Origin: an uncultured Eubacteriales bacterium
GTDB taxonomy: Bacteria; Bacillota; Clostridia; Christensenellales; Aristaeellaceae
Length of the DNA stretch: 64,000 nucleotides
Reading direction: 5' to 3'
NCBI GenBank assembly: GCA_902761755.1
Contig: CACWLP010000009.1
Location: 46,706-110,705 of the forward strand
In this document: positions 1 to 64,000 of the stretch, piece after piece
Position numbering within the stretch: position 1 is the stretch's first letter
Layout of the letters: the number at the start of each line of letters is the position of its first letter
Notes under the pieces: generated by a model
Seen by the model: the letters and a program-made list of their open reading frames with translations, nothing else
What the model was told of the DNA's origin: nothing
Database searches by the model: none
Translations under genes and position numbers: made by a program

Positions 1-845
1 GTGCCGTCGTCGATGGCGGTGACCCGTTCGTTGGCGATCTTCTGCCCCAGCTTCCCGCAGAATTCGCTGTTCCCCACCGCCACGGAGGTGGCTTCCAGGG
101 AATGGCCGCAGGCCTCGTGGAAAATCACGCCGCCGAACCCGTTGTCGATCACCACGGGCATCTGCCCGGCGGGGCACTGGGGCGCATGGAGCATGGTGAC
201 AGCCTGCCGGGCCGCTTCCCGGGCGACGGCTTCGGGGTCCACGCGCCCGTCAAAGAGCTCAAACCCCTCCATAGCCCCCGGGCTGCAGGAGCCCGTCTGG
301 TTTTCCGTGCCGTTGGAGGCGATGGCGCCTACGGAGAAGCGGGTATACACCCGGGTGTCCTGGGTGAACAGCCCTTCGCTGTTGGCGATCCACACCCGCT
401 GCACGCTGTCGTTGTAGCCGATGCGGGCCTGGGTCACTTCCGGGAATTCCTTGAGAACAGCCTGGGCCGCCTTCATTTTTTCCGCCTTGCGCCGGGCCTG
501 CACCCGATCCGGCATTTCCCGGATCGTGTGGATATTTTTCGCTTCCGCCGGGCTGAACGCCGCCGCCCGGATCTGCGCGCCCCCCGCCACCGCGGAGGCC
601 GCCCGCTTCGCGCAGGCCATCAGGCCCGCCGGAGTGGTGTCGTTGGTATAAACGTAATAGCCTTGCACCCCGCTGAATACGCGGATGCCCGCCCCGTGGA
701 GACGGCGGCTGTTGACGCCCTCCACCCGGCCGGACAGCATGGACAGGGTGTTGTTGATCCGGTCCTCCAGAAATACCTCCGCAAAATCGCCGCCGGTTTT
801 CAGCGCTTCCGCGATTGCCTGCAGCGCCACGTCCTGATTGAGCAT
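1..845 (-). CDS. tldD: TldD/PmbA-family metalloprotease, N-terminal part (gene runs off the left edge)
   Basis: TldD-type proteins form a TldD/TldE protease that degrades unfolded or modified peptides in the cytosol. About 281 residues of the N-terminal part are visible and the frame is open to the edge. Residues near 241-246 read HEACGH, the HExxxH zinc site that marks the TldD (catalytic) rather than the TldE/PmbA subunit. Two in-frame ATGs lie 6 nt apart. The downstream one (845) is chosen because the AAGGAGG ribosome site directly abuts the upstream one. The HAD gene lies 30 nt upstream on the same strand, so the two are probably co-transcribed. A PmbA partner would be expected beyond the left edge (inference). 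Confidence 0.9.
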   Translation of the reverse strand, partial: MLNQDVALQAIAEALKTGGDFAEVFLEDRINNTLSMLSGRVEGVNSRRLHGAGIRVFSGVQGYYVYTNDTTPAGLMACAKRAASAVAGGAQIRAAAFSPAEAKNIHTIREMPDRVQARRKAEKMKAAQAVLKEFPEVTQARIGYNDSVQRVWIANSEGLFTQDTRVYTRFSVGAIASNGTENQTGSCSPGAMEGFELFDGRVDPEAVAREAARQAVTMLHAPQCPAGQMPVVIDNGFGGVIFHEACGHSLEATSVAVGNSEFCGKLGQKIANERVTAIDDG

Positions 846-875
846 GCTCATCCTCCTTGTCCCATCGTGTTTGGA

Positions 876-1532
876 TTATTCTTTTCCGTTCATTTCTCCG
901 TTATCCCGCCGGATCCGCTCCGGCAGCGCCAGCGCTTCCAGGCTTTCCGCCGCCGCGCCTGTCTCGTTCCCGATCAGCAGGCAGCGCATCCCCGCCGCCC
1001 GGGCGGCCTCCGCCCCCGCCAGGCTGTTGTCGATCACCAGGCAGTCCCCGGTGGGCGTTTTCAGCCTTCTGGCCGCCAGCAGCAGCAGCTCCGGGTCCGG
1101 CTTGCCTTCCGCCGCGTCCTCGCCGTCCACCACCGCGTCCAGCAGCGCGTCCATTTTCATCTGCCGCAGGATCCCCGCGGCGTTCTCGCTGGAGGAGGCC
1201 ACCGCCGTCCGGATCCCCATGCCGCGGAGGGTCCGCAATGTTTCCTCCGCGCCGGGCAGGATGCCTTCCCTTCCCAGATGCAGCACCAGATCGTTGAACA
1301 GATCGTTCTTCCGGGCGGCCAGCGCCCAGGTTTCTCCGGGAGAATAGGCGCGCTCCGCATGAGACAAAAGCACATTCAGGCTGTCCATCCGCCTGCGTCC
1401 CCGCATTTTTCTGTAAATCTCCGGCGTGAAGGGCAGCCCCTGCTCCCGGGCCATCTGCCGCCACGCCTGCTCATGGCATGCGTCTGTATCCGTCAGCACG
1501 CCGTCTAAATTGAATATGACTGCCTGTATCAA
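876..1532 (-). CDS. HAD-superfamily protein of beta-phosphoglucomutase type, catalytic acids replaced
   Basis: A 218-residue protein with the layout of beta-phosphoglucomutase: motif I near residues 6-16, cap domain about 17-85, then Ser114, Lys144 (EGKPDP) and motif IV near 168. In active family members motif I is DxD, with the first Asp as nucleophile. Here it reads FNLDGVLTDT, so Asn8 replaces the nucleophile and only Asp10 remains. Motif IV, normally ED, reads DN (168-169), so a second Mg-binding acid is an amide. The fold is clear, but phosphotransfer activity is doubtful. The start is TTG at 1532, nine nt after GGAGG. It is the first gene before tldD. Alternatives are a binding or regulatory pseudoenzyme or a recently inactivated gene; the frame itself is intact. 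Confidence 0.85.
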   Translation of the reverse strand: MIQAVIFNLDGVLTDTDACHEQAWRQMAREQGLPFTPEIYRKMRGRRRMDSLNVLLSHAERAYSPGETWALAARKNDLFNDLVLHLGREGILPGAEETLRTLRGMGIRTAVASSSENAAGILRQMKMDALLDAVVDGEDAAEGKPDPELLLLAARRLKTPTGDCLVIDNSLAGAEAARAAGMRCLLIGNETGAAAESLEALALPERIRRDNGEMNGKE

Positions 1533-1567
1533 AGGCCGTGCCCTCCTCGTTGACTTTTCACCGGAAG

Positions 1568-1596
1568 ATTATACCACATTTCCCGGTGGATGTACA
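1568..1596 (-). promoter_or_regulatory. Sigma-A promoter for the HAD-tldD transcript
   Basis: Reading leftward there is TGTACA, a 17-nt spacer and TATAAT, ending about 35 nt before the TTG start of the HAD gene. The -10 is perfect and the -35 matches four of six consensus positions. Confidence 0.6.
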
Positions 1597-1717
1597 GGAA
1601 AAAGAATGCCCAAAAATCGCCGCGCCTCGGGGCGATCGCATAAAACCGCTTTTCCGGGGCATCCTGTTATACGCGTCCGTGCGGCTTCAGGCCGCAGGCG
1701 GAGAGGAGGATGCGCGT

Positions 1718-2353
1718 TTGTCTGTTGGTTTGATATTGCTTTCCGGCGTTTCGGCGCTGGTGCTGCTGGGAGCGGCCCAGCGGGTGCTGGACCGGATGCA
1801 GCTCAGCGACCGGGCGGCGCTGCTCATTGCGGCGGCCATCTTTGTGGGCGGGCTGATCCCCTCCCTGCGCCTGGGCCCGGTGCGGCTGAACCTGGGCGGC
1901 GCGGCGGTGCCGCTGGGGGTGTGCGTCTATCTCCTGATCCGCACCGATACGAAGCAGGAGCTTTTCCGCGCGCTGCTGGGCACCGTGCTCACCGGGGCGG
2001 CGGTGTTCGCCCTGGGGCGGCTGCTGCCGGCCGAGCCGGAGAAAATGTGGATCGAGCCCCAATACCTCTACGGCCTGTCCGGCGGCCTGATCGCCTACCT
2101 CCTGGGCCGGTCCCGCCGGGCGGCGTTCATCTGCGGCGTGCTGGGCACCCTGCTGGCCGATACGCTCAGCGCTGTGCTCACCTGGCGCGCCGGCATCGGG
2201 CAGACGCTCTCCCTGGGCGGGGCGGGGGCGTTCGACACCGTGGTGATCGCCGGCATCCTGGCCGTGCTGCTGGCCGAATTTCTGGGCGAAGCCCTCGAAC
2301 GGCTGTCCCGGGGGCGAAAAGCCCCCTCCCCCGAAAGGAGGGGCGAACCGTGA
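1718..2353 (+). CDS. DUF1614-like integral membrane protein
   Basis: A protein of about 211 residues made almost entirely of hydrophobic segments. The phrase around residues 53-75 (LGPVRLNLGGAAVPLGV) resembles DUF1614, a family of unknown function often found next to sporulation genes in Clostridia. The start is TTG at 1718, eight nt after GAGAGGAGG. The frame stays open upstream to 1538 but has no ribosome site there. It overlaps spoIIP by 4 nt (GTGA), so the two are translationally coupled. A spore-membrane role is inferred from context only. Confidence 0.65.
   Translation: MSVGLILLSGVSALVLLGAAQRVLDRMQLSDRAALLIAAAIFVGGLIPSLRLGPVRLNLGGAAVPLGVCVYLLIRTDTKQELFRALLGTVLTGAAVFALGRLLPAEPEKMWIEPQYLYGLSGGLIAYLLGRSRRAAFICGVLGTLLADTLSAVLTWRAGIGQTLSLGGAGAFDTVVIAGILAVLLAEFLGEALERLSRGRKAPSPERRGEP
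2323..2343 (+). promoter_or_regulatory. Hairpin sequestering the spoIIP ribosome-binding site
   Basis: CCCCTCC (2323-2329) can pair with GGAGGGG (2337-2343), which is the Shine-Dalgarno of the GTG-initiated spoIIP. The hairpin sits inside the end of the upstream frame, so ribosomes finishing that gene would open it. This is a typical coupling device; its use here is inference. Confidence 0.4.
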
Positions 2354-3420
2354 AAAAATTGTTTGTTCTCCTGTGCGTCCTGTCCGCGCTGCTGCCCTTC
2401 GCCGCCCGGGCAGACGAAGAAGGCGGCGCGGTGTACGAAATTCTGGACGCAAACGGCGCAGCCCTCACCTGGTACGCCGGCGTGCCCCAGGCAGGCGACG
2501 AATACATCTCCCAGGACAACCGGCATTTCCGCATCGTCCGGGTGGACGCCGACGCCCGCCGGGCCTATGCCGACAGCCTGGGCGATTTCCAGCTGCCGGA
2601 CGTTTCCTGGGATCAGGACGGCGCCCGGCCCGTTTCACAGAAAAAGCGCGCCGTCGCCCTGTACTGCACCCACAGCGACGAAAGCTACGAATCCGCCGAC
2701 GGCAAAAGCAGCATCGACAAGGGCGGCGGCATATTCGACGTGGCGGAGGCGCTGAAAAAGCACCTGGAGGAAAAGGGCGTCACCGTGCATTACAGCAGCG
2801 AGAACCATTTCCCCCACGACGCCGGGGCTTACCGCCGCAGCCGCGCCACCGCCGCCTCCCTGAAGGAGGAAGGGGTGGACGCCATTTTCGATATCCACCG
2901 GGACGGCATCCCCGACGCCGGGCAGTACGAAAGCGAGGTGAACGGCCGGGACGTGACGAAGGTGCGGCTGCTGGTGGGCCGCGCCAACCAGAATTCAGAC
3001 GCCAACCGCCATTTCGCCGCCCAGATCAAGGCCGTGGCGGACAAACGCTATCCCGGCCTGATCAAGGACATTTACATCGGCAAGGGCACCTATAACCAGG
3101 ATCTGATGCCCCAAGCCGTGCTGCTGGAATTCGGCACCCATAAAAGCGACAAAAGCCAGGTGCTGGCCTCCACCGCCCTGATGGCGGACGTACTGGACCG
3201 CGCCCTCTACGGCGGCGTCACCGGCGCGGCGGGCAAAGACAGCGCCGCCGGGAACCGCGGGGCTTATACGGGCATCGCCTGGCTGCTGGGCCTAATGGTG
3301 ATCGGCATGTTCATTTACGCCCTGCTGGCCACCGGCAGCCGCCGGGCCGCCTTTGAAAAATGGAAGGGCAATTTCCGGGAAATGACCGGCGGCCTTTTCA
3401 GCGGAAGAAAAAAGGACTGA
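2350..3420 (+). CDS. spoIIP: Stage II sporulation protein P (SpoIIP-type peptidoglycan amidase/endopeptidase)
   Basis: SpoIIP cleaves cross-links and stem peptides of the septal wall during engulfment in sporulation, with SpoIID and SpoIIM. This 356-residue protein has a signal peptide (1-20) and then an extracytoplasmic region. The zinc-site motifs of the family are visible: THSDES near residue 108, DIHRDG near 182 and LEFGTH near 260. A membrane helix lies near 311-330, followed by a short basic tail. Placing the anchor at the C-terminus differs from the N-terminal anchor of Bacillus SpoIIP. The GTG start overlaps the stop of the upstream membrane protein. It is strong evidence for a spore-former. 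Confidence 0.9.
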   Translation: MKKLFVLLCVLSALLPFAARADEEGGAVYEILDANGAALTWYAGVPQAGDEYISQDNRHFRIVRVDADARRAYADSLGDFQLPDVSWDQDGARPVSQKKRAVALYCTHSDESYESADGKSSIDKGGGIFDVAEALKKHLEEKGVTVHYSSENHFPHDAGAYRRSRATAASLKEEGVDAIFDIHRDGIPDAGQYESEVNGRDVTKVRLLVGRANQNSDANRHFAAQIKAVADKRYPGLIKDIYIGKGTYNQDLMPQAVLLEFGTHKSDKSQVLASTALMADVLDRALYGGVTGAAGKDSAAGNRGAYTGIAWLLGLMVIGMFIYALLATGSRRAAFEKWKGNFREMTGGLFSGRKKD

Positions 3421-3425
3421 CGCAA

Positions 3426-3459
3426 AAAATCCGCGCATCCACATGGAAGCGCGGATTTT
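3426..3459. terminator. Bidirectional terminator between spoIIP and the AEC carrier gene
   Basis: An 11-bp stem, AAAATCCGCGC at 3426-3436 pairing with GCGCGGATTTT at 3449-3459, has A/T runs on both sides. It separates two convergent genes. Confidence 0.8.
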
Positions 3460-3481
3460 CATGTTATTCTGCTCCAGCGCG

Positions 3482-4420
3482 TCAGATCAGCCCCAGGCGC
3501 TTCATGGCGAACACGAACAGGAACGTGGTGATGATGGAAAAGGTGCTGCTGAACGCCACCAGCTCCGCCGCCAGCTCCCCGTCGCCGCCCATGGAATGGG
3601 CCATGGGATAGCTGCTCACCGAGGTGGGTGAGCCGAAGGTGACGAAGGCGCAGGCCAGGGCCACCTCCCGCAGCCCCAGCAGCGCCGCCGTTCCCACGAA
3701 GATCAGCGGCGCGGCAACCAGCCGCCAGGGCACGGCGATGAGCAGCTGGCGCAGGTGCGCCTTGGCGCTGGTCAGCTGAATGGCTCCGCCCAGGGTGAAC
3801 AGCGCCAGGGGCGTGGCGATCTTCCCCAGGTCCTTCAGCGGATTGTCCAATACCGGAGGGAATTCAAAGCGCAGCAGCCACAGGGCGTAGCCCAGGAGCG
3901 GCGCGATGATCAGCGGGTTTTTGAGGATGTTCATAACGATCCGCCCGGCGTTCAGCCTGCCTTCCCCGTACACCGTCAGCGCGATGACGGACATCACGTT
4001 GTACACCGGCACCGTCAGCGGCACCAGCAGCGCCGCCAGGGACGTATCCCGCCCCGGGAACAGCATCGCCACCAGGGGGATGCCGAAAAAAGCGTAATTT
4101 GCCCGGCCCATGCCCTGGATCATGACCCCGATCTTTTTCCGGTCCTTCTCGATCCGCGGCACCGCCAGGAACAGAAGCCCGAATTCCGCCAGCAGCCCGC
4201 CCGCGATGATCAGCAGCTCTTTCCCCTGCAGCACCGTATCGTAAGGCGTATGGATCACGCTGTAAAACAGATTGACGGGCAGGAATACCCGGAATACCAG
4301 CTGGTTGACGCCCTTCACCAGCGCGTCTGTCAGCAGCCCCGTCTTCCGGCACAGCGCCCCAGCGGACATCAGCAGCAGCAGCGGCAGCACCGTTTCCACG
4401 GCGAAGAGCAGGTCGCTCAC
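3482..4420 (-). CDS. AEC-family (auxin efflux carrier-like) transporter
   Basis: A 312-residue membrane protein with about ten hydrophobic segments in two similar halves, as in the AEC family (malonate/malate carrier MleP, YfdV and plant PIN relatives). Family members move organic acids, but the substrate cannot be read from sequence. GTG at 4420 is preferred because GGAGGAATACC lies just upstream; an in-frame ATG eight codons earlier has no ribosome site. It is the last gene of a leftward run starting with the ECF S component, 52 nt after the CapA-like gene. It may be co-transcribed with them. Confidence 0.85.
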   Translation of the reverse strand: MSDLLFAVETVLPLLLLMSAGALCRKTGLLTDALVKGVNQLVFRVFLPVNLFYSVIHTPYDTVLQGKELLIIAGGLLAEFGLLFLAVPRIEKDRKKIGVMIQGMGRANYAFFGIPLVAMLFPGRDTSLAALLVPLTVPVYNVMSVIALTVYGEGRLNAGRIVMNILKNPLIIAPLLGYALWLLRFEFPPVLDNPLKDLGKIATPLALFTLGGAIQLTSAKAHLRQLLIAVPWRLVAAPLIFVGTAALLGLREVALACAFVTFGSPTSVSSYPMAHSMGGDGELAAELVAFSSTFSIITTFLFVFAMKRLGLI

Positions 4421-4472
4421 GGTATTCCTCCTTTCCCGGATCACAAAAACCGTCCGCGGATCCCCGAAACGG

Positions 4473-5783
4473 TCATTTTCTTTCTTCGGCGGGGCAGCCC
4501 ATCATGGCTTCCCGCACCCGGGCCAGCGCCCGGCTCATCACGCCGGTCTGCTTCGCGTCCATGCCCTCCGGCGCCGGATCCGCGCTGCACACCAGGCGGT
4601 ACTGCATCCTGCCGCCCATGCTTTGGCGCCACACGTAGGTGGGCGTGTATTCCACGCTGGTGAAGCGCACCTTGCCCGCCCCGTTCACCGTGACGCTCAG
4701 ATGCAGCAGCATCCCCGCAATGGCCCCCGCATCCCGGGATTCGGACAGCAGCGTGCCCATGGAATAGGCCACCAGCGCCTGGCGGCGCACGCCGTTCTCA
4801 TCCGTCACGGAGATGATTTCCAGGGGCAGCACCGCCGCGGGCCGGAAGCCCAGGATCACGTCCGCCCCCATTTCCGCCAAGGTCCTGGCGGTTTTGCGCT
4901 GATCGTTCCGCACGGCGGTCTGGTCCTCTTTGCCCCAGTACATGCACACGATCACGCAATGCACGCCCTGGGCCCGGGCGTTGAGGATGTCCTGCCGCAC
5001 CGTTTCCTGATCGTAGAGGCGCATCAGCTCCGGCTGCGCGCCGACGGCGTTCTTGCCCCGGGCCGTGAGGCTTTCGGAATAGGACAGGATCGCGATGCGC
5101 GCGCCGTTCAGCTGCACGATGCGGTTCTGCCGCGCCTCTCCCAGCGTCACGCCGCCGCAGGAGATGCCCCGGCTCGTCAGGGCCTGCACGGTTTCCTCCG
5201 CGCCGGCTGCGCCCCGGTCCAGGATGTGCTCGCTGCCCAGCAGCACGTCGTTGAATCCCGCCGCCTTCACCGCTTCCGCCGCGGCGGCCGGCGCCATGGC
5301 GTCGTCGTATTTTAGGTCCGCGGCGTTCAGGGTCTGGGGCAGCATCACCAGGTTCATATCCGCCCAGATCTTTCCCGGCAGCGTGGATACCACGGGGCGA
5401 AAATCGAAGGTCTTTTCCTGTTTATTGTAAACCGTATCCGAAATATCGCTTTGAAAGCTCATCAGCCCGCCGATGGTGAGGCTGAAGGAATACTGCTGCT
5501 TTTCCGCTCCCGGCGCCGGGGTGAGCAGCGGCGCCGCGGTGGGCGTCGCCGCCACGGGCGGAAGCGTCACCATCACGGTGCCCACCTTCGTATCCGGCTG
5601 CGCGTCTCCGTTTCCCTGCAGGGCGTTCCCGATAAAATCCGCGATCTGCCCCGCGTCCATCGCCGCGTCCGGACGCCCGGCGCGGATGATGCCGAAAACC
5701 CAAATACACCCCAGCGCCACCGCTGCGGTGAGGCACAGCGTCAGGATGCTGCCCAGGGATAATCCGGTCCGCTTCTTTTTCAT
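4473..5783 (-). CDS. CapA/PgsA-like metallophosphatase-fold protein with degraded metal sites
   Basis: A 436-residue membrane-anchored protein (helix 12-33), with a Pro/Ala/Thr-rich linker to about residue 95 and then a CapA domain. CapA-type proteins take part in poly-gamma-glutamate capsule export and carry metal motifs GD, NxHxxDxG, HWGxE and GHHPH. Here the same places read TIGGLMSF (103-110), GSEHILDRG (183-191), YWGKE (282-286) and GFRPAAV (312-318). Most His/Asp ligands are therefore lost, while His186 and Asp189 remain. The overall pattern is still recognisable. It lies 45 nt downstream of hom. A structural or binding role is possible (inference). Confidence 0.7.
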   Translation of the reverse strand: MKKKRTGLSLGSILTLCLTAAVALGCIWVFGIIRAGRPDAAMDAGQIADFIGNALQGNGDAQPDTKVGTVMVTLPPVAATPTAAPLLTPAPGAEKQQYSFSLTIGGLMSFQSDISDTVYNKQEKTFDFRPVVSTLPGKIWADMNLVMLPQTLNAADLKYDDAMAPAAAAEAVKAAGFNDVLLGSEHILDRGAAGAEETVQALTSRGISCGGVTLGEARQNRIVQLNGARIAILSYSESLTARGKNAVGAQPELMRLYDQETVRQDILNARAQGVHCVIVCMYWGKEDQTAVRNDQRKTARTLAEMGADVILGFRPAAVLPLEIISVTDENGVRRQALVAYSMGTLLSESRDAGAIAGMLLHLSVTVNGAGKVRFTSVEYTPTYVWRQSMGGRMQYRLVCSADPAPEGMDAKQTGVMSRALARVREAMMGCPAEERK

Positions 5784-5828
5784 GGTCTGCTTGTTTCCTC
5801 CGTCCCGGCGGCGCAGGCTTCCGGAGCG

Positions 5829-7106
5829 TTATTTTCCTTCCACCCGGATCATGCTTTCCACCTGCACATCGGGACAATCAATGGCGGACAGCGCCTTGCG
5901 CAGGCTGCATTCCCCGGCGTCGTGGGTGATGAGCACGATCTGGGCGCGGCCCTCCACCGCGTCCCGCTGCATCAGGTTGCGGATGGAAATGCCCTCGTTG
6001 CCCAGGCAGGTGGTGATATGGGCCATCACGCCCGGCCGGTCGCTGGCGGAAAGGCGGATGTAGAAGGAGCAATGCCAGTCATCCGTCACCCGCAGGCCGG
6101 GGGCCAGGGCGTTTTCATTGTGGAAAGTGGGATGCCGCGGGGTCTCCCGGGAGGCGGCGTAGAGCATATCGCTCACCACCGCGCTGGCGGTGGGCGCGCT
6201 GCCCGCGCCCCGGCCGAAGAGCATCATATCCTCGCAGGCGTGGCCGTGGAGGAAAATGGCGTTGAAGCTGCCGTTCACCGAGGCCAGGGGATGGTCGTTG
6301 GGAATAAAGGTGGGGTGCACCCGGGCGTCGATGACGCTGCCGCGCCGCTTGGCGATGGCCAGCAGCTTCATGGTGTAGCCCAGCTCCTTGCCGTAGGCAA
6401 TGTCCACCGCCTTCACGTTGGAAATGCCCTCCCGGTAAATCACGTCAAAGGGCACCCGGGCATGGAACGCCAGGGAGGAGAGGATGGACAGCTTGTACGC
6501 CGCGTCGTAGCCCTCCACGTCGCTGGTGGGGTCCGGCTCCGCCAGGCCCAGGCGCTGAGCCTCCTTCAATACGTCCTCATAGGCCTTGCCTTCCTGGCTC
6601 ATGCAGGTGAGGATATAGTTGGTGGTGCCGTTGACGATGCCCATCATTTCCTCGATGCGGTTGGACTGCAGGGAATCGATGGTGGTGCGGATCACGGGGA
6701 TCGCCCCGCACACCGCCGCCTCATAGTACAGCCCGGCGTTGTGCTTTTCCGCCGCCGCCTGCAGCAGATGCCAGTTCAGCGCCAGGGCCATCTTGTTGGC
6801 CGTCACCACGGTTTTGCCCATTTCCAGGGCGCGCAGCATATACCGGGTGGCCGGCTCTTCCCCGCCCATGAATTCCAGCACCATCTGGATTTCCGGATCG
6901 TCCGTCACGGCGGCGGGATCGGTGGTCAGAAGCGCCTCGGGCACGATCTCGTCCCGCTTTTTATGGATGTTCCTGACCAGGATGCGCTTGATCTCGAACC
7001 GCACCTCCGCCCGGTGCCCGATGTCCCCTTCAAATTCCTTCAGCAGCTTCCACACGCCGCAGCCGATGTTGCCGCAGCCCAGGAACCCCACCGTGATGGT
7101 CCGCAT
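5829..7106 (-). CDS. hom: Homoserine dehydrogenase
   Basis: Catalyses NAD(P)H reduction of aspartate semialdehyde to homoserine, the branch toward threonine and methionine. The length (425 residues) is typical for the monofunctional enzyme. An N-terminal Rossmann motif GFLGCGNIG is followed by the substrate region with VNGTTNYIL and EGYDAAYKLSIL. A C-terminal ACT domain (from about residue 345, phrase DRPGVMAHI) would bind an amino-acid feedback inhibitor. It starts 18 nt after coaX and is part of the same leftward run. No T-box or other leader is visible directly upstream. Confidence 0.95.
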   Translation of the reverse strand: MRTITVGFLGCGNIGCGVWKLLKEFEGDIGHRAEVRFEIKRILVRNIHKKRDEIVPEALLTTDPAAVTDDPEIQMVLEFMGGEEPATRYMLRALEMGKTVVTANKMALALNWHLLQAAAEKHNAGLYYEAAVCGAIPVIRTTIDSLQSNRIEEMMGIVNGTTNYILTCMSQEGKAYEDVLKEAQRLGLAEPDPTSDVEGYDAAYKLSILSSLAFHARVPFDVIYREGISNVKAVDIAYGKELGYTMKLLAIAKRRGSVIDARVHPTFIPNDHPLASVNGSFNAIFLHGHACEDMMLFGRGAGSAPTASAVVSDMLYAASRETPRHPTFHNENALAPGLRVTDDWHCSFYIRLSASDRPGVMAHITTCLGNEGISIRNLMQRDAVEGRAQIVLITHDAGECSLRKALSAIDCPDVQVESMIRVEGK

Positions 7107-7124
7107 GTTTTTTCCTCCCGTAAA

Positions 7125-7901
7125 TCAGGCTTTCGCCTGGTTTTTTTCGTAGATCAGCCGCAGCCCCTTGAGGGTCAGCAGCCCGTCGATATGGTCGATC
7201 ACGCCGGATTTGGGGGCGATCAGACGGGCCATGCCGCCGGTGGCGATGACCTTCGCTTCGGGCTTCCCCATTTCCCGGCGGATCTCGTTCACCAGGTAAA
7301 TCACCTGGCCCACGTAGCCGTTGATGACGCCGGACTGCAGATTGGCAATGGTGGTTTTGCCGATCACCCGGTCCGGCATCATCAATTCAAAATGCGGCAG
7401 CTTCGCCGTGCCGGAAACCAGCGCCTCGCTGGTCAGCTTGATGCCCGGGCAGATGCAGCCCCCCAGGAAGCCGCCCTTTTCATCCAGGGCGCCGAAGGTG
7501 GTGGCAGTGCCGAAATCAATGTACACGCAGGGCCCGCCGTACAGGGTGTACGCCGCCACCGCGTTGCAGATCCGGTCGCTGCCCAGCTCCCGGGGGTTTT
7601 CGTATTTGATGTCGATGCCTGTTTTGACCCCGGGGCCCACCGTCATGGGGGCCATGCCGAAATAATCCCGGCACATGTGCTCCACGGTGAAATTCATCGT
7701 GGGCACCACCGAGCTCATCACGATGCCCGTCACCTGCTCGTGCCGCAGCCGTTCATGCTCGAACAGCTGGGTCATCATCACGCCCATTTCGTCGCTGGTA
7801 TATTTCCGCGTGGTGGACAAGCGCCAGTAATGCACCATTTCCGGCCCGTCGAACAGGGCGGTCTTGATGTTGGTGTTGCCGATATCCAGGGTAAACAGCA
7901 T
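7125..7901 (-). CDS. coaX: Type III pantothenate kinase
   Basis: Phosphorylates pantothenate in the first step of CoA synthesis. CoaX is the form that is not feedback-inhibited by CoA and uses a monovalent cation. The protein has 258 residues, with the N-terminal phosphate motif LDIGNTNIK and the second ASKHA motif DFGTATTFGALD near residue 130. It lies 12 nt after a transporter S component on the same strand, a pairing that supports pantothenate uptake for that partner. The later CoA gene coaE is also in this window, at 38 kb. Confidence 0.95.
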   Translation of the reverse strand: MLFTLDIGNTNIKTALFDGPEMVHYWRLSTTRKYTSDEMGVMMTQLFEHERLRHEQVTGIVMSSVVPTMNFTVEHMCRDYFGMAPMTVGPGVKTGIDIKYENPRELGSDRICNAVAAYTLYGGPCVYIDFGTATTFGALDEKGGFLGGCICPGIKLTSEALVSGTAKLPHFELMMPDRVIGKTTIANLQSGVINGYVGQVIYLVNEIRREMGKPEAKVIATGGMARLIAPKSGVIDHIDGLLTLKGLRLIYEKNQAKA

Positions 7902-7913
7902 GGCGAACTACTC

Positions 7914-8549
7914 CTACTTCTCAATCGTCAGATGGGCCTTGCGCAGCGCCACGATCACCGCCGGGGTGGCGACGGCGGCCAGCACAGCCTCCGGGATGCC
8001 GCCCACCAGCACGGTGGTGCCGATCATGGCCATCAGCGTGCGGCTGCCCTCCAGCCCGTTCTTCAAATCGATCTCCCGGGCTACCTGATCCCCGTTGATC
8101 CCCAGCAGGGCGTACAGCAGCAGGATGAACCCCAGGAAAAACACCGTATTCGTCAGCGATCCCGCCGCGCCGGTCAGCGACAGCGTCCACTTATGCTTTT
8201 TTTCAAATTTGCGCGTCATGCGGTACACGGCGTGCGTCACGAGGGGCACCAGCAGCCGCGGCACGAAGCACAGCACCACGCCCCACAGCACGTGGGCGGA
8301 AAAGATGGGGGCCGTCAGCCCGCCGGCGGGGCCGGACAGGAAGCTCAGAAAGCCGAAGAACGCGCCCAGGATCAGCCCGTCCTCCACCCCTAGCACGATT
8401 GTACCGATGATGACCGGCAGGCAGCTGATGGTGATTTTGATGAAGCCCAGCGGAATGGTGCCGATCCCGTACCAGAATACGGCGATCAGCGCCATCAGCA
8501 GCGCCAGCACGGCAATGCGGTAGGTCAGCTTGTTTACGTTTGCTCTCAT
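7914..8549 (-). CDS. ECF transporter S component, probably for pantothenate
   Basis: A 211-residue protein with five to six hydrophobic segments, the size and build of substrate-binding S components of energy-coupling-factor vitamin importers. These use a shared EcfA/A'/T module that is not in this window. Adjacency to coaX (12-nt gap) suggests a PanT-like pantothenate specificity (inference). An ATG at 8549 is preceded by CGGAGG. It is the first gene after a strong promoter at 8659-8688. Confidence 0.75.
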   Translation of the reverse strand: MRANVNKLTYRIAVLALLMALIAVFWYGIGTIPLGFIKITISCLPVIIGTIVLGVEDGLILGAFFGFLSFLSGPAGGLTAPIFSAHVLWGVVLCFVPRLLVPLVTHAVYRMTRKFEKKHKWTLSLTGAAGSLTNTVFFLGFILLLYALLGINGDQVAREIDLKNGLEGSRTLMAMIGTTVLVGGIPEAVLAAVATPAVIVALRKAHLTIEK

Positions 8550-8658
8550 GGTTTTTTCCTCCGTTCAAGTTCTTTTCAGATACCCGACGTATGCAACAGG
8601 GGCGTCCGTTTTTCGGCCTGTCCGGCCCGATAGGCGGTGCCGGCAATGGCCTTTGCAT

Positions 8659-8688
8659 ATTATACCAGAAACAGCGCCGGCTTGTCAA
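8659..8688 (-). promoter_or_regulatory. Sigma-A promoter for the ECF-coaX-hom run
   Basis: Consensus TTGACA, an 18-nt spacer and TATAAT read leftward, about 110 nt before the first start codon. The long leader has no recognised riboswitch. Confidence 0.8.
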
Positions 8689-8757
8689 AAATCCGGGTGG
8701 AAATACAGCATAAATACACCGTATGCTTTTCTTCGCATCCATTGGCTGCGTTTCCCA

Positions 8758-8786
8758 TTGTTTCGCGGTATTCCGCATGCTATAAT
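8758..8786 (+). promoter_or_regulatory. Promoter of the GH18 gene
   Basis: TTGTTT, 17 nt, TATAAT, then the AAAGGAGG ribosome site 11 nt later. The leader is very short. It is divergent from the promoter at 8659-8688. Confidence 0.65.
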
Positions 8787-8813
8787 GATTGTATCAAAGG
8801 AGGCGCATGCCCG

Positions 8814-10004
8814 ATGAAAAAAACCGTCGGCCGGCTGACGCTGGCGTTTCTTCTGGCCGCCCCGGTGCTGGGCGCCCTGGCCGGCAGGCCCGCCCGGGCG
8901 GCGGACAGGCCCTGCTCCGCCCTGTATTTTCCCAACTGGAACATTCACCAGGACCCGGCCCAGCAGGTGAAAAACCTGCCCTGGCAGTACGCGGACTGCA
9001 TCTATCACGCCTTCTGGCGGGTCGCGCCCGCGGAGGGCGGCTACGCAATCGTATCCACCGATCCCTGGGCGGATACCGGGGAGGGCAATCCCCTGGCGCA
9101 CTTTCCCCAGTACCGGGAAATGGCGGCCCGCTATCCCGGAAAAAAGATCCTCCTTTCCATCGGGGGGTGGACCTGCTGCGGCCATTTTTCCGAAATGGCG
9201 CTCACGGCGGAAAGCCGGGCCTCCTTCGTCCAAAGCTGCCTGGACACCCTGGAAAAATACCCCTTCTTTTCCGGGCTGGACCTGGACTGGGAATACCCCG
9301 GCGTAGCCCGGGCCATGGGGGACGGCGGCGAGGGCTGCCCGGTGATGGGAAACGATTGGGAAAACTACACCTCGCTGCTCCGGGAGCTCCGCGCAGCGCT
9401 GGATGCGCGCTTCGGCCCGGGGGCAAAGCAGCTCACCGTCTGCGCCGGAGCGCCGCTGTCCGTGCTGAAAAAGCAGGATTACGCCGCGCTGCACCCTTAT
9501 GTGGACGGCGTGAACCTGATGACCTACGACATGGCCGGCGACGGCGCCGCCGTCACGGGCCACCACGCCGCCCTGTACGGCAGCGTGTCCGCCGACGCGG
9601 CAGTCAAATACCTGCTGGCCCTGGGGGTGCCCGCCGGGAAGATCCGCATCGGCTGCCCCCTGTACGGCCGGGGCTGGCGCATGGCGGAGGGATACGCCAA
9701 AGCCCTGGGCACGCCGGTAAGTCAGGCCGTCGAAAGCCGCGTCTGGCGGGAGCTTAAGGCCCTGGAATCCGCCCCGGGCTGGCACGCGGATTACGATGCG
9801 GACGCCCGGGCGGCTTATCTATGGAACGACGACCCGGCCTCCCCGGACTGCGGGCTGTTTTATTCCTACGACAGCGAACAATCCCTGGATGAGAAGCTGC
9901 GCTACATCCGCAAAAAGGGCCTGGGCGGGCTGATCCTGTGGGAAAGCGGCGGCGACAGCGCCGATCACGCCATGCTGCGCCGGATCCACGCCGTCTGGAA
10001 ATAG
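8814..10004 (+). CDS. Secreted glycoside hydrolase family 18 (chitinase-like) protein
   Basis: GH18 enzymes hydrolyse chitin, chito-oligosaccharides or glycoprotein N-glycan cores through substrate-assisted catalysis. The protein has 396 residues, with a signal peptide at 1-26 (ending RPARAA) and a single (beta/alpha)8 domain. The catalytic DxxDxDxE motif reads GLDLDWEYPG with Glu160 as acid/base. SIGGWTCC near 121 is the other conserved GH18 strand. No chitin-binding or cell-wall domain is visible. An ATG at 8814 follows AAAGGAGGCGC. It is monocistronic by its own promoter and the downstream promoter. A role in host or fungal chitin, or in spore or wall turnover, cannot be decided. Confidence 0.9.
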   Translation: MKKTVGRLTLAFLLAAPVLGALAGRPARAADRPCSALYFPNWNIHQDPAQQVKNLPWQYADCIYHAFWRVAPAEGGYAIVSTDPWADTGEGNPLAHFPQYREMAARYPGKKILLSIGGWTCCGHFSEMALTAESRASFVQSCLDTLEKYPFFSGLDLDWEYPGVARAMGDGGEGCPVMGNDWENYTSLLRELRAALDARFGPGAKQLTVCAGAPLSVLKKQDYAALHPYVDGVNLMTYDMAGDGAAVTGHHAALYGSVSADAAVKYLLALGVPAGKIRIGCPLYGRGWRMAEGYAKALGTPVSQAVESRVWRELKALESAPGWHADYDADARAAYLWNDDPASPDCGLFYSYDSEQSLDEKLRYIRKKGLGGLILWESGGDSADHAMLRRIHAVWK

Positions 10005-10011
10005 CGGAGAA

Positions 10012-10040
10012 TTGACGGATGGCGCTTTCCCGTGTATAAT
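10012..10040 (+). promoter_or_regulatory. Sigma-A promoter of the acyltransferase-like gene
   Basis: TTGACG, 17 nt, TATAAT. It begins 8 nt after the GH18 stop codon, with no clear terminator in between. Confidence 0.8.
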
Positions 10041-10089
10041 GATTCAGGATCCTTGTATCCCGTACTCGCGCTGCATTGGAGGGATTTTT

Positions 10090-11013
10090 ATGTTCGGACG
10101 CCGGGCCGACGGCCGCGTGCTCAAAAAGATCGATCCCATCATCGCCCTGACCCCCTATCTGATGCCCATGCGCTGCGACGCGCAGGTGTTCCTCAATTAC
10201 AAGCTGGACTATGAAAAAATGGCCCGGTACATCGTGGAGCAGGGCGCCAACGGCCATAAGATCACTTTTATGGAGCTGATCATCGCCGCCTTCGTGCGGG
10301 TGGTCTCCGAAATGCCGGACGTCAACCGCTTCGTCATGAACAAGCGCCTTTACGCCCGCACCCAGCTCACCGTTTCCTTCGTGCTGCTCATGGACACGGG
10401 GAACCCCGAGGACATCGAGGAAAACACCGTCAAGTGCTGTTTCGATCCCCACGATACCATTTTCGACGTGGCGGACCGGGTGCATGAAATGATCGAGCAG
10501 AACCGCCGCCAGGAGGCGGACAATTCCACCATGAAGGTGGCAAAGCTCCTGCTCAATCCCATCCTGGCCAACACCATCGTGGCCCTGGCCCGCTTCCTGG
10601 ATCGGTATGGCATCATGCCCAAGTACATCCTGGACGCCTCGCCCTTCCACACCAGCATGTTCATCACCAACATGGGCTCCATCGGCATGCCGGCGGTGAA
10701 CCACCATATTTACAATTTCGGCACCACCAGCCTGTTCTGGTCCATGGGCAACGTGATCCGGGAAACCCAGGTGGGCGCGGACGGCAAGGCCGTGCGCAAG
10801 CGCTGGCTGCCCATCGGCGTCACCGCGGACGAAAGGATCTGCGCCGGGGCCACCTATTCCAAAATGGTCACCCGTATGGTGCATTACCTGCAGAACCCCT
10901 CCCTCCTGGAAACCCCGCCGGAAACCGTGGCCTTTGAGGAAAACAACGCCTACTCCCTGCCCCCGGTAAAGGAAAAGAAAAAGAAGAAGCAGGATCCGGC
11001 TGTATCCGCCTGA
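10090..11013 (+). CDS. Stand-alone E2/CAT-fold acyltransferase-like protein lacking the catalytic motif
   Basis: A 307-residue protein resembling the catalytic domain of 2-oxo-acid dehydrogenase E2 components, which share their fold with chloramphenicol acetyltransferase. FITNMGSIGMPAV (191-203) and the segment to 220 match the E2 core. E2 and CAT enzymes need HxxxD in the C-terminal motif DHRxxDG. Here it reads DERICAGATY (247-256), so His is Glu and Asp is Ala. No lipoyl or E1/E3-binding domain is present and no E1/E3 genes are near. Acyl transfer by the usual mechanism is unlikely. The tail is Lys-rich (about 296-302). An ATG at 10090 follows GGAGGG. Confidence 0.75.
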   Translation: MFGRRADGRVLKKIDPIIALTPYLMPMRCDAQVFLNYKLDYEKMARYIVEQGANGHKITFMELIIAAFVRVVSEMPDVNRFVMNKRLYARTQLTVSFVLLMDTGNPEDIEENTVKCCFDPHDTIFDVADRVHEMIEQNRRQEADNSTMKVAKLLLNPILANTIVALARFLDRYGIMPKYILDASPFHTSMFITNMGSIGMPAVNHHIYNFGTTSLFWSMGNVIRETQVGADGKAVRKRWLPIGVTADERICAGATYSKMVTRMVHYLQNPSLLETPPETVAFEENNAYSLPPVKEKKKKKQDPAVSA

Positions 11014-11028
11014 CGCGCCGCTTCTTCC

Positions 11029-11064
11029 TCCGCCGCAGACAAATGCGGCGGATTTTGTTTTTTT
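11029..11064 (+). terminator. Rho-independent terminator
   Basis: TCCGCCGCA (11029-11037) pairs with TGCGGCGGA (11044-11052), followed by TTTTGTTTTTTT. It ends the acyltransferase-like gene just before the SRP RNA promoter. Confidence 0.9.
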
Positions 11065-11087
11065 CGTGCTTCTCTCCCTTCAAGGCC

Positions 11088-11116
11088 TTGCGTTTTTCCC
11101 CGCTTTGGGGTATCAT
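11088..11116 (+). promoter_or_regulatory. Promoter of the SRP RNA gene
   Basis: TTGCGT, 17 nt, TATCAT, placing transcription start at about 11123, the predicted RNA 5' end. Confidence 0.75.
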
Positions 11117-11122
11117 AAGGAG

Positions 11123-11242
11123 GCCGTGTATGGCCGGCGGGCCCCGTGCGATGTTGCGGTGTGAACCCTGTCAGGTCCGGAAGGAAGCAGCAGTAAGCAT
11201 CTTAGACGTGTGCTGCGGCAAAGCCTGCCGGTCATACGCGGT
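11123..11242 (+). ncRNA. ffs: Signal recognition particle RNA, small bacterial type (4.5S)
   Basis: The apical domain holds the invariant Ffh-binding sequence TCAGGTCCGGAAGGAAGCAG (11171-11190). The ends pair almost perfectly: CCGTGTATGGCCGGCGGG near 11124-11141 against CCTGCCGGTCATACGCGG at 11224-11241. At about 119 nt it is the short form without the Alu domain found in Bacillus SRP RNA. No terminator separates it from glyA 29 nt downstream. Confidence 0.95.
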
Positions 11243-11270
11243 ATTTTCGTAAACAGGAGGACAAAGGAAC

Positions 11271-12506
11271 ATGTGGCAGCTGCCCCCCGTTCTGAACCAG
11301 GACCCTGAAGTGGCCCGTTTCATCGAGGCCGAATGTGCCCGCCAGGAAGCGCATATCGAGCTGATCGCTTCCGAAAACTTCGTCAGCCCCGCGGTCATGG
11401 CCGCCATGGGCAGCCCCCTGACCAATAAATACGCCGAGGGCTATCCCGGCAAGCGCTATTACGGCGGCTGCGGCTGCGTGGACGAAGTGGAGCGCATCGC
11501 CATCGCCCGGGCCATGGAGCTTTACGGCGCGGAGCACGCCAACGTGCAGCCCCACAGCGGCAGCCAGGCCAACACCGCCGTGTACTTCGCCCTGCTGCAG
11601 CCGGGCGACACGGTATTGGGCATGAGCCTGAACAACGGCGGCCACCTGACCCACGGCAGCCCCGTGAACCTGTCCGGGAAATATTATCATTTCGAGGCCT
11701 ACGGCCTGGATCCCGAAACCGAGCGCATCGATTACGACGAGGTGCTGCGCGTCGCCCGGGCCTGCAAGCCCAAGCTCATCGTGGCCGGGGCCAGCGCTTA
11801 TCCCCGGGAGTTGGATTTTGCCGCTTTCCGGAAGATCGCCGACGACGTGGGCGCGCTTCTGATGGTGGATATGGCGCACATCGCCGGCCTGGTGGCGGCG
11901 GGCTGCCATCCCTCCCCTGTGCCCTATGCCGACATCGTCACCACCACCACCCACAAGACCCTCCGGGGCCCCCGGGGCGGCTTGATCCTGTGCAGGGAGC
12001 AGTATAAGAAGGCCATCGACAAGGCCATCTTCCCCGGCATCCAGGGCGGGCCTCTGGAGCACATCATCGCCGCCAAGGCCGTGTGCTTCGGCGAAGCCCT
12101 CAAGCCCGAATTCAAGGAATATCAGCAGCAGATCGTGAAAAACGCCAAGGCCCTGGAAAACGCGCTGCGCGCCCGGGGCGTGCGCATGGTGTCCGGCGGC
12201 ACGGACAACCATCTGCTGCTCCTGGACCTGTGCGACACCCCCGTCACCGGCCGGGATCTGGAAACCTGGCTGGGCATGGCCAACATCACCGTCAACAAGA
12301 ACATGGTGCCCAGGGATCAGCGCAAGCCCGCCGAGACCAGCGGCATCCGCATCGGCACCCCCGCCGTCACCACCCGGGGCTTCAAGGAGCCGGAGATGGA
12401 GCAGATCGCCGAATGGATCTCCCGCATCCTCTATCAGGGCGAAGCCGCCGTGCCCGCCGTCAAGGCCGGCGTGGAGGAGCTGACGAAACGGTATCCCCTG
12501 TACTGA
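11271..12506 (+). CDS. glyA: Serine hydroxymethyltransferase
   Basis: PLP enzyme converting serine and tetrahydrofolate to glycine and methylene-tetrahydrofolate, the main one-carbon source. The length (411 residues) is typical. The N-terminal signature [12 protein letters not shown] and the lysine motif [14 protein letters not shown] (PLP lysine at residue 229) are intact. An ATG at 11271 follows AGGAGG. It lies directly downstream of the SRP RNA without its own visible promoter, so it is probably transcribed through ffs. A long perfect inverted repeat follows the stop codon. Confidence 0.97.
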
Positions 12507-12512
12507 GCGCAA

Positions 12513-12562
12513 TAAACAAAGAGGATATTGCAGAAGCAAATCTGCAATATCCTCTTTGTTTA
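12513..12562. repeat. Perfect 22-bp inverted repeat after glyA
   Basis: Arms 12513-12534 and 12541-12562 are exact complements with a 6-nt loop (AGCAAA). The arms are AT-rich, unlike the surroundings. Pairing can extend imperfectly outward: ATCCCCTGTA at 12493-12502 against TACAGGGAT from 12561. No U-run follows, so it is not a classical terminator, though it may stop or protect glyA mRNA. Confidence 0.75.
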
Positions 12563-12616
12563 CAGGGATATTGGTTCTCATAGAAGAATGAGCAACAGTG
12601 AATGCCGAAAAAAAAG

Positions 12617-12737
12617 AAAACCCCGGGGTGGTTTGGAGGGGCCAAAAGCCCCTCCAAGTGTAATCCGCAGCAGCGACCTGTGCGCTGCGAGGAGCATTTT
12701 TGCGAAGCAGAGCATGCCCTGCGAGAGCAAAAATGCT
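12617..12737. repeat. Structured dispersed repeat, copy 1
   Basis: Non-coding block between glyA and the GNAT gene. In order it has AAAACCCCGGGG (12617-12628), a 10-bp hairpin (12633-12642 with 12648-12657), ATCCGCAG, a GCAGCG/CGCTGC hairpin, GAGGAGCA, and an 11-bp hairpin (AGCATTTTTGC 12693-12703 with GCAAAAATGCT 12727-12737). The same order of elements occurs at 40816-40979. On the minus strand CCCCGGGG followed by TTTTCTTTTTTTT could end the GNAT transcript. Confidence 0.65.
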
Positions 12738-12766
12738 TTCCTTGCGCTGTGCAGCAGCCCCTTTTT

Positions 12767-13216
12767 TTACAGCTTGTACTGCATGAAATTTTTATTTTTT
12801 TCAAAGCCGAAGGCCGTATACAGCCGCACCCCCATATCCGACGCGGTGATCTGCACCGCGCCGCAGCCGTGCTTCCGCGCCTCCTCCACCACCCGGGAGA
12901 GCAGCTCCCGGGCGATGCCCTGCCGCCGGTAGGCAGGCTCGGTATACATGCTGGAGAGCAGCCCGATCCGTCCGGTGGGGCAGGAAAAATACGGTGGCTT
13001 TTCCACGAAGGACATGCCGCTGGTGCCCACGATCTTTTCCCCGTCCAGCGCCAGCCAGGAAACGAAGGTGCCGTCCGCAAGGTGCCGCAAATAATAATCC
13101 ATGAGCGCCGGGCGCAGATCGGCGTCCTCCCGCGCGCCCTCCTCGATGAGCTGCCGGATGCGCAGGGAGATGAATGCCGGAAGGTCGTCCATTTTCAATT
13201 TCCGATAACAGATCAC
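12767..13216 (-). CDS. GNAT-family N-acetyltransferase
   Basis: A single-domain GNAT of 149 residues. The acetyl-CoA motif YRRQGIARELLSRVVEEA (near 95-112) and the C-terminal AFGFEKNKNFMQYKL are typical. The N-terminal part includes DLPAFISLRIRQLIEEG, seen in acetyltransferases of unknown substrate. GTG at 13216 is chosen because GGAGG lies just upstream; the frame extends 61 codons further without a ribosome site. It is a single gene, convergent with glyA. The substrate is unknown. Confidence 0.85.
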   Translation of the reverse strand: MICYRKLKMDDLPAFISLRIRQLIEEGAREDADLRPALMDYYLRHLADGTFVSWLALDGEKIVGTSGMSFVEKPPYFSCPTGRIGLLSSMYTEPAYRRQGIARELLSRVVEEARKHGCGAVQITASDMGVRLYTAFGFEKNKNFMQYKL

Positions 13217-13382
13217 AAAACCGCCTCCAATCCCCTTTCCCGGGCAGGATTTATCGCTATTATAGCGCAGCGCCCGCCCTCCCGTCCAGAAACAGGCGAA
13301 GAATTTTTTCCGTCCGGCAGGAAAAAACCGCCGGGAGAAAGAATACAATTTTTGTACAACCGTCGGAGGGGGTTTTCTTTTT

Positions 13383-14246
13383 ATGTCGCTTCTGTCCAAT
13401 CAATCCGTCCGGGCGAAGACGCTGGCCTACGCGCAGATCCTGCTGGGCTGCATGATCGGCGGGGCTGCCTATCCCCTGTTTTTGGTGCCCAACGGCATTG
13501 CGCCCGGCGGGCTCACGGGTATCGCCACCATCTTTAATTATCTGTGGAAATGGCCGGTGGGCGTCACCAGCATGGCCCTGAACCTGCCCCTTTTCATCAT
13601 CGGCTGGAAGTCCATGGGCCGGGTGTTCGTGTTCCGGTCCCTGATCGCCACGATCCTCTTTTCCGCCTGCATCGACCTGATGCAGTTTCCCCCGCTGACC
13701 GACGATATCCTGCTGGCCACGGTGTACGGCGCGCTGACGCTGGGGCTGGGCATCGGCCTCATCATGCGGGGCGGGGCCACCACCGGCGGATCGGACATGA
13801 TCGCCCGGATGGTGCACAAGCGGTTTCCCATCGTTTCGGTGGGCGCTTTCCTTTTCGCGGTGGACTGCACCGTGATCCTCTGCGCCGCCTTCACCATGAG
13901 CGCTCACGCCGCCCTGTACGCCCTGATCTGCATTTTCATCAACGCCAAGGCGGTGGACCTGGTGCTGGCAGGCATGGGCTCCGCGAAGGCCTGCTTCATC
14001 ATCGCCAAGGACGCCGAAAAGGTTTCCTCCCGCATCATGAAGGAGATGGACCGGGGCGCCACCCTGATCCCCGCCATGGGCGCCTTCAGCAAGGAGGCGC
14101 GCACCGTCATCATCAGCGTGGTGACCCGGGCGGAGGTGCTGCCCCTCAAGCGCATCGTCCGGGAGGAGGACCGCAGCGCCTTCGTATTCATCACCGACAC
14201 CCACGAGACCCTGGGCGAAGGCTTCGGCGCCCTGGACGGGGAATAA
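13383..14246 (+). CDS. YitT-family membrane protein (DUF161 plus DUF2179)
   Basis: A 287-residue protein with five or six N-terminal hydrophobic segments (about 15-190) carrying repeated Gly-rich phrases such as NGIAPGGLTG and RGGATTGGSDM, the mark of YitT proteins. A soluble C-terminal DUF2179 domain (about 205-280) follows. Family members are widespread in Bacillota; the function is unsettled, and transport is presumed. An ATG at 13383 follows GGAGGGGG. The gene is divergent from the GNAT gene. Confidence 0.9.
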   Translation: MSLLSNQSVRAKTLAYAQILLGCMIGGAAYPLFLVPNGIAPGGLTGIATIFNYLWKWPVGVTSMALNLPLFIIGWKSMGRVFVFRSLIATILFSACIDLMQFPPLTDDILLATVYGALTLGLGIGLIMRGGATTGGSDMIARMVHKRFPIVSVGAFLFAVDCTVILCAAFTMSAHAALYALICIFINAKAVDLVLAGMGSAKACFIIAKDAEKVSSRIMKEMDRGATLIPAMGAFSKEARTVIISVVTRAEVLPLKRIVREEDRSAFVFITDTHETLGEGFGALDGE

Positions 14247-14251
14247 CCCCC

Positions 14252-14280
14252 TTGTTTCCGTTCGCGTTTTACGCTATAAT
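14252..14280 (+). promoter_or_regulatory. Promoter of the PAP2 gene
   Basis: TTGTTT, 17 nt, TATAAT, starting 6 nt after the YitT stop. Confidence 0.75.
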
Positions 14281-14333
14281 GGGCCGGGCGGCTCCGTCCG
14301 TCCCCTGATTTGATGAAAGGAATGGAATCATTG

Positions 14334-15044
14334 ATGAGCAAGAAAACCAAGCTGATCCTTTCCCTGGTGTGCGCCGTGCTGTTCCTGGCGCTGATCCTGC
14401 TGGTAAAAACCGTGGACGTGCAGCCCGTGGAAGTCAAAAGCGCGGAAGCGGAAAGCGCCGTGACGCCCGTGCAGGAGGACATCGGCCTCTCCGGCATCAA
14501 CACCGCCGCCCGGGACGCGGTGGGCGTGCGCATGTCCTTCTACAAGATCACCAAATACCTGGGGTATCTTTCCTTCCTGGTGGCCGGCTGCTTCGCGGCC
14601 CTGGGCCTGTGGCAGTGGATCAGCCGCAAAAGCCTGAAAAAGGTGGACCCCACCCTCTGGTCCCTGGCCATCATTTACGCCATGGTGCTGATCCTTTACT
14701 TCTTCTTTGAAAAAGTCGTGGTCAACTGCCGGCCGGTCATGCTTCCCGGCGAAACGGTGCCGGCGGCGTCCTATCCCTCCACCCACACCATGCTGGCCTG
14801 CGTGGTATTCGGCAGCGCCGCCATCGCCCTGGGCCGCTATATCCGGAACGAAACGCTGTGCAAAGTGCTCCAGGCCGCGCTGTGGGCGCTGGCGGGGCTC
14901 ACCGTGGCGCTGCGCTTCCTCTCCGGCGTGCACTGGCTGACGGACATCCTGGGCGGAATGCTGATCAGCGCCTCCCTGCTGTTCCTGCTGGCCTCCGCGA
15001 AAAAGGACCGCAGCGCTCCGCGTCACCGCAGGGCAAGGAAATAA
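14334..15044 (+). CDS. PAP2-family membrane phosphatase
   Basis: A 236-residue membrane protein with about six hydrophobic segments. The PAP2 motifs are visible: KVVVNCRP (near 133), SYPSTHTM (near 150) and the His/Asp motif GVHWLTDILGG near 202. Such enzymes remove phosphate from undecaprenyl pyrophosphate or phosphatidate on the outer membrane face. The loop between helices 1 and 2 is acidic (about 20-60). Start codons TTG (14331) and ATG (14334) are adjacent; ATG was taken, with AAAGGA upstream. The substrate is not certain. Confidence 0.85.
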   Translation: MSKKTKLILSLVCAVLFLALILLVKTVDVQPVEVKSAEAESAVTPVQEDIGLSGINTAARDAVGVRMSFYKITKYLGYLSFLVAGCFAALGLWQWISRKSLKKVDPTLWSLAIIYAMVLILYFFFEKVVVNCRPVMLPGETVPAASYPSTHTMLACVVFGSAAIALGRYIRNETLCKVLQAALWALAGLTVALRFLSGVHWLTDILGGMLISASLLFLLASAKKDRSAPRHRRARK

Positions 15045-15062
15045 AACCGCATCATCATACAG

Positions 15063-15097
15063 CAAGGCCGGCGGGTCACTCCGCCGGCCTTGTTTTT
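15063..15097. terminator. Bidirectional terminator between the PAP2 and cellobiose phosphorylase genes
   Basis: A 12-bp stem, CAAGGCCGGCGG at 15063-15074 with CCGCCGGCCTTG at 15081-15092, followed by TTTTTT. Confidence 0.9.
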
Positions 15098-15111
15098 TGT
15101 TTGTTTTCCGA

Positions 15112-17556
15112 TCAGCCCAGGATCACCGTGACCTGATGGGCCTTGCCGTCGCCGAACACGGGCAGCACGTTCCCTTCGATGGCCTTGCCGTCCACCGTGA
15201 CCTTTTTCACGCCCCGGCACACATGATCCGGGTTCTGAATGTCGATCTGGTAGGTGGCGCCCCGGAACCGGCGGCTCACCTGATAGCCGTCCCAATCGTG
15301 CGGGATGCAGGGATCGATCTTCAGCCCGTCCCAATCCGGCTTGATGCCCAGGATATAATTGCTGATGACGTAGAAATTCCACGCGGCGGTGCCGGTGAGC
15401 CAGCTGTTCTTGGCCTGGCCGAAATTCTGCGCGTCCTTGCCGGCGATCATCTGGCTGTACACATAGGGCTCCATCTTGTGCTTTTCGCTGATTTCCTCGC
15501 GGTAGGCGGGGGCGATCTTCTTATACAGGCTGAACGCCCGGTCGCCGTGGCCCACCACCGTTTCCGCGGCGATGATCCAGGGATTGTTGTGGCAGAAAAT
15601 GCCGGCGTTTTCCTTGTATCCCGGCGGATAGGAGGAAACCTCGCCCAGCTCCAGGTGGTATTCCTTGTAGGCGGGCTGCAGCAGCACGATGCCGTGCTCG
15701 GTCTCCAGCCATTTTTCCACGGACTGGAGGGCTTTTTCGGCCTTGCCGTCCTTGACGCCCACGCCGCCCATCACGCAGTAGCCCTGGGATTCGATGAAGA
15801 TCTTGCCGTCCTCGCACTCGTGGCTGCCCACCTTGCGGCCCAGGGCGTCGTAGGCACGGACGAACCATTCGCCGTCCCAGCCGGCGGTGAGGATAGCCTG
15901 CTCCATTTCGTCGATGGCCTTCTGGCAGGCCGCGGCCTTTTCCGCGTTCCCGCGGCGCTTTTCCAGGGCTACCAGCTCCGGCCCGATGGCCACGAACATG
16001 CCGGCGATCAGCACGGATTCGGCCACCCGGTCGTCCGGGGCGTTGGGGTTGGAGAAGGTCTGGAAGCTCTCGTCCGGGGTATCGGAGAAGCAGTTCAGGT
16101 TCAGGCAGTCGTTCCAGTCGGCCCGGCCGATCAGCGGCAGGCCGTGGGGCCCGCGGTTGTTGACCACGTGATCGAAGCTGACCTCCAGGTGCTCCATCAG
16201 GGTGCCCCAGTCATCGGGGTTGCAGTCGTAGGGCGTTTTTTCAACCAGGATGCCGAAATCGCCGGTTTCCTTGATGTACGCCGCGGTGCCGGCGATGAGC
16301 CACAGGGGGTCGTCGTTGAAGCCGCCGCCGATGTCGTTGTTGCCCTTCTTGGTCAGGGGCTGGAACTGATGGTAGCATCCGCCGTCCCGGAACTGGGTGG
16401 CGGCGATATCCAGGATGCGCTCCCGGGCGCGCTCGGGGATCTGGTGCACGAAGCCCAGCAGATCCTGGGAGGAATCGCGGAAGCCCATGCCGCGGCCGAT
16501 GCCGCTTTCAAACATGGAGGTGGACCGGCTCATGTTGAAGGTGACCATGCACTGGTACGGATTCCAGATATTCACCATCCGGCCCAGCTTTTCGTCCGGC
16601 GTGGTCAGGGTGTAAGCGGAAAGCAGGTTGTCCCAGTGCCGCTTGAGAGCGTCGAAGGCGTCCTGGATCTGCTGATCGCTGGTCAGCTTGCCCAGCAATT
16701 CGTGGGCGGGCTTTTTGTTGATGATCCCGGGGGCGGCCCATTTTTCTTCGTTGGGCAGCTCCACGTAGCCCAGCACGAAATTATATTTCCTGCTCTCTCC
16801 CGCTTCCAGGTGCGCCTTGATCTGATGGGAAGCGATGGGCTGCCAGCCGGAAGCCACGGAATTGCCCATCCGGCCGGTCATCACGCTGTTCGGCGCGTCG
16901 AAGCCATTGTACAGGCCCAGGAAGGTTTCCATATCCGTATCGAAGCCGTCCACCGGCACGTTCACGGCGTAGAAGGAATAGTGGTTGCGGCGTTCCCGGT
17001 ATTCGGTCTTGTGGTAGATCACGCTGCCTTCGATCTCCACCTCGCCGGTGTTGAAGTTGCGCTGGAAATTCAGCATATCGTCCTGGGCGTTCCACAGGCA
17101 GAACTCCACGAAGCTGGTGAGCGTCACGTCCTTGGCCGCGCCGGATTCATTGGTCAAAGTGATCTGGTGCACTTCGGCGTTGACCCCCAGCGGCACGAAG
17201 GACAGCTGGCTGGCGCGAAGGCCATTCTTTTTGCCGGTGATCACGGTATAGCCCATGCCGTGGCGGCAGGAATACTCGTCCAGATCGGTCTTGACGGGCT
17301 TCCAGCCGGGGTTCCAGACGGTATCGCCGTCCTTCACGTAGAAGTAGCGGCCGCCGTCGTCCACAGGCATGTTGTTGTAGCGGTAGCGGGTCACGCGGCG
17401 GAGCCGGGCGTCCCGGTAAAAGCAATAGCCGCCGGCGGTATTGCTGATGATGCCGAAGAAATTCTCGCTGCCCAGGTAGTTGATCCAGGGGTAGGGCGTT
17501 CGGGGCGTGGAAATGACGTATTCCCGCGCCGCATCGTCAAAGTGGCCGAATTTCAT
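15112..17556 (-). CDS. cbp: Cellobiose phosphorylase (GH94)
   Basis: Cytosolic enzyme that splits cellobiose with phosphate into glucose 1-phosphate and glucose, saving one ATP per disaccharide. The protein has 814 residues, the family's usual length. Its sequence closely follows the characterised Clostridium thermocellum enzyme as remembered, including [11 protein letters not shown] near 19, [13 protein letters not shown] near 42 and [12 protein letters not shown] near 190. The catalytic Asp in [10 protein letters not shown] falls at residue 483. No signal peptide. An ATG at 17556 follows GGAGGGAAG; the frame stays open upstream but runs into the GH3 gene. It is last in the run SBP, permeases, GH3, cbp. 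Confidence 0.96.
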
Positions 17557-17594
17557 GTTCTTCCCTCCTGATTGATTGTTTGCACCAAGCAGGA

Positions 17595-19877
17595 TCAATC
17601 GTTGATCCTGCGAATGATCTCCTCCAGCGCCCGGGCGGTATCCTCGCTGGCCCCGAAGCTGACCAGCGCCCGAAGGGGCATATACCGCATCATGGCCTCG
17701 CCCATTTCCTCGCTGACGGCTTCCTTTGCGGCGTCGGTCTGCCCCTCGTTCTGTTCGCCGGCGAATTTGCGGCTGGATTCTTCCATGATGGGCTTGAGCA
17801 GCGCTTTGGCCTTGGGGTCCGCCATCAGGTCCACGAACACGCTGTTCATATCGTAATGCCGGGGCAGCTCCCGGCTGTCGGAGAGGGTGATCTCCGTGCG
17901 CAGCGGCAGATTCCGGGAGGAATCCCCCGCCTCGATGCGGTACTGCCCGGCGGGCACGTACCAATCGTGGATCTGGGTATTCCACATGGCGAAGGCGCGC
18001 TTATCCAGGGTGAAGAAAACGTCCTTCTCCTCGCCCGGCTGCAGCGCCACCTTTTCAAAGCCCTTCAGCTCCCTCACCGGCCGGATGGGATCGGCGTTCA
18101 CCGCGCCCACGTACAGCTGCACCACGGCCTTGCCGAAGCGTCTGCCCGTGTTCTTCACCGTCACGGCGGCCTTCACCGTGTCGCCCTCCTCCAGCACGGA
18201 TTTGCCAAAATCCAAACGCAGATTGCTGTATGCAAACGTGGTGTAGCTCAGCCCGTGGCCGAAGGGGAACAGCACGTCCATCTGCTTTTTATCGTAATAC
18301 CGGTAGCCCACGAACACGCCTTCCCGGTACTCGGTGCGGTTGCCCTCGCCCAGGTAATACAGGTAGGAGGGATTGTCCTCCAGCCGCAGCGGGAAGCTCT
18401 CCGCCAGATGCCCGGAGGGGTTCACATCCCCGAAGAGCACCCGCACCGCCGCCTGGCCCACCGCCTGGCCGCCCAGGTACGCTTCCAGCACCGCGCGGAC
18501 CTTGCCGATCCAGGGCATTTCCACGGGCGAGCCGTTGTGCAGCACCACCACGGTGTTGGGGTTGGCCGCCGCCACCGCCTCGATCAGACGGTTCTGGCAT
18601 TCCGGCATGCGCATATGCGCCCGGTCATAGCCCTCGGATTCATAGGAATCCGGCAGCCCCGCGAACACCACGGCGGTCTTCGCTTCCCGGGCCGCCTGCA
18701 CCGCTTCCGCGATCATGGCGTCCGTGGCCGCGTCCTCCCGGACGCTGTAACCCTGGGCGTAACGCACCTTCAGGCCGGCCTCCTTCGCCGCATCCAGAGC
18801 GGAGGTGATTTTGAAGCTGTTGATGTGGCTGCTACCGCCGCCCTGGAACCGGGGCGCCGCGGCAAACTCGCCGATAAAGGCCACGCTGTCCCCTTTTTTG
18901 AGCGGCAGCGCGTCCCCCTCGTTTTTCAGCAGCACCATGCAGTCCGCGGCGATGTCCGCGGCCAGGGCATGCTGGGCTTCCTTGTCCCAGGGCGTATCCG
19001 GCTTCCGGTTTTCCACGAAGCGGTAAACGATGTTCAGGATCCTTTCGCAGGCCTGATCCACCAGCTTCTCGTCCAGCCTGCCTTCCCGCACGGCTTTGAC
19101 GATCTTCTTGTCGTTATACCCGCCGGAGCCCGGCATTTCCAGGTCCAGCCCGGCCTGGATGCCCTTTACCCGGTCCGCCACGGCGCCCCAGTCGCTGACC
19201 GCATAGCCGTTAAAGCCCCATTCGCCGCGGAGCACGTCGGTAAGCAGCCATTTGTTTTCGCTGGCGTATACGCCGTTGATCCGGTTGTAGGAGCACATCA
19301 CCGTCCAGGGCTGCTCCCGCTTCACGGCCGCTTCAAAGGCGGGGAAATAGATTTCCCGCAGCGTCCTTTCATCCACCTCGGAAGAGGAGCTCATCCGCCG
19401 GTGCTCCTGGGAATTGCAGGCGAAATGCTTGATGCTGGTGCCCACGTTCCGGCTCTGCACGCCGTGGATGTGGGCGCAGGCCATTTCACCGGCCAGATAA
19501 GGGTCTTCGGAAAAGTACTCGAAATTCCGCCCGCACAGGGGGCTGCGCTTGATGTTCACCGCCGGGCCCAGCACCACGGACACGTTTTCGTGCTGGCACT
19601 CGTCCCCCAGGGCCTCCCCCAGCTTCGTCACCAGCGCCCGGTCAAAGGATGCAGCCGTGGCGCAGGCAGTGGGAAAGCATACGGCCTTGATGCTGTCGTT
19701 CACGCCCAGATGATCCACTTTTTCATCCTGCTTGCGCAATCCGTGGGGACCATCGGATACCATCGTGGCGGGGATGCCCAGGCGTTCCACCGCCTTGGTG
19801 TGCCAGAAATCCTCGCCGCTGCACAGCCCAGCCTTTTCCTCCAGGGTCATTTGGGCCACCAGTCGTTTTACGTCCAT
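17595..19877 (-). CDS. GH3 beta-glucosidase
   Basis: Hydrolyses terminal beta-glucosyl residues of cello-oligosaccharides. The protein has 760 residues with the GH3 N-terminal barrel, the nucleophile in YAVSDWGA (Asp229), an alpha/beta sandwich (about 330-550), and a C-terminal fibronectin-III-like domain (about 600-690). There is then a roughly 60-residue helical tail with an MRYMPLRAL segment, as in Thermotoga/Clostridium cytosolic enzymes. No signal peptide, so it acts on imported sugar. An ATG at 19877 follows AAAGGAG. It lies between the permease pair and cbp, fitting cellodextrin use. Confidence 0.94.
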
Positions 19878-19897
19878 TCGTTTTCTCCTTTTCAGAA

Positions 19898-19942
19898 CGA
19901 TGCGGATGCGTCCGCATAGATACGTGGGCACATCCGCATCGT
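19898..19942 (-). promoter_or_regulatory. 12-bp inverted repeat between the permease and GH3 genes
   Basis: ACGATGCGGATG at 19898-19909 pairs with CATCCGCATCGT at 19931-19942. No U-run follows in the direction of transcription. It could be a processing or attenuation hairpin setting different transporter and enzyme levels within one operon (inference). Confidence 0.5.
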
Positions 19943-19959
19943 AGATCTTGGGAAGGGAA

Positions 19960-22059
19960 TTATTCTTTCACGCCGCCCAGGGCAACGCCCGCGATGATGT
20001 ACTTGCTCAGGGCGAAGTACACGATGATCAGCGGCAGAGCCGTCAGCGTCAGGCCCAGGTAAATGGAGCCGTATTCTGTGCGGTAGATATCGCCGCGCAG
20101 CTCCTGCACCATCATAGGCAGGGTCTTGAGGCCGGGCTTCTGGAACAGCATCAACGGCGTCAGGTAGTTGTTCCAGCTGCCGATCACAGCCATGATGCCC
20201 ATGGTCGCCATAGCGGGAATCATGATGGGCACGATGATCCGGCAGAAGGTGCGGAACTCGCCGCAGCCGTCGATCCGGGCCGCCTCCACCAGGGACAGCT
20301 GCAGGTTCGCTTCCAGGTACTGCCGGAAGAAGAACACCGTGCTGGCGGCGGCGATGGCGGGAACGATCAGCGCCCAGCGGTTATCCACCAGGCCGATCTG
20401 GTACATGAACATGAAGAAGCCGGTACCGGTGACCTGGCCGGGGATCATGATGATGGCCAGCACCACCGCGTAGAGGATCTTGTTGCCCTTGAACTGGTAT
20501 ACCTTGAAGCCGTAGGCAGTCATGGCGGAGAAGAACACCGAGAAGATCGTGGATCCGAAGGCGATGATGGCGGTGTTCATGAAGCCGATTTTGATGTCGA
20601 AGTTCTTGCTCGCCAGCACGTTCCAGTTATAGCTCATGTAGTTGCCCGGGATCAGGCTCACGCCGTTCTGAATGGCGGAGCTGGAACGGGTGGCGTTCAC
20701 CATCATGATCCAGAAAGGCACCAGAGCCAGCAGGCTCAGGAAGCTGCAGAACACGTAGATCATGCTGCGCTTGGAGTTATGCACGCCCTGTACGTGGATG
20801 GCGAAGGCGATAATGGAGCCCGCCAGCAGTATGATCGTCACCGGAATGTTCAGCGTGGCGTTGCCGTAAGGCAGCTTGATGGGGAACGCAGTCAGCCGCA
20901 CCAGGGTGTAGCACAGCATCAGGATGCCCGCCAGGTGGGTAAAGGACGCGATGGTATACAGCTTGCTGATCTCCTTGTTGCCCGCCAGGATCACCAGGAG
21001 CACCGTGGCAACGAAGGCCGCGAAGATGACCCATACCAGCACGTTGAAGCCCTGCTTGTTGGTCTGGTACAGCTTATAGTTGTTGATGACGGAATTGTCG
21101 ATCTGCAGTTCTTCAGGATTCAGCGCTTCGTGCTCAGGCTCCATGGCATCCAGCTTGGCCTGCTCTTTTTCGATGAGCGCTTTCTGCGGCTCGATCTTAT
21201 CCTGGTAATTCTTGATGTTATCGTCCAGCTCAACGATCTTGGCGTTGAGGTCGGCGATGATCTTTTCAGCGTCGAAGACCACCTCGGGCTGCGCTTCTTC
21301 CACGGGTTCTTCCGCCGTTTCTTCGGCGCCCTCTTCAGCAGTGCCCTCTTCATTAGTGGCCTCGGCGGCTTCCTCCGCCGGCGCGGCGTCTTCGGCTGCG
21401 CCTTCTTCGGCGCCTTCCTCGCCGCCCTCTGCAGGATCCGGCTCAATGGCCTCATCCGCCTGGGCAGTGAGCTTCTGGGCCGCGGACAATTCTTCCAGGA
21501 TCATGGTTTTCAGATCGCTGACGGCGATTTCCTCTTCCCCTTTATCCGTCGTGATCTTCACGGTTTCCACCGTTTCGTCCAGGCCCTGGATCAGCGTGGC
21601 GTATTCCAGAGTCTTCTGCAGCTTGGTTTTTTCCTCGTTGTTTTTATTGATTTTTTCCTCTAATTTCTTCAGGCCCTGCTTAGCGTCGTAAGCCGCATTC
21701 TTCTGCGCGCCGTAGCGGGCCGGGAAATCGTTGATGGGCAGCGGAGCGGGCAGCAGGCTGTAGGAAATGTCGTTGGCGTTTTCCGTTGCTTCCTCCTGCT
21801 TTTCGATCAGGGCGTTCAGTTCGTCCTGAAGGCCTTGCACCTTCTTCTCCTGCTTTTCGATCTGTTCGGGCTTTTTCTTTCCGCCCGCTTTCCAGCGTTC
21901 CAGCTGATCCGCCTGGCCCTTCAGTTCGCTTTGCTTATCTTCTATCGTTTTGACCAGCGTCTGGGCTGTATTGTCCTTGAATGTGGCGACGGGCAGGAAC
22001 ATGCCCACGATCACGATGACCATCAGGATCAGGAAAACCATTTTCCGCTTCTGTTTCAT
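19960..22059 (-). CDS. Sugar ABC transporter permease (MalG type) with ~430-residue N-terminal extension
   Basis: The last 270 residues (about 430-699) are a complete MalG-type permease, with the EAA loop EAARIDGCGEFRTFCRIIVP near 592-611. Normal MalG proteins have about 280 residues; this one has 699. The extension holds a first helix (8-27), charged coiled-coil stretches (about 31-95 and 125-160), and a Glu/Ala-rich segment (about 204-258). A second coiled coil (265-310) and roughly three more hydrophobic segments (340-358, 368-390, 404-423) follow. If helix 1 is an anchor, the coiled coils lie outside the membrane, facing the binding protein. It overlaps the other permease by 4 nt (ATGA). 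There is no frameshift; the frame is continuous. Confidence 0.88.
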   Translation of the reverse strand: MKQKRKMVFLILMVIVIVGMFLPVATFKDNTAQTLVKTIEDKQSELKGQADQLERWKAGGKKKPEQIEKQEKKVQGLQDELNALIEKQEEATENANDISYSLLPAPLPINDFPARYGAQKNAAYDAKQGLKKLEEKINKNNEEKTKLQKTLEYATLIQGLDETVETVKITTDKGEEEIAVSDLKTMILEELSAAQKLTAQADEAIEPDPAEGGEEGAEEGAAEDAAPAEEAAEATNEEGTAEEGAEETAEEPVEEAQPEVVFDAEKIIADLNAKIVELDDNIKNYQDKIEPQKALIEKEQAKLDAMEPEHEALNPEELQIDNSVINNYKLYQTNKQGFNVLVWVIFAAFVATVLLVILAGNKEISKLYTIASFTHLAGILMLCYTLVRLTAFPIKLPYGNATLNIPVTIILLAGSIIAFAIHVQGVHNSKRSMIYVFCSFLSLLALVPFWIMMVNATRSSSAIQNGVSLIPGNYMSYNWNVLASKNFDIKIGFMNTAIIAFGSTIFSVFFSAMTAYGFKVYQFKGNKILYAVVLAIIMIPGQVTGTGFFMFMYQIGLVDNRWALIVPAIAAASTVFFFRQYLEANLQLSLVEAARIDGCGEFRTFCRIIVPIMIPAMATMGIMAVIGSWNNYLTPLMLFQKPGLKTLPMMVQELRGDIYRTEYGSIYLGLTLTALPLIIVYFALSKYIIAGVALGGVKE

Positions 22060-23042
22060 TTGATCGCCCCCTTCCGCAGGGCCTTGCCGGCCTTGGGCTC
22101 ACGATCGCTCAAAACAAATCTGATCAGCAGGGACCCGATGATGATGATGCCGAAGAGCACCACGGAGGCGGCGCTGGCATTATTGAAGTTCCGGGATCCC
22201 GTGAAGCCCTGGGTGTAGATGAAGCGGGCCACGGTGTTGGTGGTGTTGTTGGGGTCGCCCTGCGTCATGATCTGCGGGATATCGAACATCGTCAGGCCGC
22301 CCACCAGAGAAGTGGTCAGGTTGTAAACCAGAATGGGCTTGATCAGGGGCAGGGTGATCTTCCAGAAGGTCTGCCGGGAGGAGCAGCCGTCCACCAGCGC
22401 CGCTTCAAACAGGCTGGGGTTGATGCCGCTGATGCCGGCGATCATGATGATCATCGTATTGCCGCACCACATCCACCACTGGATGAAGGAAATCAGCCCG
22501 CGGCTCCATTCCGTGGAACGGAAGAAGTTGATGGGCATGTTTGCCAGGCCGCTGGTTTGCAGGAATGTGTTCACGGGTGCTCTGGGATAGGTGAAGAAGC
22601 TCATGAACAGCATACCGATGGTGGCGGCGGTGATGATGTTGGGCATGAAGATGGTCACTTTGTAGAAGCCCTGGCCCTTCAGGCGCAGGCGGCTGTCCGT
22701 GAACCAGGAGGCCAGGATCAGCGCCAGGCCCAGCTGCGGCACGAAGTTGAAGAACCAGATGACGATGGTGTTCCACAGCGAGCCCCAGAACAGGCCGTAC
22801 AGCTCATTGGCAGGGTCGAACAGCTTGCTGAAATTGCTCCACCAGGGATCCAGCACCGACATGTTGTTCTTTGCCAGCATACCCCAGCCCACCGTATCGG
22901 TTACGGAGGTGCGGAAGGTGAAGATGATGGGATACAGCTGGAAAATCAGGAAGATGATGAAGAACGGTGCGATGAAGAAGTATCCATACTTGCTGTAGCT
23001 GACGGATTTATGCTTCGTTTTCACCGCAGACTGGGCTTGCAT
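22056..23042 (-). CDS. Sugar ABC transporter permease (MalF/UgpA type)
   Basis: A 328-residue permease with six helices and the EAA loop EAALVDGCSSRQTFWKITLP near 240-259. It forms the membrane channel with the MalG-type partner encoded next. An ATG at 23042 follows AGGGGTGG; the frame extends 28 codons upstream through a hairpin region without a ribosome site. No ATPase gene is adjacent, so energy probably comes from a shared MsmX-type ATPase elsewhere (inference from how such operons usually work). Confidence 0.93.
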   Translation of the reverse strand: MQAQSAVKTKHKSVSYSKYGYFFIAPFFIIFLIFQLYPIIFTFRTSVTDTVGWGMLAKNNMSVLDPWWSNFSKLFDPANELYGLFWGSLWNTIVIWFFNFVPQLGLALILASWFTDSRLRLKGQGFYKVTIFMPNIITAATIGMLFMSFFTYPRAPVNTFLQTSGLANMPINFFRSTEWSRGLISFIQWWMWCGNTMIIMIAGISGINPSLFEAALVDGCSSRQTFWKITLPLIKPILVYNLTTSLVGGLTMFDIPQIMTQGDPNNTTNTVARFIYTQGFTGSRNFNNASAASVVLFGIIIIGSLLIRFVLSDREPKAGKALRKGAIK

Positions 23043-23081
23043 ACGTCCACCCCTTTTCATGATTTGGGATTTGTAAGGCAT

Positions 23082-23226
23082 CCAAAAGGCTTCCGCCGGA
23101 GGGGCGTTTTTCTTCGCCCTGTTCAAAAGTCTTCCCCTCCGGGGGAAGCCTTTTGGTCACGAAGGAAAACGGGGCTGCCCCCGCCGTCAGGCAAGAGACA
23201 GCCCCGCGAGGTTACTGTCCGTAACC
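23082..23226 (-). promoter_or_regulatory. Structured intergenic region downstream of the SBP gene
   Basis: Three hairpins lie between the SBP and permease genes. A 23-nt inverted repeat with one mismatch (23082-23104 with 23134-23156), a GGGGCTG/CAGCCCC stem (23171-23177 with 23199-23205) and GGTTAC/GTAACC near 23210-23226. Read leftward, the GGGGCTG stem is followed by GTTTTCC, a weak terminator signature. Such a block usually lets the SBP be made in excess over the permeases. Confidence 0.65.
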
Positions 23227-23248
23227 AGGATACCGGGTCAACTGCCGA

Positions 23249-24610
23249 TTATTCCACGGTGATGGTGGTGATAGCGGCGGCAACTTCGTTCTTGAAGTTG
23301 GCCAGGCATTCATCCAGATCAGCGCCGTCCTGGGTGTAGGGCAGGGTCACGAACTTGTTCCACAGGTCGTTGATGGTGTCGTCATATTCGCTCATCAGAG
23401 AGCCGTTGGCCAGAGCAGCGGCCTTGCTGAAGATGGCGTAATGGTCCTGACCGCCCAGGAAGGGGTTGGGAGTGCCGCCGTTGGCCAGGATGGTTTCCAC
23501 GGCCTTGGCGCTGCCCACGAAGTCACCGGAGTCAGCGGCGTACTGGGTCAGGAAGTCATCATTCAGGGTGAAGAAATAGATCAGGTCGTGCATAGCGGCC
23601 TTCTTGGCGTCGTCCGCTTCAGCAGCCTTGGCAGCGTTGATGCCCATCCAGGTGCCGCCCCAGCTGTAAGCCACGGGGCCGTCGGTCAGGCGCCACAGGC
23701 CGTAGGTGCCGTTGTTCTCTTCGGAGATCTTCGCCATTTCTTCGTCGCTCATGCCGTCGGTGACGCCTTCAGCGCAGTGGGGCTTCAGGGTGTAATGCAG
23801 GCCCCAGGTGGGCAGGAAGTAGCACAGCACTTCGTCAGCGCCGCGCATGCCGGCGAACCAGATCTCGCTCCAGGCGCCGCCCTTTTCGGTCAGGTCTTCC
23901 TGTTCGAGCACTTTGCACAGTTCTTCGAAGTCCAGCAGTTCGTCATCGATGTTCAGCTTGCCGTCGACGATCCAGCCTTCGGCGCGCTGATACTGATAGG
24001 CGTTCCAGATGTCGCCGGAGCCGACAACGATCTTGCAGGCGCCTTCAGAGGCTTCCTTCAGTTCGCGGGCGGTGTCCAGGAAAGCATCCCAGTCATCAAC
24101 CTTGGCCTGGAATTCTTCGGGGGTGGTGACGCCCAGGTACTTCTCAGCCAGGTCAGCACGATACATAAGAACGCCGGGGGTGGACTGCCAGGACAGGCCC
24201 TTCTGCACGCCAGCAGAATTCTGGCCGATCTGAGCCATCACGGGGAAAGCCACAGACAGTTCTTCGTCGGTGAAGCCGATGTCCTTCAGGTCGCCGGTGA
24301 AGTCGCTCTCAACGTAGTGCTTCACGAAAGCAGCTTCCAGGGTGAAGATGTCGGGAGCTTCGTCGCTGGTGGCATTGGCGCCCAGGGTGGTGTCCACCTT
24401 GGTGGTGTAAGCGCTGCCGTCAGTGGGATAGATCTGGAAGTCGAACTCGATTTCGGGATGATTGGGAGCATAGTACTTCTCGATCATGCCCTGGAGTTCG
24501 TTGGTGAAAGACCAAACGCTCAGTTTGATCTTGGCGTCTTCGGCGCTGGCAATGCTGACGCAACCGAGCAGCATCATGACGGCCAGAACCACAGCAAGAG
24601 CCTTCTTCAT
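23249..24610 (-). CDS. Sugar ABC transporter substrate-binding lipoprotein
   Basis: A 453-residue extracellular binding protein of the SBP_bac_1 type used by carbohydrate importers. The signal peptide ends in a lipobox, MLLGC, so Cys17 is the likely lipid anchor. The first strand, KIKLSVWSFTNELQGMIEKY, and many aromatic residues in the cleft fit oligosaccharide binding. An ATG at 24610 follows AGAAGGAGG. Codon choice is more uniform than in neighbours, as expected for an abundant protein. Cello-oligosaccharide specificity is inferred from the GH3 and cellobiose phosphorylase genes downstream. Confidence 0.92.
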   Translation of the reverse strand: MKKALAVVLAVMMLLGCVSIASAEDAKIKLSVWSFTNELQGMIEKYYAPNHPEIEFDFQIYPTDGSAYTTKVDTTLGANATSDEAPDIFTLEAAFVKHYVESDFTGDLKDIGFTDEELSVAFPVMAQIGQNSAGVQKGLSWQSTPGVLMYRADLAEKYLGVTTPEEFQAKVDDWDAFLDTARELKEASEGACKIVVGSGDIWNAYQYQRAEGWIVDGKLNIDDELLDFEELCKVLEQEDLTEKGGAWSEIWFAGMRGADEVLCYFLPTWGLHYTLKPHCAEGVTDGMSDEEMAKISEENNGTYGLWRLTDGPVAYSWGGTWMGINAAKAAEADDAKKAAMHDLIYFFTLNDDFLTQYAADSGDFVGSAKAVETILANGGTPNPFLGGQDHYAIFSKAAALANGSLMSEYDDTINDLWNKFVTLPYTQDGADLDECLANFKNEVAAAITTITVE

Positions 24611-24780
24611 TATGGGGTTCCTCCTTCTTTTTTTGCGGCTTTGCCGCATATTTTCCAAGCAGCGATTCCCCGCTGCCCAGAGACAATATCAATGGCCGGA
24701 AAGCACACAGCGATGGACGAATTCTCACTTTGCCTGAAAAACGACCATCCGCGTCCTGCGCGCGTCCCGACTGTGCCTGT

Positions 24781-24809
24781 ATTGTAGCACATACGCTAAA
24801 AAAAGTAAA
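24781..24809 (-). promoter_or_regulatory. Promoter of the sugar importer operon
   Basis: TTTACT, 17 nt, TACAAT read leftward, in an A/T-rich context with a T-run in the spacer. Confidence 0.7.
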
Positions 24810-24931
24810 CAGATTTTTTGATATTTTTTTCAGTATCTCTCCTCCTTCCGGCGTGGGACGTTTTCTTCGGGAACCATTGTTCTATGGAAGAAACAGCAGC
24901 CAGATATGGAAAATTTCTGCTTTTCCCCCGC

Positions 24932-24960
24932 TTCCCAGCTCGCCGGATTTCTGATATAAT
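24932..24960 (+). promoter_or_regulatory. Promoter of the GH94 operon
   Basis: TTCCCA, 17 nt, TATAAT, then AAGGAGGG before the ATG at 24999. Confidence 0.6.
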
Positions 24961-24998
24961 AACAGCCAGAAACAAAAAAAAGACAAGGAGGGCGTTTC

Positions 24999-27638
24999 AT
25001 GCTCCGCCTCACCTATGAAAACGCAGCCGGGGATTTCCGTCTGGAGGGCTCGGATCTGGCCGGAGAAATGGTGTTTCCCCTGGTGAACGCCGCCGGAATG
25101 ATCAGCAGCGTCACCCCCCGTCTGGCGGGCGACGCCAAGACCGGGCAGAACAGCTTCCTCCTGCCCCCCGCCAGCGTGGAAACGCTGCATGAAAGCCGGG
25201 CGACGCGGAATTTTTTCCTTCGTTTCCCGGACGGCTTCCTCTGGAGCGCCGCGGGCGTGTCCGCCCCGCAGCAAGCCGCCCTGTATCAGGAGCGGGAAGA
25301 AGCTGCCGTCCGGGGCGGGCTGCTGTGGCATGAGGTCTCCCGCCGCTGCCCGGACCGGCCCGTCCGCGCCGCTGTCCTTTCTTTCGTTCCCGCCGACGGC
25401 CCCGCGGTGGAGCTTGCGCGCGTGACGCTGAAAAACACGGGGGACAAACCCGTTTCCTTCGTTCCCACCGCCGCCTTTCCCCTGTACGGCCGCAGCGCCG
25501 ACAATATCCGGGACCATCGCCACGTCACCAGCCTCCTCAACCGCCTCACGGTCACGGAGGACGGCGTCTGCCTGCGCCCCGCCATGACCTTTGACGAGCG
25601 GGGCCACCGCCCCGGGGAAAACCGCTACACCGTCTGCGCCCGGTCCGCCCGGGGCGAAGCCCCCGTCCGCTTCCTGGGCCCGGTGCAGGATTACGTGGGC
25701 GCCGGCAGCTGGGACTGGCCCCAGGCGCTCCTGTGCCCCGAAGCGCCCTGGATGCGAACCGGGGATACCGCCGCGGGGTACGAAATGGCGGCGGCGCTTC
25801 AGTTCCCGGAAACCGTCCTGGCGCCCGGGGAAGAAATTTCCTACTATATTGCATTGGGCGTCAACGCGGAGGGCCGGGAATACCTTTCCCCCGCCGCCTT
25901 CGATTCCGCCCTGGAGCGGACGAAAGCCCACTGGCAGCGCGTGGGCGCCGCGGCGTTTGAAACCGGCGATCCCGGCACGGACGCGGCGCTGCGCTGGGCG
26001 GCGGTGCAGCCGGAGCTAAGGCGCATCTGCGGCTGCTCCTTCCTGCCCCATCACGATTACGGCCGGGGCGGCCGGGGCTGGCGGGATCTGTGGCAGGATT
26101 CCCTGGCGCTGCTCCTGCGCTCCCCCGCCGCCGTGCGGCAGGATCTGTGCCGGTATTTTGCCGGCGTCCGGGCGGACGGCACCAACGCCACCATCATCGG
26201 CGCCGCCCCCGGGGAATTCCTGGCCGACCGCAACAACATCGTCCGGGTCTGGATGGATCACGGCTACTGGCCGCTGGTCACGGTGAACGAATACCTGCGC
26301 CAGACCGGGGATCTTTCCCTCCTGCTGGAAAAGCAGCCCTGGTTCTGGGACAGGCGCAAGATGCGGGGCGAAGCCCTGGCGGAGGAGATGCCCCCCTCCA
26401 CCCGGCTGCAGATCGGCGGAAAAACCGTGGAAAGCACGGTAATGGAGCATCTGCTGGTCCAGTCCGTCACCGCGTTCTTCGATATCGGCGATCACGGCTG
26501 CATCCGCCTGCGGGGCGCGGATTGGAACGACGCCCTGGATATGGCTGCCGACCGGGGCGAAAGCGTGGCCTTCACCGCCGCCTATGCCGGGAACCTGTTC
26601 ACCCTGGCGGATCTGTGCGAGCAGATGCGTGCGTCCGGCGCGGAAGCGGACGTAAGCGCCGCCCTGGATGCGCTGCTGCGCACGCCCCCGCAGCAGTACG
26701 GCGACCCGGCGGCCTGCCGCGCCGCCCGGCGCATTTTTGAAGCCGCCTGCGAAACCGACGGCGGCCGCCGCCCCCTGGATTGGGACTTCGCCGCCCGGAC
26801 GCTGTGCGGCATGGGCGAAAGCCTGGTCGGGCGGCTGCGGGAAAACGAATTCATCCGCGACGGGGACCGGGTCTGGATGAACAGCTATTACGACAACGCC
26901 GGCGAAGCTGTGGAAGGCAGGAAAGGAAGCGCCGTCCGCATGATGCTGACGGGCCAGGTGTTCTCCCTGATGAGCGGCGCCGCCGAAAAAAAAGCCGTCG
27001 ACGGGATGATCCGGGCGGCGGATGGGTATCTGTACGATGAAAAGCGCGGCGGCTACTGCCTGAACACCGATTTCGGCGCGGACATCCCGCCCCTGGGCCG
27101 GCAGTTCGGCTTTGCCTGGGGCCACAAGGAAAACGGCGCGGTGTTCTGCCATATGGCGGTGATGTACGCTTATGCCCTCTATCGCCGCGGCAAGCCCGAA
27201 GCAGCGTGGAAGGCCCTGTCCGCCCTGCTCCGGCAGAGCATGGATACCCCCGTCAGCCGCATCTATCCCGGCGTGCCGGAATATTTCGATCCCCGGGGCC
27301 GGGGCATGTATCCCTACCTCACCGGCGCGGGCAGCTGGCTGATGCTGACGCTGATCACCCAGCTTTTCGGCGTGCAGGGGGATCAAGGGGATCTCGTCCT
27401 CCGGCCGCAGCTGCTGCCGGAGCATTTCGGAGAAAAACAAACCGCCGCCGTCCGCTGTTTCTTCGCGGAAAAGGAATGGGAAATCGTATTCCGCCGTCCC
27501 GGTGCCGAAAGCTGGGCCCGCCTCACGGCGGAAAAAGCCGTGCTGGACGGGCGGGAATATCCGGGCGGCCGCATTCCCCGCGGCGCGCTGACCCCGGCGT
27601 CCTCCGGCCGGATCGACGTTTTCTTGAAAGGAGAATGA
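24999..27638 (+). CDS. GH94-type glycoside phosphorylase (specificity unknown)
   Basis: An 879-residue cytosolic protein with the GH94 plan: beta-sandwich N-terminal domain, helical linker, (alpha/alpha)6 barrel and small C-terminal sheet. The general acid motif reads GADWNDALDM with Asp511, matching Asp483 of the cellobiose phosphorylase in this window. GHKENGAVFCHMAVMYAYAL near 707-726 is the conserved phosphate/glucose-site region. It is clearly different from cellobiose phosphorylase in its N-terminal half. GH94 also includes cellodextrin, laminaribiose, cellobionate and beta-1,2-oligoglucan phosphorylases, and I cannot choose among them. It is 3 nt upstream of the next gene. Confidence 0.85.
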   Translation: MLRLTYENAAGDFRLEGSDLAGEMVFPLVNAAGMISSVTPRLAGDAKTGQNSFLLPPASVETLHESRATRNFFLRFPDGFLWSAAGVSAPQQAALYQEREEAAVRGGLLWHEVSRRCPDRPVRAAVLSFVPADGPAVELARVTLKNTGDKPVSFVPTAAFPLYGRSADNIRDHRHVTSLLNRLTVTEDGVCLRPAMTFDERGHRPGENRYTVCARSARGEAPVRFLGPVQDYVGAGSWDWPQALLCPEAPWMRTGDTAAGYEMAAALQFPETVLAPGEEISYYIALGVNAEGREYLSPAAFDSALERTKAHWQRVGAAAFETGDPGTDAALRWAAVQPELRRICGCSFLPHHDYGRGGRGWRDLWQDSLALLLRSPAAVRQDLCRYFAGVRADGTNATIIGAAPGEFLADRNNIVRVWMDHGYWPLVTVNEYLRQTGDLSLLLEKQPWFWDRRKMRGEALAEEMPPSTRLQIGGKTVESTVMEHLLVQSVTAFFDIGDHGCIRLRGADWNDALDMAADRGESVAFTAAYAGNLFTLADLCEQMRASGAEADVSAALDALLRTPPQQYGDPAACRAARRIFEAACETDGGRRPLDWDFAARTLCGMGESLVGRLRENEFIRDGDRVWMNSYYDNAGEAVEGRKGSAVRMMLTGQVFSLMSGAAEKKAVDGMIRAADGYLYDEKRGGYCLNTDFGADIPPLGRQFGFAWGHKENGAVFCHMAVMYAYALYRRGKPEAAWKALSALLRQSMDTPVSRIYPGVPEYFDPRGRGMYPYLTGAGSWLMLTLITQLFGVQGDQGDLVLRPQLLPEHFGEKQTAAVRCFFAEKEWEIVFRRPGAESWARLTAEKAVLDGREYPGGRIPRGALTPASSGRIDVFLKGE

Positions 27639-27641
27639 GCC

Positions 27642-30600
27642 ATGAGCCAAGACGTTTACACCATGCGCCGCTACGGGGAAAAGCCCCCGTTTTCCAGCTT
27701 CCTTCCCGGCATCGCCGGCGAGAAGGGCATCCCCGTCTGGTGCTATTACAACAACCGGGGCCAGGCGGTGTGCTCCTTCGGCATCCAGGATAAGGATCAC
27801 GCCATCATGGAGTTTTCCCCCGCCCACGTGGCCTACCAGAACGTGCAGCGCACGGGCTTCCGCACCTTCATGAAAACGGCGTCCGGCGTGGAGGAAGCCT
27901 TTTCCGACGGCGGCGGCTCCATGGACATCCGCCCCAACGGGCTGACGCTGCGCTGGGAAAACGCCCGCTTCCGGGTGGAAGTCACTTATTACGTGGTGCC
28001 CGAATGCCGGGTAGGCGCTCTGGCCCGGCGGCTGACGGTCACGAACCTGGGCCCGGCGGCGGATCTGGGCATCCTGGACGGCATGCCCGCCCTGGTGCCC
28101 TTCGGCGTGGGCCAGGATTCCCTGAAAAATATGACCCAGCTTTCCAAGGCCTGGATGCAGGCGGAAGATGCGGAAACTGGGCTTCCCTATTACCGGGTGC
28201 GGGCCAGCATGGAGGACAGCGCCATCGTCACCGCCATTGAAGGCGGGAATTTCGCCCTGGGCCTGACGGCGGAGGGGCGGCGCCTGCCCGTCACCGTGAA
28301 CCCCGAAACCGTGTTTGATTACGACACCGCCCTGGAAAAGCCTCTGGGCTTTGAGCGGGAGGACTTTGCCCTGCGCGCCCGGCGCGAGGTGACCCAGATC
28401 ATCTTCCCCTGCGCCTTCTTCCTCTGGGAAGGCCGCCTGGCAGCCGGGGAAAGCGTGCGGATCAACGAGCTTTACGGCCAGGCGGACAGCAAGGGCCGGG
28501 CGCGCGCTTTCGCCTCCCAGGCCCTGACGGACGCCTGGTTCGATGAAAAGCAGGCCCGGGCCGACGCCCTGTCCGCCGCCCTCACCGCGGTGATGGACGG
28601 GCGCACCGCCTCTCCCGTCTTTGACGCCTACAGCCGCCAGAGCTACCTGGATAACCTGCTCCGGGGCGGCGAGCCCATCCGCTTCACCCACGGGGAAAAG
28701 CAGAATACCTTCTATTTGTATTCCCGCAAGCACGGCGATCCGGAGCGGGAATACAATTACTTCGTCATGTCCCCGGAATATTATTCCCAAGGCAACGGCA
28801 ATTTCCGGGACGTGTGCCAGAACCGCCGGTGCGATCCCCTGTTCCATCCCTGGGTGGGCGACGGCAGCATCCGATTGTTTTTCAGTCTCCTGCAAGCCGA
28901 CGGCTATAATCCCCTGGTCATCGACCGGATGACCTTCCGCTGCGCCGACGTGGACGGGGCGCTGGAGTGGATCGCGTCGGAAAACCGGGAGGAAGCGGAA
29001 GCGCTGCTCCGGGGCGAATTTACCCCGGGCCGGCTGGCGATGGCCGCGGAAACCTGGAATTTTGTCCGGGGCGGCGCGGAGGAATTCGTCCGCGCCGTGC
29101 TGGCCGACGCCGACGCCGAGCCCAACGCCACCTTCAAGGAGGGCTACTGGACCGACCATTGGACCTACAGCCTGGACCTGATCGAAAGCTATCTGGCCGT
29201 ATGGCCGGAAAAGAAGCGGCAGCTGCTCTTCGGGAAAGCGGATTATCCCTGGTGGGAAAGCCGCGCCCTGGTGCTGCCCCGGGAGAAGCGGATCGAGGAA
29301 ACCCCCGCCGGCCTGAGGCAGACCCGGTTCCTGGACACGCGCAGGAAGCTGCTGACCCAGAACAAATGGATGCGGGAAGAGTACGGCAAAGGCAAAAAAG
29401 CGCAAAGCACGCTGATGGAGAAAATGGTGCTGCTCTGCGCCGTCAAATACGCCACGCTGGATGAAACCGGCGCGGGCATCGAAATGGAAGGCGGAAAGCC
29501 CGGCTGGTACGACGCGCTGAATGGGTTGCCGGCGCTGTTCGGCTCCTCCGTGGCGGAGGGGTGCGAGCTGAAGCGCCTGCTTTCCTTCACCGCAGCCGCC
29601 CTGGAAGAAAACCCCGGAGAAACCGTGCAGCTGTACGACGAAATGGCGCATCTGCTCACGGTGCTCGCCTGCCTGCCGGAGGATCCCTTCGAGCGCTGGC
29701 AGCAGGCCAACGAACTAAGGGAGGCCTACCGGGAATCCACCGCCGAGGGCGTGGCGGGCGGCAAAACGGCCTTGCCGGCGGCGGAAATCGCGTCCATCCT
29801 CCGGGGCATGGAAAAGCGCCTGGGGGCCGATCTCCAAAAGGCCGTGGAAAGGTGCGGCGGCATCTGCCCCACCTACTTCATGTATCCCGACGGGAAGGCC
29901 GAGCCCCTGCCCCTGTTCCTGGAAGGGCCGGTGCGGTGGCTGAAAACGGATGTCCCCGCAGAAGAAAAAGCCGCCATGGCGGACCGGGTGCGGGAAAGCG
30001 GGCTGTTCGATCGGAAGCTGCAAATGTACAAGGTCAACGCCAGCCTGGAAAACCTCACCTACGCCGCGGGCCGCACCCGGGCCTTTACCCCCGGCTGGCT
30101 GGAAAACGAATCCATCTGGCTGCACATGGAATACAAATACCTGCTGGAGCTGCTGCGCTCCGGGCTGTACAGCCGGTACGAAGACGCCTTCTGCGCCGCC
30201 GCAGTGCCCTTCCTGGATCCGGACACCTACGGCCGTTCGCCCTATGAGAACGTGTCCTTCATCGCCAGCAGCGCCAATCCAAACCCCGCTTACCACGGCC
30301 GGGGGTTCGTGGCGCGGCTGTCCGGCTCCACGGTGGAATTCCTCTCCCTCTGGCAGGGCATGATGTTCGGCTTTACGCCTTTCGCCGTAAAGGGCGGCGC
30401 CCTCTCCCTGTCCCTTGCCCCCATGCTGCCATCGCGGCTGATCCCCGAAAGCGGCGTCGTGGAGGCCATGCTGCTGGGCCAGTGCCGGGTGCGCTATCAC
30501 ATCCCCGGCGCCGGCAGCCTGATCCCCGGGCAGTATGCCATCGAAAAATACGTGCTGGATGGCGCGGAGTACCCCGGATCCGCCCTGCCCGCCGAGGCTG

Positions 30601-30656
30601 CGGAGCGGGTGCGCAGCGGCGCGGCAAAGGAAATGGACGTATACATCCGCCGCTGA
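27642..30656 (+). CDS. Large glycoside-phosphorylase-like protein (GH94/GH149/GH161 clan-like)
   Basis: A 1004-residue protein with no signal peptide. Its N-terminal beta-rich half and C-terminal helical half mirror GH94-type phosphorylases. The usual general-acid WND motif is not found. The nearest match is PGWYDALNGLPALFGSS, with Asp624 in the same kind of position (WYD instead of WND). SSANPNPAYHGRGFVARLSG near 870 resembles the phosphate-site end of the barrel. It is the second gene of a tight two-gene operon (3-nt gap, GAAAGGAG before ATG). Either it is a remote phosphorylase family acting on a longer beta-glucan, or a partner subunit. No known family is assigned with certainty. Confidence 0.6.
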   Translation: MSQDVYTMRRYGEKPPFSSFLPGIAGEKGIPVWCYYNNRGQAVCSFGIQDKDHAIMEFSPAHVAYQNVQRTGFRTFMKTASGVEEAFSDGGGSMDIRPNGLTLRWENARFRVEVTYYVVPECRVGALARRLTVTNLGPAADLGILDGMPALVPFGVGQDSLKNMTQLSKAWMQAEDAETGLPYYRVRASMEDSAIVTAIEGGNFALGLTAEGRRLPVTVNPETVFDYDTALEKPLGFEREDFALRARREVTQIIFPCAFFLWEGRLAAGESVRINELYGQADSKGRARAFASQALTDAWFDEKQARADALSAALTAVMDGRTASPVFDAYSRQSYLDNLLRGGEPIRFTHGEKQNTFYLYSRKHGDPEREYNYFVMSPEYYSQGNGNFRDVCQNRRCDPLFHPWVGDGSIRLFFSLLQADGYNPLVIDRMTFRCADVDGALEWIASENREEAEALLRGEFTPGRLAMAAETWNFVRGGAEEFVRAVLADADAEPNATFKEGYWTDHWTYSLDLIESYLAVWPEKKRQLLFGKADYPWWESRALVLPREKRIEETPAGLRQTRFLDTRRKLLTQNKWMREEYGKGKKAQSTLMEKMVLLCAVKYATLDETGAGIEMEGGKPGWYDALNGLPALFGSSVAEGCELKRLLSFTAAALEENPGETVQLYDEMAHLLTVLACLPEDPFERWQQANELREAYRESTAEGVAGGKTALPAAEIASILRGMEKRLGADLQKAVERCGGICPTYFMYPDGKAEPLPLFLEGPVRWLKTDVPAEEKAAMADRVRESGLFDRKLQMYKVNASLENLTYAAGRTRAFTPGWLENESIWLHMEYKYLLELLRSGLYSRYEDAFCAAAVPFLDPDTYGRSPYENVSFIASSANPNPAYHGRGFVARLSGSTVEFLSLWQGMMFGFTPFAVKGGALSLSLAPMLPSRLIPESGVVEAMLLGQCRVRYHIPGAGSLIPGQYAIEKYVLDGAEYPGSALPAEAAERVRSGAAKEMDVYIRR

Positions 30657-30671
30657 TTCATCGGAAAAATG

Positions 30672-30710
30672 CAGCCGCACCGGCGATTTCGTCCGGTGCG
30701 GCTGTTTTTT
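30672..30710. terminator. Bidirectional terminator after the phosphorylase operon
   Basis: CAGCCGCACCGG (30672-30683) pairs with CCGGTGCGGCTG (30693-30704), followed by TTTTTT. Confidence 0.9.
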
Positions 30711-30728
30711 GCGTTTGCTTTTCCGTTT

Positions 30729-31583
30729 TCACTCCGTGAACGCCATCACGTCCACGATTTTTTGCGTGCCGTGGGAGATTTCCACCAGCTTCAGCTTTTT
30801 CCGGTTCGGCCTGCGGCGCAGCAGCGCCGAGGACGGCCCGCCGTCCAGGTCGTAAATCCATTCGGTGTCGTATTCCCCCAGCAGGAACTCGTTGGCCTCG
30901 ATCAGGGTCAGGCCGTGGCGGGAGGTGGCGGTGAGGATCAGGTAGGTGTTTTCTTCCTTCAGCTTGGCGATGATGGTGCGGATGGCCCGGACGCCGGCGA
31001 AGGGCCATTCGTGGTCCAGGATGTCTTTTCCGTCCAGCGCCATGGGGCAGCCCTCGTAGAATGACCAGGTCTGGATGGGATGCCGGGCCAGCACGCTTTC
31101 GTTATCCTCCCCGATACACAGGTGCAGCCCGTCCTCCTCCAGCGTCAGCCCGTAATAGGGCACGCCCTCCAAATCCCGCAGCACTTTCCCGTCCACCACC
31201 GTCAGCGAACCCAGGGGCGTATAATAATAATCCTCGCTTTCGCCGGGATAGGTTTCCGGGATGTCGGGATACCGGGGGCTCACATAGCCGCTGCCGTTGA
31301 CGGCCAAGGCCGCGCCGGGGACCTTGGCGGCCAGCTCCTCCGCCTCCGCCAGGGCCTCGTGCCAGGGGGAGATGGCTTTGCGGATCTGCCGGCCCGGATC
31401 CTGCATCCATACGGTGGTCAGGTAGCACTTGCTGCCGTTCACCTTGCAGGTTTCCATGGTGTATTTCAGGGTTTCGGAATCATAGGAAAAATCTTTTTCC
31501 CGCTCCGTCACCGTATAGCCTTCCTCCCCCAGCGCGGTCACCGGAAGCAGCAGCAACAGCATCAGCGCGATCCATTTTTTCAT
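30729..31583 (-). CDS. Secreted phosphodiester glycosidase-like (NAGPA-domain) protein
   Basis: A 284-residue protein with a signal peptide (1-20, ending TALGEE) and a NAGPA domain. NAGPA domains remove GlcNAc from a phosphodiester in the mammalian uncovering enzyme; bacterial relatives act on wall or exopolysaccharide phosphodiesters. AVNGSGY near 93 and DLDGGPSSALL near 247 are the conserved family phrases. An ATG at 31583 follows GGGAGGCGGG. It is a single gene, convergent with the phosphorylase operon. The substrate is unknown. Confidence 0.8.
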   Translation of the reverse strand: MKKWIALMLLLLLPVTALGEEGYTVTEREKDFSYDSETLKYTMETCKVNGSKCYLTTVWMQDPGRQIRKAISPWHEALAEAEELAAKVPGAALAVNGSGYVSPRYPDIPETYPGESEDYYYTPLGSLTVVDGKVLRDLEGVPYYGLTLEEDGLHLCIGEDNESVLARHPIQTWSFYEGCPMALDGKDILDHEWPFAGVRAIRTIIAKLKEENTYLILTATSRHGLTLIEANEFLLGEYDTEWIYDLDGGPSSALLRRRPNRKKLKLVEISHGTQKIVDVMAFTE

Positions 31584-31674
31584 TTTCCCGCCTCCCCTCT
31601 GCGCCGTATTTCTGAAATCAATATACCACAAAAGCCCGGCGCGCTCAAGCCCCGGGCTTTGGGAACGGCAGTTT

Positions 31675-32331
31675 TTACAATGTCAGATCCTGCTTTTCAA
31701 ACCGGCTTTCCGACAGCCGGCAGGCAAACGCCGTGGCCGCCATGAAAAAGGCCAGCGCCGCCGCGGTGTAGATCGCCCGCGCCGTAAAGCACTCCGGCTT
31801 TCCGTTGTCCAGCCCATCCCGCACGAAGGGCAGGGCGTAGGTGGCCGCCACGCCGACGACGATATACAGGAACACCGCCGCCGACGCCTTGAGGAACGCG
31901 CCGCCCACCTTATTGATATCCCTGTACCAGGAGGGGAAGAAAACCAGATTGAACAGCCCGAACACGATCAGCCCCTGCCCGATCACCGCCAGGTTGGCGT
32001 CCATGCCCGCCTGATTGGGCGCGCCGCCGAGCAGCTTCCGGTTCAGCAGCACCATTGCGCCGCACAGCAGCAGCTGCGCCGCCTCCAGGCAGCAGGCGAA
32101 CAGCATCCGCCCCTGCACGGCCTGCTTCCTGGATACCGGCAGGGTCAGGGTGTAGGCCGCGTCGTGGTTTTCCCGGCCGTCCAGGCAGATAAAGTAGATG
32201 CCCAGCGTCATGTAAAAGAAACTTACCGCGTAGGGATAGTTTGGGATCAGCACCAGGGCGCTCAGCCCCAGCATGATCAGCGCCGCCGGGTGCATGCAGA
32301 GCCGGAACTCCTTCATCAGCAGCTTTTTCAT
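31675..32331 (-). CDS. ABC-2-type membrane protein
   Basis: A 218-residue protein with about six hydrophobic segments and the phrase DAAYTLTLPVSRKQAVQGR near 57-75, a hallmark of small ABC-2 permeases paired with regulator-linked ATPases (BcrB/YtrC-like). It overlaps the ATPase gene by 4 nt and is last in a three-gene operon. It would form the membrane part of an exporter; the cargo is unknown, with peptide antibiotics or lipids possible. Confidence 0.8.
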   Translation of the reverse strand: MKKLLMKEFRLCMHPAALIMLGLSALVLIPNYPYAVSFFYMTLGIYFICLDGRENHDAAYTLTLPVSRKQAVQGRMLFACCLEAAQLLLCGAMVLLNRKLLGGAPNQAGMDANLAVIGQGLIVFGLFNLVFFPSWYRDINKVGGAFLKASAAVFLYIVVGVAATYALPFVRDGLDNGKPECFTARAIYTAAALAFFMAATAFACRLSESRFEKQDLTL

Positions 32332-33188
32332 GCATTCTCCGCCTCCTCCCGGTCCAGATGGGTCATGATCTCGTCCAAAGTGGGGATCTGCCAGTCGGCG
32401 TGGATCGCCGCGGCGTCCTCTTTTTTCACCAGCGCCGTGCCGCCCTTCCGGGTGCGGCAGATGCCCAGGGCGGCATTTTTCATTTCCGCGGGCGCTTCCC
32501 CGTCAAAAGCCGCGATGCGGTAGGCGCCGGCAAAATCGTCCATGGCGCTGTCCGCCGCCAGTCTGCCCGCCCGGATGTAGAGGATCCGGTCGGCGCACTT
32601 TTCCAGATCGGCGGTGATGTGGGTGGAAAACAGGATGGTCTTCCCCTCGTCCCGCAGGGAAAGGAAAATCTCCGTCAGCTCCTCCCGGGACACCGGGTCC
32701 AGACCGCTGGTGGGCTCGTCCAGGATCAGCAGCTCCGCCCCGTGGGAGAGGGCCAGCGCCAGGGCATATTTGATCTTCATCCCGTTGGACAGCGCCGCCG
32801 GGGTCTTGCTCTCCTCCAGGCCGAAGCGCTGCATGTATCTGCGGTACGTTTCGTCGCTCCATCCGGGATAGAAGGATTTGGTCACTTCCGTGATGGTCCT
32901 GATTTTTTTCCGGGTGTAATAGGTCATCCCCGCGGACACGAAACCGATGCGCTTCTTGATCGCGTCCGCCTGCTTTTCCATGTCCATGCCCCAGAACAAG
33001 GCTTCGCCTCCGTCCGGGCGCACGAAGCCCAGCAGGGAATTGAGGGTGGTGGTCTTGCCCGCGCCGTTGCGGCCGATAAAGCCCGTTACGGCCCCGGGCC
33101 GCAGATCGAAGGATACGCCGTCCAGCCGGAAGGACGGATAGATTTTTGTCAGTCCCTTAACTGTCAGGGGAAATTCATTTGCCGCCAT
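32328..33188 (-). CDS. ABC transporter ATP-binding protein
   Basis: A 286-residue ATPase with Walker A GRNGAGKTT near 38, Walker B ELLILDEPTSGLD near 151 and H-loop SHGAE/STHIT regions. The signature motif is degenerate, reading ALSNGMKIKYALALAL instead of LSGGQ, which is common in the YtrB/YxlF class. The roughly 70-residue C-terminal extension matches that class as well. Its start overlaps the XRE-AbrB gene by 14 nt, so the regulator and transporter are coupled. Confidence 0.88.
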   Translation of the reverse strand: MAANEFPLTVKGLTKIYPSFRLDGVSFDLRPGAVTGFIGRNGAGKTTTLNSLLGFVRPDGGEALFWGMDMEKQADAIKKRIGFVSAGMTYYTRKKIRTITEVTKSFYPGWSDETYRRYMQRFGLEESKTPAALSNGMKIKYALALALSHGAELLILDEPTSGLDPVSREELTEIFLSLRDEGKTILFSTHITADLEKCADRILYIRAGRLAADSAMDDFAGAYRIAAFDGEAPAEMKNAALGICRTRKGGTALVKKEDAAAIHADWQIPTLDEIMTHLDREEAENA

Positions 33189-33594
33189 GCTTGATGCCCT
33201 CCGCCATTTCCAGAAAGAATTTTGCGTCCACCAGGGCCAGCCCCCGGTCCTCGTCCCCCAGGACCAGCAGCTGATCCCCGGGATTGATGTGGAACACCCG
33301 CCGCGCCCGCACCGGGATCACGATCTGGCCCTTGTCCCCCACCGTGACCAGCCCAAACGCATACTTGCCCCGGAGAATATCCGCCTGCGTATCCGGCGGC
33401 ATCGGCGTGTTCGTCAGGTCGTCCAGCGTCACGTCCAGCACCGACGCCAGCCTCCCCGCCGTCTCCAGGTCCGGCGTGCTTTCGCCGCTTTCCCATTTGG
33501 CCACGGTCTGGCGGGACACCCCCACGCTTTCCCCCAGGGCTTCCTGGGTCAGCTTCCGTTTTTTCCGAAGGATCGAAATGTTCTCATGAATCAT
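33175..33594 (-). CDS. XRE HTH plus AbrB/SpoVT domain fusion regulator
   Basis: A 139-residue protein with an XRE/Cro helix-turn-helix at 4-60 (LTQEALGESVGVSRQTVAKWE) and an AbrB-type swapped-hairpin domain at about 82-125 (VTVGDKGQIVIPVRARRVF). Both domains bind DNA in their own families. Here they are fused and sit first in an operon with an ABC exporter, suggesting local, probably autogenous control. An ATG at 33594 follows GTGAGAAAAG, a weak ribosome site. XRE regulators with GntR-like roles are common before such ATPases; the AbrB fusion is less so. Confidence 0.85.
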   Translation of the reverse strand: MIHENISILRKKRKLTQEALGESVGVSRQTVAKWESGESTPDLETAGRLASVLDVTLDDLTNTPMPPDTQADILRGKYAFGLVTVGDKGQIVIPVRARRVFHINPGDQLLVLGDEDRGLALVDAKFFLEMAEGIKHGGK

Positions 33595-33614
33595 ACTTTT
33601 CTCACCCCGCGCAC

Positions 33615-33644
33615 ATTATAAGCCGCGAAATGCCGGCCCGTCAA
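33615..33644 (-). promoter_or_regulatory. Promoter of the XRE-AbrB/ABC operon
   Basis: TTGACG, an 18-nt spacer and TATAAT read leftward, 21 nt before the start codon. The spacer contains GCCGGCATTTCGCGGC, a partly palindromic stretch that could be an operator. Confidence 0.75.
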
Positions 33645-33760
33645 TCAATCAAAGCTGACATCCCGGGGGCCGGATGTCACGTTTCCTTTACATTCGCAAA
33701 AAAATATACGCAAAAAGCCGCCCGATCTTCAGGCGGCTCATTGCGGTGACGAAAGGGAAA

Positions 33761-33991
33761 TCAGGCCTCTTCGGTGACGGCGGCTTCGCCGCTCACGGAA
33801 GGCAGAGCGCGCTGCACATAGCCGCTGCGCAGGCAGCGGGTGCACACGTTCAGCCGCATGGGCCGGCCGTTCACGATCACGCGGACCTTCTGGACGTTGG
33901 GCGCCCAGGTGCGGCTGCTCTTGCGGTTGGAGTGGCTCACGTTGTGGCCGGTCATCAGGCCCTTTTCGCACACTTCACAAAACTTGCCCAT
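33761..33991 (-). CDS. rpmB: Large-subunit ribosomal protein L28 (bL28)
   Basis: A 76-residue protein with the zinc-binding CxxC pairs CEVC (5-8) and CTRC (near 50-53) and the central phrase TGHNVSHSNRKSSRTW. It carries about 14 residues after the usual end (SVSGEAAVTEEA). Of two in-frame ATGs 6 nt apart, the second (33991) has correct spacing from GGGGAGG. It is monocistronic with its own strong promoter. Confidence 0.96.
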   Translation of the reverse strand: MGKFCEVCEKGLMTGHNVSHSNRKSSRTWAPNVQKVRVIVNGRPMRLNVCTRCLRSGYVQRALPSVSGEAAVTEEA

Positions 33992-34066
33992 TGTCATTAC
34001 CTCCCCGGGGGAATTACGCTTACGGCAACGCGGAAAACCGCGATTCGTCCGATTGACAGCTTGAAT

Positions 34067-34095
34067 AGTATAGCATACCCCGGAGCAAAATGCAA
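34067..34095 (-). promoter_or_regulatory. Promoter of rpmB
   Basis: TTGCAT, 17 nt, TATACT read leftward. The leader to the start codon is about 70 nt and includes the near-palindrome CGGTTTTCCGCG. Confidence 0.8.
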
Positions 34096-34120
34096 GCACT
34101 ATTTTTCACGTTTTTTCCGG

Positions 34121-34588
34121 TTATTCCTTTTTTTCGTCCTTGTCCACCAATGCTTTCAATTCGTTCATGAAAGTGGGGATGTCGGTGAAGGAGCGGTACA
34201 CCGAGGCGAAGCGGATATACGCCACCTCGTCCAGCTTGCGCAGTTCCTCCATCACCATTTCGCCGATCTGGCGGGTGGTGATCTCCTCCTGCAGATTGTT
34301 GTAGGCCAGCTGCTCGATGGAATTGACGATCTTTTCAATGTCCGCCGCGGATACGGGCCGCTTGTGGCAGGCGGCGATGATGCCGCTGCGCACTTTCTTG
34401 GGATCAAACAGCTCCCGGGAATTATCCTTTTTGATCACCAGCAGCTGCTGAACCTCGATTTTTTCATAGGTGGTGAACCGGCGGCCGCAGCTGATGCACT
34501 CCCGGCGGCGGCGGATAGAGTTGCCGTCGTCCGTGGGGCGCGAATCCACCACCCGGCTGTCAGCGCAGTTGCAGAATTGGCATTTCAT
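34121..34588 (-). CDS. nrdR: Transcriptional repressor NrdR
   Basis: Zinc-ribbon/ATP-cone repressor of ribonucleotide reductase genes. The protein has 155 residues, with MKCQFCNCADSRVVDSR at the N-terminus giving the first CxxC, ECISCGRRFTTYE giving the second, and an ATP cone at about 46-136. The length and both domains match the family. An ATG at 34588 is preferred to the GTG four codons upstream, which touches the ribosome site. It has its own promoter with a palindrome over the -35. Confidence 0.96.
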   Translation of the reverse strand: MKCQFCNCADSRVVDSRPTDDGNSIRRRRECISCGRRFTTYEKIEVQQLLVIKKDNSRELFDPKKVRSGIIAACHKRPVSAADIEKIVNSIEQLAYNNLQEEITTRQIGEMVMEELRKLDEVAYIRFASVYRSFTDIPTFMNELKALVDKDEKKE

Positions 34589-34649
34589 GGCTTTTTTCAC
34601 CCTTCTTTTGTTTCACGCCGGCATTTTCTGCGGCGTCTGTTCCGCGTTC

Positions 34650-34694
34650 ATTATACCCGATTGTTCTCAATTTGTAAATATTTTATTACAAATT
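34650..34694 (-). promoter_or_regulatory. nrdR promoter with overlapping AT-rich palindrome
   Basis: Leftward TTTACA (34673-34678), 17 nt, TATAAT (34650-34655). A perfect 9-bp inverted repeat, AATTTGTAA at 34669-34677 and TTACAAATT at 34686-34694, covers the -35. It does not match the usual NrdR box, but its position suits an operator. Confidence 0.65.
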
Positions 34695-34707
34695 TGTTTC
34701 AAAAAAG

Positions 34708-34959
34708 TCATTCCAGGATATCCCCCGGCTCCAGCTCCACCAGGATCACGTTTTCCCCGATCCGGCAGATGTGCTGCCACGGGATCACGATGCCGCATTT
34801 TTCGCCCCGGATCAGGCTGCCCACCCGGAATTCGCCGGGCACCACGATGGCCTCCACCCGCCCGTCCCGGGGATCGAATTCGATGTCCATCACCTTGCCA
34901 AGCCGTTTCCCGTCCAGGGTATTCACCACGTCCTTGGTGCGCAACTCCGCCAGGCTCAC
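34708..34959 (-). CDS. YlmC/YmxH-family PRC-barrel protein
   Basis: An 83-residue protein of the YlmC/YmxH sporulation-associated family. LRTKDVVNTLDGKRLGKVMD and VIPWQHICRIGENVILVE are the two PRC-barrel halves. Family members occur in spore-formers and their function is poorly known. A GTG at 34959 follows GGGGTGGGG. It is the last gene of the polA operon run, 43 nt after the SBP gene. Confidence 0.88.
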   Translation of the reverse strand: MSLAELRTKDVVNTLDGKRLGKVMDIEFDPRDGRVEAIVVPGEFRVGSLIRGEKCGIVIPWQHICRIGENVILVELEPGDILE

Positions 34960-35002
34960 TTTTCCCCACCCCCTCGGGGGCAGTATATGCGCCCGCCGGG
35001 CG

Positions 35003-36580
35003 TCAGTTGCCGATGCCCTCGATGCCCCGCAGGATCTCCGGCTCCCGCACGTCCCGCACGGTGGTGAACACCTTCCGGGTCAGCAGCGCGCCGCCCCGGT
35101 AATACATGCAGACGAAAGGGCAGTCCGCGGCGAACAGGTCCTGGATCTGCCAGAGGATGCTCTGGTATTCGTCAAATTCCTTGGCGGTGCGGAGGGATTT
35201 GAAGAGCTTATCCATATCCTGGGATTTATAGCCCACGTAGTTTCCCGTGTTCCCGCTCATGAGCAGGAAGCCGGGATCCGGCACCGTGTCCATCTGGAAG
35301 GCGGCGATGGCCATATCGAAGTTCCGGGCATCCAGATGCTCCTTCACGTTGCTGAAATTGGCCACCGTGACGGCCACCTCGATGCCCACGGCCTGCAGAT
35401 AATCCGCGATCTTGTTGGCCACCTGCAGCCGCACGGCGTTATCCTGTTCCTCATAGACATAGAGCCGCAGCCGCAGCCGCCGGGCCTTGCTTTCGCCCTT
35501 GACGGTGACGGTGGTATGGCGGATGCCGTTGTCCCTTTCCGGGTCCGCCTTCCATCCGGCCTCCTCCAGCAGCGCCCGGGCCTTGTCCGGGTCGTAGCCG
35601 TATTCGTCGCTGTCCCGGTACATCCATGTGCCCACGGGCATGGGGGTATCGGTCCGCCAGGCCATGCCCATGTACACGCTGTTGGCGATGGCGTCAAAGT
35701 CGATGGCGCAGCGGATGGCCTTGCGCACCAGAGGATTGTCCAGGGGGAATGCGATGGAGGCGTTGTGATTGAGCAGCAGCACCTCCAATTGCCGGGTGCG
35801 GTAGGCGATGTTCAGGTTGGTCAGCCCAGTCTGGTACTGCCCGGCGGAGGCGGAGCGGGTGATGGCCGCATCCACCCGGTTGTACTCGTAATCGGAGATC
35901 AGATCCCGGTTGGTGGCCCGGAAGGTAATGTTGACGGTTTTCACCGTGGGCGGCGTCTGCCACCAGTTCTCATTGGCGGAAAGGTACAGGTAATTCGCGG
36001 GCACGAAGCTGTCCACCTTGAACGGTCCCGTCCCCAGGGGAACCTGGCTCTGCACCTGATCCCGGGGCAGCACCGGGAAGGTCAGGGCGTAATACACGCC
36101 GTAGTACGGCCGGCTCACCGTGATGCGCAGGCTCTCCGCGCTGTTGGCCGATACGTCGCTGATGATGTATTTGAGCTGGCTGTACGCGCCGCGCTTTTCC
36201 TCCGCCAGCCGCAGGATCTCCCGGATGGTGGCCTCCGCGTCGTAAGCGGTGCAGGGCGTGCCGTCGTGGAAGGTGACGCCCTGCCGCATGGTGACGGTCC
36301 AGATCTTCCCGCTGTTGTCCGGGTCGCACCGGACGGCCAGGCAGGGCACGGGCTTGTAATCATCGTCCAGGGCGAAGAGCCCCTCGTAGATCAGCGCCGT
36401 GACGGATTGGAATTCCCTTTCCTCGGGCACCAGGGGGTTCAGATACTGGGTCTTTACCGAGATCAGGCCCAGGGACAGGCTGCTGTCCATGGTGGAGGCC
36501 CCGGCGGGGGCGGGCCAGCAGAGCAGCAGGATCATTGCCGCGCAGACGAGCTTAATACCGGTACTGTTGGTAGATCGCAT
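35003..36580 (-). CDS. Peptide/nickel-type ABC substrate-binding protein (SBP_bac_5)
   Basis: A 525-residue extracellular binding protein with a signal peptide at 1-28 (ending APAGAS) and no lipobox. Family-5 marks are seen in the segments FHDGTPCTAYDAEATIREI near 101 and DPDKARALLEEAGWKADP near 330. No permease or ATPase genes are nearby, so it may serve a distant importer or act as a sensor or wall-associated protein. The start lies inside the end of the transglycosylase gene (29-nt overlap), implying coupling. Confidence 0.85.
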   Translation of the reverse strand: MRSTNSTGIKLVCAAMILLLCWPAPAGASTMDSSLSLGLISVKTQYLNPLVPEEREFQSVTALIYEGLFALDDDYKPVPCLAVRCDPDNSGKIWTVTMRQGVTFHDGTPCTAYDAEATIREILRLAEEKRGAYSQLKYIISDVSANSAESLRITVSRPYYGVYYALTFPVLPRDQVQSQVPLGTGPFKVDSFVPANYLYLSANENWWQTPPTVKTVNITFRATNRDLISDYEYNRVDAAITRSASAGQYQTGLTNLNIAYRTRQLEVLLLNHNASIAFPLDNPLVRKAIRCAIDFDAIANSVYMGMAWRTDTPMPVGTWMYRDSDEYGYDPDKARALLEEAGWKADPERDNGIRHTTVTVKGESKARRLRLRLYVYEEQDNAVRLQVANKIADYLQAVGIEVAVTVANFSNVKEHLDARNFDMAIAAFQMDTVPDPGFLLMSGNTGNYVGYKSQDMDKLFKSLRTAKEFDEYQSILWQIQDLFAADCPFVCMYYRGGALLTRKVFTTVRDVREPEILRGIEGIGN

Positions 36581-37490
36581 AGCCTTCAAGCACCTTCTTT
36601 GCATAATGCCGGGTATCGTCCTTGGGGATCTGCGCCAGCGTCAGGGTCCTCCCGTCGGCGGAGTAATTCTTCAGCCAGCTCTGCACGCTGCCCCATCCCG
36701 CGTGATAAGCGCACGCCACCAGGATGGGGTCGTCGGTGCCCAGATGATTGATGATGTACCTGAGCAGGTAACACCCCATCTTGATGGAGGGCTCCGGCTC
36801 ATACAGAATGGAGATATCCGCGTTCCGGTATCCGCAGTTTTTGCTGACCCAATCAAAAGTGTCGGGCATGAACTGCATCAGGCCCCGGGCGTCCTTGCTG
36901 CTGACCGCCCGGGGATCATAATTGCTTTCCTGCTTGATAATGGCCGACACATAGGCGGGATCGAGGCTGTTGAGGGCGGCGTAGTATTCGATCAGATCCC
37001 GGTATTTCACCTGATAGGAATCCACCTTGCTGGCCCAGTCCAGTTCCCGCTGGATCTGCTCCTCCAGCGCCACGTGCACCCGGGAAGCCTCGTCCTTGGC
37101 CCCGGTCCACAGCCCGATGTGCATCACCAGCGCCGCCGTGAGCAGCGCCAGCGCCGCGATCGGCGCCCAGACCGGCACGCGCCGCCTGCTTTTCCGCCGC
37201 ACTGCGGCGCGCCGGGGCTGCTGCTGCGCCGGGATTTGCGCCGGCGCCCGTGCCGGGGCCGTTTGCTGCTCCGCCGGCCAGAAGCGCTGCCAATCCGAGG
37301 GTGTCTGCCATGCCTGGTCCGGAGGCGTCTGCCACGCCTGATCCGGGGGCGTCTGCCACGCCTGATCCGGGGGCGCCTGCCACGCCTGATCCGGGGGCGT
37401 CTGCGCCGGGGGCTGCTGCTGTGCCCATCGCTGGGACCGCCGGTTCCGCTGGGCGGCCGGGGCTGTCCGGATGGGAGGAAGATCGTTCAT
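36552..37490 (-). CDS. Membrane-anchored lytic transglycosylase (SLT domain) with PPDQAWQT repeats
   Basis: A 312-residue peptidoglycan-cleaving enzyme with a cytoplasmic N-terminus. Residues 31-62 are four copies of an 8-residue unit, TPPDQAWQ. A basic patch (RRKSRRR near 100) is followed by a membrane helix (about 108-127) and an extracellular SLT domain. The domain has the catalytic Glu in AIIKQESNYDPRAVS and then GLMQFMPDTFDW. TTG at 37493 has better spacing to GAAGGAG, but ATG at 37490 is more usual. It lies 26 nt after coaE and overlaps the SBP gene. Confidence 0.9.
   Translation of the reverse strand: MNDLPPIRTAPAAQRNRRSQRWAQQQPPAQTPPDQAWQAPPDQAWQTPPDQAWQTPPDQAWQTPSDWQRFWPAEQQTAPARAPAQIPAQQQPRRAAVRRKSRRRVPVWAPIAALALLTAALVMHIGLWTGAKDEASRVHVALEEQIQRELDWASKVDSYQVKYRDLIEYYAALNSLDPAYVSAIIKQESNYDPRAVSSKDARGLMQFMPDTFDWVSKNCGYRNADISILYEPEPSIKMGCYLLRYIINHLGTDDPILVACAYHAGWGSVQSWLKNYSADGRTLTLAQIPKDDTRHYAKKVLEGYAIYQQYRY
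37305..37400 (-). repeat. Four 24-nt tandem repeats in the transglycosylase gene
   Basis: Each unit encodes TPPDQAWQ (one has APPDQAWQ). The copies are nearly identical at DNA level, which indicates recent expansion by slippage or recombination. Confidence 0.9.
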
Positions 37491-37516
37491 CAATGCGCGT
37501 TTTCTCCTTCAGGGGG

Positions 37517-38107
37517 TTAATGTTCGGTCAATACGGCCTGCCACAGCCGCAGCGCCTCGGCGGCGCTTTCTTCCCGGCTGCGGTCCGTGCGGATCACCCG
37601 GTCCGCCCGCCGGGCCTTTTCCCGGGCAGGCAGCTGGGCGCGAATGCGGTCCCGGGCTTCCCGGCAGGTGAGGCCATCCCGGCTGCGGAGGCGGGAAATC
37701 TGTTCCTTCACCGGCACATAGGCGCACCAGACCTCGTCGCACCAGGCGTCCAGCCCCGTTTCGTACAGAAGCGGCACGTCCATGACCACCGGCCCGTCCG
37801 CTTCTTTGATCTGCCGCTGCATTTCCTCAAAAATCATCGGATGCAGGATGGCGTTGAGCTGCCCGCGGGCCGTTTCGTCCGCAAACACCCTTGCGCCCAG
37901 CGCCCGCCGGTCCAGCGTTTCTCCCCGGAATACTGCTTCGCCGAAGGCCGCGCGGATGGCCGGCAGGGCCTTGCCGCCCGCCGCCGTCAGGCTGCGGGAA
38001 ATTTCGTCCGCGTCCACGATCCGCGCCCCGGCGTCCCGCAGCGTTTTCGTCAAATGGCTCTTTCCGCAGGCGATGCCCCCGGTGAGCCCGATCACATACC
38101 GGCTCAT
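37517..38107 (-). CDS. coaE: Dephospho-CoA kinase
   Basis: Final step of CoA synthesis, phosphorylating the ribose 3'-OH of dephospho-CoA. The length (196 residues) is usual, with P-loop LTGGIACGKS at 8-17, DADEISR near 33, and the lid region HPMIFEEMQ near 89. It overlaps polA by 4 nt (ATGA), a common Bacillota neighbour pair. Confidence 0.96.
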   Translation of the reverse strand: MSRYVIGLTGGIACGKSHLTKTLRDAGARIVDADEISRSLTAAGGKALPAIRAAFGEAVFRGETLDRRALGARVFADETARGQLNAILHPMIFEEMQRQIKEADGPVVMDVPLLYETGLDAWCDEVWCAYVPVKEQISRLRSRDGLTCREARDRIRAQLPAREKARRADRVIRTDRSREESAAEALRLWQAVLTEH

Positions 38108-40653
38108 TTGGTTTCAAACCAGCTTTCGCCCGTTTTCACTTCCGCCACCAGCGGCACCTTCAGCGCGAATACCTCTTCCATGCACTTCTGCAGCAGGCCG
38201 GCCACCCGCTCCTTTTCCTCCCGCGGCGCTTCGATGAGCAGCTCGTCGTGCACCTGCAGGATCAGCCGGGCCTGCAGCCCCTCTTTTTTCAGCGCTTCGT
38301 GCACCCGCACCATGGCCAGCTTGATGATGTCCGCCGCCGTGCCCTGCACCGGGGTGTTCATGGCCGCCCGCTCCCCGAAGGAGCGCACGTTGGCGTTGGA
38401 GGACTTGAGCTCCGGCAGGTGCCGCCGGCGGCCCATCATGGTTTCGGCATAGCCGCTGTCGTAGCCCTTTTTCACCGCCTCGTCCATAAAGCGCTTCACC
38501 CCGGGATAGCGCCGGAAATACCGGGCGATGAAATCCGCGGCCTCCCGGCGGCTGACGCCGATGTTCCGCGCCAGGCCGAATTCGCTGATGCCGTACACCA
38601 GGCCGAAATTCACCGCCTTGGCGCTGGAGCGCATGTCCCTGGTCACCTGCTCCATGGGCACGCCGTACACCTCCGCCGCCGTGCGGGCGTGAATGTCCTG
38701 CCCCTTCCGGAAGGCGTCCACCATAGCGTCGTCCCCGGAAAAATGCGCCATCACCCGCAGCTCGATCTGGCTGTAATCCGCATCCGCCAGCACGCAGCCC
38801 GGGGCGGCGATGAAGGCCTTGCGGATCTCCCGCCCCATCTCCGTGCGGACGGGGATATTCTGCAGATTGGGCTCGCTGGAAGAAATGCGGCCCGTGGCGG
38901 TGCCGGTCTGATCGAAATAGGAATGCACCCGGCCGGACCCGTCCATTTTTCGCAGCAGGGCGTCGATGTAGGTGCTGTTCAGCTTCACCGCCTGGCGGTA
39001 TTTCAGGATTTTTTCGATGCAGGGATGCAGATCCGCCAGCTTTTCCAGGGTCTCCGCGTCGGTGGAATAGCCCTTCTGGGTCTTTTTTCCGTGGGGCAGA
39101 TCCAGCGTCTCGAACAGCACCTTTCCCAGCTGCTGGGGGCTGTTGAGGTTGAAGCCCCGCACCCCGGTGAGGCGGTAGACCTCTTCCTTGAGCTCCTCCG
39201 CAGCCCTGGTGAATTCCGCTCCCAGGCCCCGCAGCACCTCCGCGTCCACCCGGAACCCCGCCTGCTCCATATCGAACAGCACGTACAGAAGCGGCATTTC
39301 CACGTCCCGCATCAGCTTTTCCATGCCCTCCCGCCGAAGCTGCTTTTCCTGCTTCCGCGCAAGGGTCAGCACGCCCCAGGCGTCCTCCCGGGCGAAATTT
39401 TTCAGCGCGTAGGATTTTTCCTGGGGATTGCGCAGGTACGCCCCCAGCATGGTATCCCAGAAAAAAACAGGCAGCGGCAGGCCCTGATCGGAAAGCATGT
39501 GCAGCAGCGCCTTGCCGTCGTGCACGCAGAGCTTTTCTTCTTTCATCAGCGGGGCGACCGCCTGCCACGCTTCCTCGGGCAGCAGCCCGCCGGAGAGCAT
39601 ATCCTGCTGCAATCGGATCTGTGCCAGCACGCCCTTTCCCGCCAGGGTCATGGTAACGGGCGTCACGTGGATGGCCGCCGTTTCCCCGCGGATCTCCCCC
39701 AGGAAAGCGGCGATCTCCTCCCGGGTGGACAGCGTCCTCTCCTCCGGCGCGGCGTCCTCCTCCCCGTTTTCCTCCTCCGGGGCGGGCGCATCCGCCCCCG
39801 CCAGCTTTTCCAGCCGCCCGGCCATGCCGTTCAGCTGATATTTTTTCAGGGTTTTCAGCCCTTCGCCCATATGCGAAGCGTCAAACGCCGCCAGATCGAA
39901 AACGATGGGGGCCGTGGGCCGGATGGTGGCCAGGTCCTTGGAAAACCGGGCCAGTTCCGCGTTCTCCCGCACCTTTTCCCCCAGCTTGCCCTTGATCTCG
40001 TTTCCATGGGCCAGCACGTTTTCCAGGCTGCCGTATTCGTCCAGCAGCTTCACCGCCGTCTTTTCCCCCACGCCGGGGATGCCGGGGATGTTGTCGCTGC
40101 TGTCGCCCATGAGGCCCTTCCAGTCCGTCACCTGCTCCGGGCTGACCCCGAAGTACTCCCGCACCCCCGCGGCGTCGAACAGCGTGCTCTCCGTGATGCC
40201 CTTCCGGGTGAAAAGCACCTTCGTCCCGTTCCCCACCAGCTGCAGCGCGTCCCGGTCCCCGGTGAGGATCACGCAGTCCATCCCCGCCTCCCGGCACTTG
40301 GCGGCCAGGGTGCCCAGGATGTCGTCCGCCTCGTATCCTTCGGCGGTCAGCACGCCCAGGCGCATATCGGAAAGGATCTCCTTGATGATGCCAAACTGCG
40401 GCCGCAGCTCCTCCGGCGTAGCCCGGCGGCCCGCCTTGTAATCCGCGTAGGCGACGTGGCGGAAGGTGGGCCCGTGCAGATCGAAAGCCACGGCGGCATA
40501 CCGGGGGCCGATCTCCTGCACCGCCTTGAACAGCATGGCCAGAAAGCCGTGCACGGCGTTGGTGTACACCCCGTCCGCGTCCATCAGCGGCAGGGCGTGA
40601 AAGGCCCGGTGCATCAGGCTGTTCCCGTCCACCGCCAGCAGCGTTTCCCGCAT
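38104..40653 (-). CDS. polA: DNA polymerase I
   Basis: Repair and Okazaki-fragment polymerase of 849 residues. The N-terminal 5' nuclease (to about 290) carries AVDGNSLMHRAF and DWKGLMGDSSDNIPGIPGVG. The middle 3'-5' exonuclease domain keeps its size but lacks the DxE active-site acids, so proofreading is absent, as in Bacillus Pol I. Polymerase motifs A (DADYSQIELRVMAHFSGD), B (RSSAKAVNFGLVYGIS) and C (QVHDELLIE) are intact. An ATG at 40653 follows GAGGTG. It is first in the polA-coaE-slt-sbp-ylmC run. Confidence 0.97.
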   Translation of the reverse strand: MRETLLAVDGNSLMHRAFHALPLMDADGVYTNAVHGFLAMLFKAVQEIGPRYAAVAFDLHGPTFRHVAYADYKAGRRATPEELRPQFGIIKEILSDMRLGVLTAEGYEADDILGTLAAKCREAGMDCVILTGDRDALQLVGNGTKVLFTRKGITESTLFDAAGVREYFGVSPEQVTDWKGLMGDSSDNIPGIPGVGEKTAVKLLDEYGSLENVLAHGNEIKGKLGEKVRENAELARFSKDLATIRPTAPIVFDLAAFDASHMGEGLKTLKKYQLNGMAGRLEKLAGADAPAPEEENGEEDAAPEERTLSTREEIAAFLGEIRGETAAIHVTPVTMTLAGKGVLAQIRLQQDMLSGGLLPEEAWQAVAPLMKEEKLCVHDGKALLHMLSDQGLPLPVFFWDTMLGAYLRNPQEKSYALKNFAREDAWGVLTLARKQEKQLRREGMEKLMRDVEMPLLYVLFDMEQAGFRVDAEVLRGLGAEFTRAAEELKEEVYRLTGVRGFNLNSPQQLGKVLFETLDLPHGKKTQKGYSTDAETLEKLADLHPCIEKILKYRQAVKLNSTYIDALLRKMDGSGRVHSYFDQTGTATGRISSSEPNLQNIPVRTEMGREIRKAFIAAPGCVLADADYSQIELRVMAHFSGDDAMVDAFRKGQDIHARTAAEVYGVPMEQVTRDMRSSAKAVNFGLVYGISEFGLARNIGVSRREAADFIARYFRRYPGVKRFMDEAVKKGYDSGYAETMMGRRRHLPELKSSNANVRSFGERAAMNTPVQGTAADIIKLAMVRVHEALKKEGLQARLILQVHDELLIEAPREEKERVAGLLQKCMEEVFALKVPLVAEVKTGESWFETK

Positions 40654-40682
40654 CGCAATCACCTCGCGCAGTCATTCGCTTC

Positions 40683-40711
40683 AGTATACCACAGGTTGTG
40701 GAAAATGAAAA
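40683..40711 (-). promoter_or_regulatory. Promoter of the polA operon
   Basis: TTTTCA, 17 nt, TATACT read leftward. The spacer carries a small palindrome, CCACAGGTTGTGG (40689-40701). Confidence 0.6.
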
Positions 40712-40815
40712 GAAAATACTGCGGAATTGTTGCAAATTGTTTACAATACCTCCGCATGCCTTTTTCCAGAAAACGCAAAAAAGCTTTCCCCCGGAGGGGA
40801 AGGCGCAGTCTGTCG

Positions 40816-40979
40816 AAAACCCCGGGGATGCATCGAAGGGGCCGCAGCCCCTTCGATTCTCATCCGCAGGCGGCGGCATGTACGTCGCCGAGGAGCAAAT
40901 GGAATTTGCTTCCGCTATCAATTTCTGGCCGCAAAATGAGCGTTTTCGCTGGCGAAAATGCCATTTTGCAAGAAATTGA
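40816..40979. repeat. Structured dispersed repeat, copy 2
   Basis: Same order of elements as 12617-12737: AAAACCCCGGGG, then a 10-bp hairpin (TCGAAGGGGC 40833-40842 with GCCCCTTCGA 40847-40856), ATCCGCAG, a GGCG/CGCC hairpin, GAGGAGCA, and a long stem. That stem includes ATCAATTTCT (40915-40924) with AGAAATTGAT (40970-40979) and GCAAAATG with CATTTTGC. The first hairpin differs from copy 1 at paired positions on both arms. Confidence 0.65.
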
Positions 40980-40984
40980 TGGAT

Positions 40985-41018
40985 CGAAAAAAGCGGAATC
41001 CCCATTCCGCTTTTTTCG
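40985..41018 (-). terminator. Strong bidirectional terminator hairpin
   Basis: A 15-bp stem (40985-40999 with 41004-41018) has a CCCC loop, an AAAAAA run on one side and TTTTTT on the other. It would end the sigma/anti-sigma transcript. Confidence 0.85.
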
Positions 41019-41050
41019 CAGGGTGTCGAAAATTCTTTTTCGACACCCTG
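41019..41050. repeat. Inverted repeat adjoining the terminator
   Basis: CAGGGTGTCGA (41019-41029) pairs with TCGACACCCTG (41040-41050), and the stem extends through A/T pairs. It lies directly between the terminator and the two-hairpin unit. Confidence 0.75.
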
Positions 41051-41103
41051 AGCCTTCCCCTTGAGGGGAAGGTGGGCCGCGAAGCGGCTCGGATAAGGTG
41101 TTT
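41051..41103. repeat. Non-coding copy of the 51-nt two-hairpin unit
   Basis: Aligns end to end with the tandem units at 43430-43800. Stem 1 is CCTTCCCC/GGGGAAGG, as in the coding copies. Stem 2 is GCCGC-GAA-GCGGC here but GGCCCC-AAA-GGGGCC there. The final CGGATAAGGTGT matches CGGATGAGGTGT. It ends at the stop codon of the anti-sigma-like gene. Confidence 0.8.
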
Positions 41104-42400
41104 ATTCCAGATCGACCATTGCCGTCATATTTTTTTCTTCCTCCGTCACGGCTTCCTGCCGCCGGCACACCTCCCGGGTGGCGGGGCATCCCATCAGCAT
41201 CCCGTCTTCCTCCCGGCAGGGCACGATATACACCCGGTCCGTGGGCCGGGACAGGCTCACATGGGTTTCGTACAGCATGCTGCCGTCCTCCTCAAGACGG
41301 CAGTTGCCGCCGTACCACTTGGTTTCCGCGTCCTCCGCCAGCACCGCGAAGCTCCAGCGCCAGCTGCCGTCATCCTCCGCCACGGGAGCGCCGTCCTCTC
41401 GGCTGATCCGCAGGCGCAGGAAAACGGCGTCCACCGAAACATCCATTTTTTCCAGCGTCACTTTCTCGCCCTCCGGCAGGGTGAGCAGGGGCCGATTTTC
41501 CACCGTGTGCACGGGAGCCGGCCTGGTTTCAAACCGGAACACCGCCTGATCCACGCGCCGGAAAACCCCCAGGTCCACCGCGTTCTGCCATACGTCCTTC
41601 GCTTCCTTTTCCCCGCCGTCGATCCCGTCCTGCTGGGGGAGGCAGGCCAGGTACCACCAGGGATCGGCGTACTGATCCAGCATGATTTTCCCATCCCGGT
41701 AGGCGTCGGCAAACTGCTGCTCGTGGAGCGCGTACTGCGCGTCCGTCCATTCCTCCTCGCCGATCCCCGGCTCATCCTCCTCAGTGAACACGATGGGCAG
41801 CGCAGGCTGATAAATCTCGTACACGATTTCCCATTCTACCGGCCCGTCCGCGGGCTGCTCCAGGGCGATTTCCGCGCCGCCGCACGCGTCGTAAGCGACC
41901 ATCCGGCTCAGATCCGGGGCCCAGAAGCCCGCATCGTCATAGCTGCCGCCCAGCCAGGAAACTTCCGCCGCCTCCCCGTTCACCGTTGCCCGCACGCCGG
42001 GCAGCACGAACACCGGGTCCGCCCCCGCTTTGGGGTGGAGCTCCATGGCGGCGGTCAGGCGCATGCCGTCGAAAGCCGCCTCGTTGACGGAAAGGGTGAA
42101 GGCGTCGCATTCGTATGTCTGCCCCACGGTCAGGATCGTGTCCACATAGGCCTGGTTTTCCGCTTTTTCCGGGGCGTGGCGCATCATGTACTGCAATATG
42201 CCGAACCCGCCCGTGGCCAGCGCCGCCGCGGTGGTCGCCAGCATCAGCGCAAGGGCGATCACAAAGCCCACCGACAGTTTTTTCATCGGTTTTCCCTCTC
42301 TTTTCTCCAAGGATCGAAGGACGCTTTTTTGCATTTCCTCCGTCCAGGTCAATGCCGAAAGGGCGCGGTCCGCATGCTCCCGGAACTGTTCATTCTTCAT
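41102..42400 (-). CDS. Membrane-anchored anti-sigma-factor-like protein
   Basis: A 432-residue protein with a cytoplasmic N-terminus (1-38), a membrane helix (about 41-62) and a large extracellular domain rich in acidic and aromatic residues. Its start overlaps the ECF sigma gene by 11 nt. This order and topology are typical of membrane anti-sigma factors that hold the sigma factor with their N-terminal segment. The extracellular part resembles no domain I can name with certainty; DUF4179-type proteins have this build. Assignment as anti-sigma rests on context and topology. Confidence 0.7.
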   Translation of the reverse strand: MKNEQFREHADRALSALTWTEEMQKSVLRSLEKREGKPMKKLSVGFVIALALMLATTAAALATGGFGILQYMMRHAPEKAENQAYVDTILTVGQTYECDAFTLSVNEAAFDGMRLTAAMELHPKAGADPVFVLPGVRATVNGEAAEVSWLGGSYDDAGFWAPDLSRMVAYDACGGAEIALEQPADGPVEWEIVYEIYQPALPIVFTEEDEPGIGEEEWTDAQYALHEQQFADAYRDGKIMLDQYADPWWYLACLPQQDGIDGGEKEAKDVWQNAVDLGVFRRVDQAVFRFETRPAPVHTVENRPLLTLPEGEKVTLEKMDVSVDAVFLRLRISREDGAPVAEDDGSWRWSFAVLAEDAETKWYGGNCRLEEDGSMLYETHVSLSRPTDRVYIVPCREEDGMLMGCPATREVCRRQEAVTEEEKNMTAMVDLE

Positions 42401-42899
42401 CGAAATACCACTCCTTCAGCTGCTGGCGTAGCAATCCGTTGGCCCTGGATAGGCGCCTGCGCACCGCGCCCTCCGTAAGCCCCAGCGCCGCGGCGGTCTC
42501 CCTGAGCTTCAAGCCCTGGTAGTACCGCAGCAGCACCGCTTCCCGGTATTTTGCGTTCAGCCCCAGCACCGCTTGGATCACCGTATCGTCGGGAAAGGAA
42601 AAGGCTTCGGCTTGTTCGGGCAGCGCGTCCGCATCGATCCGGCGGTTCACGTGACGATGCCACGGGGAGCGCAGCATGTCCCGGCAGCAGTTCACCGCGA
42701 TGCGGGACAGCCAGGTGAGCTCCGATGCGTCTCCCCGGAATTTCTCATAATGCCGGTATGCCCTGAAAAACGTTTCCTGCGCGGCGTCCCGGGCCAGGTC
42801 CGCGTCCCCCAGCCGTAAGGCGCACAGGCGCAGGATGCGGCTGCCGTACTGCTCCATCAGCCGGGCGACTGTCTCCCGGCATTCCCCTTCCCTGGGCAC
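42390..42899 (-). CDS. ECF-family RNA polymerase sigma factor
   Basis: A 169-residue sigma-70-family factor. Region 2 includes DAAQETFFRAYRHYEKF (near 45-61) and region 4 is VLLRYYQGLKLRETAAALGLTEGAVRRRLSRA (near 120-151). A GTG at 42899 follows AAAGGGG at good spacing; the frame extends upstream without a ribosome site. It is followed by the membrane anti-sigma-like gene. Upstream, AAACGTACCGTTT (42943-42955) is palindromic and could be part of an autoregulated promoter. Confidence 0.92.
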   Translation of the reverse strand: MPREGECRETVARLMEQYGSRILRLCALRLGDADLARDAAQETFFRAYRHYEKFRGDASELTWLSRIAVNCCRDMLRSPWHRHVNRRIDADALPEQAEAFSFPDDTVIQAVLGLNAKYREAVLLRYYQGLKLRETAAALGLTEGAVRRRLSRANGLLRQQLKEWYFDEE

Positions 42900-42967
42900 G
42901 GCGTTCACCCCTTTCACCCATACAGACGCGGCCAGGCGGAAAAAACGTACCGTTTGGAAAAAAATCT

Positions 42968-42995
42968 TTGCTTCCTGGCGGGAAAATAGTATAAT
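42968..42995 (+). promoter_or_regulatory. Promoter of the nuclease-SNF2 gene
   Basis: TTGCTT, 16 nt, TATAAT, 29 nt before the ATG. It is divergent from the sigma-factor gene. Confidence 0.65.
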
Positions 42996-43024
42996 AGACC
43001 GTGAAAAAACGCAAGGAGATCCCC

Positions 43025-45568
43025 ATGACGGCACAGCAGGTATTGACGGCCCTTTCGGCGATCCGTTCGCCCCGGCCCCAGGATGAATACGATCTGCACG
43101 GCCTGGTGGCCGAGGCGCTGCAGCGGGCGGACATTGAATTCCGCCACGAAGCGTCCCTGGCCCCCCGCTGCCGCATTGATTTCCTGTGCGATTCCGTGGG
43201 CGTTGAGATCAAGCGGGGCCGGCCGGACCGGCAGGCGGTGGAAAAGCAGCTGCGCCGCTACGCGGACACGGGCCGCCTGACCGCCCTGATCCTGGTTTCC
43301 GAAAAATCCCTGCCCGCCCTGCCGGGCTTTCTTTCCGGCATCCCCGTGTACTCCGTGAGTCTCCAGAAGCTCTGGGGCGTCAGCAATGCCTTGGGCGATA
43401 CGCCCCTGCAGGGGCCGGACGACAATCACAGCCTTCCCCTGGAGGAGAAGGCGGCCCCGCAGAGGCCGGATGAGGTGTCCAGCCTTCCCCTGGAGGAGAA
43501 GGCGGCCCCGCAGGGGCCGGATGAGGTGTCAAGCCTTCCCCTGGAGGGGAAGGTGGCCCCGCAGGGACCGGATGAGGTGTCAAGCCTTCCCCTGGAGGGG
43601 AAGGTGGCCCCAAAGGGACCGGATGAGGTGTCCCGCCTTCCCCTGGAGGGGAAGGTGGCCCCAAAGGGACCGGATGAGGTGTCAAGCCTTCCCCTGGAGG
43701 GGAAGGTGGCCCCAAAGGGGCCGGATGAGGTGTCCAGCCTTCCCCTGGAGGGGAAGGTGGCCCCAAAGGGGCCGGATGAGGTGTCCAGCCTTCCCCTGGA
43801 AGATCGGATCCTGCGGGATCTTGAAATAGAGGACGTGCCGCCCTTCCTGCGCACCGCGGAAAACAGCGGGCGCACCTACGGCACCCTATCCTACAACGCC
43901 CGGCGCAGATGCTGGGTGATCCGGGGCGATCCCGCGGTGACGGAACTGGCCAAGCGCCTGTTCCCCGGCAGCGACGCCAAGCGGGGCGAAGCCCGCTTCA
44001 CCGCCCACCGGCGAATCGTGGGGGACGTGAACTGGCTGATGCTGCGCTATCCCCTGGAGGTCGCCCCCCGGGACAAAGCGCGCTGGGACGAGGCCCTGCG
44101 CGCCGCCCGGGAGTATTACCGCGCCCGGGAACGCGCCCGCACCGCGCCCCTCCACGTCCAGCCCTCCCCCGCCGTATTCAGCGGCCAGCTTCGCCCCTTC
44201 CAGCAGGCGGGGCTTTCCTGGCTGCTGCTGACCCCCCGGGCGCTGCTGGCGGATGAAATGGGCCTGGGCAAAACCGTGCAGGCCCTGGCCTGCGCCGCCC
44301 AGGAGGGGATCTTCCCCCTGCTCATCGTGCCCCCGCCTCACCTGTGCCGCAACTGGATGGCCGAAACGCTGCGCTTCCTGCGGGTGGATGGGCGCTTGCC
44401 CCGGGTGCACATCGTCAGGGGCCTCAAGCCCTATCCCCTGCCCGAGGCGGACGTATACATCCTGCATTACCTGCTGCTGCGGGGCTGGAAGGAGGCCCTG
44501 CCGCAGATGCGTTTCCATACCGTGATTTTCGACGAGGTGCAGGAGCTGCGCCGGGCCGGCACGGAAAAATACAGCGCCGCCAGTTTGCTGTCCGAAAGCT
44601 GCGACAGGGTGATGGGCCTTTCGGGCACGCCCATTTACAATTACGGCGGCGAAATCTGGAATGTGATCAACATCCTGGATTATCATTTCCTGGGCGATTG
44701 GGAAACCTTCTCCCGGGAATGGTGCGCGGGATACGGCAACCGCATCGTATTGAAACCCGATCTGCTGGGGGATCACCTGCGCCGGGAGGGGCTGATGCTG
44801 CGGCGCACCAAGCAGGAGGTGCTGCCGGAGCTGCCGGAAAAGCGCCGGCTGGTGCAGGAGATCGACGCGGACGACGCGCTCTACGCCCATCTCATGGCCC
44901 CGGTGTGGGAAAAGCTGTACCGCTGGAAACGCGACCGGGAGCTGACCGCCTCCGCCCGGGCCCTGCTGGAGGATCAGATCAGCCAGGAGGCCCGCCAGGC
45001 CACGGGGCTGGCGAAGGCGCCCTACGTGTGCCAGTTCGTCCGGGCGCTGGTGAACGCCGGGGAAAAGGTGCTTTTGTTCGCCCACCATCACGCGGTGATG
45101 GATCTGTACAAAAAAGAATTGAAAAGCGAGCATCCGGCCTTTATCACCGGCCGGGAGACCGGCGCGAAAAAGGAAGAGGCGGCGGACCGCTTCATGCTGG
45201 GAAAAACCGATCTGTGCTGCGTATCCCTCCGGGCGGCCAGCGGGCTGAACCTGCAAAGGGCCACCTGCGTGGTGTTCGGCGAACTGGACTGGAGCCCCGC
45301 CGTCCATTCCCAGGCGGAGGACCGGGCCCACCGCATCGGGCAGAAGGATTCCCTGCTGTGCTATTACCTGGTGTCCCCCCGGGGCAGCGACCAGGAAATG
45401 CAGGAAGCCCTGGGGCTCAAGGTGAGCCAGTTCCTGGGGCTCATGGGCGACGTGCCCCAGACCGCGGCCCAGACCGCCGCCGGTGCCAATTACGCCCGGC
45501 AGCACGTGGAAAAGCTGGTGCTGGGCCTTCGGGACGGGGACGAAAGCCCGCCGAAAGAAAAAAACTGA
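43025..45568 (+). CDS. PD-(D/E)xK-like nuclease domain fused through tandem repeats to a SNF2 ATPase
   Basis: An 847-residue, three-part protein. Residues 20-110 look like a restriction-type nuclease fold: HEASLAPRCRIDFLC then VGVEIKRG gives Asp52 and ExK (Glu61, Lys63). Residues 136-259 are seven 17-residue repeats (SLPLEGKVAPKGPDEVS type) plus a partial one. From about 390 a SNF2/Swi2 ATPase follows: DEMGLGKT (Lys416), IFDEVQELR as motif II, GLSGTPIYNYGGEIWNVINI as motif III, and SLRAASGLNLQRA with AEDRAHRIGQ near the end. An ATG at 43025 follows AAGGAG. SNF2 proteins remodel or translocate on DNA; in phages they often pair with separate nucleases. A DNA-defence or repair role is inference. 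Confidence 0.82.
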   Translation: MTAQQVLTALSAIRSPRPQDEYDLHGLVAEALQRADIEFRHEASLAPRCRIDFLCDSVGVEIKRGRPDRQAVEKQLRRYADTGRLTALILVSEKSLPALPGFLSGIPVYSVSLQKLWGVSNALGDTPLQGPDDNHSLPLEEKAAPQRPDEVSSLPLEEKAAPQGPDEVSSLPLEGKVAPQGPDEVSSLPLEGKVAPKGPDEVSRLPLEGKVAPKGPDEVSSLPLEGKVAPKGPDEVSSLPLEGKVAPKGPDEVSSLPLEDRILRDLEIEDVPPFLRTAENSGRTYGTLSYNARRRCWVIRGDPAVTELAKRLFPGSDAKRGEARFTAHRRIVGDVNWLMLRYPLEVAPRDKARWDEALRAAREYYRARERARTAPLHVQPSPAVFSGQLRPFQQAGLSWLLLTPRALLADEMGLGKTVQALACAAQEGIFPLLIVPPPHLCRNWMAETLRFLRVDGRLPRVHIVRGLKPYPLPEADVYILHYLLLRGWKEALPQMRFHTVIFDEVQELRRAGTEKYSAASLLSESCDRVMGLSGTPIYNYGGEIWNVINILDYHFLGDWETFSREWCAGYGNRIVLKPDLLGDHLRREGLMLRRTKQEVLPELPEKRRLVQEIDADDALYAHLMAPVWEKLYRWKRDRELTASARALLEDQISQEARQATGLAKAPYVCQFVRALVNAGEKVLLFAHHHAVMDLYKKELKSEHPAFITGRETGAKKEEAADRFMLGKTDLCCVSLRAASGLNLQRATCVVFGELDWSPAVHSQAEDRAHRIGQKDSLLCYYLVSPRGSDQEMQEALGLKVSQFLGLMGDVPQTAAQTAAGANYARQHVEKLVLGLRDGDESPPKEKN
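43430..43800 (+). repeat. Seven and a third tandem 51-nt units within the SNF2 gene
   Basis: Full units start at 43430, 43481, 43532, 43583, 43634, 43685 and 43736, with a partial one from 43787. Each contains CCTTCCCC-TGGA-GGGGAAGG and a GGCCCC/GGGNCC hairpin and encodes 17 residues. The 3' units are the most alike and the first two the most diverged. A degenerate remnant (CAGGGGCCGGACGA, from 43409) precedes unit 1. The length is a multiple of three, so the frame is kept. Confidence 0.97.
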
Positions 45569-45596
45569 TTGTAAGCTGCAATTTTTGTGGTATACT
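45569..45596 (+). promoter_or_regulatory. Promoter of the suf genes
   Basis: TTGTAA, 16 nt, TATACT, directly after the SNF2 stop codon. Confidence 0.6.
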
Positions 45597-45666
45597 GTTG
45601 AAGCGCACTGCCTTCCGGGAAAAATGGGCAGTGGGAACGAAGGATGGAAAGCGAGGCACAGCAGGG

Positions 45667-46419
45667 ATGCTGGAACTGAAGCATATCTCTTTTGAAGTGA
45701 ACGCAGACGGGCAGGACAAGGAAATCGTCCGGGATGTGAGCCTCAAGCTGCAGGAAGGGAAGCTGGCCGTAGTCACCGGGCCCAACGGGGGCGGGAAATC
45801 CACCCTGGCCCGGCTGATCGCGGGCATCGAAAAGCCCACGGCGGGCCGGATCCTGCTGGACGGCCGGGATATTACCGATTGGTCCGTGACGGACCGGGCC
45901 CGGGCGGGCATCGCCTTCGCCTTTCAGCAGCCGGTGCGCTTCAAGGGCATCCAGGTGATGGATCTGATCCGCCTGGCCGCGGGCAAAACGCTTTCTGTGG
46001 CCCAGGCGTGCGAATATCTTTCCCAGGTGGGGCTGTGCGCCCGGGATTATATCGACCGGGAAGTGAACGCCAGCCTGTCCGGGGGTGAGCTCAAGCGCAT
46101 CGAAATCGCCACCGTCCTGGCCCGCGCCGCCCGGATCTCCGTATTTGACGAGCCGGAGGCCGGCATCGACCTGTGGAGCTTCCAGAACCTGATCGAGGTG
46201 TTCGAGCATATGCGCTCCCACATCGAAGGCAGCTCCATCCTCATCATCTCCCATCAGGAGAGGATCTTGAACATTGCGGACGAAGTGATCGTGCTCCGGG
46301 AAGGCCGGGTGGCCGCCCAGGGGCCCCGGGCGGAGATTCTGCCCACGCTCATCGGCACGCCTTCCGCGGTGGCCAGCTGCATCCGGGAAAACGGCAGGAT
46401 CGGAGGGATCGGGGAATGA
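45667..46419 (+). CDS. sufC: SufC/SmsC-type Fe-S cluster assembly ATPase
   Basis: A 250-residue soluble ABC-type ATPase that drives the SufB scaffold. Walker A GPNGGGKST is near 38, signature SLSGGELKRIEIATVLARAA near 136, and Walker B SVFDEPEAGIDLW near 158. The SGGELKR and EPEAG phrases set SufC apart from transport ATPases. The frame is open for 1.3 kb upstream, but that part is antisense-like shadow of the SNF2 gene. An ATG at 45667 follows GAGG. It overlaps the SufB gene by 4 nt. Confidence 0.93.
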   Translation: MLELKHISFEVNADGQDKEIVRDVSLKLQEGKLAVVTGPNGGGKSTLARLIAGIEKPTAGRILLDGRDITDWSVTDRARAGIAFAFQQPVRFKGIQVMDLIRLAAGKTLSVAQACEYLSQVGLCARDYIDREVNASLSGGELKRIEIATVLARAARISVFDEPEAGIDLWSFQNLIEVFEHMRSHIEGSSILIISHQERILNIADEVIVLREGRVAAQGPRAEILPTLIGTPSAVASCIRENGRIGGIGE

Positions 46420-47342
46420 AACCATTGGATGAGATCCAGCAGCGCCTGCTTCGGGAAGTGGCCGATCTGCATACCGTGCCGGAAGGCGCCTACAACATCC
46501 GCGCCAACGGCCAGTCCGTGGGCCGGCAGTCCACCGCCAATATCGAGATCACGCCCAAGGAAGGCGTCAGCGGCCTGGAAATCCGCATCAGGCCCGGCAC
46601 GAAGAACGAAAGCGTGCATATCCCCGTGGTGATGACCCAGAGCGGCCTCACCGAGGTGGTTTACAACGATTTTTATATCGGCGAAAACGCGGATGTGACC
46701 ATCGTGGCGGGCTGCGGCATCGACAACTGCGGCAATCAGGACGCCCAGCACGACGGCATCCACCGCTTTTTCGTGGGCCGCGGCGCGCGCATCCGGTACG
46801 TGGAAAAGCACTACGGCTCCGGGGACGGCGCAGGCAAGCGCATCCTGAACCCGGTCACCGAGGTGTATCAGGACGAAGACAGCACCGTGGAAATGGAAAT
46901 GGTGCAGATCAAGGGCGTGGACGACACCGACCGCAAAACGCTGGCGGAGCTGAAAAGCGGCGCCCGGCTGGTGGTCCGGGAGCGGCTCATGACCCACGGG
47001 CGGCAGAACGCCGTCAGCACCTACGAGGTGCACATGAACGGCGACAACAGCAGCGCCGACGTGGTGTCCCGTTCCGTGGCCCGGGACGATTCCTTCCAGC
47101 GGTTCGACGCCAAGCTGGTGGGCAGCGCCGTCTGCACCGGGCATACCGAGTGCGATTCCATCATCATGGATCGGGGCCGTATCCTGGCCGTTCCCGGCCT
47201 GGAGGCCAACAGCGTGGACGCCGCCCTGGTGCACGAAGCCGCCATCGGCAAGATCGCCGGGGAACAGATCGTGAAGCTCATGACCCTGGGCTTAACCGAA
47301 CAAGAGGCCGAAGAACAGATCGTGAACGGCTTTTTGAAATAA
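46416..47342 (+). CDS. sufB: SufB/SmsB-type Fe-S scaffold protein, minimal form
   Basis: A 308-residue SufBD-fold protein, much shorter than the usual 465-residue SufB, lacking most of the N-terminal domain. The conserved C-terminal part includes GHTECDSIIMDRG near 244 and HEAAIGKI near 272. With only sufC beside it, and no sufD, sufS or sufU, this matches the minimal SUF-like (SMS) arrangement described in anaerobes. It starts in the ATGA overlap with sufC and is followed 24 nt later by a DUF1858 protein. Confidence 0.9.
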   Translation: MKPLDEIQQRLLREVADLHTVPEGAYNIRANGQSVGRQSTANIEITPKEGVSGLEIRIRPGTKNESVHIPVVMTQSGLTEVVYNDFYIGENADVTIVAGCGIDNCGNQDAQHDGIHRFFVGRGARIRYVEKHYGSGDGAGKRILNPVTEVYQDEDSTVEMEMVQIKGVDDTDRKTLAELKSGARLVVRERLMTHGRQNAVSTYEVHMNGDNSSADVVSRSVARDDSFQRFDAKLVGSAVCTGHTECDSIIMDRGRILAVPGLEANSVDAALVHEAAIGKIAGEQIVKLMTLGLTEQEAEEQIVNGFLK

Positions 47343-47366
47343 ATGCTCATAAAGGAGGATCCTTCC

Positions 47367-47582
47367 ATGTCCGAAAAAATCACCGCCGAAACCCTGATCG
47401 GCCAGATCGTCCGGGATCATCCCGAGGCCGCCCCCGTGCTCTTCTCCATCGGCATGCACTGCCTGGGCTGCCCCGCGTCCCAGATGGAATCCGTGGCGGA
47501 CGCCGCCCGGGTGCACGGCTATAACCCCGACGACGTGGTGAACGCCCTGAACGCCGCCATCGAAAAGAAAGAAGCCGAGTAA
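47367..47582 (+). CDS. DUF1858 / hybrid-cluster-associated redox disulfide domain protein
   Basis: A 71-residue cytosolic protein with the family core LIGQIVRDHPEAAPVLFSIGMHCLGCPASQ and a CxxC pair (near residues 33-36). Proteins of this family occur beside Fe-S and redox genes in anaerobes and may act as disulfide or metal carriers. An ATG at 47367 follows AAAGGAGG. Its place as third gene after sufCB suggests a role in Fe-S assembly (inference). Confidence 0.85.
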   Translation: MSEKITAETLIGQIVRDHPEAAPVLFSIGMHCLGCPASQMESVADAARVHGYNPDDVVNALNAAIEKKEAE

Positions 47583-47599
47583 AAGCCACAAAAAGAACG

Positions 47600-47640
47600 G
47601 CCTGCGACCGTAATGGATCGCAGGCCATTTTCTTGTTTTC
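47600..47640. terminator. Bidirectional terminator after the suf genes
   Basis: GGCCTGCGA (47600-47608) pairs with TCGCAGGCC (47619-47627), then ATTTTCTTGTTTTC. Confidence 0.8.
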
Positions 47641-47653
47641 ATTTATCCGGAAG

Positions 47654-48862
47654 TCACCTTCCCCGGCCCCAGCCGCCGCGGCCGCCCGGACCGCCCATGT
47701 TCCCCGGGCCGCCCATGTTCCCCGGGCCGCCGCCCATAAACTGATTGGGCAGGGTGGATACCTGCTGGCCGTTGACGATCACCGTGCCGCCGCTGATCTG
47801 GCCGGTGCCGTCGTAGTCGAAGGTGCTGTTGCCCGTCACGGTGACGGTGCCGCCGTTGATGAAGATATCGCCGTTGGAATCCACGCCGTCCGCATCCCCG
47901 GCGCCCATGGAAATACTCACATCCCCGCCGTTGACCTCCACCGTAGGCCGGTACGCGCTGGATTTCTGGGCGGCGTTGATGCCGTCGTCCCGGGCCTGGA
48001 TGGAAACGGTGCCGCCGTTGATCTGGATATAAGTGCCTTCGATGCCCTCCGCCGCGGTGATCTCCAGGCTGCCCCCGTCGATCTGCACCAGGGAGGACGC
48101 ATGGACGCCGTCGTCCCCCGCGTTGACGGAGATGCTGCCGCCGCCGATGTACACGTAGCCCAGGGTATCGTCGTCCTTGTTCTCGGCATGCAGGCCGTCG
48201 GTGCCGGCCTGCAGCGTCAGGCTGCCGTCCCGGATGCGGATGGAATCGTTGGCTTCGATCGCCTTGGAGGAGGCGGTGATCCGGTAGGTGCCGCCGGTGA
48301 TCTTCAGATCGTCCTTGCATACGACGCCGTTGTCGGCGGACGTGACGGTGAGCGCGGCGGTGCCGTTGAGCGTCAGATCCGCCCGGGAGAATACCGCGCC
48401 GTCGGTATTGACGCTGCCGTCCTTCCGGAACGCGCCGGTAACGCTCAGGGCGCTGTCCGATACGGTGGTGATGAATACTTTATCGGCGGATTTCACATAG
48501 ATGCAGGGAAAATCGCTGTTGGTGACCGTCACGCCGTCCAGCACCAGCTGCACCTTGTCCTTCTCCCCCGCCTCCACGCAGACGGTGACGTTTTCGGCGC
48601 TGCCGGTGAGCACGTATACCCCCGCCTCGGTGATCAGGATGTCTTCCCCGCTCTGCACCGTATAGGTCACGGCGTCGCTCAGGTCCGGCGATTGGTTCAG
48701 GTCCCGGTCCGAAAACAGCTCCTCCGCGTTCAGCAGGGCCGCGCCTCCCTGAGAGCCGGTCTGGGCCAGGGCGGTGGGGATGCCCATGCAAAGGGCGATG
48801 ACGGCGCACAGCGCCAGGATTTTTCGCATCATGCCGAAGCGGCGGTTCACTTTCTTCTTCAT
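47654..48862 (-). CDS. Secreted carbohydrate-binding beta-helix protein (Cthe_2159/DUF4353-like)
   Basis: A 402-residue protein with a signal peptide (about 1-33) and then repeated short strands ending in DG/GG turns, such as IQINGGTVSIQARDDGINA and VYIGGGSISVNAGDDGVHA. This is the mark of the calcium-binding parallel beta-helix seen in Clostridium thermocellum Cthe_2159, which binds cellulose and pectate-type polymers. The last 25 residues are Gly-rich, with a repeated GGPGNM unit and an Arg/Trp end. No membrane or sortase signal is visible. An ATG at 48862 follows GAAAGGATGG. A likely response-regulator site lies upstream. Confidence 0.8.
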   Translation of the reverse strand: MKKKVNRRFGMMRKILALCAVIALCMGIPTALAQTGSQGGAALLNAEELFSDRDLNQSPDLSDAVTYTVQSGEDILITEAGVYVLTGSAENVTVCVEAGEKDKVQLVLDGVTVTNSDFPCIYVKSADKVFITTVSDSALSVTGAFRKDGSVNTDGAVFSRADLTLNGTAALTVTSADNGVVCKDDLKITGGTYRITASSKAIEANDSIRIRDGSLTLQAGTDGLHAENKDDDTLGYVYIGGGSISVNAGDDGVHASSLVQIDGGSLEITAAEGIEGTYIQINGGTVSIQARDDGINAAQKSSAYRPTVEVNGGDVSISMGAGDADGVDSNGDIFINGGTVTVTGNSTFDYDGTGQISGGTVIVNGQQVSTLPNQFMGGGPGNMGGPGNMGGPGGRGGWGRGR

Positions 48863-48897
48863 GGTTGGTTACCATCCTTTCTTCCTGGGATGGCCTT

Positions 48898-48931
48898 ATG
48901 ATATTCCCTAAGGCTTAAAGAAACATTAAAG
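48898..48931 (-). promoter_or_regulatory. Promoter with an 11-bp-spaced direct repeat (response-regulator type)
   Basis: Two TTAAAG hexamers at 48915-48920 and 48926-48931 are spaced by one helical turn and lie over the -35 region of a leftward TATCAT box (48898-48903). This is the usual geometry of OmpR/PhoB-family activator sites. The regulator is not in the window. Confidence 0.5.
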
Positions 48932-49145
48932 GCGAAAACTTTTTTTCACGCTGCGGTTACCCGCTCCCGGCATTCCCCGGCGCGCATCAAATTCGCGGCC
49001 CGTTTTTGAACGGAGGCATCGCCCCTTCTCCCGTCTTTGGCAACGAGATACGCTTTCCCCGCGCGGTTTCCTCTAAAAAAGATTATCATATGCGCCGCCG
49101 ATCTTCAAGCGTTTTCCGCCCGTTTTTTTCTTTCGCATAAATTCC

Positions 49146-49196
49146 TTGCAAATGCGGAAGCAATGTGATATACTTATTTGGTCAAAGAAAGGCAAC
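49146..49196 (+). promoter_or_regulatory. ctsR promoter with CtsR operator
   Basis: TTGCAA (49146-49151), 17 nt, TATACT (49169-49174). The CtsR heptad GGTCAAA lies at 49180-49186, followed after 3 nt by an imperfect second heptad AGGCAAC (49190-49196). The operator covers the expected start point, which fits autogenous heat-shock control. Confidence 0.85.
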
Positions 49197-49219
49197 TTAT
49201 TTGACGGGAGGGATCTTGC

Positions 49220-49702
49220 ATGCGATTGAGCGATACCATCGAAAGCTTCATCAAGGCCATGCTCCAGGAGGACCAGCCGGAGGTGGAGCTGAAAAGGAAC
49301 GAACTGGCGGAGTATTTCCACTGCGCTCCCAGCCAGATCAATTATGTGCTGGCCACCCGCTTCACGCCGGATCACGGCTACGTGATCTCCAGCCAGCGGG
49401 GCGGCGGCGGCTACATCCGCATCGTGCGGGTGCGGCAAAGCAGCGGCGACCACCTGACCTACCTGCTCACCGAACGGGTGGGCGACCGGCTGGACGCGCC
49501 CACAGCCCAGGTGCTCTGCCAGCAATTGGCGGAGCGCAAGGTGCTGGCTTTGAACGAAGCGGAGCTCATCGCTGCGGCGGTTTCGCCCCAGGCGCTCAGC
49601 GCCCCCATGCCGGAAAACGTCAAGGACGCCCTGCGGGCGAAGATCTTCAAGTGCATGCTGCTCACCGTGATGCGGCACCGGCAGCAGACGGCAAACGGAT
49701 GA
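49220..49702 (+). CDS. ctsR: Transcriptional repressor CtsR
   Basis: A 160-residue class III heat-shock repressor. The winged HTH (about 25-70) includes FHCAPSQINYVLATRF and the tetraglycine wing RGGGGYIRI, which senses temperature in characterised CtsR. The C-terminal half (80-150) is the McsB/ClpC-responsive part. An ATG at 49220 follows GGGAGG. It is the first gene of ctsR-mcsA-mcsB-clpC. Confidence 0.97.
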   Translation: MRLSDTIESFIKAMLQEDQPEVELKRNELAEYFHCAPSQINYVLATRFTPDHGYVISSQRGGGGYIRIVRVRQSSGDHLTYLLTERVGDRLDAPTAQVLCQQLAERKVLALNEAELIAAAVSPQALSAPMPENVKDALRAKIFKCMLLTVMRHRQQTANG

Positions 49703-49777
49703 ATTTGCCTCCGGTGCGTCCCGGCCCGGCGGCGCATACTATATCAGGATGAAGGAAAGCGACAGGAGAAGGAAATC

Positions 49778-50260
49778 ATGCTTTGTGAAGAATGTGGGGA
49801 ACGGCAGGCCGAGGTGGTCATGACCACCGTCATCAACGGCGAATCCACCAGCCGGCACCTGTGCCGGGAATGCCTGAAAAAATACCAGACCGGGGATCTG
49901 CAGTCCGTGCTGGCGGCAGTGCTGTCCGCCATGGCGGAAAAGAAGCAAGTCCCGGAGATCACCTGCCCCCGCTGCGGGGAAACCTACGCCGAATTCCAGA
50001 AAACGGGCATGCTGGGCTGCGCGGAATGCTACGCCGCTTTCCGCAGGGAACTGACGCCCCTGATCACCCGGGTGCAGGGCCGCACGCAGCACGCAGGGCG
50101 CAGGCCCCCGGTCAGCGAAGAGGAGCAGGCCCGGCAGACCCGGATGGAAGCGCTGCGCGCGCAGATGGAGGCCGCCGTGGCGGAGGAAAACTTTGAGGAG
50201 GCCGCCCGCCTGCGGGATGAACTGCGGGCCATCGCCGCTTCCGGGGAGGCGAAGGCATGA
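49778..50260 (+). CDS. mcsA: McsA, zinc-finger activator of the arginine kinase McsB
   Basis: A 160-residue protein with the CxxC pairs CEEC, CREC, CPRC and CAEC at about 3-6, 29-32, 69-72 and 86-89. A C-terminal UVR motif follows (AAVAEENFEEAARLRDEL near 134-151). McsA activates McsB and helps deliver substrates to ClpC. It overlaps mcsB by 4 nt. Confidence 0.96.
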   Translation: MLCEECGERQAEVVMTTVINGESTSRHLCRECLKKYQTGDLQSVLAAVLSAMAEKKQVPEITCPRCGETYAEFQKTGMLGCAECYAAFRRELTPLITRVQGRTQHAGRRPPVSEEEQARQTRMEALRAQMEAAVAEENFEEAARLRDELRAIAASGEAKA

Positions 50261-51246
50261 GCGACATCGTGGTGTCCTCCCGGGTGCGCCTCGCCCGGAA
50301 TTACGAGGATCTGCCCTTCCGGCACAAGATCACCGCGGCCCAGTGCGAAGCATGCGTCAGCCGCACCCTGGACGCCCTGCGTCCGCTGCCGGAGCCCTAT
50401 ACCTATCTGCCCATCGAGGGCATGGAGGAAAACGAAAAGCGCGTTCTGGTGGAAAGCCACCTGATCAGCCCGGATCTTCTCAAGGAAGAAACGGGCGCGG
50501 CGGTGCTGGTGCGGGGCGATGAAAAGATCGCCGTGATGATGAACGAAGAGGATCATCTGCGCATCCAGGCCTTCGCCCCCGGGGAGAACCTGCCCCTGGC
50601 CGCCCAGAACGCCTTTTCCATCGACGATACCCTGCAATCCACCCAGCATTTCGCCTTTGACAGCCAGCTGGGCTATCTCACCGCCTGCCCCACCAATACC
50701 GGCACCGGCATGCGGGCCTCCGTCATGCTGCATTTGCCCATGCTGACGCTGTTCAAGCAAATGGGCAAGGTGGGCCAGATCGCCGCCAAGGTGGGCCTCA
50801 CCCTCCGGGGCATTTACGGCGAGGGCAGCGAAGCCCAGGGCAATCTGTACCAGCTGAGCAACCAGGTCACCCTGGGCCGCACGGAGCAGGATCTGGTGCA
50901 GGCCGTCACGGCCACCGCCCGGCAGATGGCGGAAATGGAGCGGGTGTTCCGCGGCCGGGCCTGGGAGCGGGACCGGGTGGCCTTTGAGGACCAACTGTTC
51001 CGCTCCTACGGGCTGCTCACCAACGCCCGGCGCATGGGCGTCAAGGAATTCATGGCCCACTGGAGCAATCTGCGCATGGGCGCCGCCATGGAAAAGCTGC
51101 CCGTGTCCGCAGACGCATGCGACGCCCTGCTCACCGCCGCCCAGCCCGCCCACGTGATCAAGGCCGCCGGCGCGGCCCTCAATGAAAAGGAACAGGACGC
51201 ATACCGCAGCGAAATCATTCGCCGCGCGATCCAAGGAGGTGCCTGA
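50257..51246 (+). CDS. mcsB: Protein arginine kinase McsB
   Basis: Phosphorylates arginine residues to mark proteins for ClpCP and to inactivate CtsR. The protein has 329 residues, with SSRVRLARNYEDLPF at the N-terminus, NEEDHLRIQ near 94, and CPTNTGTGMRASVMLHLP near 144-161 in the guanido-kinase active site. The length is slightly below the 350-363 of Bacillus McsB, mainly at the C-terminus. The stop overlaps the clpC start (TGATG). Confidence 0.96.
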   Translation: MSDIVVSSRVRLARNYEDLPFRHKITAAQCEACVSRTLDALRPLPEPYTYLPIEGMEENEKRVLVESHLISPDLLKEETGAAVLVRGDEKIAVMMNEEDHLRIQAFAPGENLPLAAQNAFSIDDTLQSTQHFAFDSQLGYLTACPTNTGTGMRASVMLHLPMLTLFKQMGKVGQIAAKVGLTLRGIYGEGSEAQGNLYQLSNQVTLGRTEQDLVQAVTATARQMAEMERVFRGRAWERDRVAFEDQLFRSYGLLTNARRMGVKEFMAHWSNLRMGAAMEKLPVSADACDALLTAAQPAHVIKAAGAALNEKEQDAYRSEIIRRAIQGGA

Positions 51247-53654
51247 TGGCAATTTTCGGTCGTTTCAATGAACGGGCCCAGCGGGTCATCGCCGCGGCGC
51301 AGAAATCCGCCGTGGACCTGGGCCACGCCTTCGTGGGCAGCGAGCATTTCCTCATCGCCCTGCTGAAGGAAGCCCGGTCCGACGCCCCGGCCCTGCCGGA
51401 CAACGTGATCGCGGAAACCGTGGTGGAAGCCGTGAAGCAGCTCACCGGCACCGGCAGCCACGCCCCCACCCAGCTGGAGCTGACCCCGCGGGTGAAAAAA
51501 CTGATGGAAACCAGCATCCGGGAGGCCCAGCGCCTGGGCCAGCCCTACGTCACCGCAGGGCATTTCTGGCTGGCGCTGCTGCAGGATCCGGAAAGCGTGG
51601 CCATGCGGGTGCTCGTTTCCATGGGATGCGATATTGATAAACTGCGCCAAAGCGTCCAGGACGCCCTCTGCCGCAACGGCGGGCATCCGGACGATCCCGC
51701 CCCGGACGCCGACAATCCCCTGGTCCGGTACGGCCGGGATCTGACGAAGGCCGCCGAGCACGGCGAACTGGACCCCGTGATCGGAAGAGCGGCGGAGATC
51801 GAGCGCATCGTGCAGATCCTGTCCCGCCGCACGAAAAACAACCCCGTCCTCATCGGCGAGCCGGGGGTGGGCAAATCCGCCGTGGCGGAGGGCCTGGCCC
51901 AGCGCATCCAGCAGGGCAGCGTGCCGGAAACCCTGGCCGACAAAAAGATCATCTCCCTGGACATGGGCAGCATGGTGGCCGGCAGCAAGTACCGGGGCGA
52001 ATTTGAGGAACGGCTCAAGAACACCCTGGACGAGGTGAAAAAGCGGGGCGACGTGATCCTCTTCATCGACGAACTGCAGAACATCATCGGCGCGGGCAAG
52101 GCCGAAGGCAGCATGGACGCCGCCAATATCTTGAAGCCCGCCCTGGCCCGGGGGGAGATCCAGTGCATCGGCGCCACCACCCTGGACGAATACCGCAAGC
52201 ACATCGAAAAGGACGCGGCCCTGGCCCGGCGCTTCCAGCCGGTCACGGTAAACGAGCCCTCGGAAGAAGAAACCCTGGCCATCATGAAGGGCCTGCGGGA
52301 CCGGTATGAAGCCCACCACAAGGTGCGCATCACGGACGAAGCCCTGGAAGCCGCGGTGAAGCTGTCCAATCGCTATATCGCCGACCGGTTCCAGCCGGAT
52401 AAAGCCATCGACCTCATGGACGAGGCCGCTTCCCGGGTGCGCATCCAGGCCTTCACCGCCCCGCCGGACGTGAAGGCGCAGGAAAAGAAGCTGGAAGGCG
52501 TGCTGCGGGAGAAGCGGGAGGCTATCGACAAGCAGGATTACGAAAAGGCCGCCGCCCTGCGGGATCAGGAACACACTCTCCGCGCCGAAATCGAGGAAAA
52601 GCGCGCAGCATGGGAAAAGCAGAAATCCGCCGTCAAGGATACCGTGGGCGAGGAGGACATCGCCCAGGTGGTGGCGGGCTGGACGGGCATCCCGGTGAAA
52701 AAAATGACGGAAGAGGAATCCGAGCGCCTGCTGCATCTGGAAGAGCTGCTGCACAAGCGGGTCATCGGCCAGGAAGAGGCGGTCTCCGCCGTCAGCCGGG
52801 CCATCCGCCGGGCCCGGGCGGGGCTCAAGGATCCCAAGCGCCCCATCGGCAGCTTCATTTTCCTGGGCCCCACGGGGGTAGGCAAAACGGAGCTGTGCCG
52901 CGCCCTGGGCGAAGCCATGTTCGGGGACGAAGACGCCCTGATCCGGCTGGACATGAGCGAATACATGGAAAAGCACACGGTGAGCCGCATGGTGGGCTCT
53001 CCCCCGGGTTACGTGGGCTATGACGAGGGCGGCCAGCTCACCGAGGCCGTGCGCCGCAAGCCGTATTCCGTGGTGCTCTTCGACGAGGTGGAAAAGGCCC
53101 ATCCCGACGTGTTCAACATGCTTCTGCAGATCCTGGAGGACGGCCGCCTCACCGATAACATGGGCCGGGTGGTGAGCTTCAAGAACTGCATCATCGTCAT
53201 GACCAGCAACGCCGGCGCCCAGAGCGCCCAGCGGGGCGGCGTGGGCTTCGGCGCGGGCATGAGTGACGCCATGGACTACGAGCGCATGCGGGAAAAGGTG
53301 CTTTCCGATATCAAGACCGTGTTCCGCCCCGAATTTCTCAACCGGGTGGACGAGATCATCGTGTTCCACAAGCTGGAGCAGAAGGACATCGAGCAGATCG
53401 CCGCCCTGATGCTCTCCCAGGTGGCCAAGCGCCTCAAGGAACGGGATATCGATCTGCGCTACGACGGCGACGTGGTGAAGCATCTGGCCCGGGCGGGCTT
53501 CGACGAGCAGTACGGCGCCCGTCCCCTGCGCCGAGTGATCCAGCGCACCATCGAGGATTCCCTCTCCGAGCAGCTCATCGCCGGCAGGATCCATCTGGGC
53601 GAAGGCATCCGCATGAAAATGGACGGAGAGCAAATCGTATTCGAGCAGGAATAA
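51246..53654 (+). CDS. clpC: ATP-dependent Clp protease ATPase subunit ClpC
   Basis: An 802-residue Hsp100 unfoldase. It has a double Clp-N domain (1-145), AAA-1 with [13 protein letters not shown] (near 207), and a UVR-containing middle domain ([19 protein letters not shown] near 422). AAA-2 follows, with [20 protein letters not shown] (near 541) and the D2-small domain. It partners with ClpP and is targeted by McsB-marked substrates. No VGF loop check was possible beyond GVGFGAGMS near 663. It is followed by a clear terminator. Confidence 0.97.
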
Positions 53655-53706
53655 ATCCTTCCCGGCCATCGAACGGCTGAACGAATCAATCATCAATCGC
53701 AAACAA

Positions 53707-53738
53707 AAAGAAAGACGGCTTTTATGCCGTCTTTCTTT
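53707..53738. terminator. Bidirectional terminator between clpC and fba
   Basis: A 13-bp stem, AAAGAAAGACGGC at 53707-53719 with GCCGTCTTTCTTT at 53726-53738, serving the two convergent genes. Confidence 0.85.
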
Positions 53739-53751
53739 GCGTTCGTAAGGA

Positions 53752-54717
53752 TCAGGCCTTGCCGTTGCAGCCCAGCACGTCCACGATCTTGTGGCGCACC
53801 ATGTCGCGCAGGGCGGCGCGGGCGTCGGTCAGATACTGACGGGGATCGAAGTGATCGGGATGCTCGTCAAAGTGCTTGCGGATCATGGCGGTGAAGGCCA
53901 GGCGCAGGTCGCTGTCGATGTTGATCTTGCACACGGACAGGCTGGCAGCCTTGCGCAGCTGCTCCTCGGGAATGCCCACAGCGTCGGGCATCTTGCCGCC
54001 GTGCTCGTTGATGATCTTCACGAATTCCTGGGGCACGGAAGAGGAGCCGTGGAGCACGATGGGGAACCCGGGCAGCCGGCGGCTCACTTCCTCCAGCACG
54101 TCGAAGCGCAGGGGCGGGGGCACCAGAACGCCGTCCGCATTGCGGGTGCACTGGGCGGGGGTGAACTTGTAGGCGCCGTGGCTGGTGCCGATGGCGATGG
54201 CCAGGGAGTCGCAGCCCGTGCGGGTCACGAATTCTTCCACTTCTTCGGGACGGGTGTAGGAGCTGTCCTCGGCGGACACCTTCACTTCGTCCTCCACGCC
54301 GGCCAGGGTGCCCAGCTCGGCTTCCACCACCACGCCGTGATCGTGGGCATATTCCACCACCCGGCGGGTTTCCTTGATGTTCTCTTCAAAGGGCAGGCCG
54401 CTCTTGTCGATCATAACGGAGGTGAAGCCGCCGTCGATGCAGTTCTTGCAGGTTTCAAAATCGGGGCCGTGGTCCAGATGCAGCACGATGGGCAGATCGG
54501 TCTCCTTCACCGCCGCTTCCACCAGCTTCACCAGGTAGGTGTGGTTGGCGTAGGCGCGGGCGCCCTTGCTGACCTGCAGGATCACGGGCGCGTTTTCCAT
54601 CTTGGCCGCTTCGGTGATGCCCTGCACGATCTCCATGTTGTTCACGTTGAACGCGCCGATGGCGTAGCCGCCGTCATAAGCCTTCTTGAACATTTCCTTG
54701 GAAGTAACCAGAGCCAT
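53752..54717 (-). CDS. fba: Class II fructose-1,6-bisphosphate aldolase
   Basis: Zinc-dependent glycolytic enzyme of 321 residues. Zinc and substrate motifs are visible: VLHLDHGPDFETC near 80, VVVEAELGTLAG near 128, SHGAYKF near 176 and VLHGSSSVP near 215. The length and motifs fit the class IIB (gatY/fba) group. An ATG at 54717 follows AAGGAGGAG; upstream in-frame codons run through the promoter and are not coding. Codon use is regular, as in highly expressed genes. Confidence 0.97.
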   Translation of the reverse strand: MALVTSKEMFKKAYDGGYAIGAFNVNNMEIVQGITEAAKMENAPVILQVSKGARAYANHTYLVKLVEAAVKETDLPIVLHLDHGPDFETCKNCIDGGFTSVMIDKSGLPFEENIKETRRVVEYAHDHGVVVEAELGTLAGVEDEVKVSAEDSSYTRPEEVEEFVTRTGCDSLAIAIGTSHGAYKFTPAQCTRNADGVLVPPPLRFDVLEEVSRRLPGFPIVLHGSSSVPQEFVKIINEHGGKMPDAVGIPEEQLRKAASLSVCKINIDSDLRLAFTAMIRKHFDEHPDHFDPRQYLTDARAALRDMVRHKIVDVLGCNGKA

Positions 54718-54762
54718 ATTCTTCTCCTCCTTAGCATTGCATTCGGGGTTTGCATCCGATTT

Positions 54763-54791
54763 ATTATACACGGTTTTTTCCGTTTTGACCA
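54763..54791 (-). promoter_or_regulatory. Promoter of fba
   Basis: TGGTCA, 17 nt, TATAAT read leftward. The spacer holds the short palindrome AACGGAAAAAACCGTG. Confidence 0.65.
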
Positions 54792-54967
54792 GCCCCCGGG
54801 CAGGAATTATCCCACACATTTCTTCCTTTCGGAAAAAAATATTCCGTTTTTGCCTCCGCCGCCGGGCCATACCGGGCCAATCCGTCAAAAAACCGGCGTG
54901 CGGGATTCGTTCACGGCCCGTTTCCTCGCTTATATGCTGATCGGGGCAAAACCCGCGGCCCCGTATA

Positions 54968-55420
54968 TCAGCCGTTTTTCTTCCCGGCAAAAAAGCCGCT
55001 CTTCAGCACGGCCCGCTTGGTGAAATAATTCCAGATCATCACGATCAGGGTGGACAGCGCCTTGTTCACCATGTACATGGTCACGGCAAACCCAAAAATT
55101 GTGAACAGCCGCCCATCCTCCCCGAAAAGCACCCGGAACAGGTACATCAGCCCTTCGTTGAGCGCAAGCCCCATCACGCTGGTGATCAGGAACGCGGCTT
55201 TGGCGGCGTTTCCCTGGTCCTTCGCGCCTTTGAACACCCATATCACGCACAGCACGTAATTGAGGATCACCGAGATCAGGAACGCGATGGGCACGGCGGC
55301 CAGGGTGTCCAGGCCCATTTTGTCCCGGAGCAGCACCAGGCACGCGAACTCCACCAGGAAGCACACGCCGCCTGTGAGCAGGAAACGCAGCGCCTCCCGC
55401 AGCTTTTCTTTTTCCTGCAT
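54968..55420 (-). CDS. GtrA-family membrane protein
   Basis: A 150-residue protein with four hydrophobic segments and the GtrA phrase GGVCFLVEFACLVLLRDKMG near 18. GtrA-like proteins are thought to help move lipid-linked sugars across the membrane for wall or O-antigen glycosylation. ATG at 55420 has a 10-nt spacing to GGAGG, whereas the ATG three codons earlier is too close. It is the last gene of a three-gene leftward run with a membrane glycosyltransferase-like protein. Confidence 0.88.
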   Translation of the reverse strand: MQEKEKLREALRFLLTGGVCFLVEFACLVLLRDKMGLDTLAAVPIAFLISVILNYVLCVIWVFKGAKDQGNAAKAAFLITSVMGLALNEGLMYLFRVLFGEDGRLFTIFGFAVTMYMVNKALSTLIVMIWNYFTKRAVLKSGFFAGKKNG

Positions 55421-55425
55421 GGCCG

Positions 55426-55689
55426 TCATTCCTCCCCCTGCCGGGCCTGCTTTTCGTAATCCTGCATCCTGTAACGCAGGGTATCCCCGTCGTCCCCCCG
55501 GGCGTAGGACGCGGACAGGATATCGCCGATATCCGTCCGGATCGGCGTTTTCCGCCCGGCTGTCAGGTAAGAAACACCGTCCCCTTCCAGCAGCACCACG
55601 GTGATGTTCTTATACTTCATACTGGAGGCGAACAGCACCCGCACGGGCCGGTTATGATCCAGGGAATACTGCAGAAAACGCCTAACCAT
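55426..55689 (-). CDS. Small protein of unknown function between two membrane-glycosylation genes
   Basis: An 87-residue soluble protein that I do not recognise. It is rich in charged residues, begins MVRRFLQYSLDHNRPVRVLF and has predicted strands in the middle (NITVVLLEGDGVSYLTAG). It overlaps the end of the upstream membrane protein by 8 nt and stops just before GtrA, with GGAGGAAGGC upstream. The tight packing argues that it is translated with them. Confidence 0.7.
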   Translation of the reverse strand: MVRRFLQYSLDHNRPVRVLFASSMKYKNITVVLLEGDGVSYLTAGRKTPIRTDIGDILSASYARGDDGDTLRYRMQDYEKQARQGEE

Positions 55690-57754
55690 TGCCTTCCTCC
55701 GGCGCATCCGGCAGCACCTGGTAGATCCGGATCCCGTCCCGGTCGTACGCAAGGGCGTACAGAGCGTCCAGGGCGGCGTAGTTCACGTAGTATTCCCCCA
55801 TTTCATGCCCGGACACCAGGATGTATTTCACCCCGTACTGATCCAGCAGCGCCCTGTCCCCGATGGGATCCGCGTAGAAGCGTTTCACCTCCGCGTGCTC
55901 TTCATCCAGCATAAAGCCGTGATAGCGCAGCCAGGTATCCGGCCCGCAGACGATGCGCCGCCCCGCCAGGCTGGAAACAAAATTGATATGCTGATCCCCG
56001 GTGAGGAACACCGCGTCCTCTTCCGTCATCTGCTCTACCCAGGCCGCCGCATCCGCGTCCGCTTTGGAAAAATGATATTCGTCGGTCACCATTTCCCGGG
56101 CCACTGCCAGAATACCGGTAGAGAAGAACAGGACGCACATGATCCCGGCGATCACGGGCCTGGCGCGCAGCCCCTTGAGCCTGTCCAGCAGCGCGAAGGC
56201 GTAATCCGCCGCCAGCACCGCGCAGAGCATGTACCAGATATAGAACAGCTTGTTATTGTCGTATTCGTTGGGCTGAAACTGAATGAACTCCGCCAGCAGA
56301 TAGATCACGAACGCGCCGCTGGCGATGAAACGCCGCTTTTCATTCTTTTCCAGCAGCGACAGCAGGATCAGGATGAAGGGCAGCCCGATGTTTTTGATGT
56401 AAAACCACAGGTATCCGTCCCGCAGGCCGTTCAGGGTATTGTTGACCCAGTTGAAGCGAAACTGCAGGAAGCTCTCGTTCCCGACCGCCTGGTGAAAGGT
56501 CCAGGTGAACAGCTGGGGCGCGGCCAGGGCCACGGCGATGCCGCCGTACAGCCCCCAGAACAGGAGGGCCGCTTTCCGCTGGCGGCGGCTATGGATCAGA
56601 TCCCAGGCCATCCATCCCGCGCTGCACAGGCCCAGGGCCAGGAAGCAGTGGGTGTTCACCATGGGCAGCATCCCGGCCAGGACGCCCAGCAGGGCCGCCT
56701 GGTACGCGTCCGTTTTCCGCCGCCGGAACACTGACGTCGGCCCGTCCCCGTCTTCGTCCAGGGCCAGCCCCCAGCTTTCCCGGGGCCGCAAAAGATCATA
56801 GAGCAGATACAGGCAGGGGATCACCAGCATCCAGCCCGCCAGGGTGGTGCGCTGGGGCACCATCATGTCCGCGATCACATTGCTCCAGCGCAGGTTATAG
56901 GTGCCGAATTCCTGATGGTTCGCCGGGGTTTGATACCAGCCGTTGAGCACGATCCCGATCCGTTCCCACAGCCCGGATACGCTCTGGAGCTGATTGTGCC
57001 CCATGGCGCCGTAACCAGCCCCGGCTTCTCCCAGCACCGCGCCCTGCATGTCCACCAGGTACAGGAAGCCCAGCCCGCCGTTCAAGAAAAACAGCAGCGC
57101 CGCCAGCACCGCGCCTTTCCGGCTTTCCGCCATGCGGCTGGCCAGGATGCAGTAGCCGGAAAAGGTGAGCGCCATGAGCACCGTGCCGGTAAACACCATC
57201 GAGAACCGCAGGGACGTGCCCAGCAGCATGAAGCTGGTGGCAAAAGTGTCCGCCAGGAAGGGATAGGCCAGCCTCCGCCCCGGCAGGATGCTGTAATCCA
57301 TGGGGAACGCGGCGTTCCGGGCGCCGGTGGCAATGGCCAGGTGCAGCGGCAGATCCCCGAAGGTGCACTGTCCCGTGTGCAGCGATCCGTCCGCCGCCGG
57401 GCAGAGGATATGGGTCCATTGCAGGTACGCCCCGATCAGCGTCAGGGGCAGCGCCACCCACAGCAGGGTTTTCGCCAGTGCCCGGTCCTCGTCCCCCAGG
57501 GGACGCAGCGGGCGCTTCGCCCTGAAAAACCAGGCCGCCGCCGTCAGCAGCCCCAGCAGCACCAGCGCAAAAATGTGGGCCGTCACCGAAAAACGGAAGA
57601 CAAACGCCCACAGGGCCGGCAGCCACATCATCAGCGCGCAGCCCAGGCACGCGCCCAGCCAGGCCCGCACCGCCGGGGCTTTTCCCGGCAGCAGGAAGCG
57701 CACGATCATGAGCCCGCAACCCACGTACACCGCAAAATAGAATACGGCCAGCAT
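55682..57754 (-). CDS. Large polytopic membrane protein, GT-C glycosyltransferase-like
   Basis: A 690-residue protein with about twelve hydrophobic segments and a soluble C-terminal region from about residue 575. The loop around GDLPLHLAIATGARN (near 133-147) resembles the acidic first-loop site of GT-C polyprenyl-sugar transferases. The C-terminal domain (VWVEQ... to KYILVSGHEMGEYYVN) is like those after the membrane part in such enzymes. A role in surface-polymer glycosylation with the downstream GtrA protein is inferred. An ATG at 57754 follows GGAGGAACGGGT. Confidence 0.65.
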   Translation of the reverse strand: MLAVFYFAVYVGCGLMIVRFLLPGKAPAVRAWLGACLGCALMMWLPALWAFVFRFSVTAHIFALVLLGLLTAAAWFFRAKRPLRPLGDEDRALAKTLLWVALPLTLIGAYLQWTHILCPAADGSLHTGQCTFGDLPLHLAIATGARNAAFPMDYSILPGRRLAYPFLADTFATSFMLLGTSLRFSMVFTGTVLMALTFSGYCILASRMAESRKGAVLAALLFFLNGGLGFLYLVDMQGAVLGEAGAGYGAMGHNQLQSVSGLWERIGIVLNGWYQTPANHQEFGTYNLRWSNVIADMMVPQRTTLAGWMLVIPCLYLLYDLLRPRESWGLALDEDGDGPTSVFRRRKTDAYQAALLGVLAGMLPMVNTHCFLALGLCSAGWMAWDLIHSRRQRKAALLFWGLYGGIAVALAAPQLFTWTFHQAVGNESFLQFRFNWVNNTLNGLRDGYLWFYIKNIGLPFILILLSLLEKNEKRRFIASGAFVIYLLAEFIQFQPNEYDNNKLFYIWYMLCAVLAADYAFALLDRLKGLRARPVIAGIMCVLFFSTGILAVAREMVTDEYHFSKADADAAAWVEQMTEEDAVFLTGDQHINFVSSLAGRRIVCGPDTWLRYHGFMLDEEHAEVKRFYADPIGDRALLDQYGVKYILVSGHEMGEYYVNYAALDALYALAYDRDGIRIYQVLPDAPEEGNG

Positions 57755-57787
57755 ACCCGTTCCTCCACATTGCATTTCAGCAGAGCT

Positions 57788-57816
57788 ATTATACCCAATC
57801 CTTCCCAAAATGGCAA
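57788..57816 (-). promoter_or_regulatory. Promoter of the membrane glycosyltransferase operon
   Basis: TTGCCA, 17 nt, TATAAT read leftward, 34 nt before the start codon. Confidence 0.8.
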
Positions 57817-57837
57817 CCGGAGGCCCGCGTCCGGCGC

Positions 57838-57866
57838 TTTACAGCTCCCCCGCTCCGTGCTATACT
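57838..57866 (+). promoter_or_regulatory. Promoter of the zinc-ribbon gene
   Basis: TTTACA, 17 nt, TATACT. It is divergent from the previous promoter with 21 nt between them. Confidence 0.75.
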
Positions 57867-57896
57867 GTACCCACGAAGCCGAACCGAGGTGATCCC

Positions 57897-58124
57897 ATGC
57901 GCTGCCACTGCCCCCACTGTGAGGAAGAAGCCTGGATGGTCCATTCCGAAAAGGATAACGCCTGCGTGTGCCCCCAATGCCTGTACCGCTGCTACGCCTG
58001 CCAGGGCACCGGCACCGCGCTGACCCGGGATCAGGTGCTGTCGCTCCGGGACAACGACGCGCTTTTGCGTGCTTCCGCCGCCTTCGATATCCACGCGGAC
58101 ACCATGGAAAAAGGCCAAAGCTGA
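57897..58124 (+). CDS. Small cysteine-rich zinc-ribbon protein
   Basis: A 75-residue protein with six or more cysteines in the first 36 residues: CHCPHC, CVCPQC and CYAC. The pattern suggests one or two zinc ribbons. The rest is a short helical region (LTRDQVLSLRDNDALLRA). No wider family is recognised. It has a clear promoter, a weak ribosome site (GAGGTG) and a terminator, so it is a real single-gene unit. A DNA- or RNA-linked role is possible but not shown. Confidence 0.75.
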   Translation: MRCHCPHCEEEAWMVHSEKDNACVCPQCLYRCYACQGTGTALTRDQVLSLRDNDALLRASAAFDIHADTMEKGQS

Positions 58125-58144
58125 CGCCGCCCGCGTTTGTTTTT

Positions 58145-58166
58145 CCCCCGCCAGGGGGCTTTTTTT
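58145..58166 (+). terminator. Terminator of the zinc-ribbon gene
   Basis: CCCCC-GCCA-GGGGG hairpin followed by CTTTTTTT. It overlaps the end of the convergent alaX-type gene. Confidence 0.7.
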
Positions 58167-59325
58167 ATGGGAGCAGGCGTGCCATCGCCCGGTCCAGCAC
58201 GCCTTCGTCCGGCGCGCTGCCCTGGGCCAGATCCGGCTTCCCGCCGCCCCGGCCGCCGCATTCCCGCAGCAGCGCCGCCATATCCGCGTCCACATTTTCT
58301 CCCCGGGCAAATACGATCGCCCGGCCCGCTTTTCCCGGGCAGGAAAGCAGCGCCGCCGCGTCCTTTTCCCGGATCAATTCCCCCGCGGCCCGCACCAGCA
58401 GCCCGGCGTCCGCAAAGGGCAGATGCCCGGCGTACACATTTCCCCGCTTCCCCGCGCGCAGGGCCTCCAGCACCGCCGACAGCAGCCGGTTTTCCAGATC
58501 GGACCGCTTTTCCTTCTGTTCCTCCCTTTCCCGTTTCAGGGCTTCCGGGGCGTCCGGCACCGGGGCGGACAGGGCCGCCGCCGTTTCCTCCGCGGATCTG
58601 GCCGCCGCCTGGAAATACCTGACCGCCCGCATCCCCGCCAGGAAACGCAGCCGCATCAGCCCCCGGGCCGGGGCGGCGGACAGGATCTTCACCGGCCCGA
58701 TCTGCCCGGTGGAACGGGGATGCGTGCCCCCGCAGGGCACCATTTCATAATCCCCCATCGCCACGATCCGCAAATGCTCCGATACCGTGGGGCGCTTGCG
58801 CAGGGGCAGCGTTTTCAATTCCTCTTCCGAAGGAAACCAGCAGCGGATGGGGTCGTCCCGCTGCACCCGCTGGTTCACCAGCGTTTCCAGCGCGTTCCTT
58901 TCCGCATCCGTCAGGCGGGTGCGTCCGCCGGGCATTTCGATGTCGATGCTGCTGTCCTCCTCTCCGGTATGCAGCCCCACCGTCACGCCCTGCAGCGTCT
59001 GCCATACCGCGCCGGCCAGCAGATGGTCCCCGGCGTGCTGCTGCATGTGGTCCCATCGCCGGTCCCAGTCGACGGTGCCGTGCACCGCCGTGCCGGGGCG
59101 CAGCGCCGCGTCCGTGCGGTGCCACACGGCGCCGTCCGCCGCTTCCACGTCCGTCACCCAGGCGCTTCCGCCGTCCCAGCACAGGCTTCCCGTATCGTGG
59201 GGCTGGCCCCCGGAGGTGGGATAAAAGGCGCTGCGGTCCAGGGCGATCCATCCGTCCTCCCGCACCGCGGCTACCCTGGCGTCGAACGCCCTCAGGTACG
59301 CGTCGTCATAATACAGCCTTTCCAT
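58165..59325 (-). CDS. AlaX-type alanyl-tRNA editing protein with DHHA1 domain
   Basis: A 386-residue trans-editing factor that would hydrolyse mischarged Ser- or Gly-tRNA(Ala). Zinc motifs are visible: HMQQHAGDH near 93 (HxxxH) and CGGTH near 197 (CxxxH). YPTSGGQPHDTG near 35 is the conserved entry to the editing domain. The last 130 residues form a DHHA1-like domain (GGRGGGKPDLAQGSAP near 356), as in the long AlaX-L class and AlaRS itself. No aminoacylation domain. An ATG at 59325 follows GGAGG. Confidence 0.92.
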   Translation of the reverse strand: MERLYYDDAYLRAFDARVAAVREDGWIALDRSAFYPTSGGQPHDTGSLCWDGGSAWVTDVEAADGAVWHRTDAALRPGTAVHGTVDWDRRWDHMQQHAGDHLLAGAVWQTLQGVTVGLHTGEEDSSIDIEMPGGRTRLTDAERNALETLVNQRVQRDDPIRCWFPSEEELKTLPLRKRPTVSEHLRIVAMGDYEMVPCGGTHPRSTGQIGPVKILSAAPARGLMRLRFLAGMRAVRYFQAAARSAEETAAALSAPVPDAPEALKREREEQKEKRSDLENRLLSAVLEALRAGKRGNVYAGHLPFADAGLLVRAAGELIREKDAAALLSCPGKAGRAIVFARGENVDADMAALLRECGGRGGGKPDLAQGSAPDEGVLDRAMARLLP

Positions 59326-59384
59326 GCCGGGCCCTCCTGCGCGTTTTTTTCATCATATCATATTTCTTCGCAGAAAGAAACCCC

Positions 59385-59413
59385 GCCGCGGGCGGTAAAG
59401 CCCCGGCGGGGTC
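59385..59413 (-). terminator. Terminator of the SBP/pilin-like operon
   Basis: A GC-rich stem (CCCCGCCG with CGGCGGGG) and a T-rich tail reading leftward. Confidence 0.7.
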
Positions 59414-59432
59414 AGTTTTCTGTTCTTCCAGG

Positions 59433-61553
59433 TCAGAACTCGAAATACTCCACGTCTCCGTCTTCTTCAAACTCGTCCTCGCCGAAGTCCTCTTCTTCCT
59501 CCTCTGTGGCCTCCAGGCCGAAATAGCTTTCCAGGATCGCCTGGCTCCAGGTCACGTGGGCGGTGATGTGGTAGTTCTGCAGCTGATCGGTGAAGAAATC
59601 GAAATAGATGTTGGTGTAGATCGGGATCGCGGGCAGCACCTGGTTGAACCGCTCCTGGAACCGGATCCACTTCTCCACGTACTCGTAAACCGAGCCCGGC
59701 GGGGTCTTGCGCATGTCCACAGCCAGCTGGTACAGCTCCTCATCGTCGGAGTAGGTGTTGTTCCAGATCTCGTGGTTAGCCGTAGTATCGGCGCTGTAGG
59801 CGATGGCCGGATCCACGATCACGTGGAAATTGGTGGCCAGGTAGATCATATCGGTGGTGCGTTCCGTTTCCCGGTAGAAGGAGAAGAGCAGATCCTCCAT
59901 TTCGGTGGGCACCAGCGTCAGCAGGATGCCGCATTCGTTCAGATGATCGATGAAGTTTTCCCGAATGGTGTCCACGATATGGTTCCCCGCGGGGTACATC
60001 ATGGTCAGATCCAGGGCCACCAGCTCGCCGTCCACCAGTTTGCACCGCACATCGTCCACATCGGGATCGTAAGGATCGCCGTTCCGGTTCAGCGTCCATC
60101 CGGCGTGATCCAGCAGCTGCTTGGCCCGGTCGGTATCCACATGATAGACTACCAGGTTGTCCAGGCTCAGCTCCTCCCATTTTTCGATCGCTTCTTCATA
60201 TTCCGCATCGGTCATGCCTTCCGGATCCACGGGGTAATCCAGCCCGCCGTTCACCAGCAGGTATTCCCACTGCTCCATGCCGAAGAAGCCATCCACCCGC
60301 AGGCCGAAGGCGCCGCAGTAATCCTGGGTCATCTGATCCCGGTCCATGCACCAGGCGATGGCCTGGCGCACTTCCATATCGTTCACCGTGGGCCAATCGT
60401 AGGTAAAGGTAAGGCACTGGAGGCCGATCCGGGGATAGTTGTCCCGGGCGATGCCGTCGCCGGCGGCCATGCCCTCCTGGATGGTGGGCGCGTACACCAC
60501 CTTGTTTACCAGATGCAGCTCCCCGTCCTTGAGCTGCTGCACCAGGGTGTCGTTATCCGCCAGGGTAAAGCTGATTTTTTCGATGGTGGGGATCACGCCT
60601 TCCATGGTGCCTTTGAAATAGGGATTCTTTTCAAAGTGCGCCGTCAGCCCGTCGTAAGCAGTGAGCACATACGGGCCGCTGACCTTGGAGGGATGGCTGT
60701 TGTAGCCGGTTTCCGGGTCCAGGATGGTCTGCCTGAGCAGATCCGCGGTGAAGATCGGCTCCTCCACGCTCCTGTCCGCATTCCCGATATAAATGCCCTG
60801 GCCGTCGTCATACACCTTGCAGCCCGGGGCGATCACGTCGATGGGATAGGGCACGCACAGCAGCAGGCCCGTTTCAAAGAAGTACGGCAGGAAATCCCGG
60901 TCCAGGGAAATGACCAGCTGATGATCGCTGATAACGTTCACGCCCGTCAGGTAAGGCACCTGCTTGGTGATGTATTCGTCATAGCCCACGATGTGCTCGG
61001 CGCGGTAGATCCTGCCGCCGATCTGTTCCACTTCGGGGGCCATCAGCAGCAGCAGGGAAAACGCGTAATCCCAGGCCGTGATGGGCGTGCCGTCGGAATA
61101 GTACAGATCGGTGCAGAGCGTGAGGAAATACTGCTTGTTGCCCTCCGCGTCCGCCATGACCTTCGCGTTTTCCACCACGGAGGTGTCGATCACGTAAACG
61201 CCCTGCGCCTGATCCCAGTTCACCAGGTTATACCCGTGGATCAGGGCGCGCACGTCGATGTCCGCCGTATCGTTGCCGAACATTTCGGTGAAGAAATCGC
61301 CCTTCATCACCGTGGGGTGCCCCACCAGCAGCTCCTCCGGGAATTCGATTTCTTCTTCCTCTTCTTCGTCTTCCGCGTCTTCTTCGTCTTCTGCGTCTTC
61401 TTCAGCTTCGTTCTCATCCCAGGCTGTTTCCTCCGCAGCTTCCGGGCCGCTCTCGGCCAGAGCCGGGAGCGGCGCGTGAACTGCAAAGATGGCCAGGGCA
61501 AGCATCAAAGACAGGATCGTTCTGATGATTCGTTCCATGTTTTCCCGTTTCAC
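59433..61553 (-). CDS. Oligopeptide-type ABC substrate-binding protein with acidic N-terminal linker
   Basis: A 706-residue SBP_bac_5 protein with a signal peptide (about 1-34, ending LPALAES) and no lipobox. A strongly acidic Glu/Asp-rich stretch (about 36-75) separates the export signal from the binding domain. DLYYSDGTPITAWDYAFSL near 149 and VDTDRAKQLLDHAGWTLN near 469 are typical family-5 segments. The C-terminus is again acidic (EEEEEDFGEDEFEED). GTG at 61553 (13 nt after AAAGGA) and ATG at 61538 are both possible starts. No transporter genes are adjacent; the gene upstream is a surface adhesin. Confidence 0.85.
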   Translation of the reverse strand: MKRENMERIIRTILSLMLALAIFAVHAPLPALAESGPEAAEETAWDENEAEEDAEDEEDAEDEEEEEEIEFPEELLVGHPTVMKGDFFTEMFGNDTADIDVRALIHGYNLVNWDQAQGVYVIDTSVVENAKVMADAEGNKQYFLTLCTDLYYSDGTPITAWDYAFSLLLLMAPEVEQIGGRIYRAEHIVGYDEYITKQVPYLTGVNVISDHQLVISLDRDFLPYFFETGLLLCVPYPIDVIAPGCKVYDDGQGIYIGNADRSVEEPIFTADLLRQTILDPETGYNSHPSKVSGPYVLTAYDGLTAHFEKNPYFKGTMEGVIPTIEKISFTLADNDTLVQQLKDGELHLVNKVVYAPTIQEGMAAGDGIARDNYPRIGLQCLTFTYDWPTVNDMEVRQAIAWCMDRDQMTQDYCGAFGLRVDGFFGMEQWEYLLVNGGLDYPVDPEGMTDAEYEEAIEKWEELSLDNLVVYHVDTDRAKQLLDHAGWTLNRNGDPYDPDVDDVRCKLVDGELVALDLTMMYPAGNHIVDTIRENFIDHLNECGILLTLVPTEMEDLLFSFYRETERTTDMIYLATNFHVIVDPAIAYSADTTANHEIWNNTYSDDEELYQLAVDMRKTPPGSVYEYVEKWIRFQERFNQVLPAIPIYTNIYFDFFTDQLQNYHITAHVTWSQAILESYFGLEATEEEEEDFGEDEFEEDGDVEYFEF

Positions 61554-61580
61554 TGTCTATGCACCGTCCTTTCCGCCGGA

Positions 61581-64000
61581 TCAGTCGAAGCAGTGTCCCA
61601 CGTGATTGACGATTCCATCCAGGCCCAAAGGCGTATCATAGGGCGGGATCTCAATCACCGGCTTGCCGGGCTGACGCGGTTTGTCTCCGGGAGGCGGAGG
61701 CGTCCGCTCCCAGAGCGAGTTGGTAAAGGTGGTGACGCCGTTCTCCTCCGTCTTGGCCGTCAGCACGTAGCCCGCGGCCTCCTGTTCGCTCCAGGTGTAT
61801 TCCACGGCTTCGCCCTTGTACGTGACCGGCAGATGCTCCACCGTGGCGGTCCAGCCGTTTTCGGCGTTCAGGTACACGGTGTCGCCGTTGCTCAGCGTGA
61901 CCCGCAGGCTCTCCGGCCGCATGCCGATCAGGTTATTGTTGTCGTTCCACACCTTCCGGACCGTGACCTCCGTCACTTCCGGCACGTGGGTATTGGTGAT
62001 GATCGTCAGGGTGCCGACTGCCATGACGGAAGCGGTGTAGCCCTCCGTTTCCGTTTCCTCCCAGGTATACTGGATGGGCGTTCCGTTTTCGTACATGGGC
62101 ATGTCCGCAAAGGCCGCGTGCCATTCGTTCTCCGCGTTCAGCGTCACGGTTTCGGCCAGTGCGCCGTTGGCCAGCAGCCTGACCTCCAGGCTCTCCGGCC
62201 TGGAGCCGTCCAGATCATTCTCGTCGTCCCAGATCTTCACCACTTCCACCACGGTGGATTCGGGCACATAGATGTTGGTGATGTCATACCCGGTGACCAC
62301 GGACGCATAGCCCTCCACCGGATCCTCCTGCACCGTGTACACGATACGGTTGCCCGCTGCGTCATATGCTTTCAGGTTCTCAAAGCGCCAGGCCCAGCCC
62401 TTGGCTTCGGTCGCCTTGGTGCGGGCGGCCAGCACGCCGTTGGCATACAGGCTGACGGTGATGCTCTCCGGGCGCTTGCCGTCCTGATTGTTGCCGTCGA
62501 TCCAGGTCTTGGCGCCGCGGATGGTGATCGGCTTGGGCGCTGTGTAGAGATTGTTCAGTTCCACCGCCGCATTGGCGTTCTTGGTCACGTTGGCCTGGCC
62601 TTCCGTTTTGCTGTCCGGCCTGAGCGTGTAGGTGACCACCAGCCCGTCGGCATTTTCTTCCCGCACGGTGTAAACGCCCAGCGGCACCTGATTGATCGTC
62701 ATCTGCCCGTTGGTGAATTCCCCGTAGGTCACCGTGCGCATGTAGCCGTTCGGCCCGGTGATTGTGAACGTGAGCGCGTTCAGGACGGCCGCATCCACGC
62801 CATCCACGCCCGCGAAGGTCTTGCGGATCGTCAGGCTGCCGGTCTCCAGGGTGTTGGTCAGGGTGGTGACGGCGTCGGCCGTTACCACGGCGGTCTGCTC
62901 GTACTCCCGGACATCCTGTTCTTCCGTCCAGGTATAGGCGATTTCCTCGCCGTTCTTATACCTGGGCAGGCCCTCCGCCTTCACGGTCCAGTTGTTTTCG
63001 GCGTTCAGGATGTAATCCGAAATCTTTTCGCCGTTCCCCAGCAGCGTCACCAGGATCCCCGCGGGACGGAGCCCGTAGAGGTTGTTCCCGTCGTTCCAGA
63101 CCTTCACGATTTCCGCGCGGGTGGTTTCGTAGACGTTCTCGAATACCACGCCGTCCTCGTCATATGCCTTTTTGACGGTTATGGTGCCGTCCTTGTTGTC
63201 CGTCACCGTAACGGTGACCGTTTCCGCGTGGGTGTCCATCGTCACGGCGGGGTCGCTGCCCGCAGTTTCCGTGATGGTATAGGTGAACACCTTGCCGTCA
63301 TCGCTTTGCTTGAACAGGATCTCCCCGAAGGAGAAGGCTGCTCTGTTGCCGCTTTCGGGGGTGATGGTCACTTCCGTGACGTCCGGCATGGGCGCGCCTT
63401 CGCTGCCTTCCAGCCGGAAGGTCCAGGCATCGCCGGCCTTGAACGCACGTCCCGCCATCTTCTTCTCGCCCCCCAGGATGGTCTTGCCGGCAAGCTCGAA
63501 GGTGTTCACAAAGGCGATCTCTTCGCTGGTTTCCGCGAAAGATACGATCAGTTCGCCGTCCCGCTCCCCTTCCGGCTTGTCGGTGACGGTCACCTGCACC
63601 AGCTTCTGCGCCTTCGGGTCGTTGGCGACGCCCTGCACCGTGCCGCTTTCGGTCACGGTGTATTCGTAGGTCTTGCCGATATCCTTTTGTGTGTACTGAA
63701 TCTTGCCAAAGTCAATGGCGGCGCTGCTGCCCTCGACGGGCTCGACCGTCACTTCCGTCCTTTCGGGCATCGGCACGCCTTCCGCCGCCGTTACCGTGAA
63801 CGTCCACTTGTCCCCCGCCTGGAACTGGCGGTTCTCAAGGGTCTTCACGCCCTCCAGCGTGATTTCCCCGGCGGGTTCGTAGGTGTTCATGAAGGCGATC
63901 TCTTCGCTGGTTTCCGCATAGGCCACGATCAGCTCGCCGTCCCGCTCCCCTTCCGGCTTGTCGGTGACGGTCACCTGCACCAGCTTCTGCGCCTTCGGGT
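61581..64000 (-). CDS. Multi-domain Cna-B/Spy0128 pilin-type surface protein (N-terminus beyond the right edge)
   Basis: About 806 residues are visible and the frame is open to the edge. The first part holds 127-residue units like the isopeptide-forming Spy0128 (FctA) pilin domain, with phrases TVTESGTVQGVANDP and LVQVTVTDKPEGERDGELIV. Then come about five Cna-B-type repeats, each starting VxKVWNDxxN-LxGxRPES and closing on YTWxE. Such domains build stiff stalks. The end is unusual: after PPPPGDKPRQPGKP it finishes YDTPLGLDGIVNHVGHCFD, with no LPxTG, hydrophobic helix or charged tail. It is 27 nt upstream of the SBP gene. Confidence 0.85.
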   Translation of the reverse strand, partial: PKAQKLVQVTVTDKPEGERDGELIVAYAETSEEIAFMNTYEPAGEITLEGVKTLENRQFQAGDKWTFTVTAAEGVPMPERTEVTVEPVEGSSAAIDFGKIQYTQKDIGKTYEYTVTESGTVQGVANDPKAQKLVQVTVTDKPEGERDGELIVSFAETSEEIAFVNTFELAGKTILGGEKKMAGRAFKAGDAWTFRLEGSEGAPMPDVTEVTITPESGNRAAFSFGEILFKQSDDGKVFTYTITETAGSDPAVTMDTHAETVTVTVTDNKDGTITVKKAYDEDGVVFENVYETTRAEIVKVWNDGNNLYGLRPAGILVTLLGNGEKISDYILNAENNWTVKAEGLPRYKNGEEIAYTWTEEQDVREYEQTAVVTADAVTTLTNTLETGSLTIRKTFAGVDGVDAAVLNALTFTITGPNGYMRTVTYGEFTNGQMTINQVPLGVYTVREENADGLVVTYTLRPDSKTEGQANVTKNANAAVELNNLYTAPKPITIRGAKTWIDGNNQDGKRPESITVSLYANGVLAARTKATEAKGWAWRFENLKAYDAAGNRIVYTVQEDPVEGYASVVTGYDITNIYVPESTVVEVVKIWDDENDLDGSRPESLEVRLLANGALAETVTLNAENEWHAAFADMPMYENGTPIQYTWEETETEGYTASVMAVGTLTIITNTHVPEVTEVTVRKVWNDNNNLIGMRPESLRVTLSNGDTVYLNAENGWTATVEHLPVTYKGEAVEYTWSEQEAAGYVLTAKTEENGVTTFTNSLWERTPPPPGDKPRQPGKPVIEIPPYDTPLGLDGIVNHVGHCFD
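63500..64000 (-). repeat. Direct repeat with 381-nt period in the surface-protein gene
   Basis: 63500-63619 and 63881-64000 are nearly identical over 120 nt, one 127-residue domain apart. The window ends inside the second copy, so further units may follow. Confidence 0.92.

Follow-up and report, generated by a model that had tools for sequence, protein, structure and literature searches.

An intergenic palindromic repeat as the likely source of a tandem coding array in the linker of a nuclease-SNF2 ATPase gene

The window analyzed here, a 64,000-nt stretch of contig CACWLP010000009.1 (assembly GCA_902761755.1) from an uncultured Eubacteriales bacterium, belongs to a draft genome, G000 in our set, of 2.2 Mb in 46 contigs that is 73% complete. 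It holds a fused gene in which a nuclease-like domain is joined to a SNF2 ATPase through a long linker (Table 1). The C-terminal part of the host ORF matches SNF2-rel_dom (2.7e-23) and Helicase_C (1.5e-11). For the N-terminal domain, no Pfam match above the cut-off was found (the best was NucS_C, E 0.15), and a PDB sequence search returned nothing meaningful. Four residues, R50, D52, E61 and K63, are invariant across 20 aligned homologues of this domain, which we take to be the pattern of PD-(D/E)XK nucleases. The AF2 model of the domain is confident (mean pLDDT 90.6); Foldseek matches were weak, none reaching E<=0.001, and several of the best were endonucleases. In the whole-protein model, linker residues 118 to 257 have a pLDDT of about 30 and lack secondary structure to the last residue. 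Disorder of the linker is thus likely rather than proven, since the whole-protein mean pLDDT was 59.8 and the alignment held 12 sequences. Membership in a defense system was considered and rejected: the PADLOC and NCBIfam matches concern the SNF2 part of ZorD, DpdE, DrmD and others and fall far below the NCBIfam cut-offs.

Table 1. Positions of the features discussed, in window coordinates
Feature	Position	Strand	Remarks
Intergenic family-1 copy	41051..41101	+	directly 3' of the stop codon of minus-strand ORF 41102-42400; gap before DNA polymerase I gene
Fused gene: PD-(D/E)XK-like domain, hypervariable linker, SNF2 ATPase	43025..45568	+	alternative GTG start at 43001
N-terminal endonuclease-fold domain	43025..43381	+	R50, D52, E61, K63 invariant; AF2; Foldseek
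Linker, 152 codons, predicted disordered	43382..43837	+	at the position of the two-gene junction in split-gene outgroups
Unit 1	43430..43480	+	closest to the sister's single unit; decayed hairpins
Unit 2	43481..43531	+	
Unit 3	43532..43582	+	
Unit 4	43583..43633	+	hairpin-2 loop AAA, common to units 4-7
Unit 5	43634..43684	+	
Unit 6	43685..43735	+	identical to unit 7
Unit 7	43736..43786	+	
14-nt partial unit, or native linker (SLPLE) resembling the unit start	43787..43800	+	
SNF2 ATPase part	43838..45568	+	

Within the linker, Tandem Repeats Finder (TRF) reported an array at 43429-43800 (period 51, 7.3 copies, 95% matches, score 618), the top-scoring of its 8 rows in the window. Read directly, the DNA holds seven full 51-nt units from 43430, followed by AGCCTTCCCCTGGA at 43787-43800, and the units share the frame of ORF 43001/43025-45568; TRF, the DNA reading and the ORF frame agree with the initial annotation, which had described seven in-frame units in an SNF2 ATPase gene. 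The partial eighth unit that it had added is present as 14 nt, but these may be native linker instead, because the linker of the sister gene ends in the same SLPLED. The number of units may be mis-assembled in a draft of this completeness. Unit 6, and with it unit 7, folds at -31.2 kcal/mol (0 of 200 shuffles as good) and unit 1 at -20.4 (z -0.47; 64 of 200 shuffles as good), so that the 5' units have decayed hairpins. The loop of hairpin 2 is GCA in units 1 to 3, as in two natural copies on contig 31, and AAA in units 4 to 7. Recent growth of the array is plausible, units 6 and 7 being identical. Elsewhere in the window, a second tandem array (37293-37404; 24 nt x 4.7) encodes some four QTPPDQAW-like repeats in the N-terminal region of minus-strand ORF 36552-37493, which resembles a lytic transglycosylase, and is perhaps another disordered stretch.

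A related sequence lies outside genes at 41051-41101. Its fold, at -28.7 kcal/mol (equalled by 0 of 200 shuffles), has two hairpins, the first of which is the same as in the array. The second differs in sequence and length, being GGCCGCGAAGCGGCT here and GGCCCC-AAA/GCA-GGGGCC in the array, and GGATAAGG lies near the end of the copy. The initial annotation had noted this copy as the only one outside the gene, with the same two hairpins and the same end sequence as the array; the copy and its first hairpin are real, but the second hairpin and the end sequence are not shared, and the copy is far from alone. BLAST placed the repeat, which we call family 1, at 8 sites in its own genome besides the array. 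A covariance model, R1, built from 7 of those 8 copies with the array excluded, gave 21 matches in the genome at E<=0.001, comprising the 7 array units and 14 others, of which 10 are strong and 4 weak (23 to 28 bits, and may include chance matches). R1 matches all seven array units over their full length, at 49.7 to 64.8 bits, and the scores climb from 5' to 3', from 49.7 bits for unit 1 to 63.6-64.8 for units 7 and 6. A chance match between the array and the intergenic copies is ruled out by the covariance model.

Family 1 extends through the genus, with matches in at least 19 of 29 genomes, our own included, and at least 148 matches in G020, 124 in G014, 49 in G007, 36 in G004 and 32 in G002, with up to 150 candidates scored in each genome. 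A covariance-model search was one of the checks proposed in the initial annotation, which had reasoned that a unit of intergenic origin should recur in the genome; it is dispersed in both genome and genus. Hairpin 2 is variable among the copies. Core length was measured in 30 of 54 copies, the remainder being 18 of a variant about 89 nt long and 6 from the own genome: 13 cores are 44 nt long, 12 are 48 nt and 5 have other lengths, and the 46 nt of the array unit core was met once. The frame used by the gene is open in 14 of the 30 cores, and all 13 of the 44-nt cores have a stop in it, so only some family-1 variants could be read through in the frame of the gene. A comparison of 40600-44000 with Rfam gave nothing up to E 0.1, and hence no sign of an RNA gene there. 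A larger block that adjoins the intergenic copy (about 40920-41050) and has a AAAAAAGCGGAAT..ATTCCGCTTTTTT hairpin is seen again next to a further family-1 copy (L006, G000:C2 near 144600), and block and copy may form a composite repeat.

To tell whether a given copy is read in frame as part of coding sequence, we used a codon-usage test. Its positive controls, which overlap its training genes, scored as coding in 26 of 28 fused linkers and at 116 of 120 random points within genes; none of 24 split-pair spacers did. None of 94 copies sampled outside this linker was called in-gene: 0 of 40 for family 1 in G007, G020, G004 and G002, 0 of 14 for family 1 in the own genome, and 0 of 20 each for two further families described below. 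The sample was not random, most of it being best or first listed matches, and copies in the linker were left out by design. At the 40 family-1 loci sampled, an inverted partner lay within 200 nt in 26 and a direct one in none (matches of at least 24 bits). Sampled intergenic copies are thus often paired in inverted and in no case in direct orientation, and the direct array in the gene is a different arrangement. No mobilizer was found in a search for one transposase, Y1_Tnp (PF01797), which scores above cut-off in 10 of 29 genomes, G020, G014, G007, G004 and G010 not among them. Our own genome has a PF01797 match of 22.9 bits (24.4 with neighbors; cut-off 23) that overlaps a copy of family 3. 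A RAYT as mobilizer is not supported, PF01797 staying below cut-off in all five genomes that carry family 2 in the linker.

We then compared the gene across the genus. An orthologue was found in 27 of the 28 other genomes and was not found in G024. The linker is hypervariable across the genus, measuring 43 to 116 codons of mostly unrelated sequence in the other 27 orthologues. According to the linkers as read and to model scans, none of the 27 carries the array, nor thus the same peptide repeat encoded by unrelated DNA, an outcome the initial annotation had raised as telling against an intergenic origin. G000 and G009 are sisters (SH-aLRT 97), and when R1 was run with filters off on the 27 other genus loci (19+8), its sole match at E<0.05 was in the G009 linker, over the full length (27.2 bits, E 1.3e-6); the next best (12.3 bits, E 0.06) did not lie in a linker. 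The G009 unit encodes SLPPEGNAAWQRPDEAA and differs from units 1 to 7 at 11, 12, 13, 15, 16, 14 and 14 of 51 positions, respectively. Orthologues without the unit, a single-unit relic in the sister and the order of the units together indicate that one insertion came first and direct tandem growth later, as the initial annotation had supposed in proposing that an intergenic repeat entered the gene and then grew in frame. The higher R1 scores of the 3' units require the further assumption that the 5' units have decayed or that the 3' ones have been homogenized. The single G009 unit, a weak one, may itself be a collapsed array, and the linkers are too divergent for a clean empty site.

The reverse direction, in which the array is a native coding repeat that grew from the SLPLE of the linker and the intergenic copies are gene-derived or chance look-alikes, would accommodate the fact that SLPLED also ends the linker of the sister, so that the unit start could be native. 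We consider it most improbable, because the family is present in at least 19 of 29 genomes and the unit sits in the gene only in G000 and G009, because family-1 copies also occur near split-gene homologues, and because R1, to which the array contributed no copies, aligns with each of the seven units from end to end. The array protein was also used to query 297 genomes of the order, a sample with just two other genomes of the genus: the full array was found only in G000, and two further genomes gave weak, partial matches to its peptide (E 2.8e-4 and 6.3e-4).

Two other palindrome families occupy the same linker. Family 2, a unit of about 125 nt with matches in at least 17 of 29 genomes, appears as a 125-nt palindrome in the G007 and G014 linkers, identical in both. 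The linkers of G010, G020 and G004 carry parts of family 2 together with the GTAGGGGCGGATATCATCCGCCC palindrome, family 3, and those of G020 and G004 a second, inverted family-3 palindrome. The 22-mer of family 3 is present as an exact match in 15 of 29 genomes, 176 times in G004, and its reversed control in none. In the L020 and L021 linkers, the two inverted family-3 palindromes lie some tens of nucleotides apart, like inverted pairs elsewhere, and L017 (G010) has one closed palindrome, which looks like the outcome of an in-frame deletion of the middle part. Counting all three families, 7 of 28 orthologues have at least one in the linker (in one case the decayed unit), and all are open: family 1 in 2, family 2 in 5 and family 3 in 3, which indicates at least three in-frame insertions. 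The five species with family 2 in the linker belong to one clade (97) that also contains G021; since G021 has neither family 2 nor family 3, one loss or an extra gain is needed. In G007 and G014 (L016 and L019), whose genes are 93.7% identical, an identical run of 202 nt covers the family-2 element; we do not take it as a sign of constraint, since a second identical run, of 132 nt in the SNF2 part, makes recent recombination as likely. Away from this gene, locus L090 (G000:C2:27992-28165) has five direct family-3 copies at 1501-1675 with a 38-nt period, and no open frame spans all five, so tandem growth of palindromes occurs also outside genes in G000.

The linker has a history older than these palindromes. 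Of the best 80 loci listed by a homologue scan, 62 belong to Clostridia or related Bacillota; most of these are gut MAGs, and some bear the name Christensenella or Christensenellaceae. The other 18, from Thaumarchaeota, matched in the SNF2 part and were left out. We take the group of homologues to be probably Christensenellales. Both parts were present in 88 of 91 loci examined, and once 7 repeats of genus loci were dropped, the tree held 81 rows. In 41 of them, among homologues from the best matches listed, the two domains are separate neighboring genes, with no more than 20 nt between the conserved parts in 10. The 40 fused rows form one side of a single branch (SH-aLRT 98), by which the fusion arose once. 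Rooted on L161, the tree places two adjacent genes as the ancestral state and the linker at their former junction; it is of the "quick" kind and has some long branches, such as L152 among the fused rows. Family-1 copies lie between the separate genes in two split outgroups, one copy in L136 and two in L115, where the second overlaps the open frame that runs upstream of the SNF2 gene, the start codon of which is uncertain. Other repeats may also occur at the split-gene junction: the split-pair spacers of L135, L145, L112 and L118 have hairpins between the genes, at p 0.024-0.049 uncorrected for 71 tests. With 71 spacers and linkers examined and only 40 shuffles, giving a floor of 0.024, the hairpin test is illustrative.

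With family-1 copies between the unfused genes of L115 and L136, one might suppose that the palindromes arrived before the fusion, when an intergenic spacer still separated the genes, and that the fusion then carried them into the protein. We give this very little credence, because all 40 fused rows descend from the one branch to which the fusion maps, the palindromes occur nested within subclades of the genus, and the linkers of the remaining fused rows gave no match to any of the three families. It is also highly unlikely that the palindromes are untranslated, the apparent fusion being read as two proteins by internal start or reinitiation and the linker being a spacer with ordinary intergenic repeats. 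The separate parts in about half of the tree rows, the copies between them in L115 and L136, and a linker that turns over like a spacer would all fit such an arrangement. Against it stand the 28 genus linkers, with 20 different lengths from 129 to 456 nt, every one a multiple of 3 and stop-free in frame, as compared with stops in 21 and 22 of the 28 in the other two frames.

Insertion of an intergenic palindrome, followed by growth in frame, leaves the question of whether the array is itself selected, for instance as a contingency locus in which copy number tunes the length of the tether between nuclease and ATPase. In-frame growth, the identity of the last two units and the predicted disorder of the linker are what such tuning would produce. 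We regard it as unlikely all the same: 5 of the 8 sites that vary among the units change an amino acid, no fewer than chance suggests (113 of 153 possible single changes do so), and the other 27 orthologues make do with linkers of other lengths and mostly unrelated sequence. The peptide of the array shows no sign of protection in these comparisons, though eight sites are few. The repeats are presumably translated and would lack a selected function.

We therefore favor, with considerable confidence, a model in which a dispersed intergenic palindrome was inserted in frame in the nuclease-SNF2 linker and then grew to seven direct copies. The source would be a REP/BIME-like repeat with two hairpins, normally intergenic, with cores of 44 to 51 nt and a variant of about 89 nt. 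It would have entered the unstructured linker in the common ancestor of the G000 species and G009, and growth to seven direct, in-frame copies would have followed in the lineage of the window, with the oldest units at the 5' end. The growth step would most likely be slippage or unequal recombination at the hairpin-forming unit and, 51 nt being a multiple of 3, every such step would have kept the frame. The linker appears to change like an intergenic spacer, except that selection would purge frame-breaking or stop-bearing changes, and relaxed selection on the tether could be the reason for this tolerance. A bolder proposal is that this linker acts as a favored sink for palindromes, as perhaps do the unstructured linkers of DNA-processing enzymes at large: palindromes would be taken up there, held in frame and amplified more than tolerance alone would give, because palindrome-rich repair genes gain heritable length variability; we consider it speculative and rather doubtful. 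If it were true, the locus would be a natural series of protein segments born from spacer DNA.

Several classes of palindromic repeats invite comparison with this case. Rickettsia palindromic elements (RPEs) were reportedly described by Ogata et al. in 2000 and 2002. As presented in excerpts of PMC10969869 and PMC4316617, they are dispersed palindromes of several families, about 100 to 150 nt long, that lie in frame within genes without disrupting them, in many copies and many different genes; an excerpt of PMC2996958 places them typically in non-structured protein segments. Family 1 likewise contributes in-frame palindromes within a gene, and the linker palindromes are in-frame insertions in a gene that has kept its frame. 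It differs from RPEs in occupying one gene only, with no recurrent insertion in many unrelated genes seen in the non-random sample of 94, in forming a direct tandem array, and in coming from a different phylum. As to length, family-1 cores measure mostly 44 to 51 nt (30 copies measured of 54) and family 2 about 125 nt. MITEs, non-autonomous palindromic elements that can make in-frame fusions with ORFs (PMC10969869; PMC5896051 concerns MITEs of Coxiella), are similar in that palindromic elements are joined to ORFs, as in the linker; here, no target duplication or parent transposon was seen, the parent being sought by PF01797.

GTAG/CGTC REPs are described in the available part of PMC3733652 as mostly intergenic, with units close together in opposite orientation, and as sometimes coding in ORFs of several species. 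The same excerpt reports that many hosts of intragenic REPs are DNA synthesis or repair genes, that the clusters encode 43 to 82 amino acids, and that different REPs lie at about the same recB site in two Xanthomonas; it describes no series from spacer through single unit to array. The tag is absent from 7 aligned family-1 copies, although family 3 begins with GTAG, and Y1_Tnp does not appear to be tied to the abundance of the repeats here. PARCELs, according to an excerpt of PMC2996958, are tandem palindromic coding repeats of 25 residues, amphipathic and associated with membrane proteins. The array shares with them tandem peptide repeats from DNA with dyad symmetry, but its unit has 17 residues, is predicted to be disordered and without secondary structure, and belongs to an SNF2 protein, so that the PARCEL trait was not found. 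In addition, the intergenic source family is in hand here, and the words "intergenic" and "noncoding" are absent from the main text of PMC2996958. The case works like an RPE turned into a PARCEL-like array, yet the comparisons made here place it in neither class. With its short, high-copy, mostly intergenic palindromes (0 of 54 sampled outside the linker in a gene), often in inverted pairs, family 1 is most aptly classed as a REP/BIME-like element, one copy of which is coding and has grown in tandem.

In the titles and abstract openings surveyed, no tandem coding array traced to an intergenic palindrome was described. In-frame palindromes, such as RPEs and intragenic REPs, and palindromic coding arrays, such as PARCELs, were known before, and the parts of that literature at hand contain no intermediates that link them. 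What is new here is a polarized series from spacer to array and the presence of three families in one linker. One gene displays the steps on its tree: split with a repeat between the parts, fused without one, with one decayed coding unit, and with a seven-unit array. A linker that takes up three repeat families while keeping its frame in 28 of 28 orthologues offers a tractable case of spacer DNA feeding protein evolution outside Rickettsia, in a gut bacterium in which spacer-like DNA is visibly becoming protein-coding sequence.
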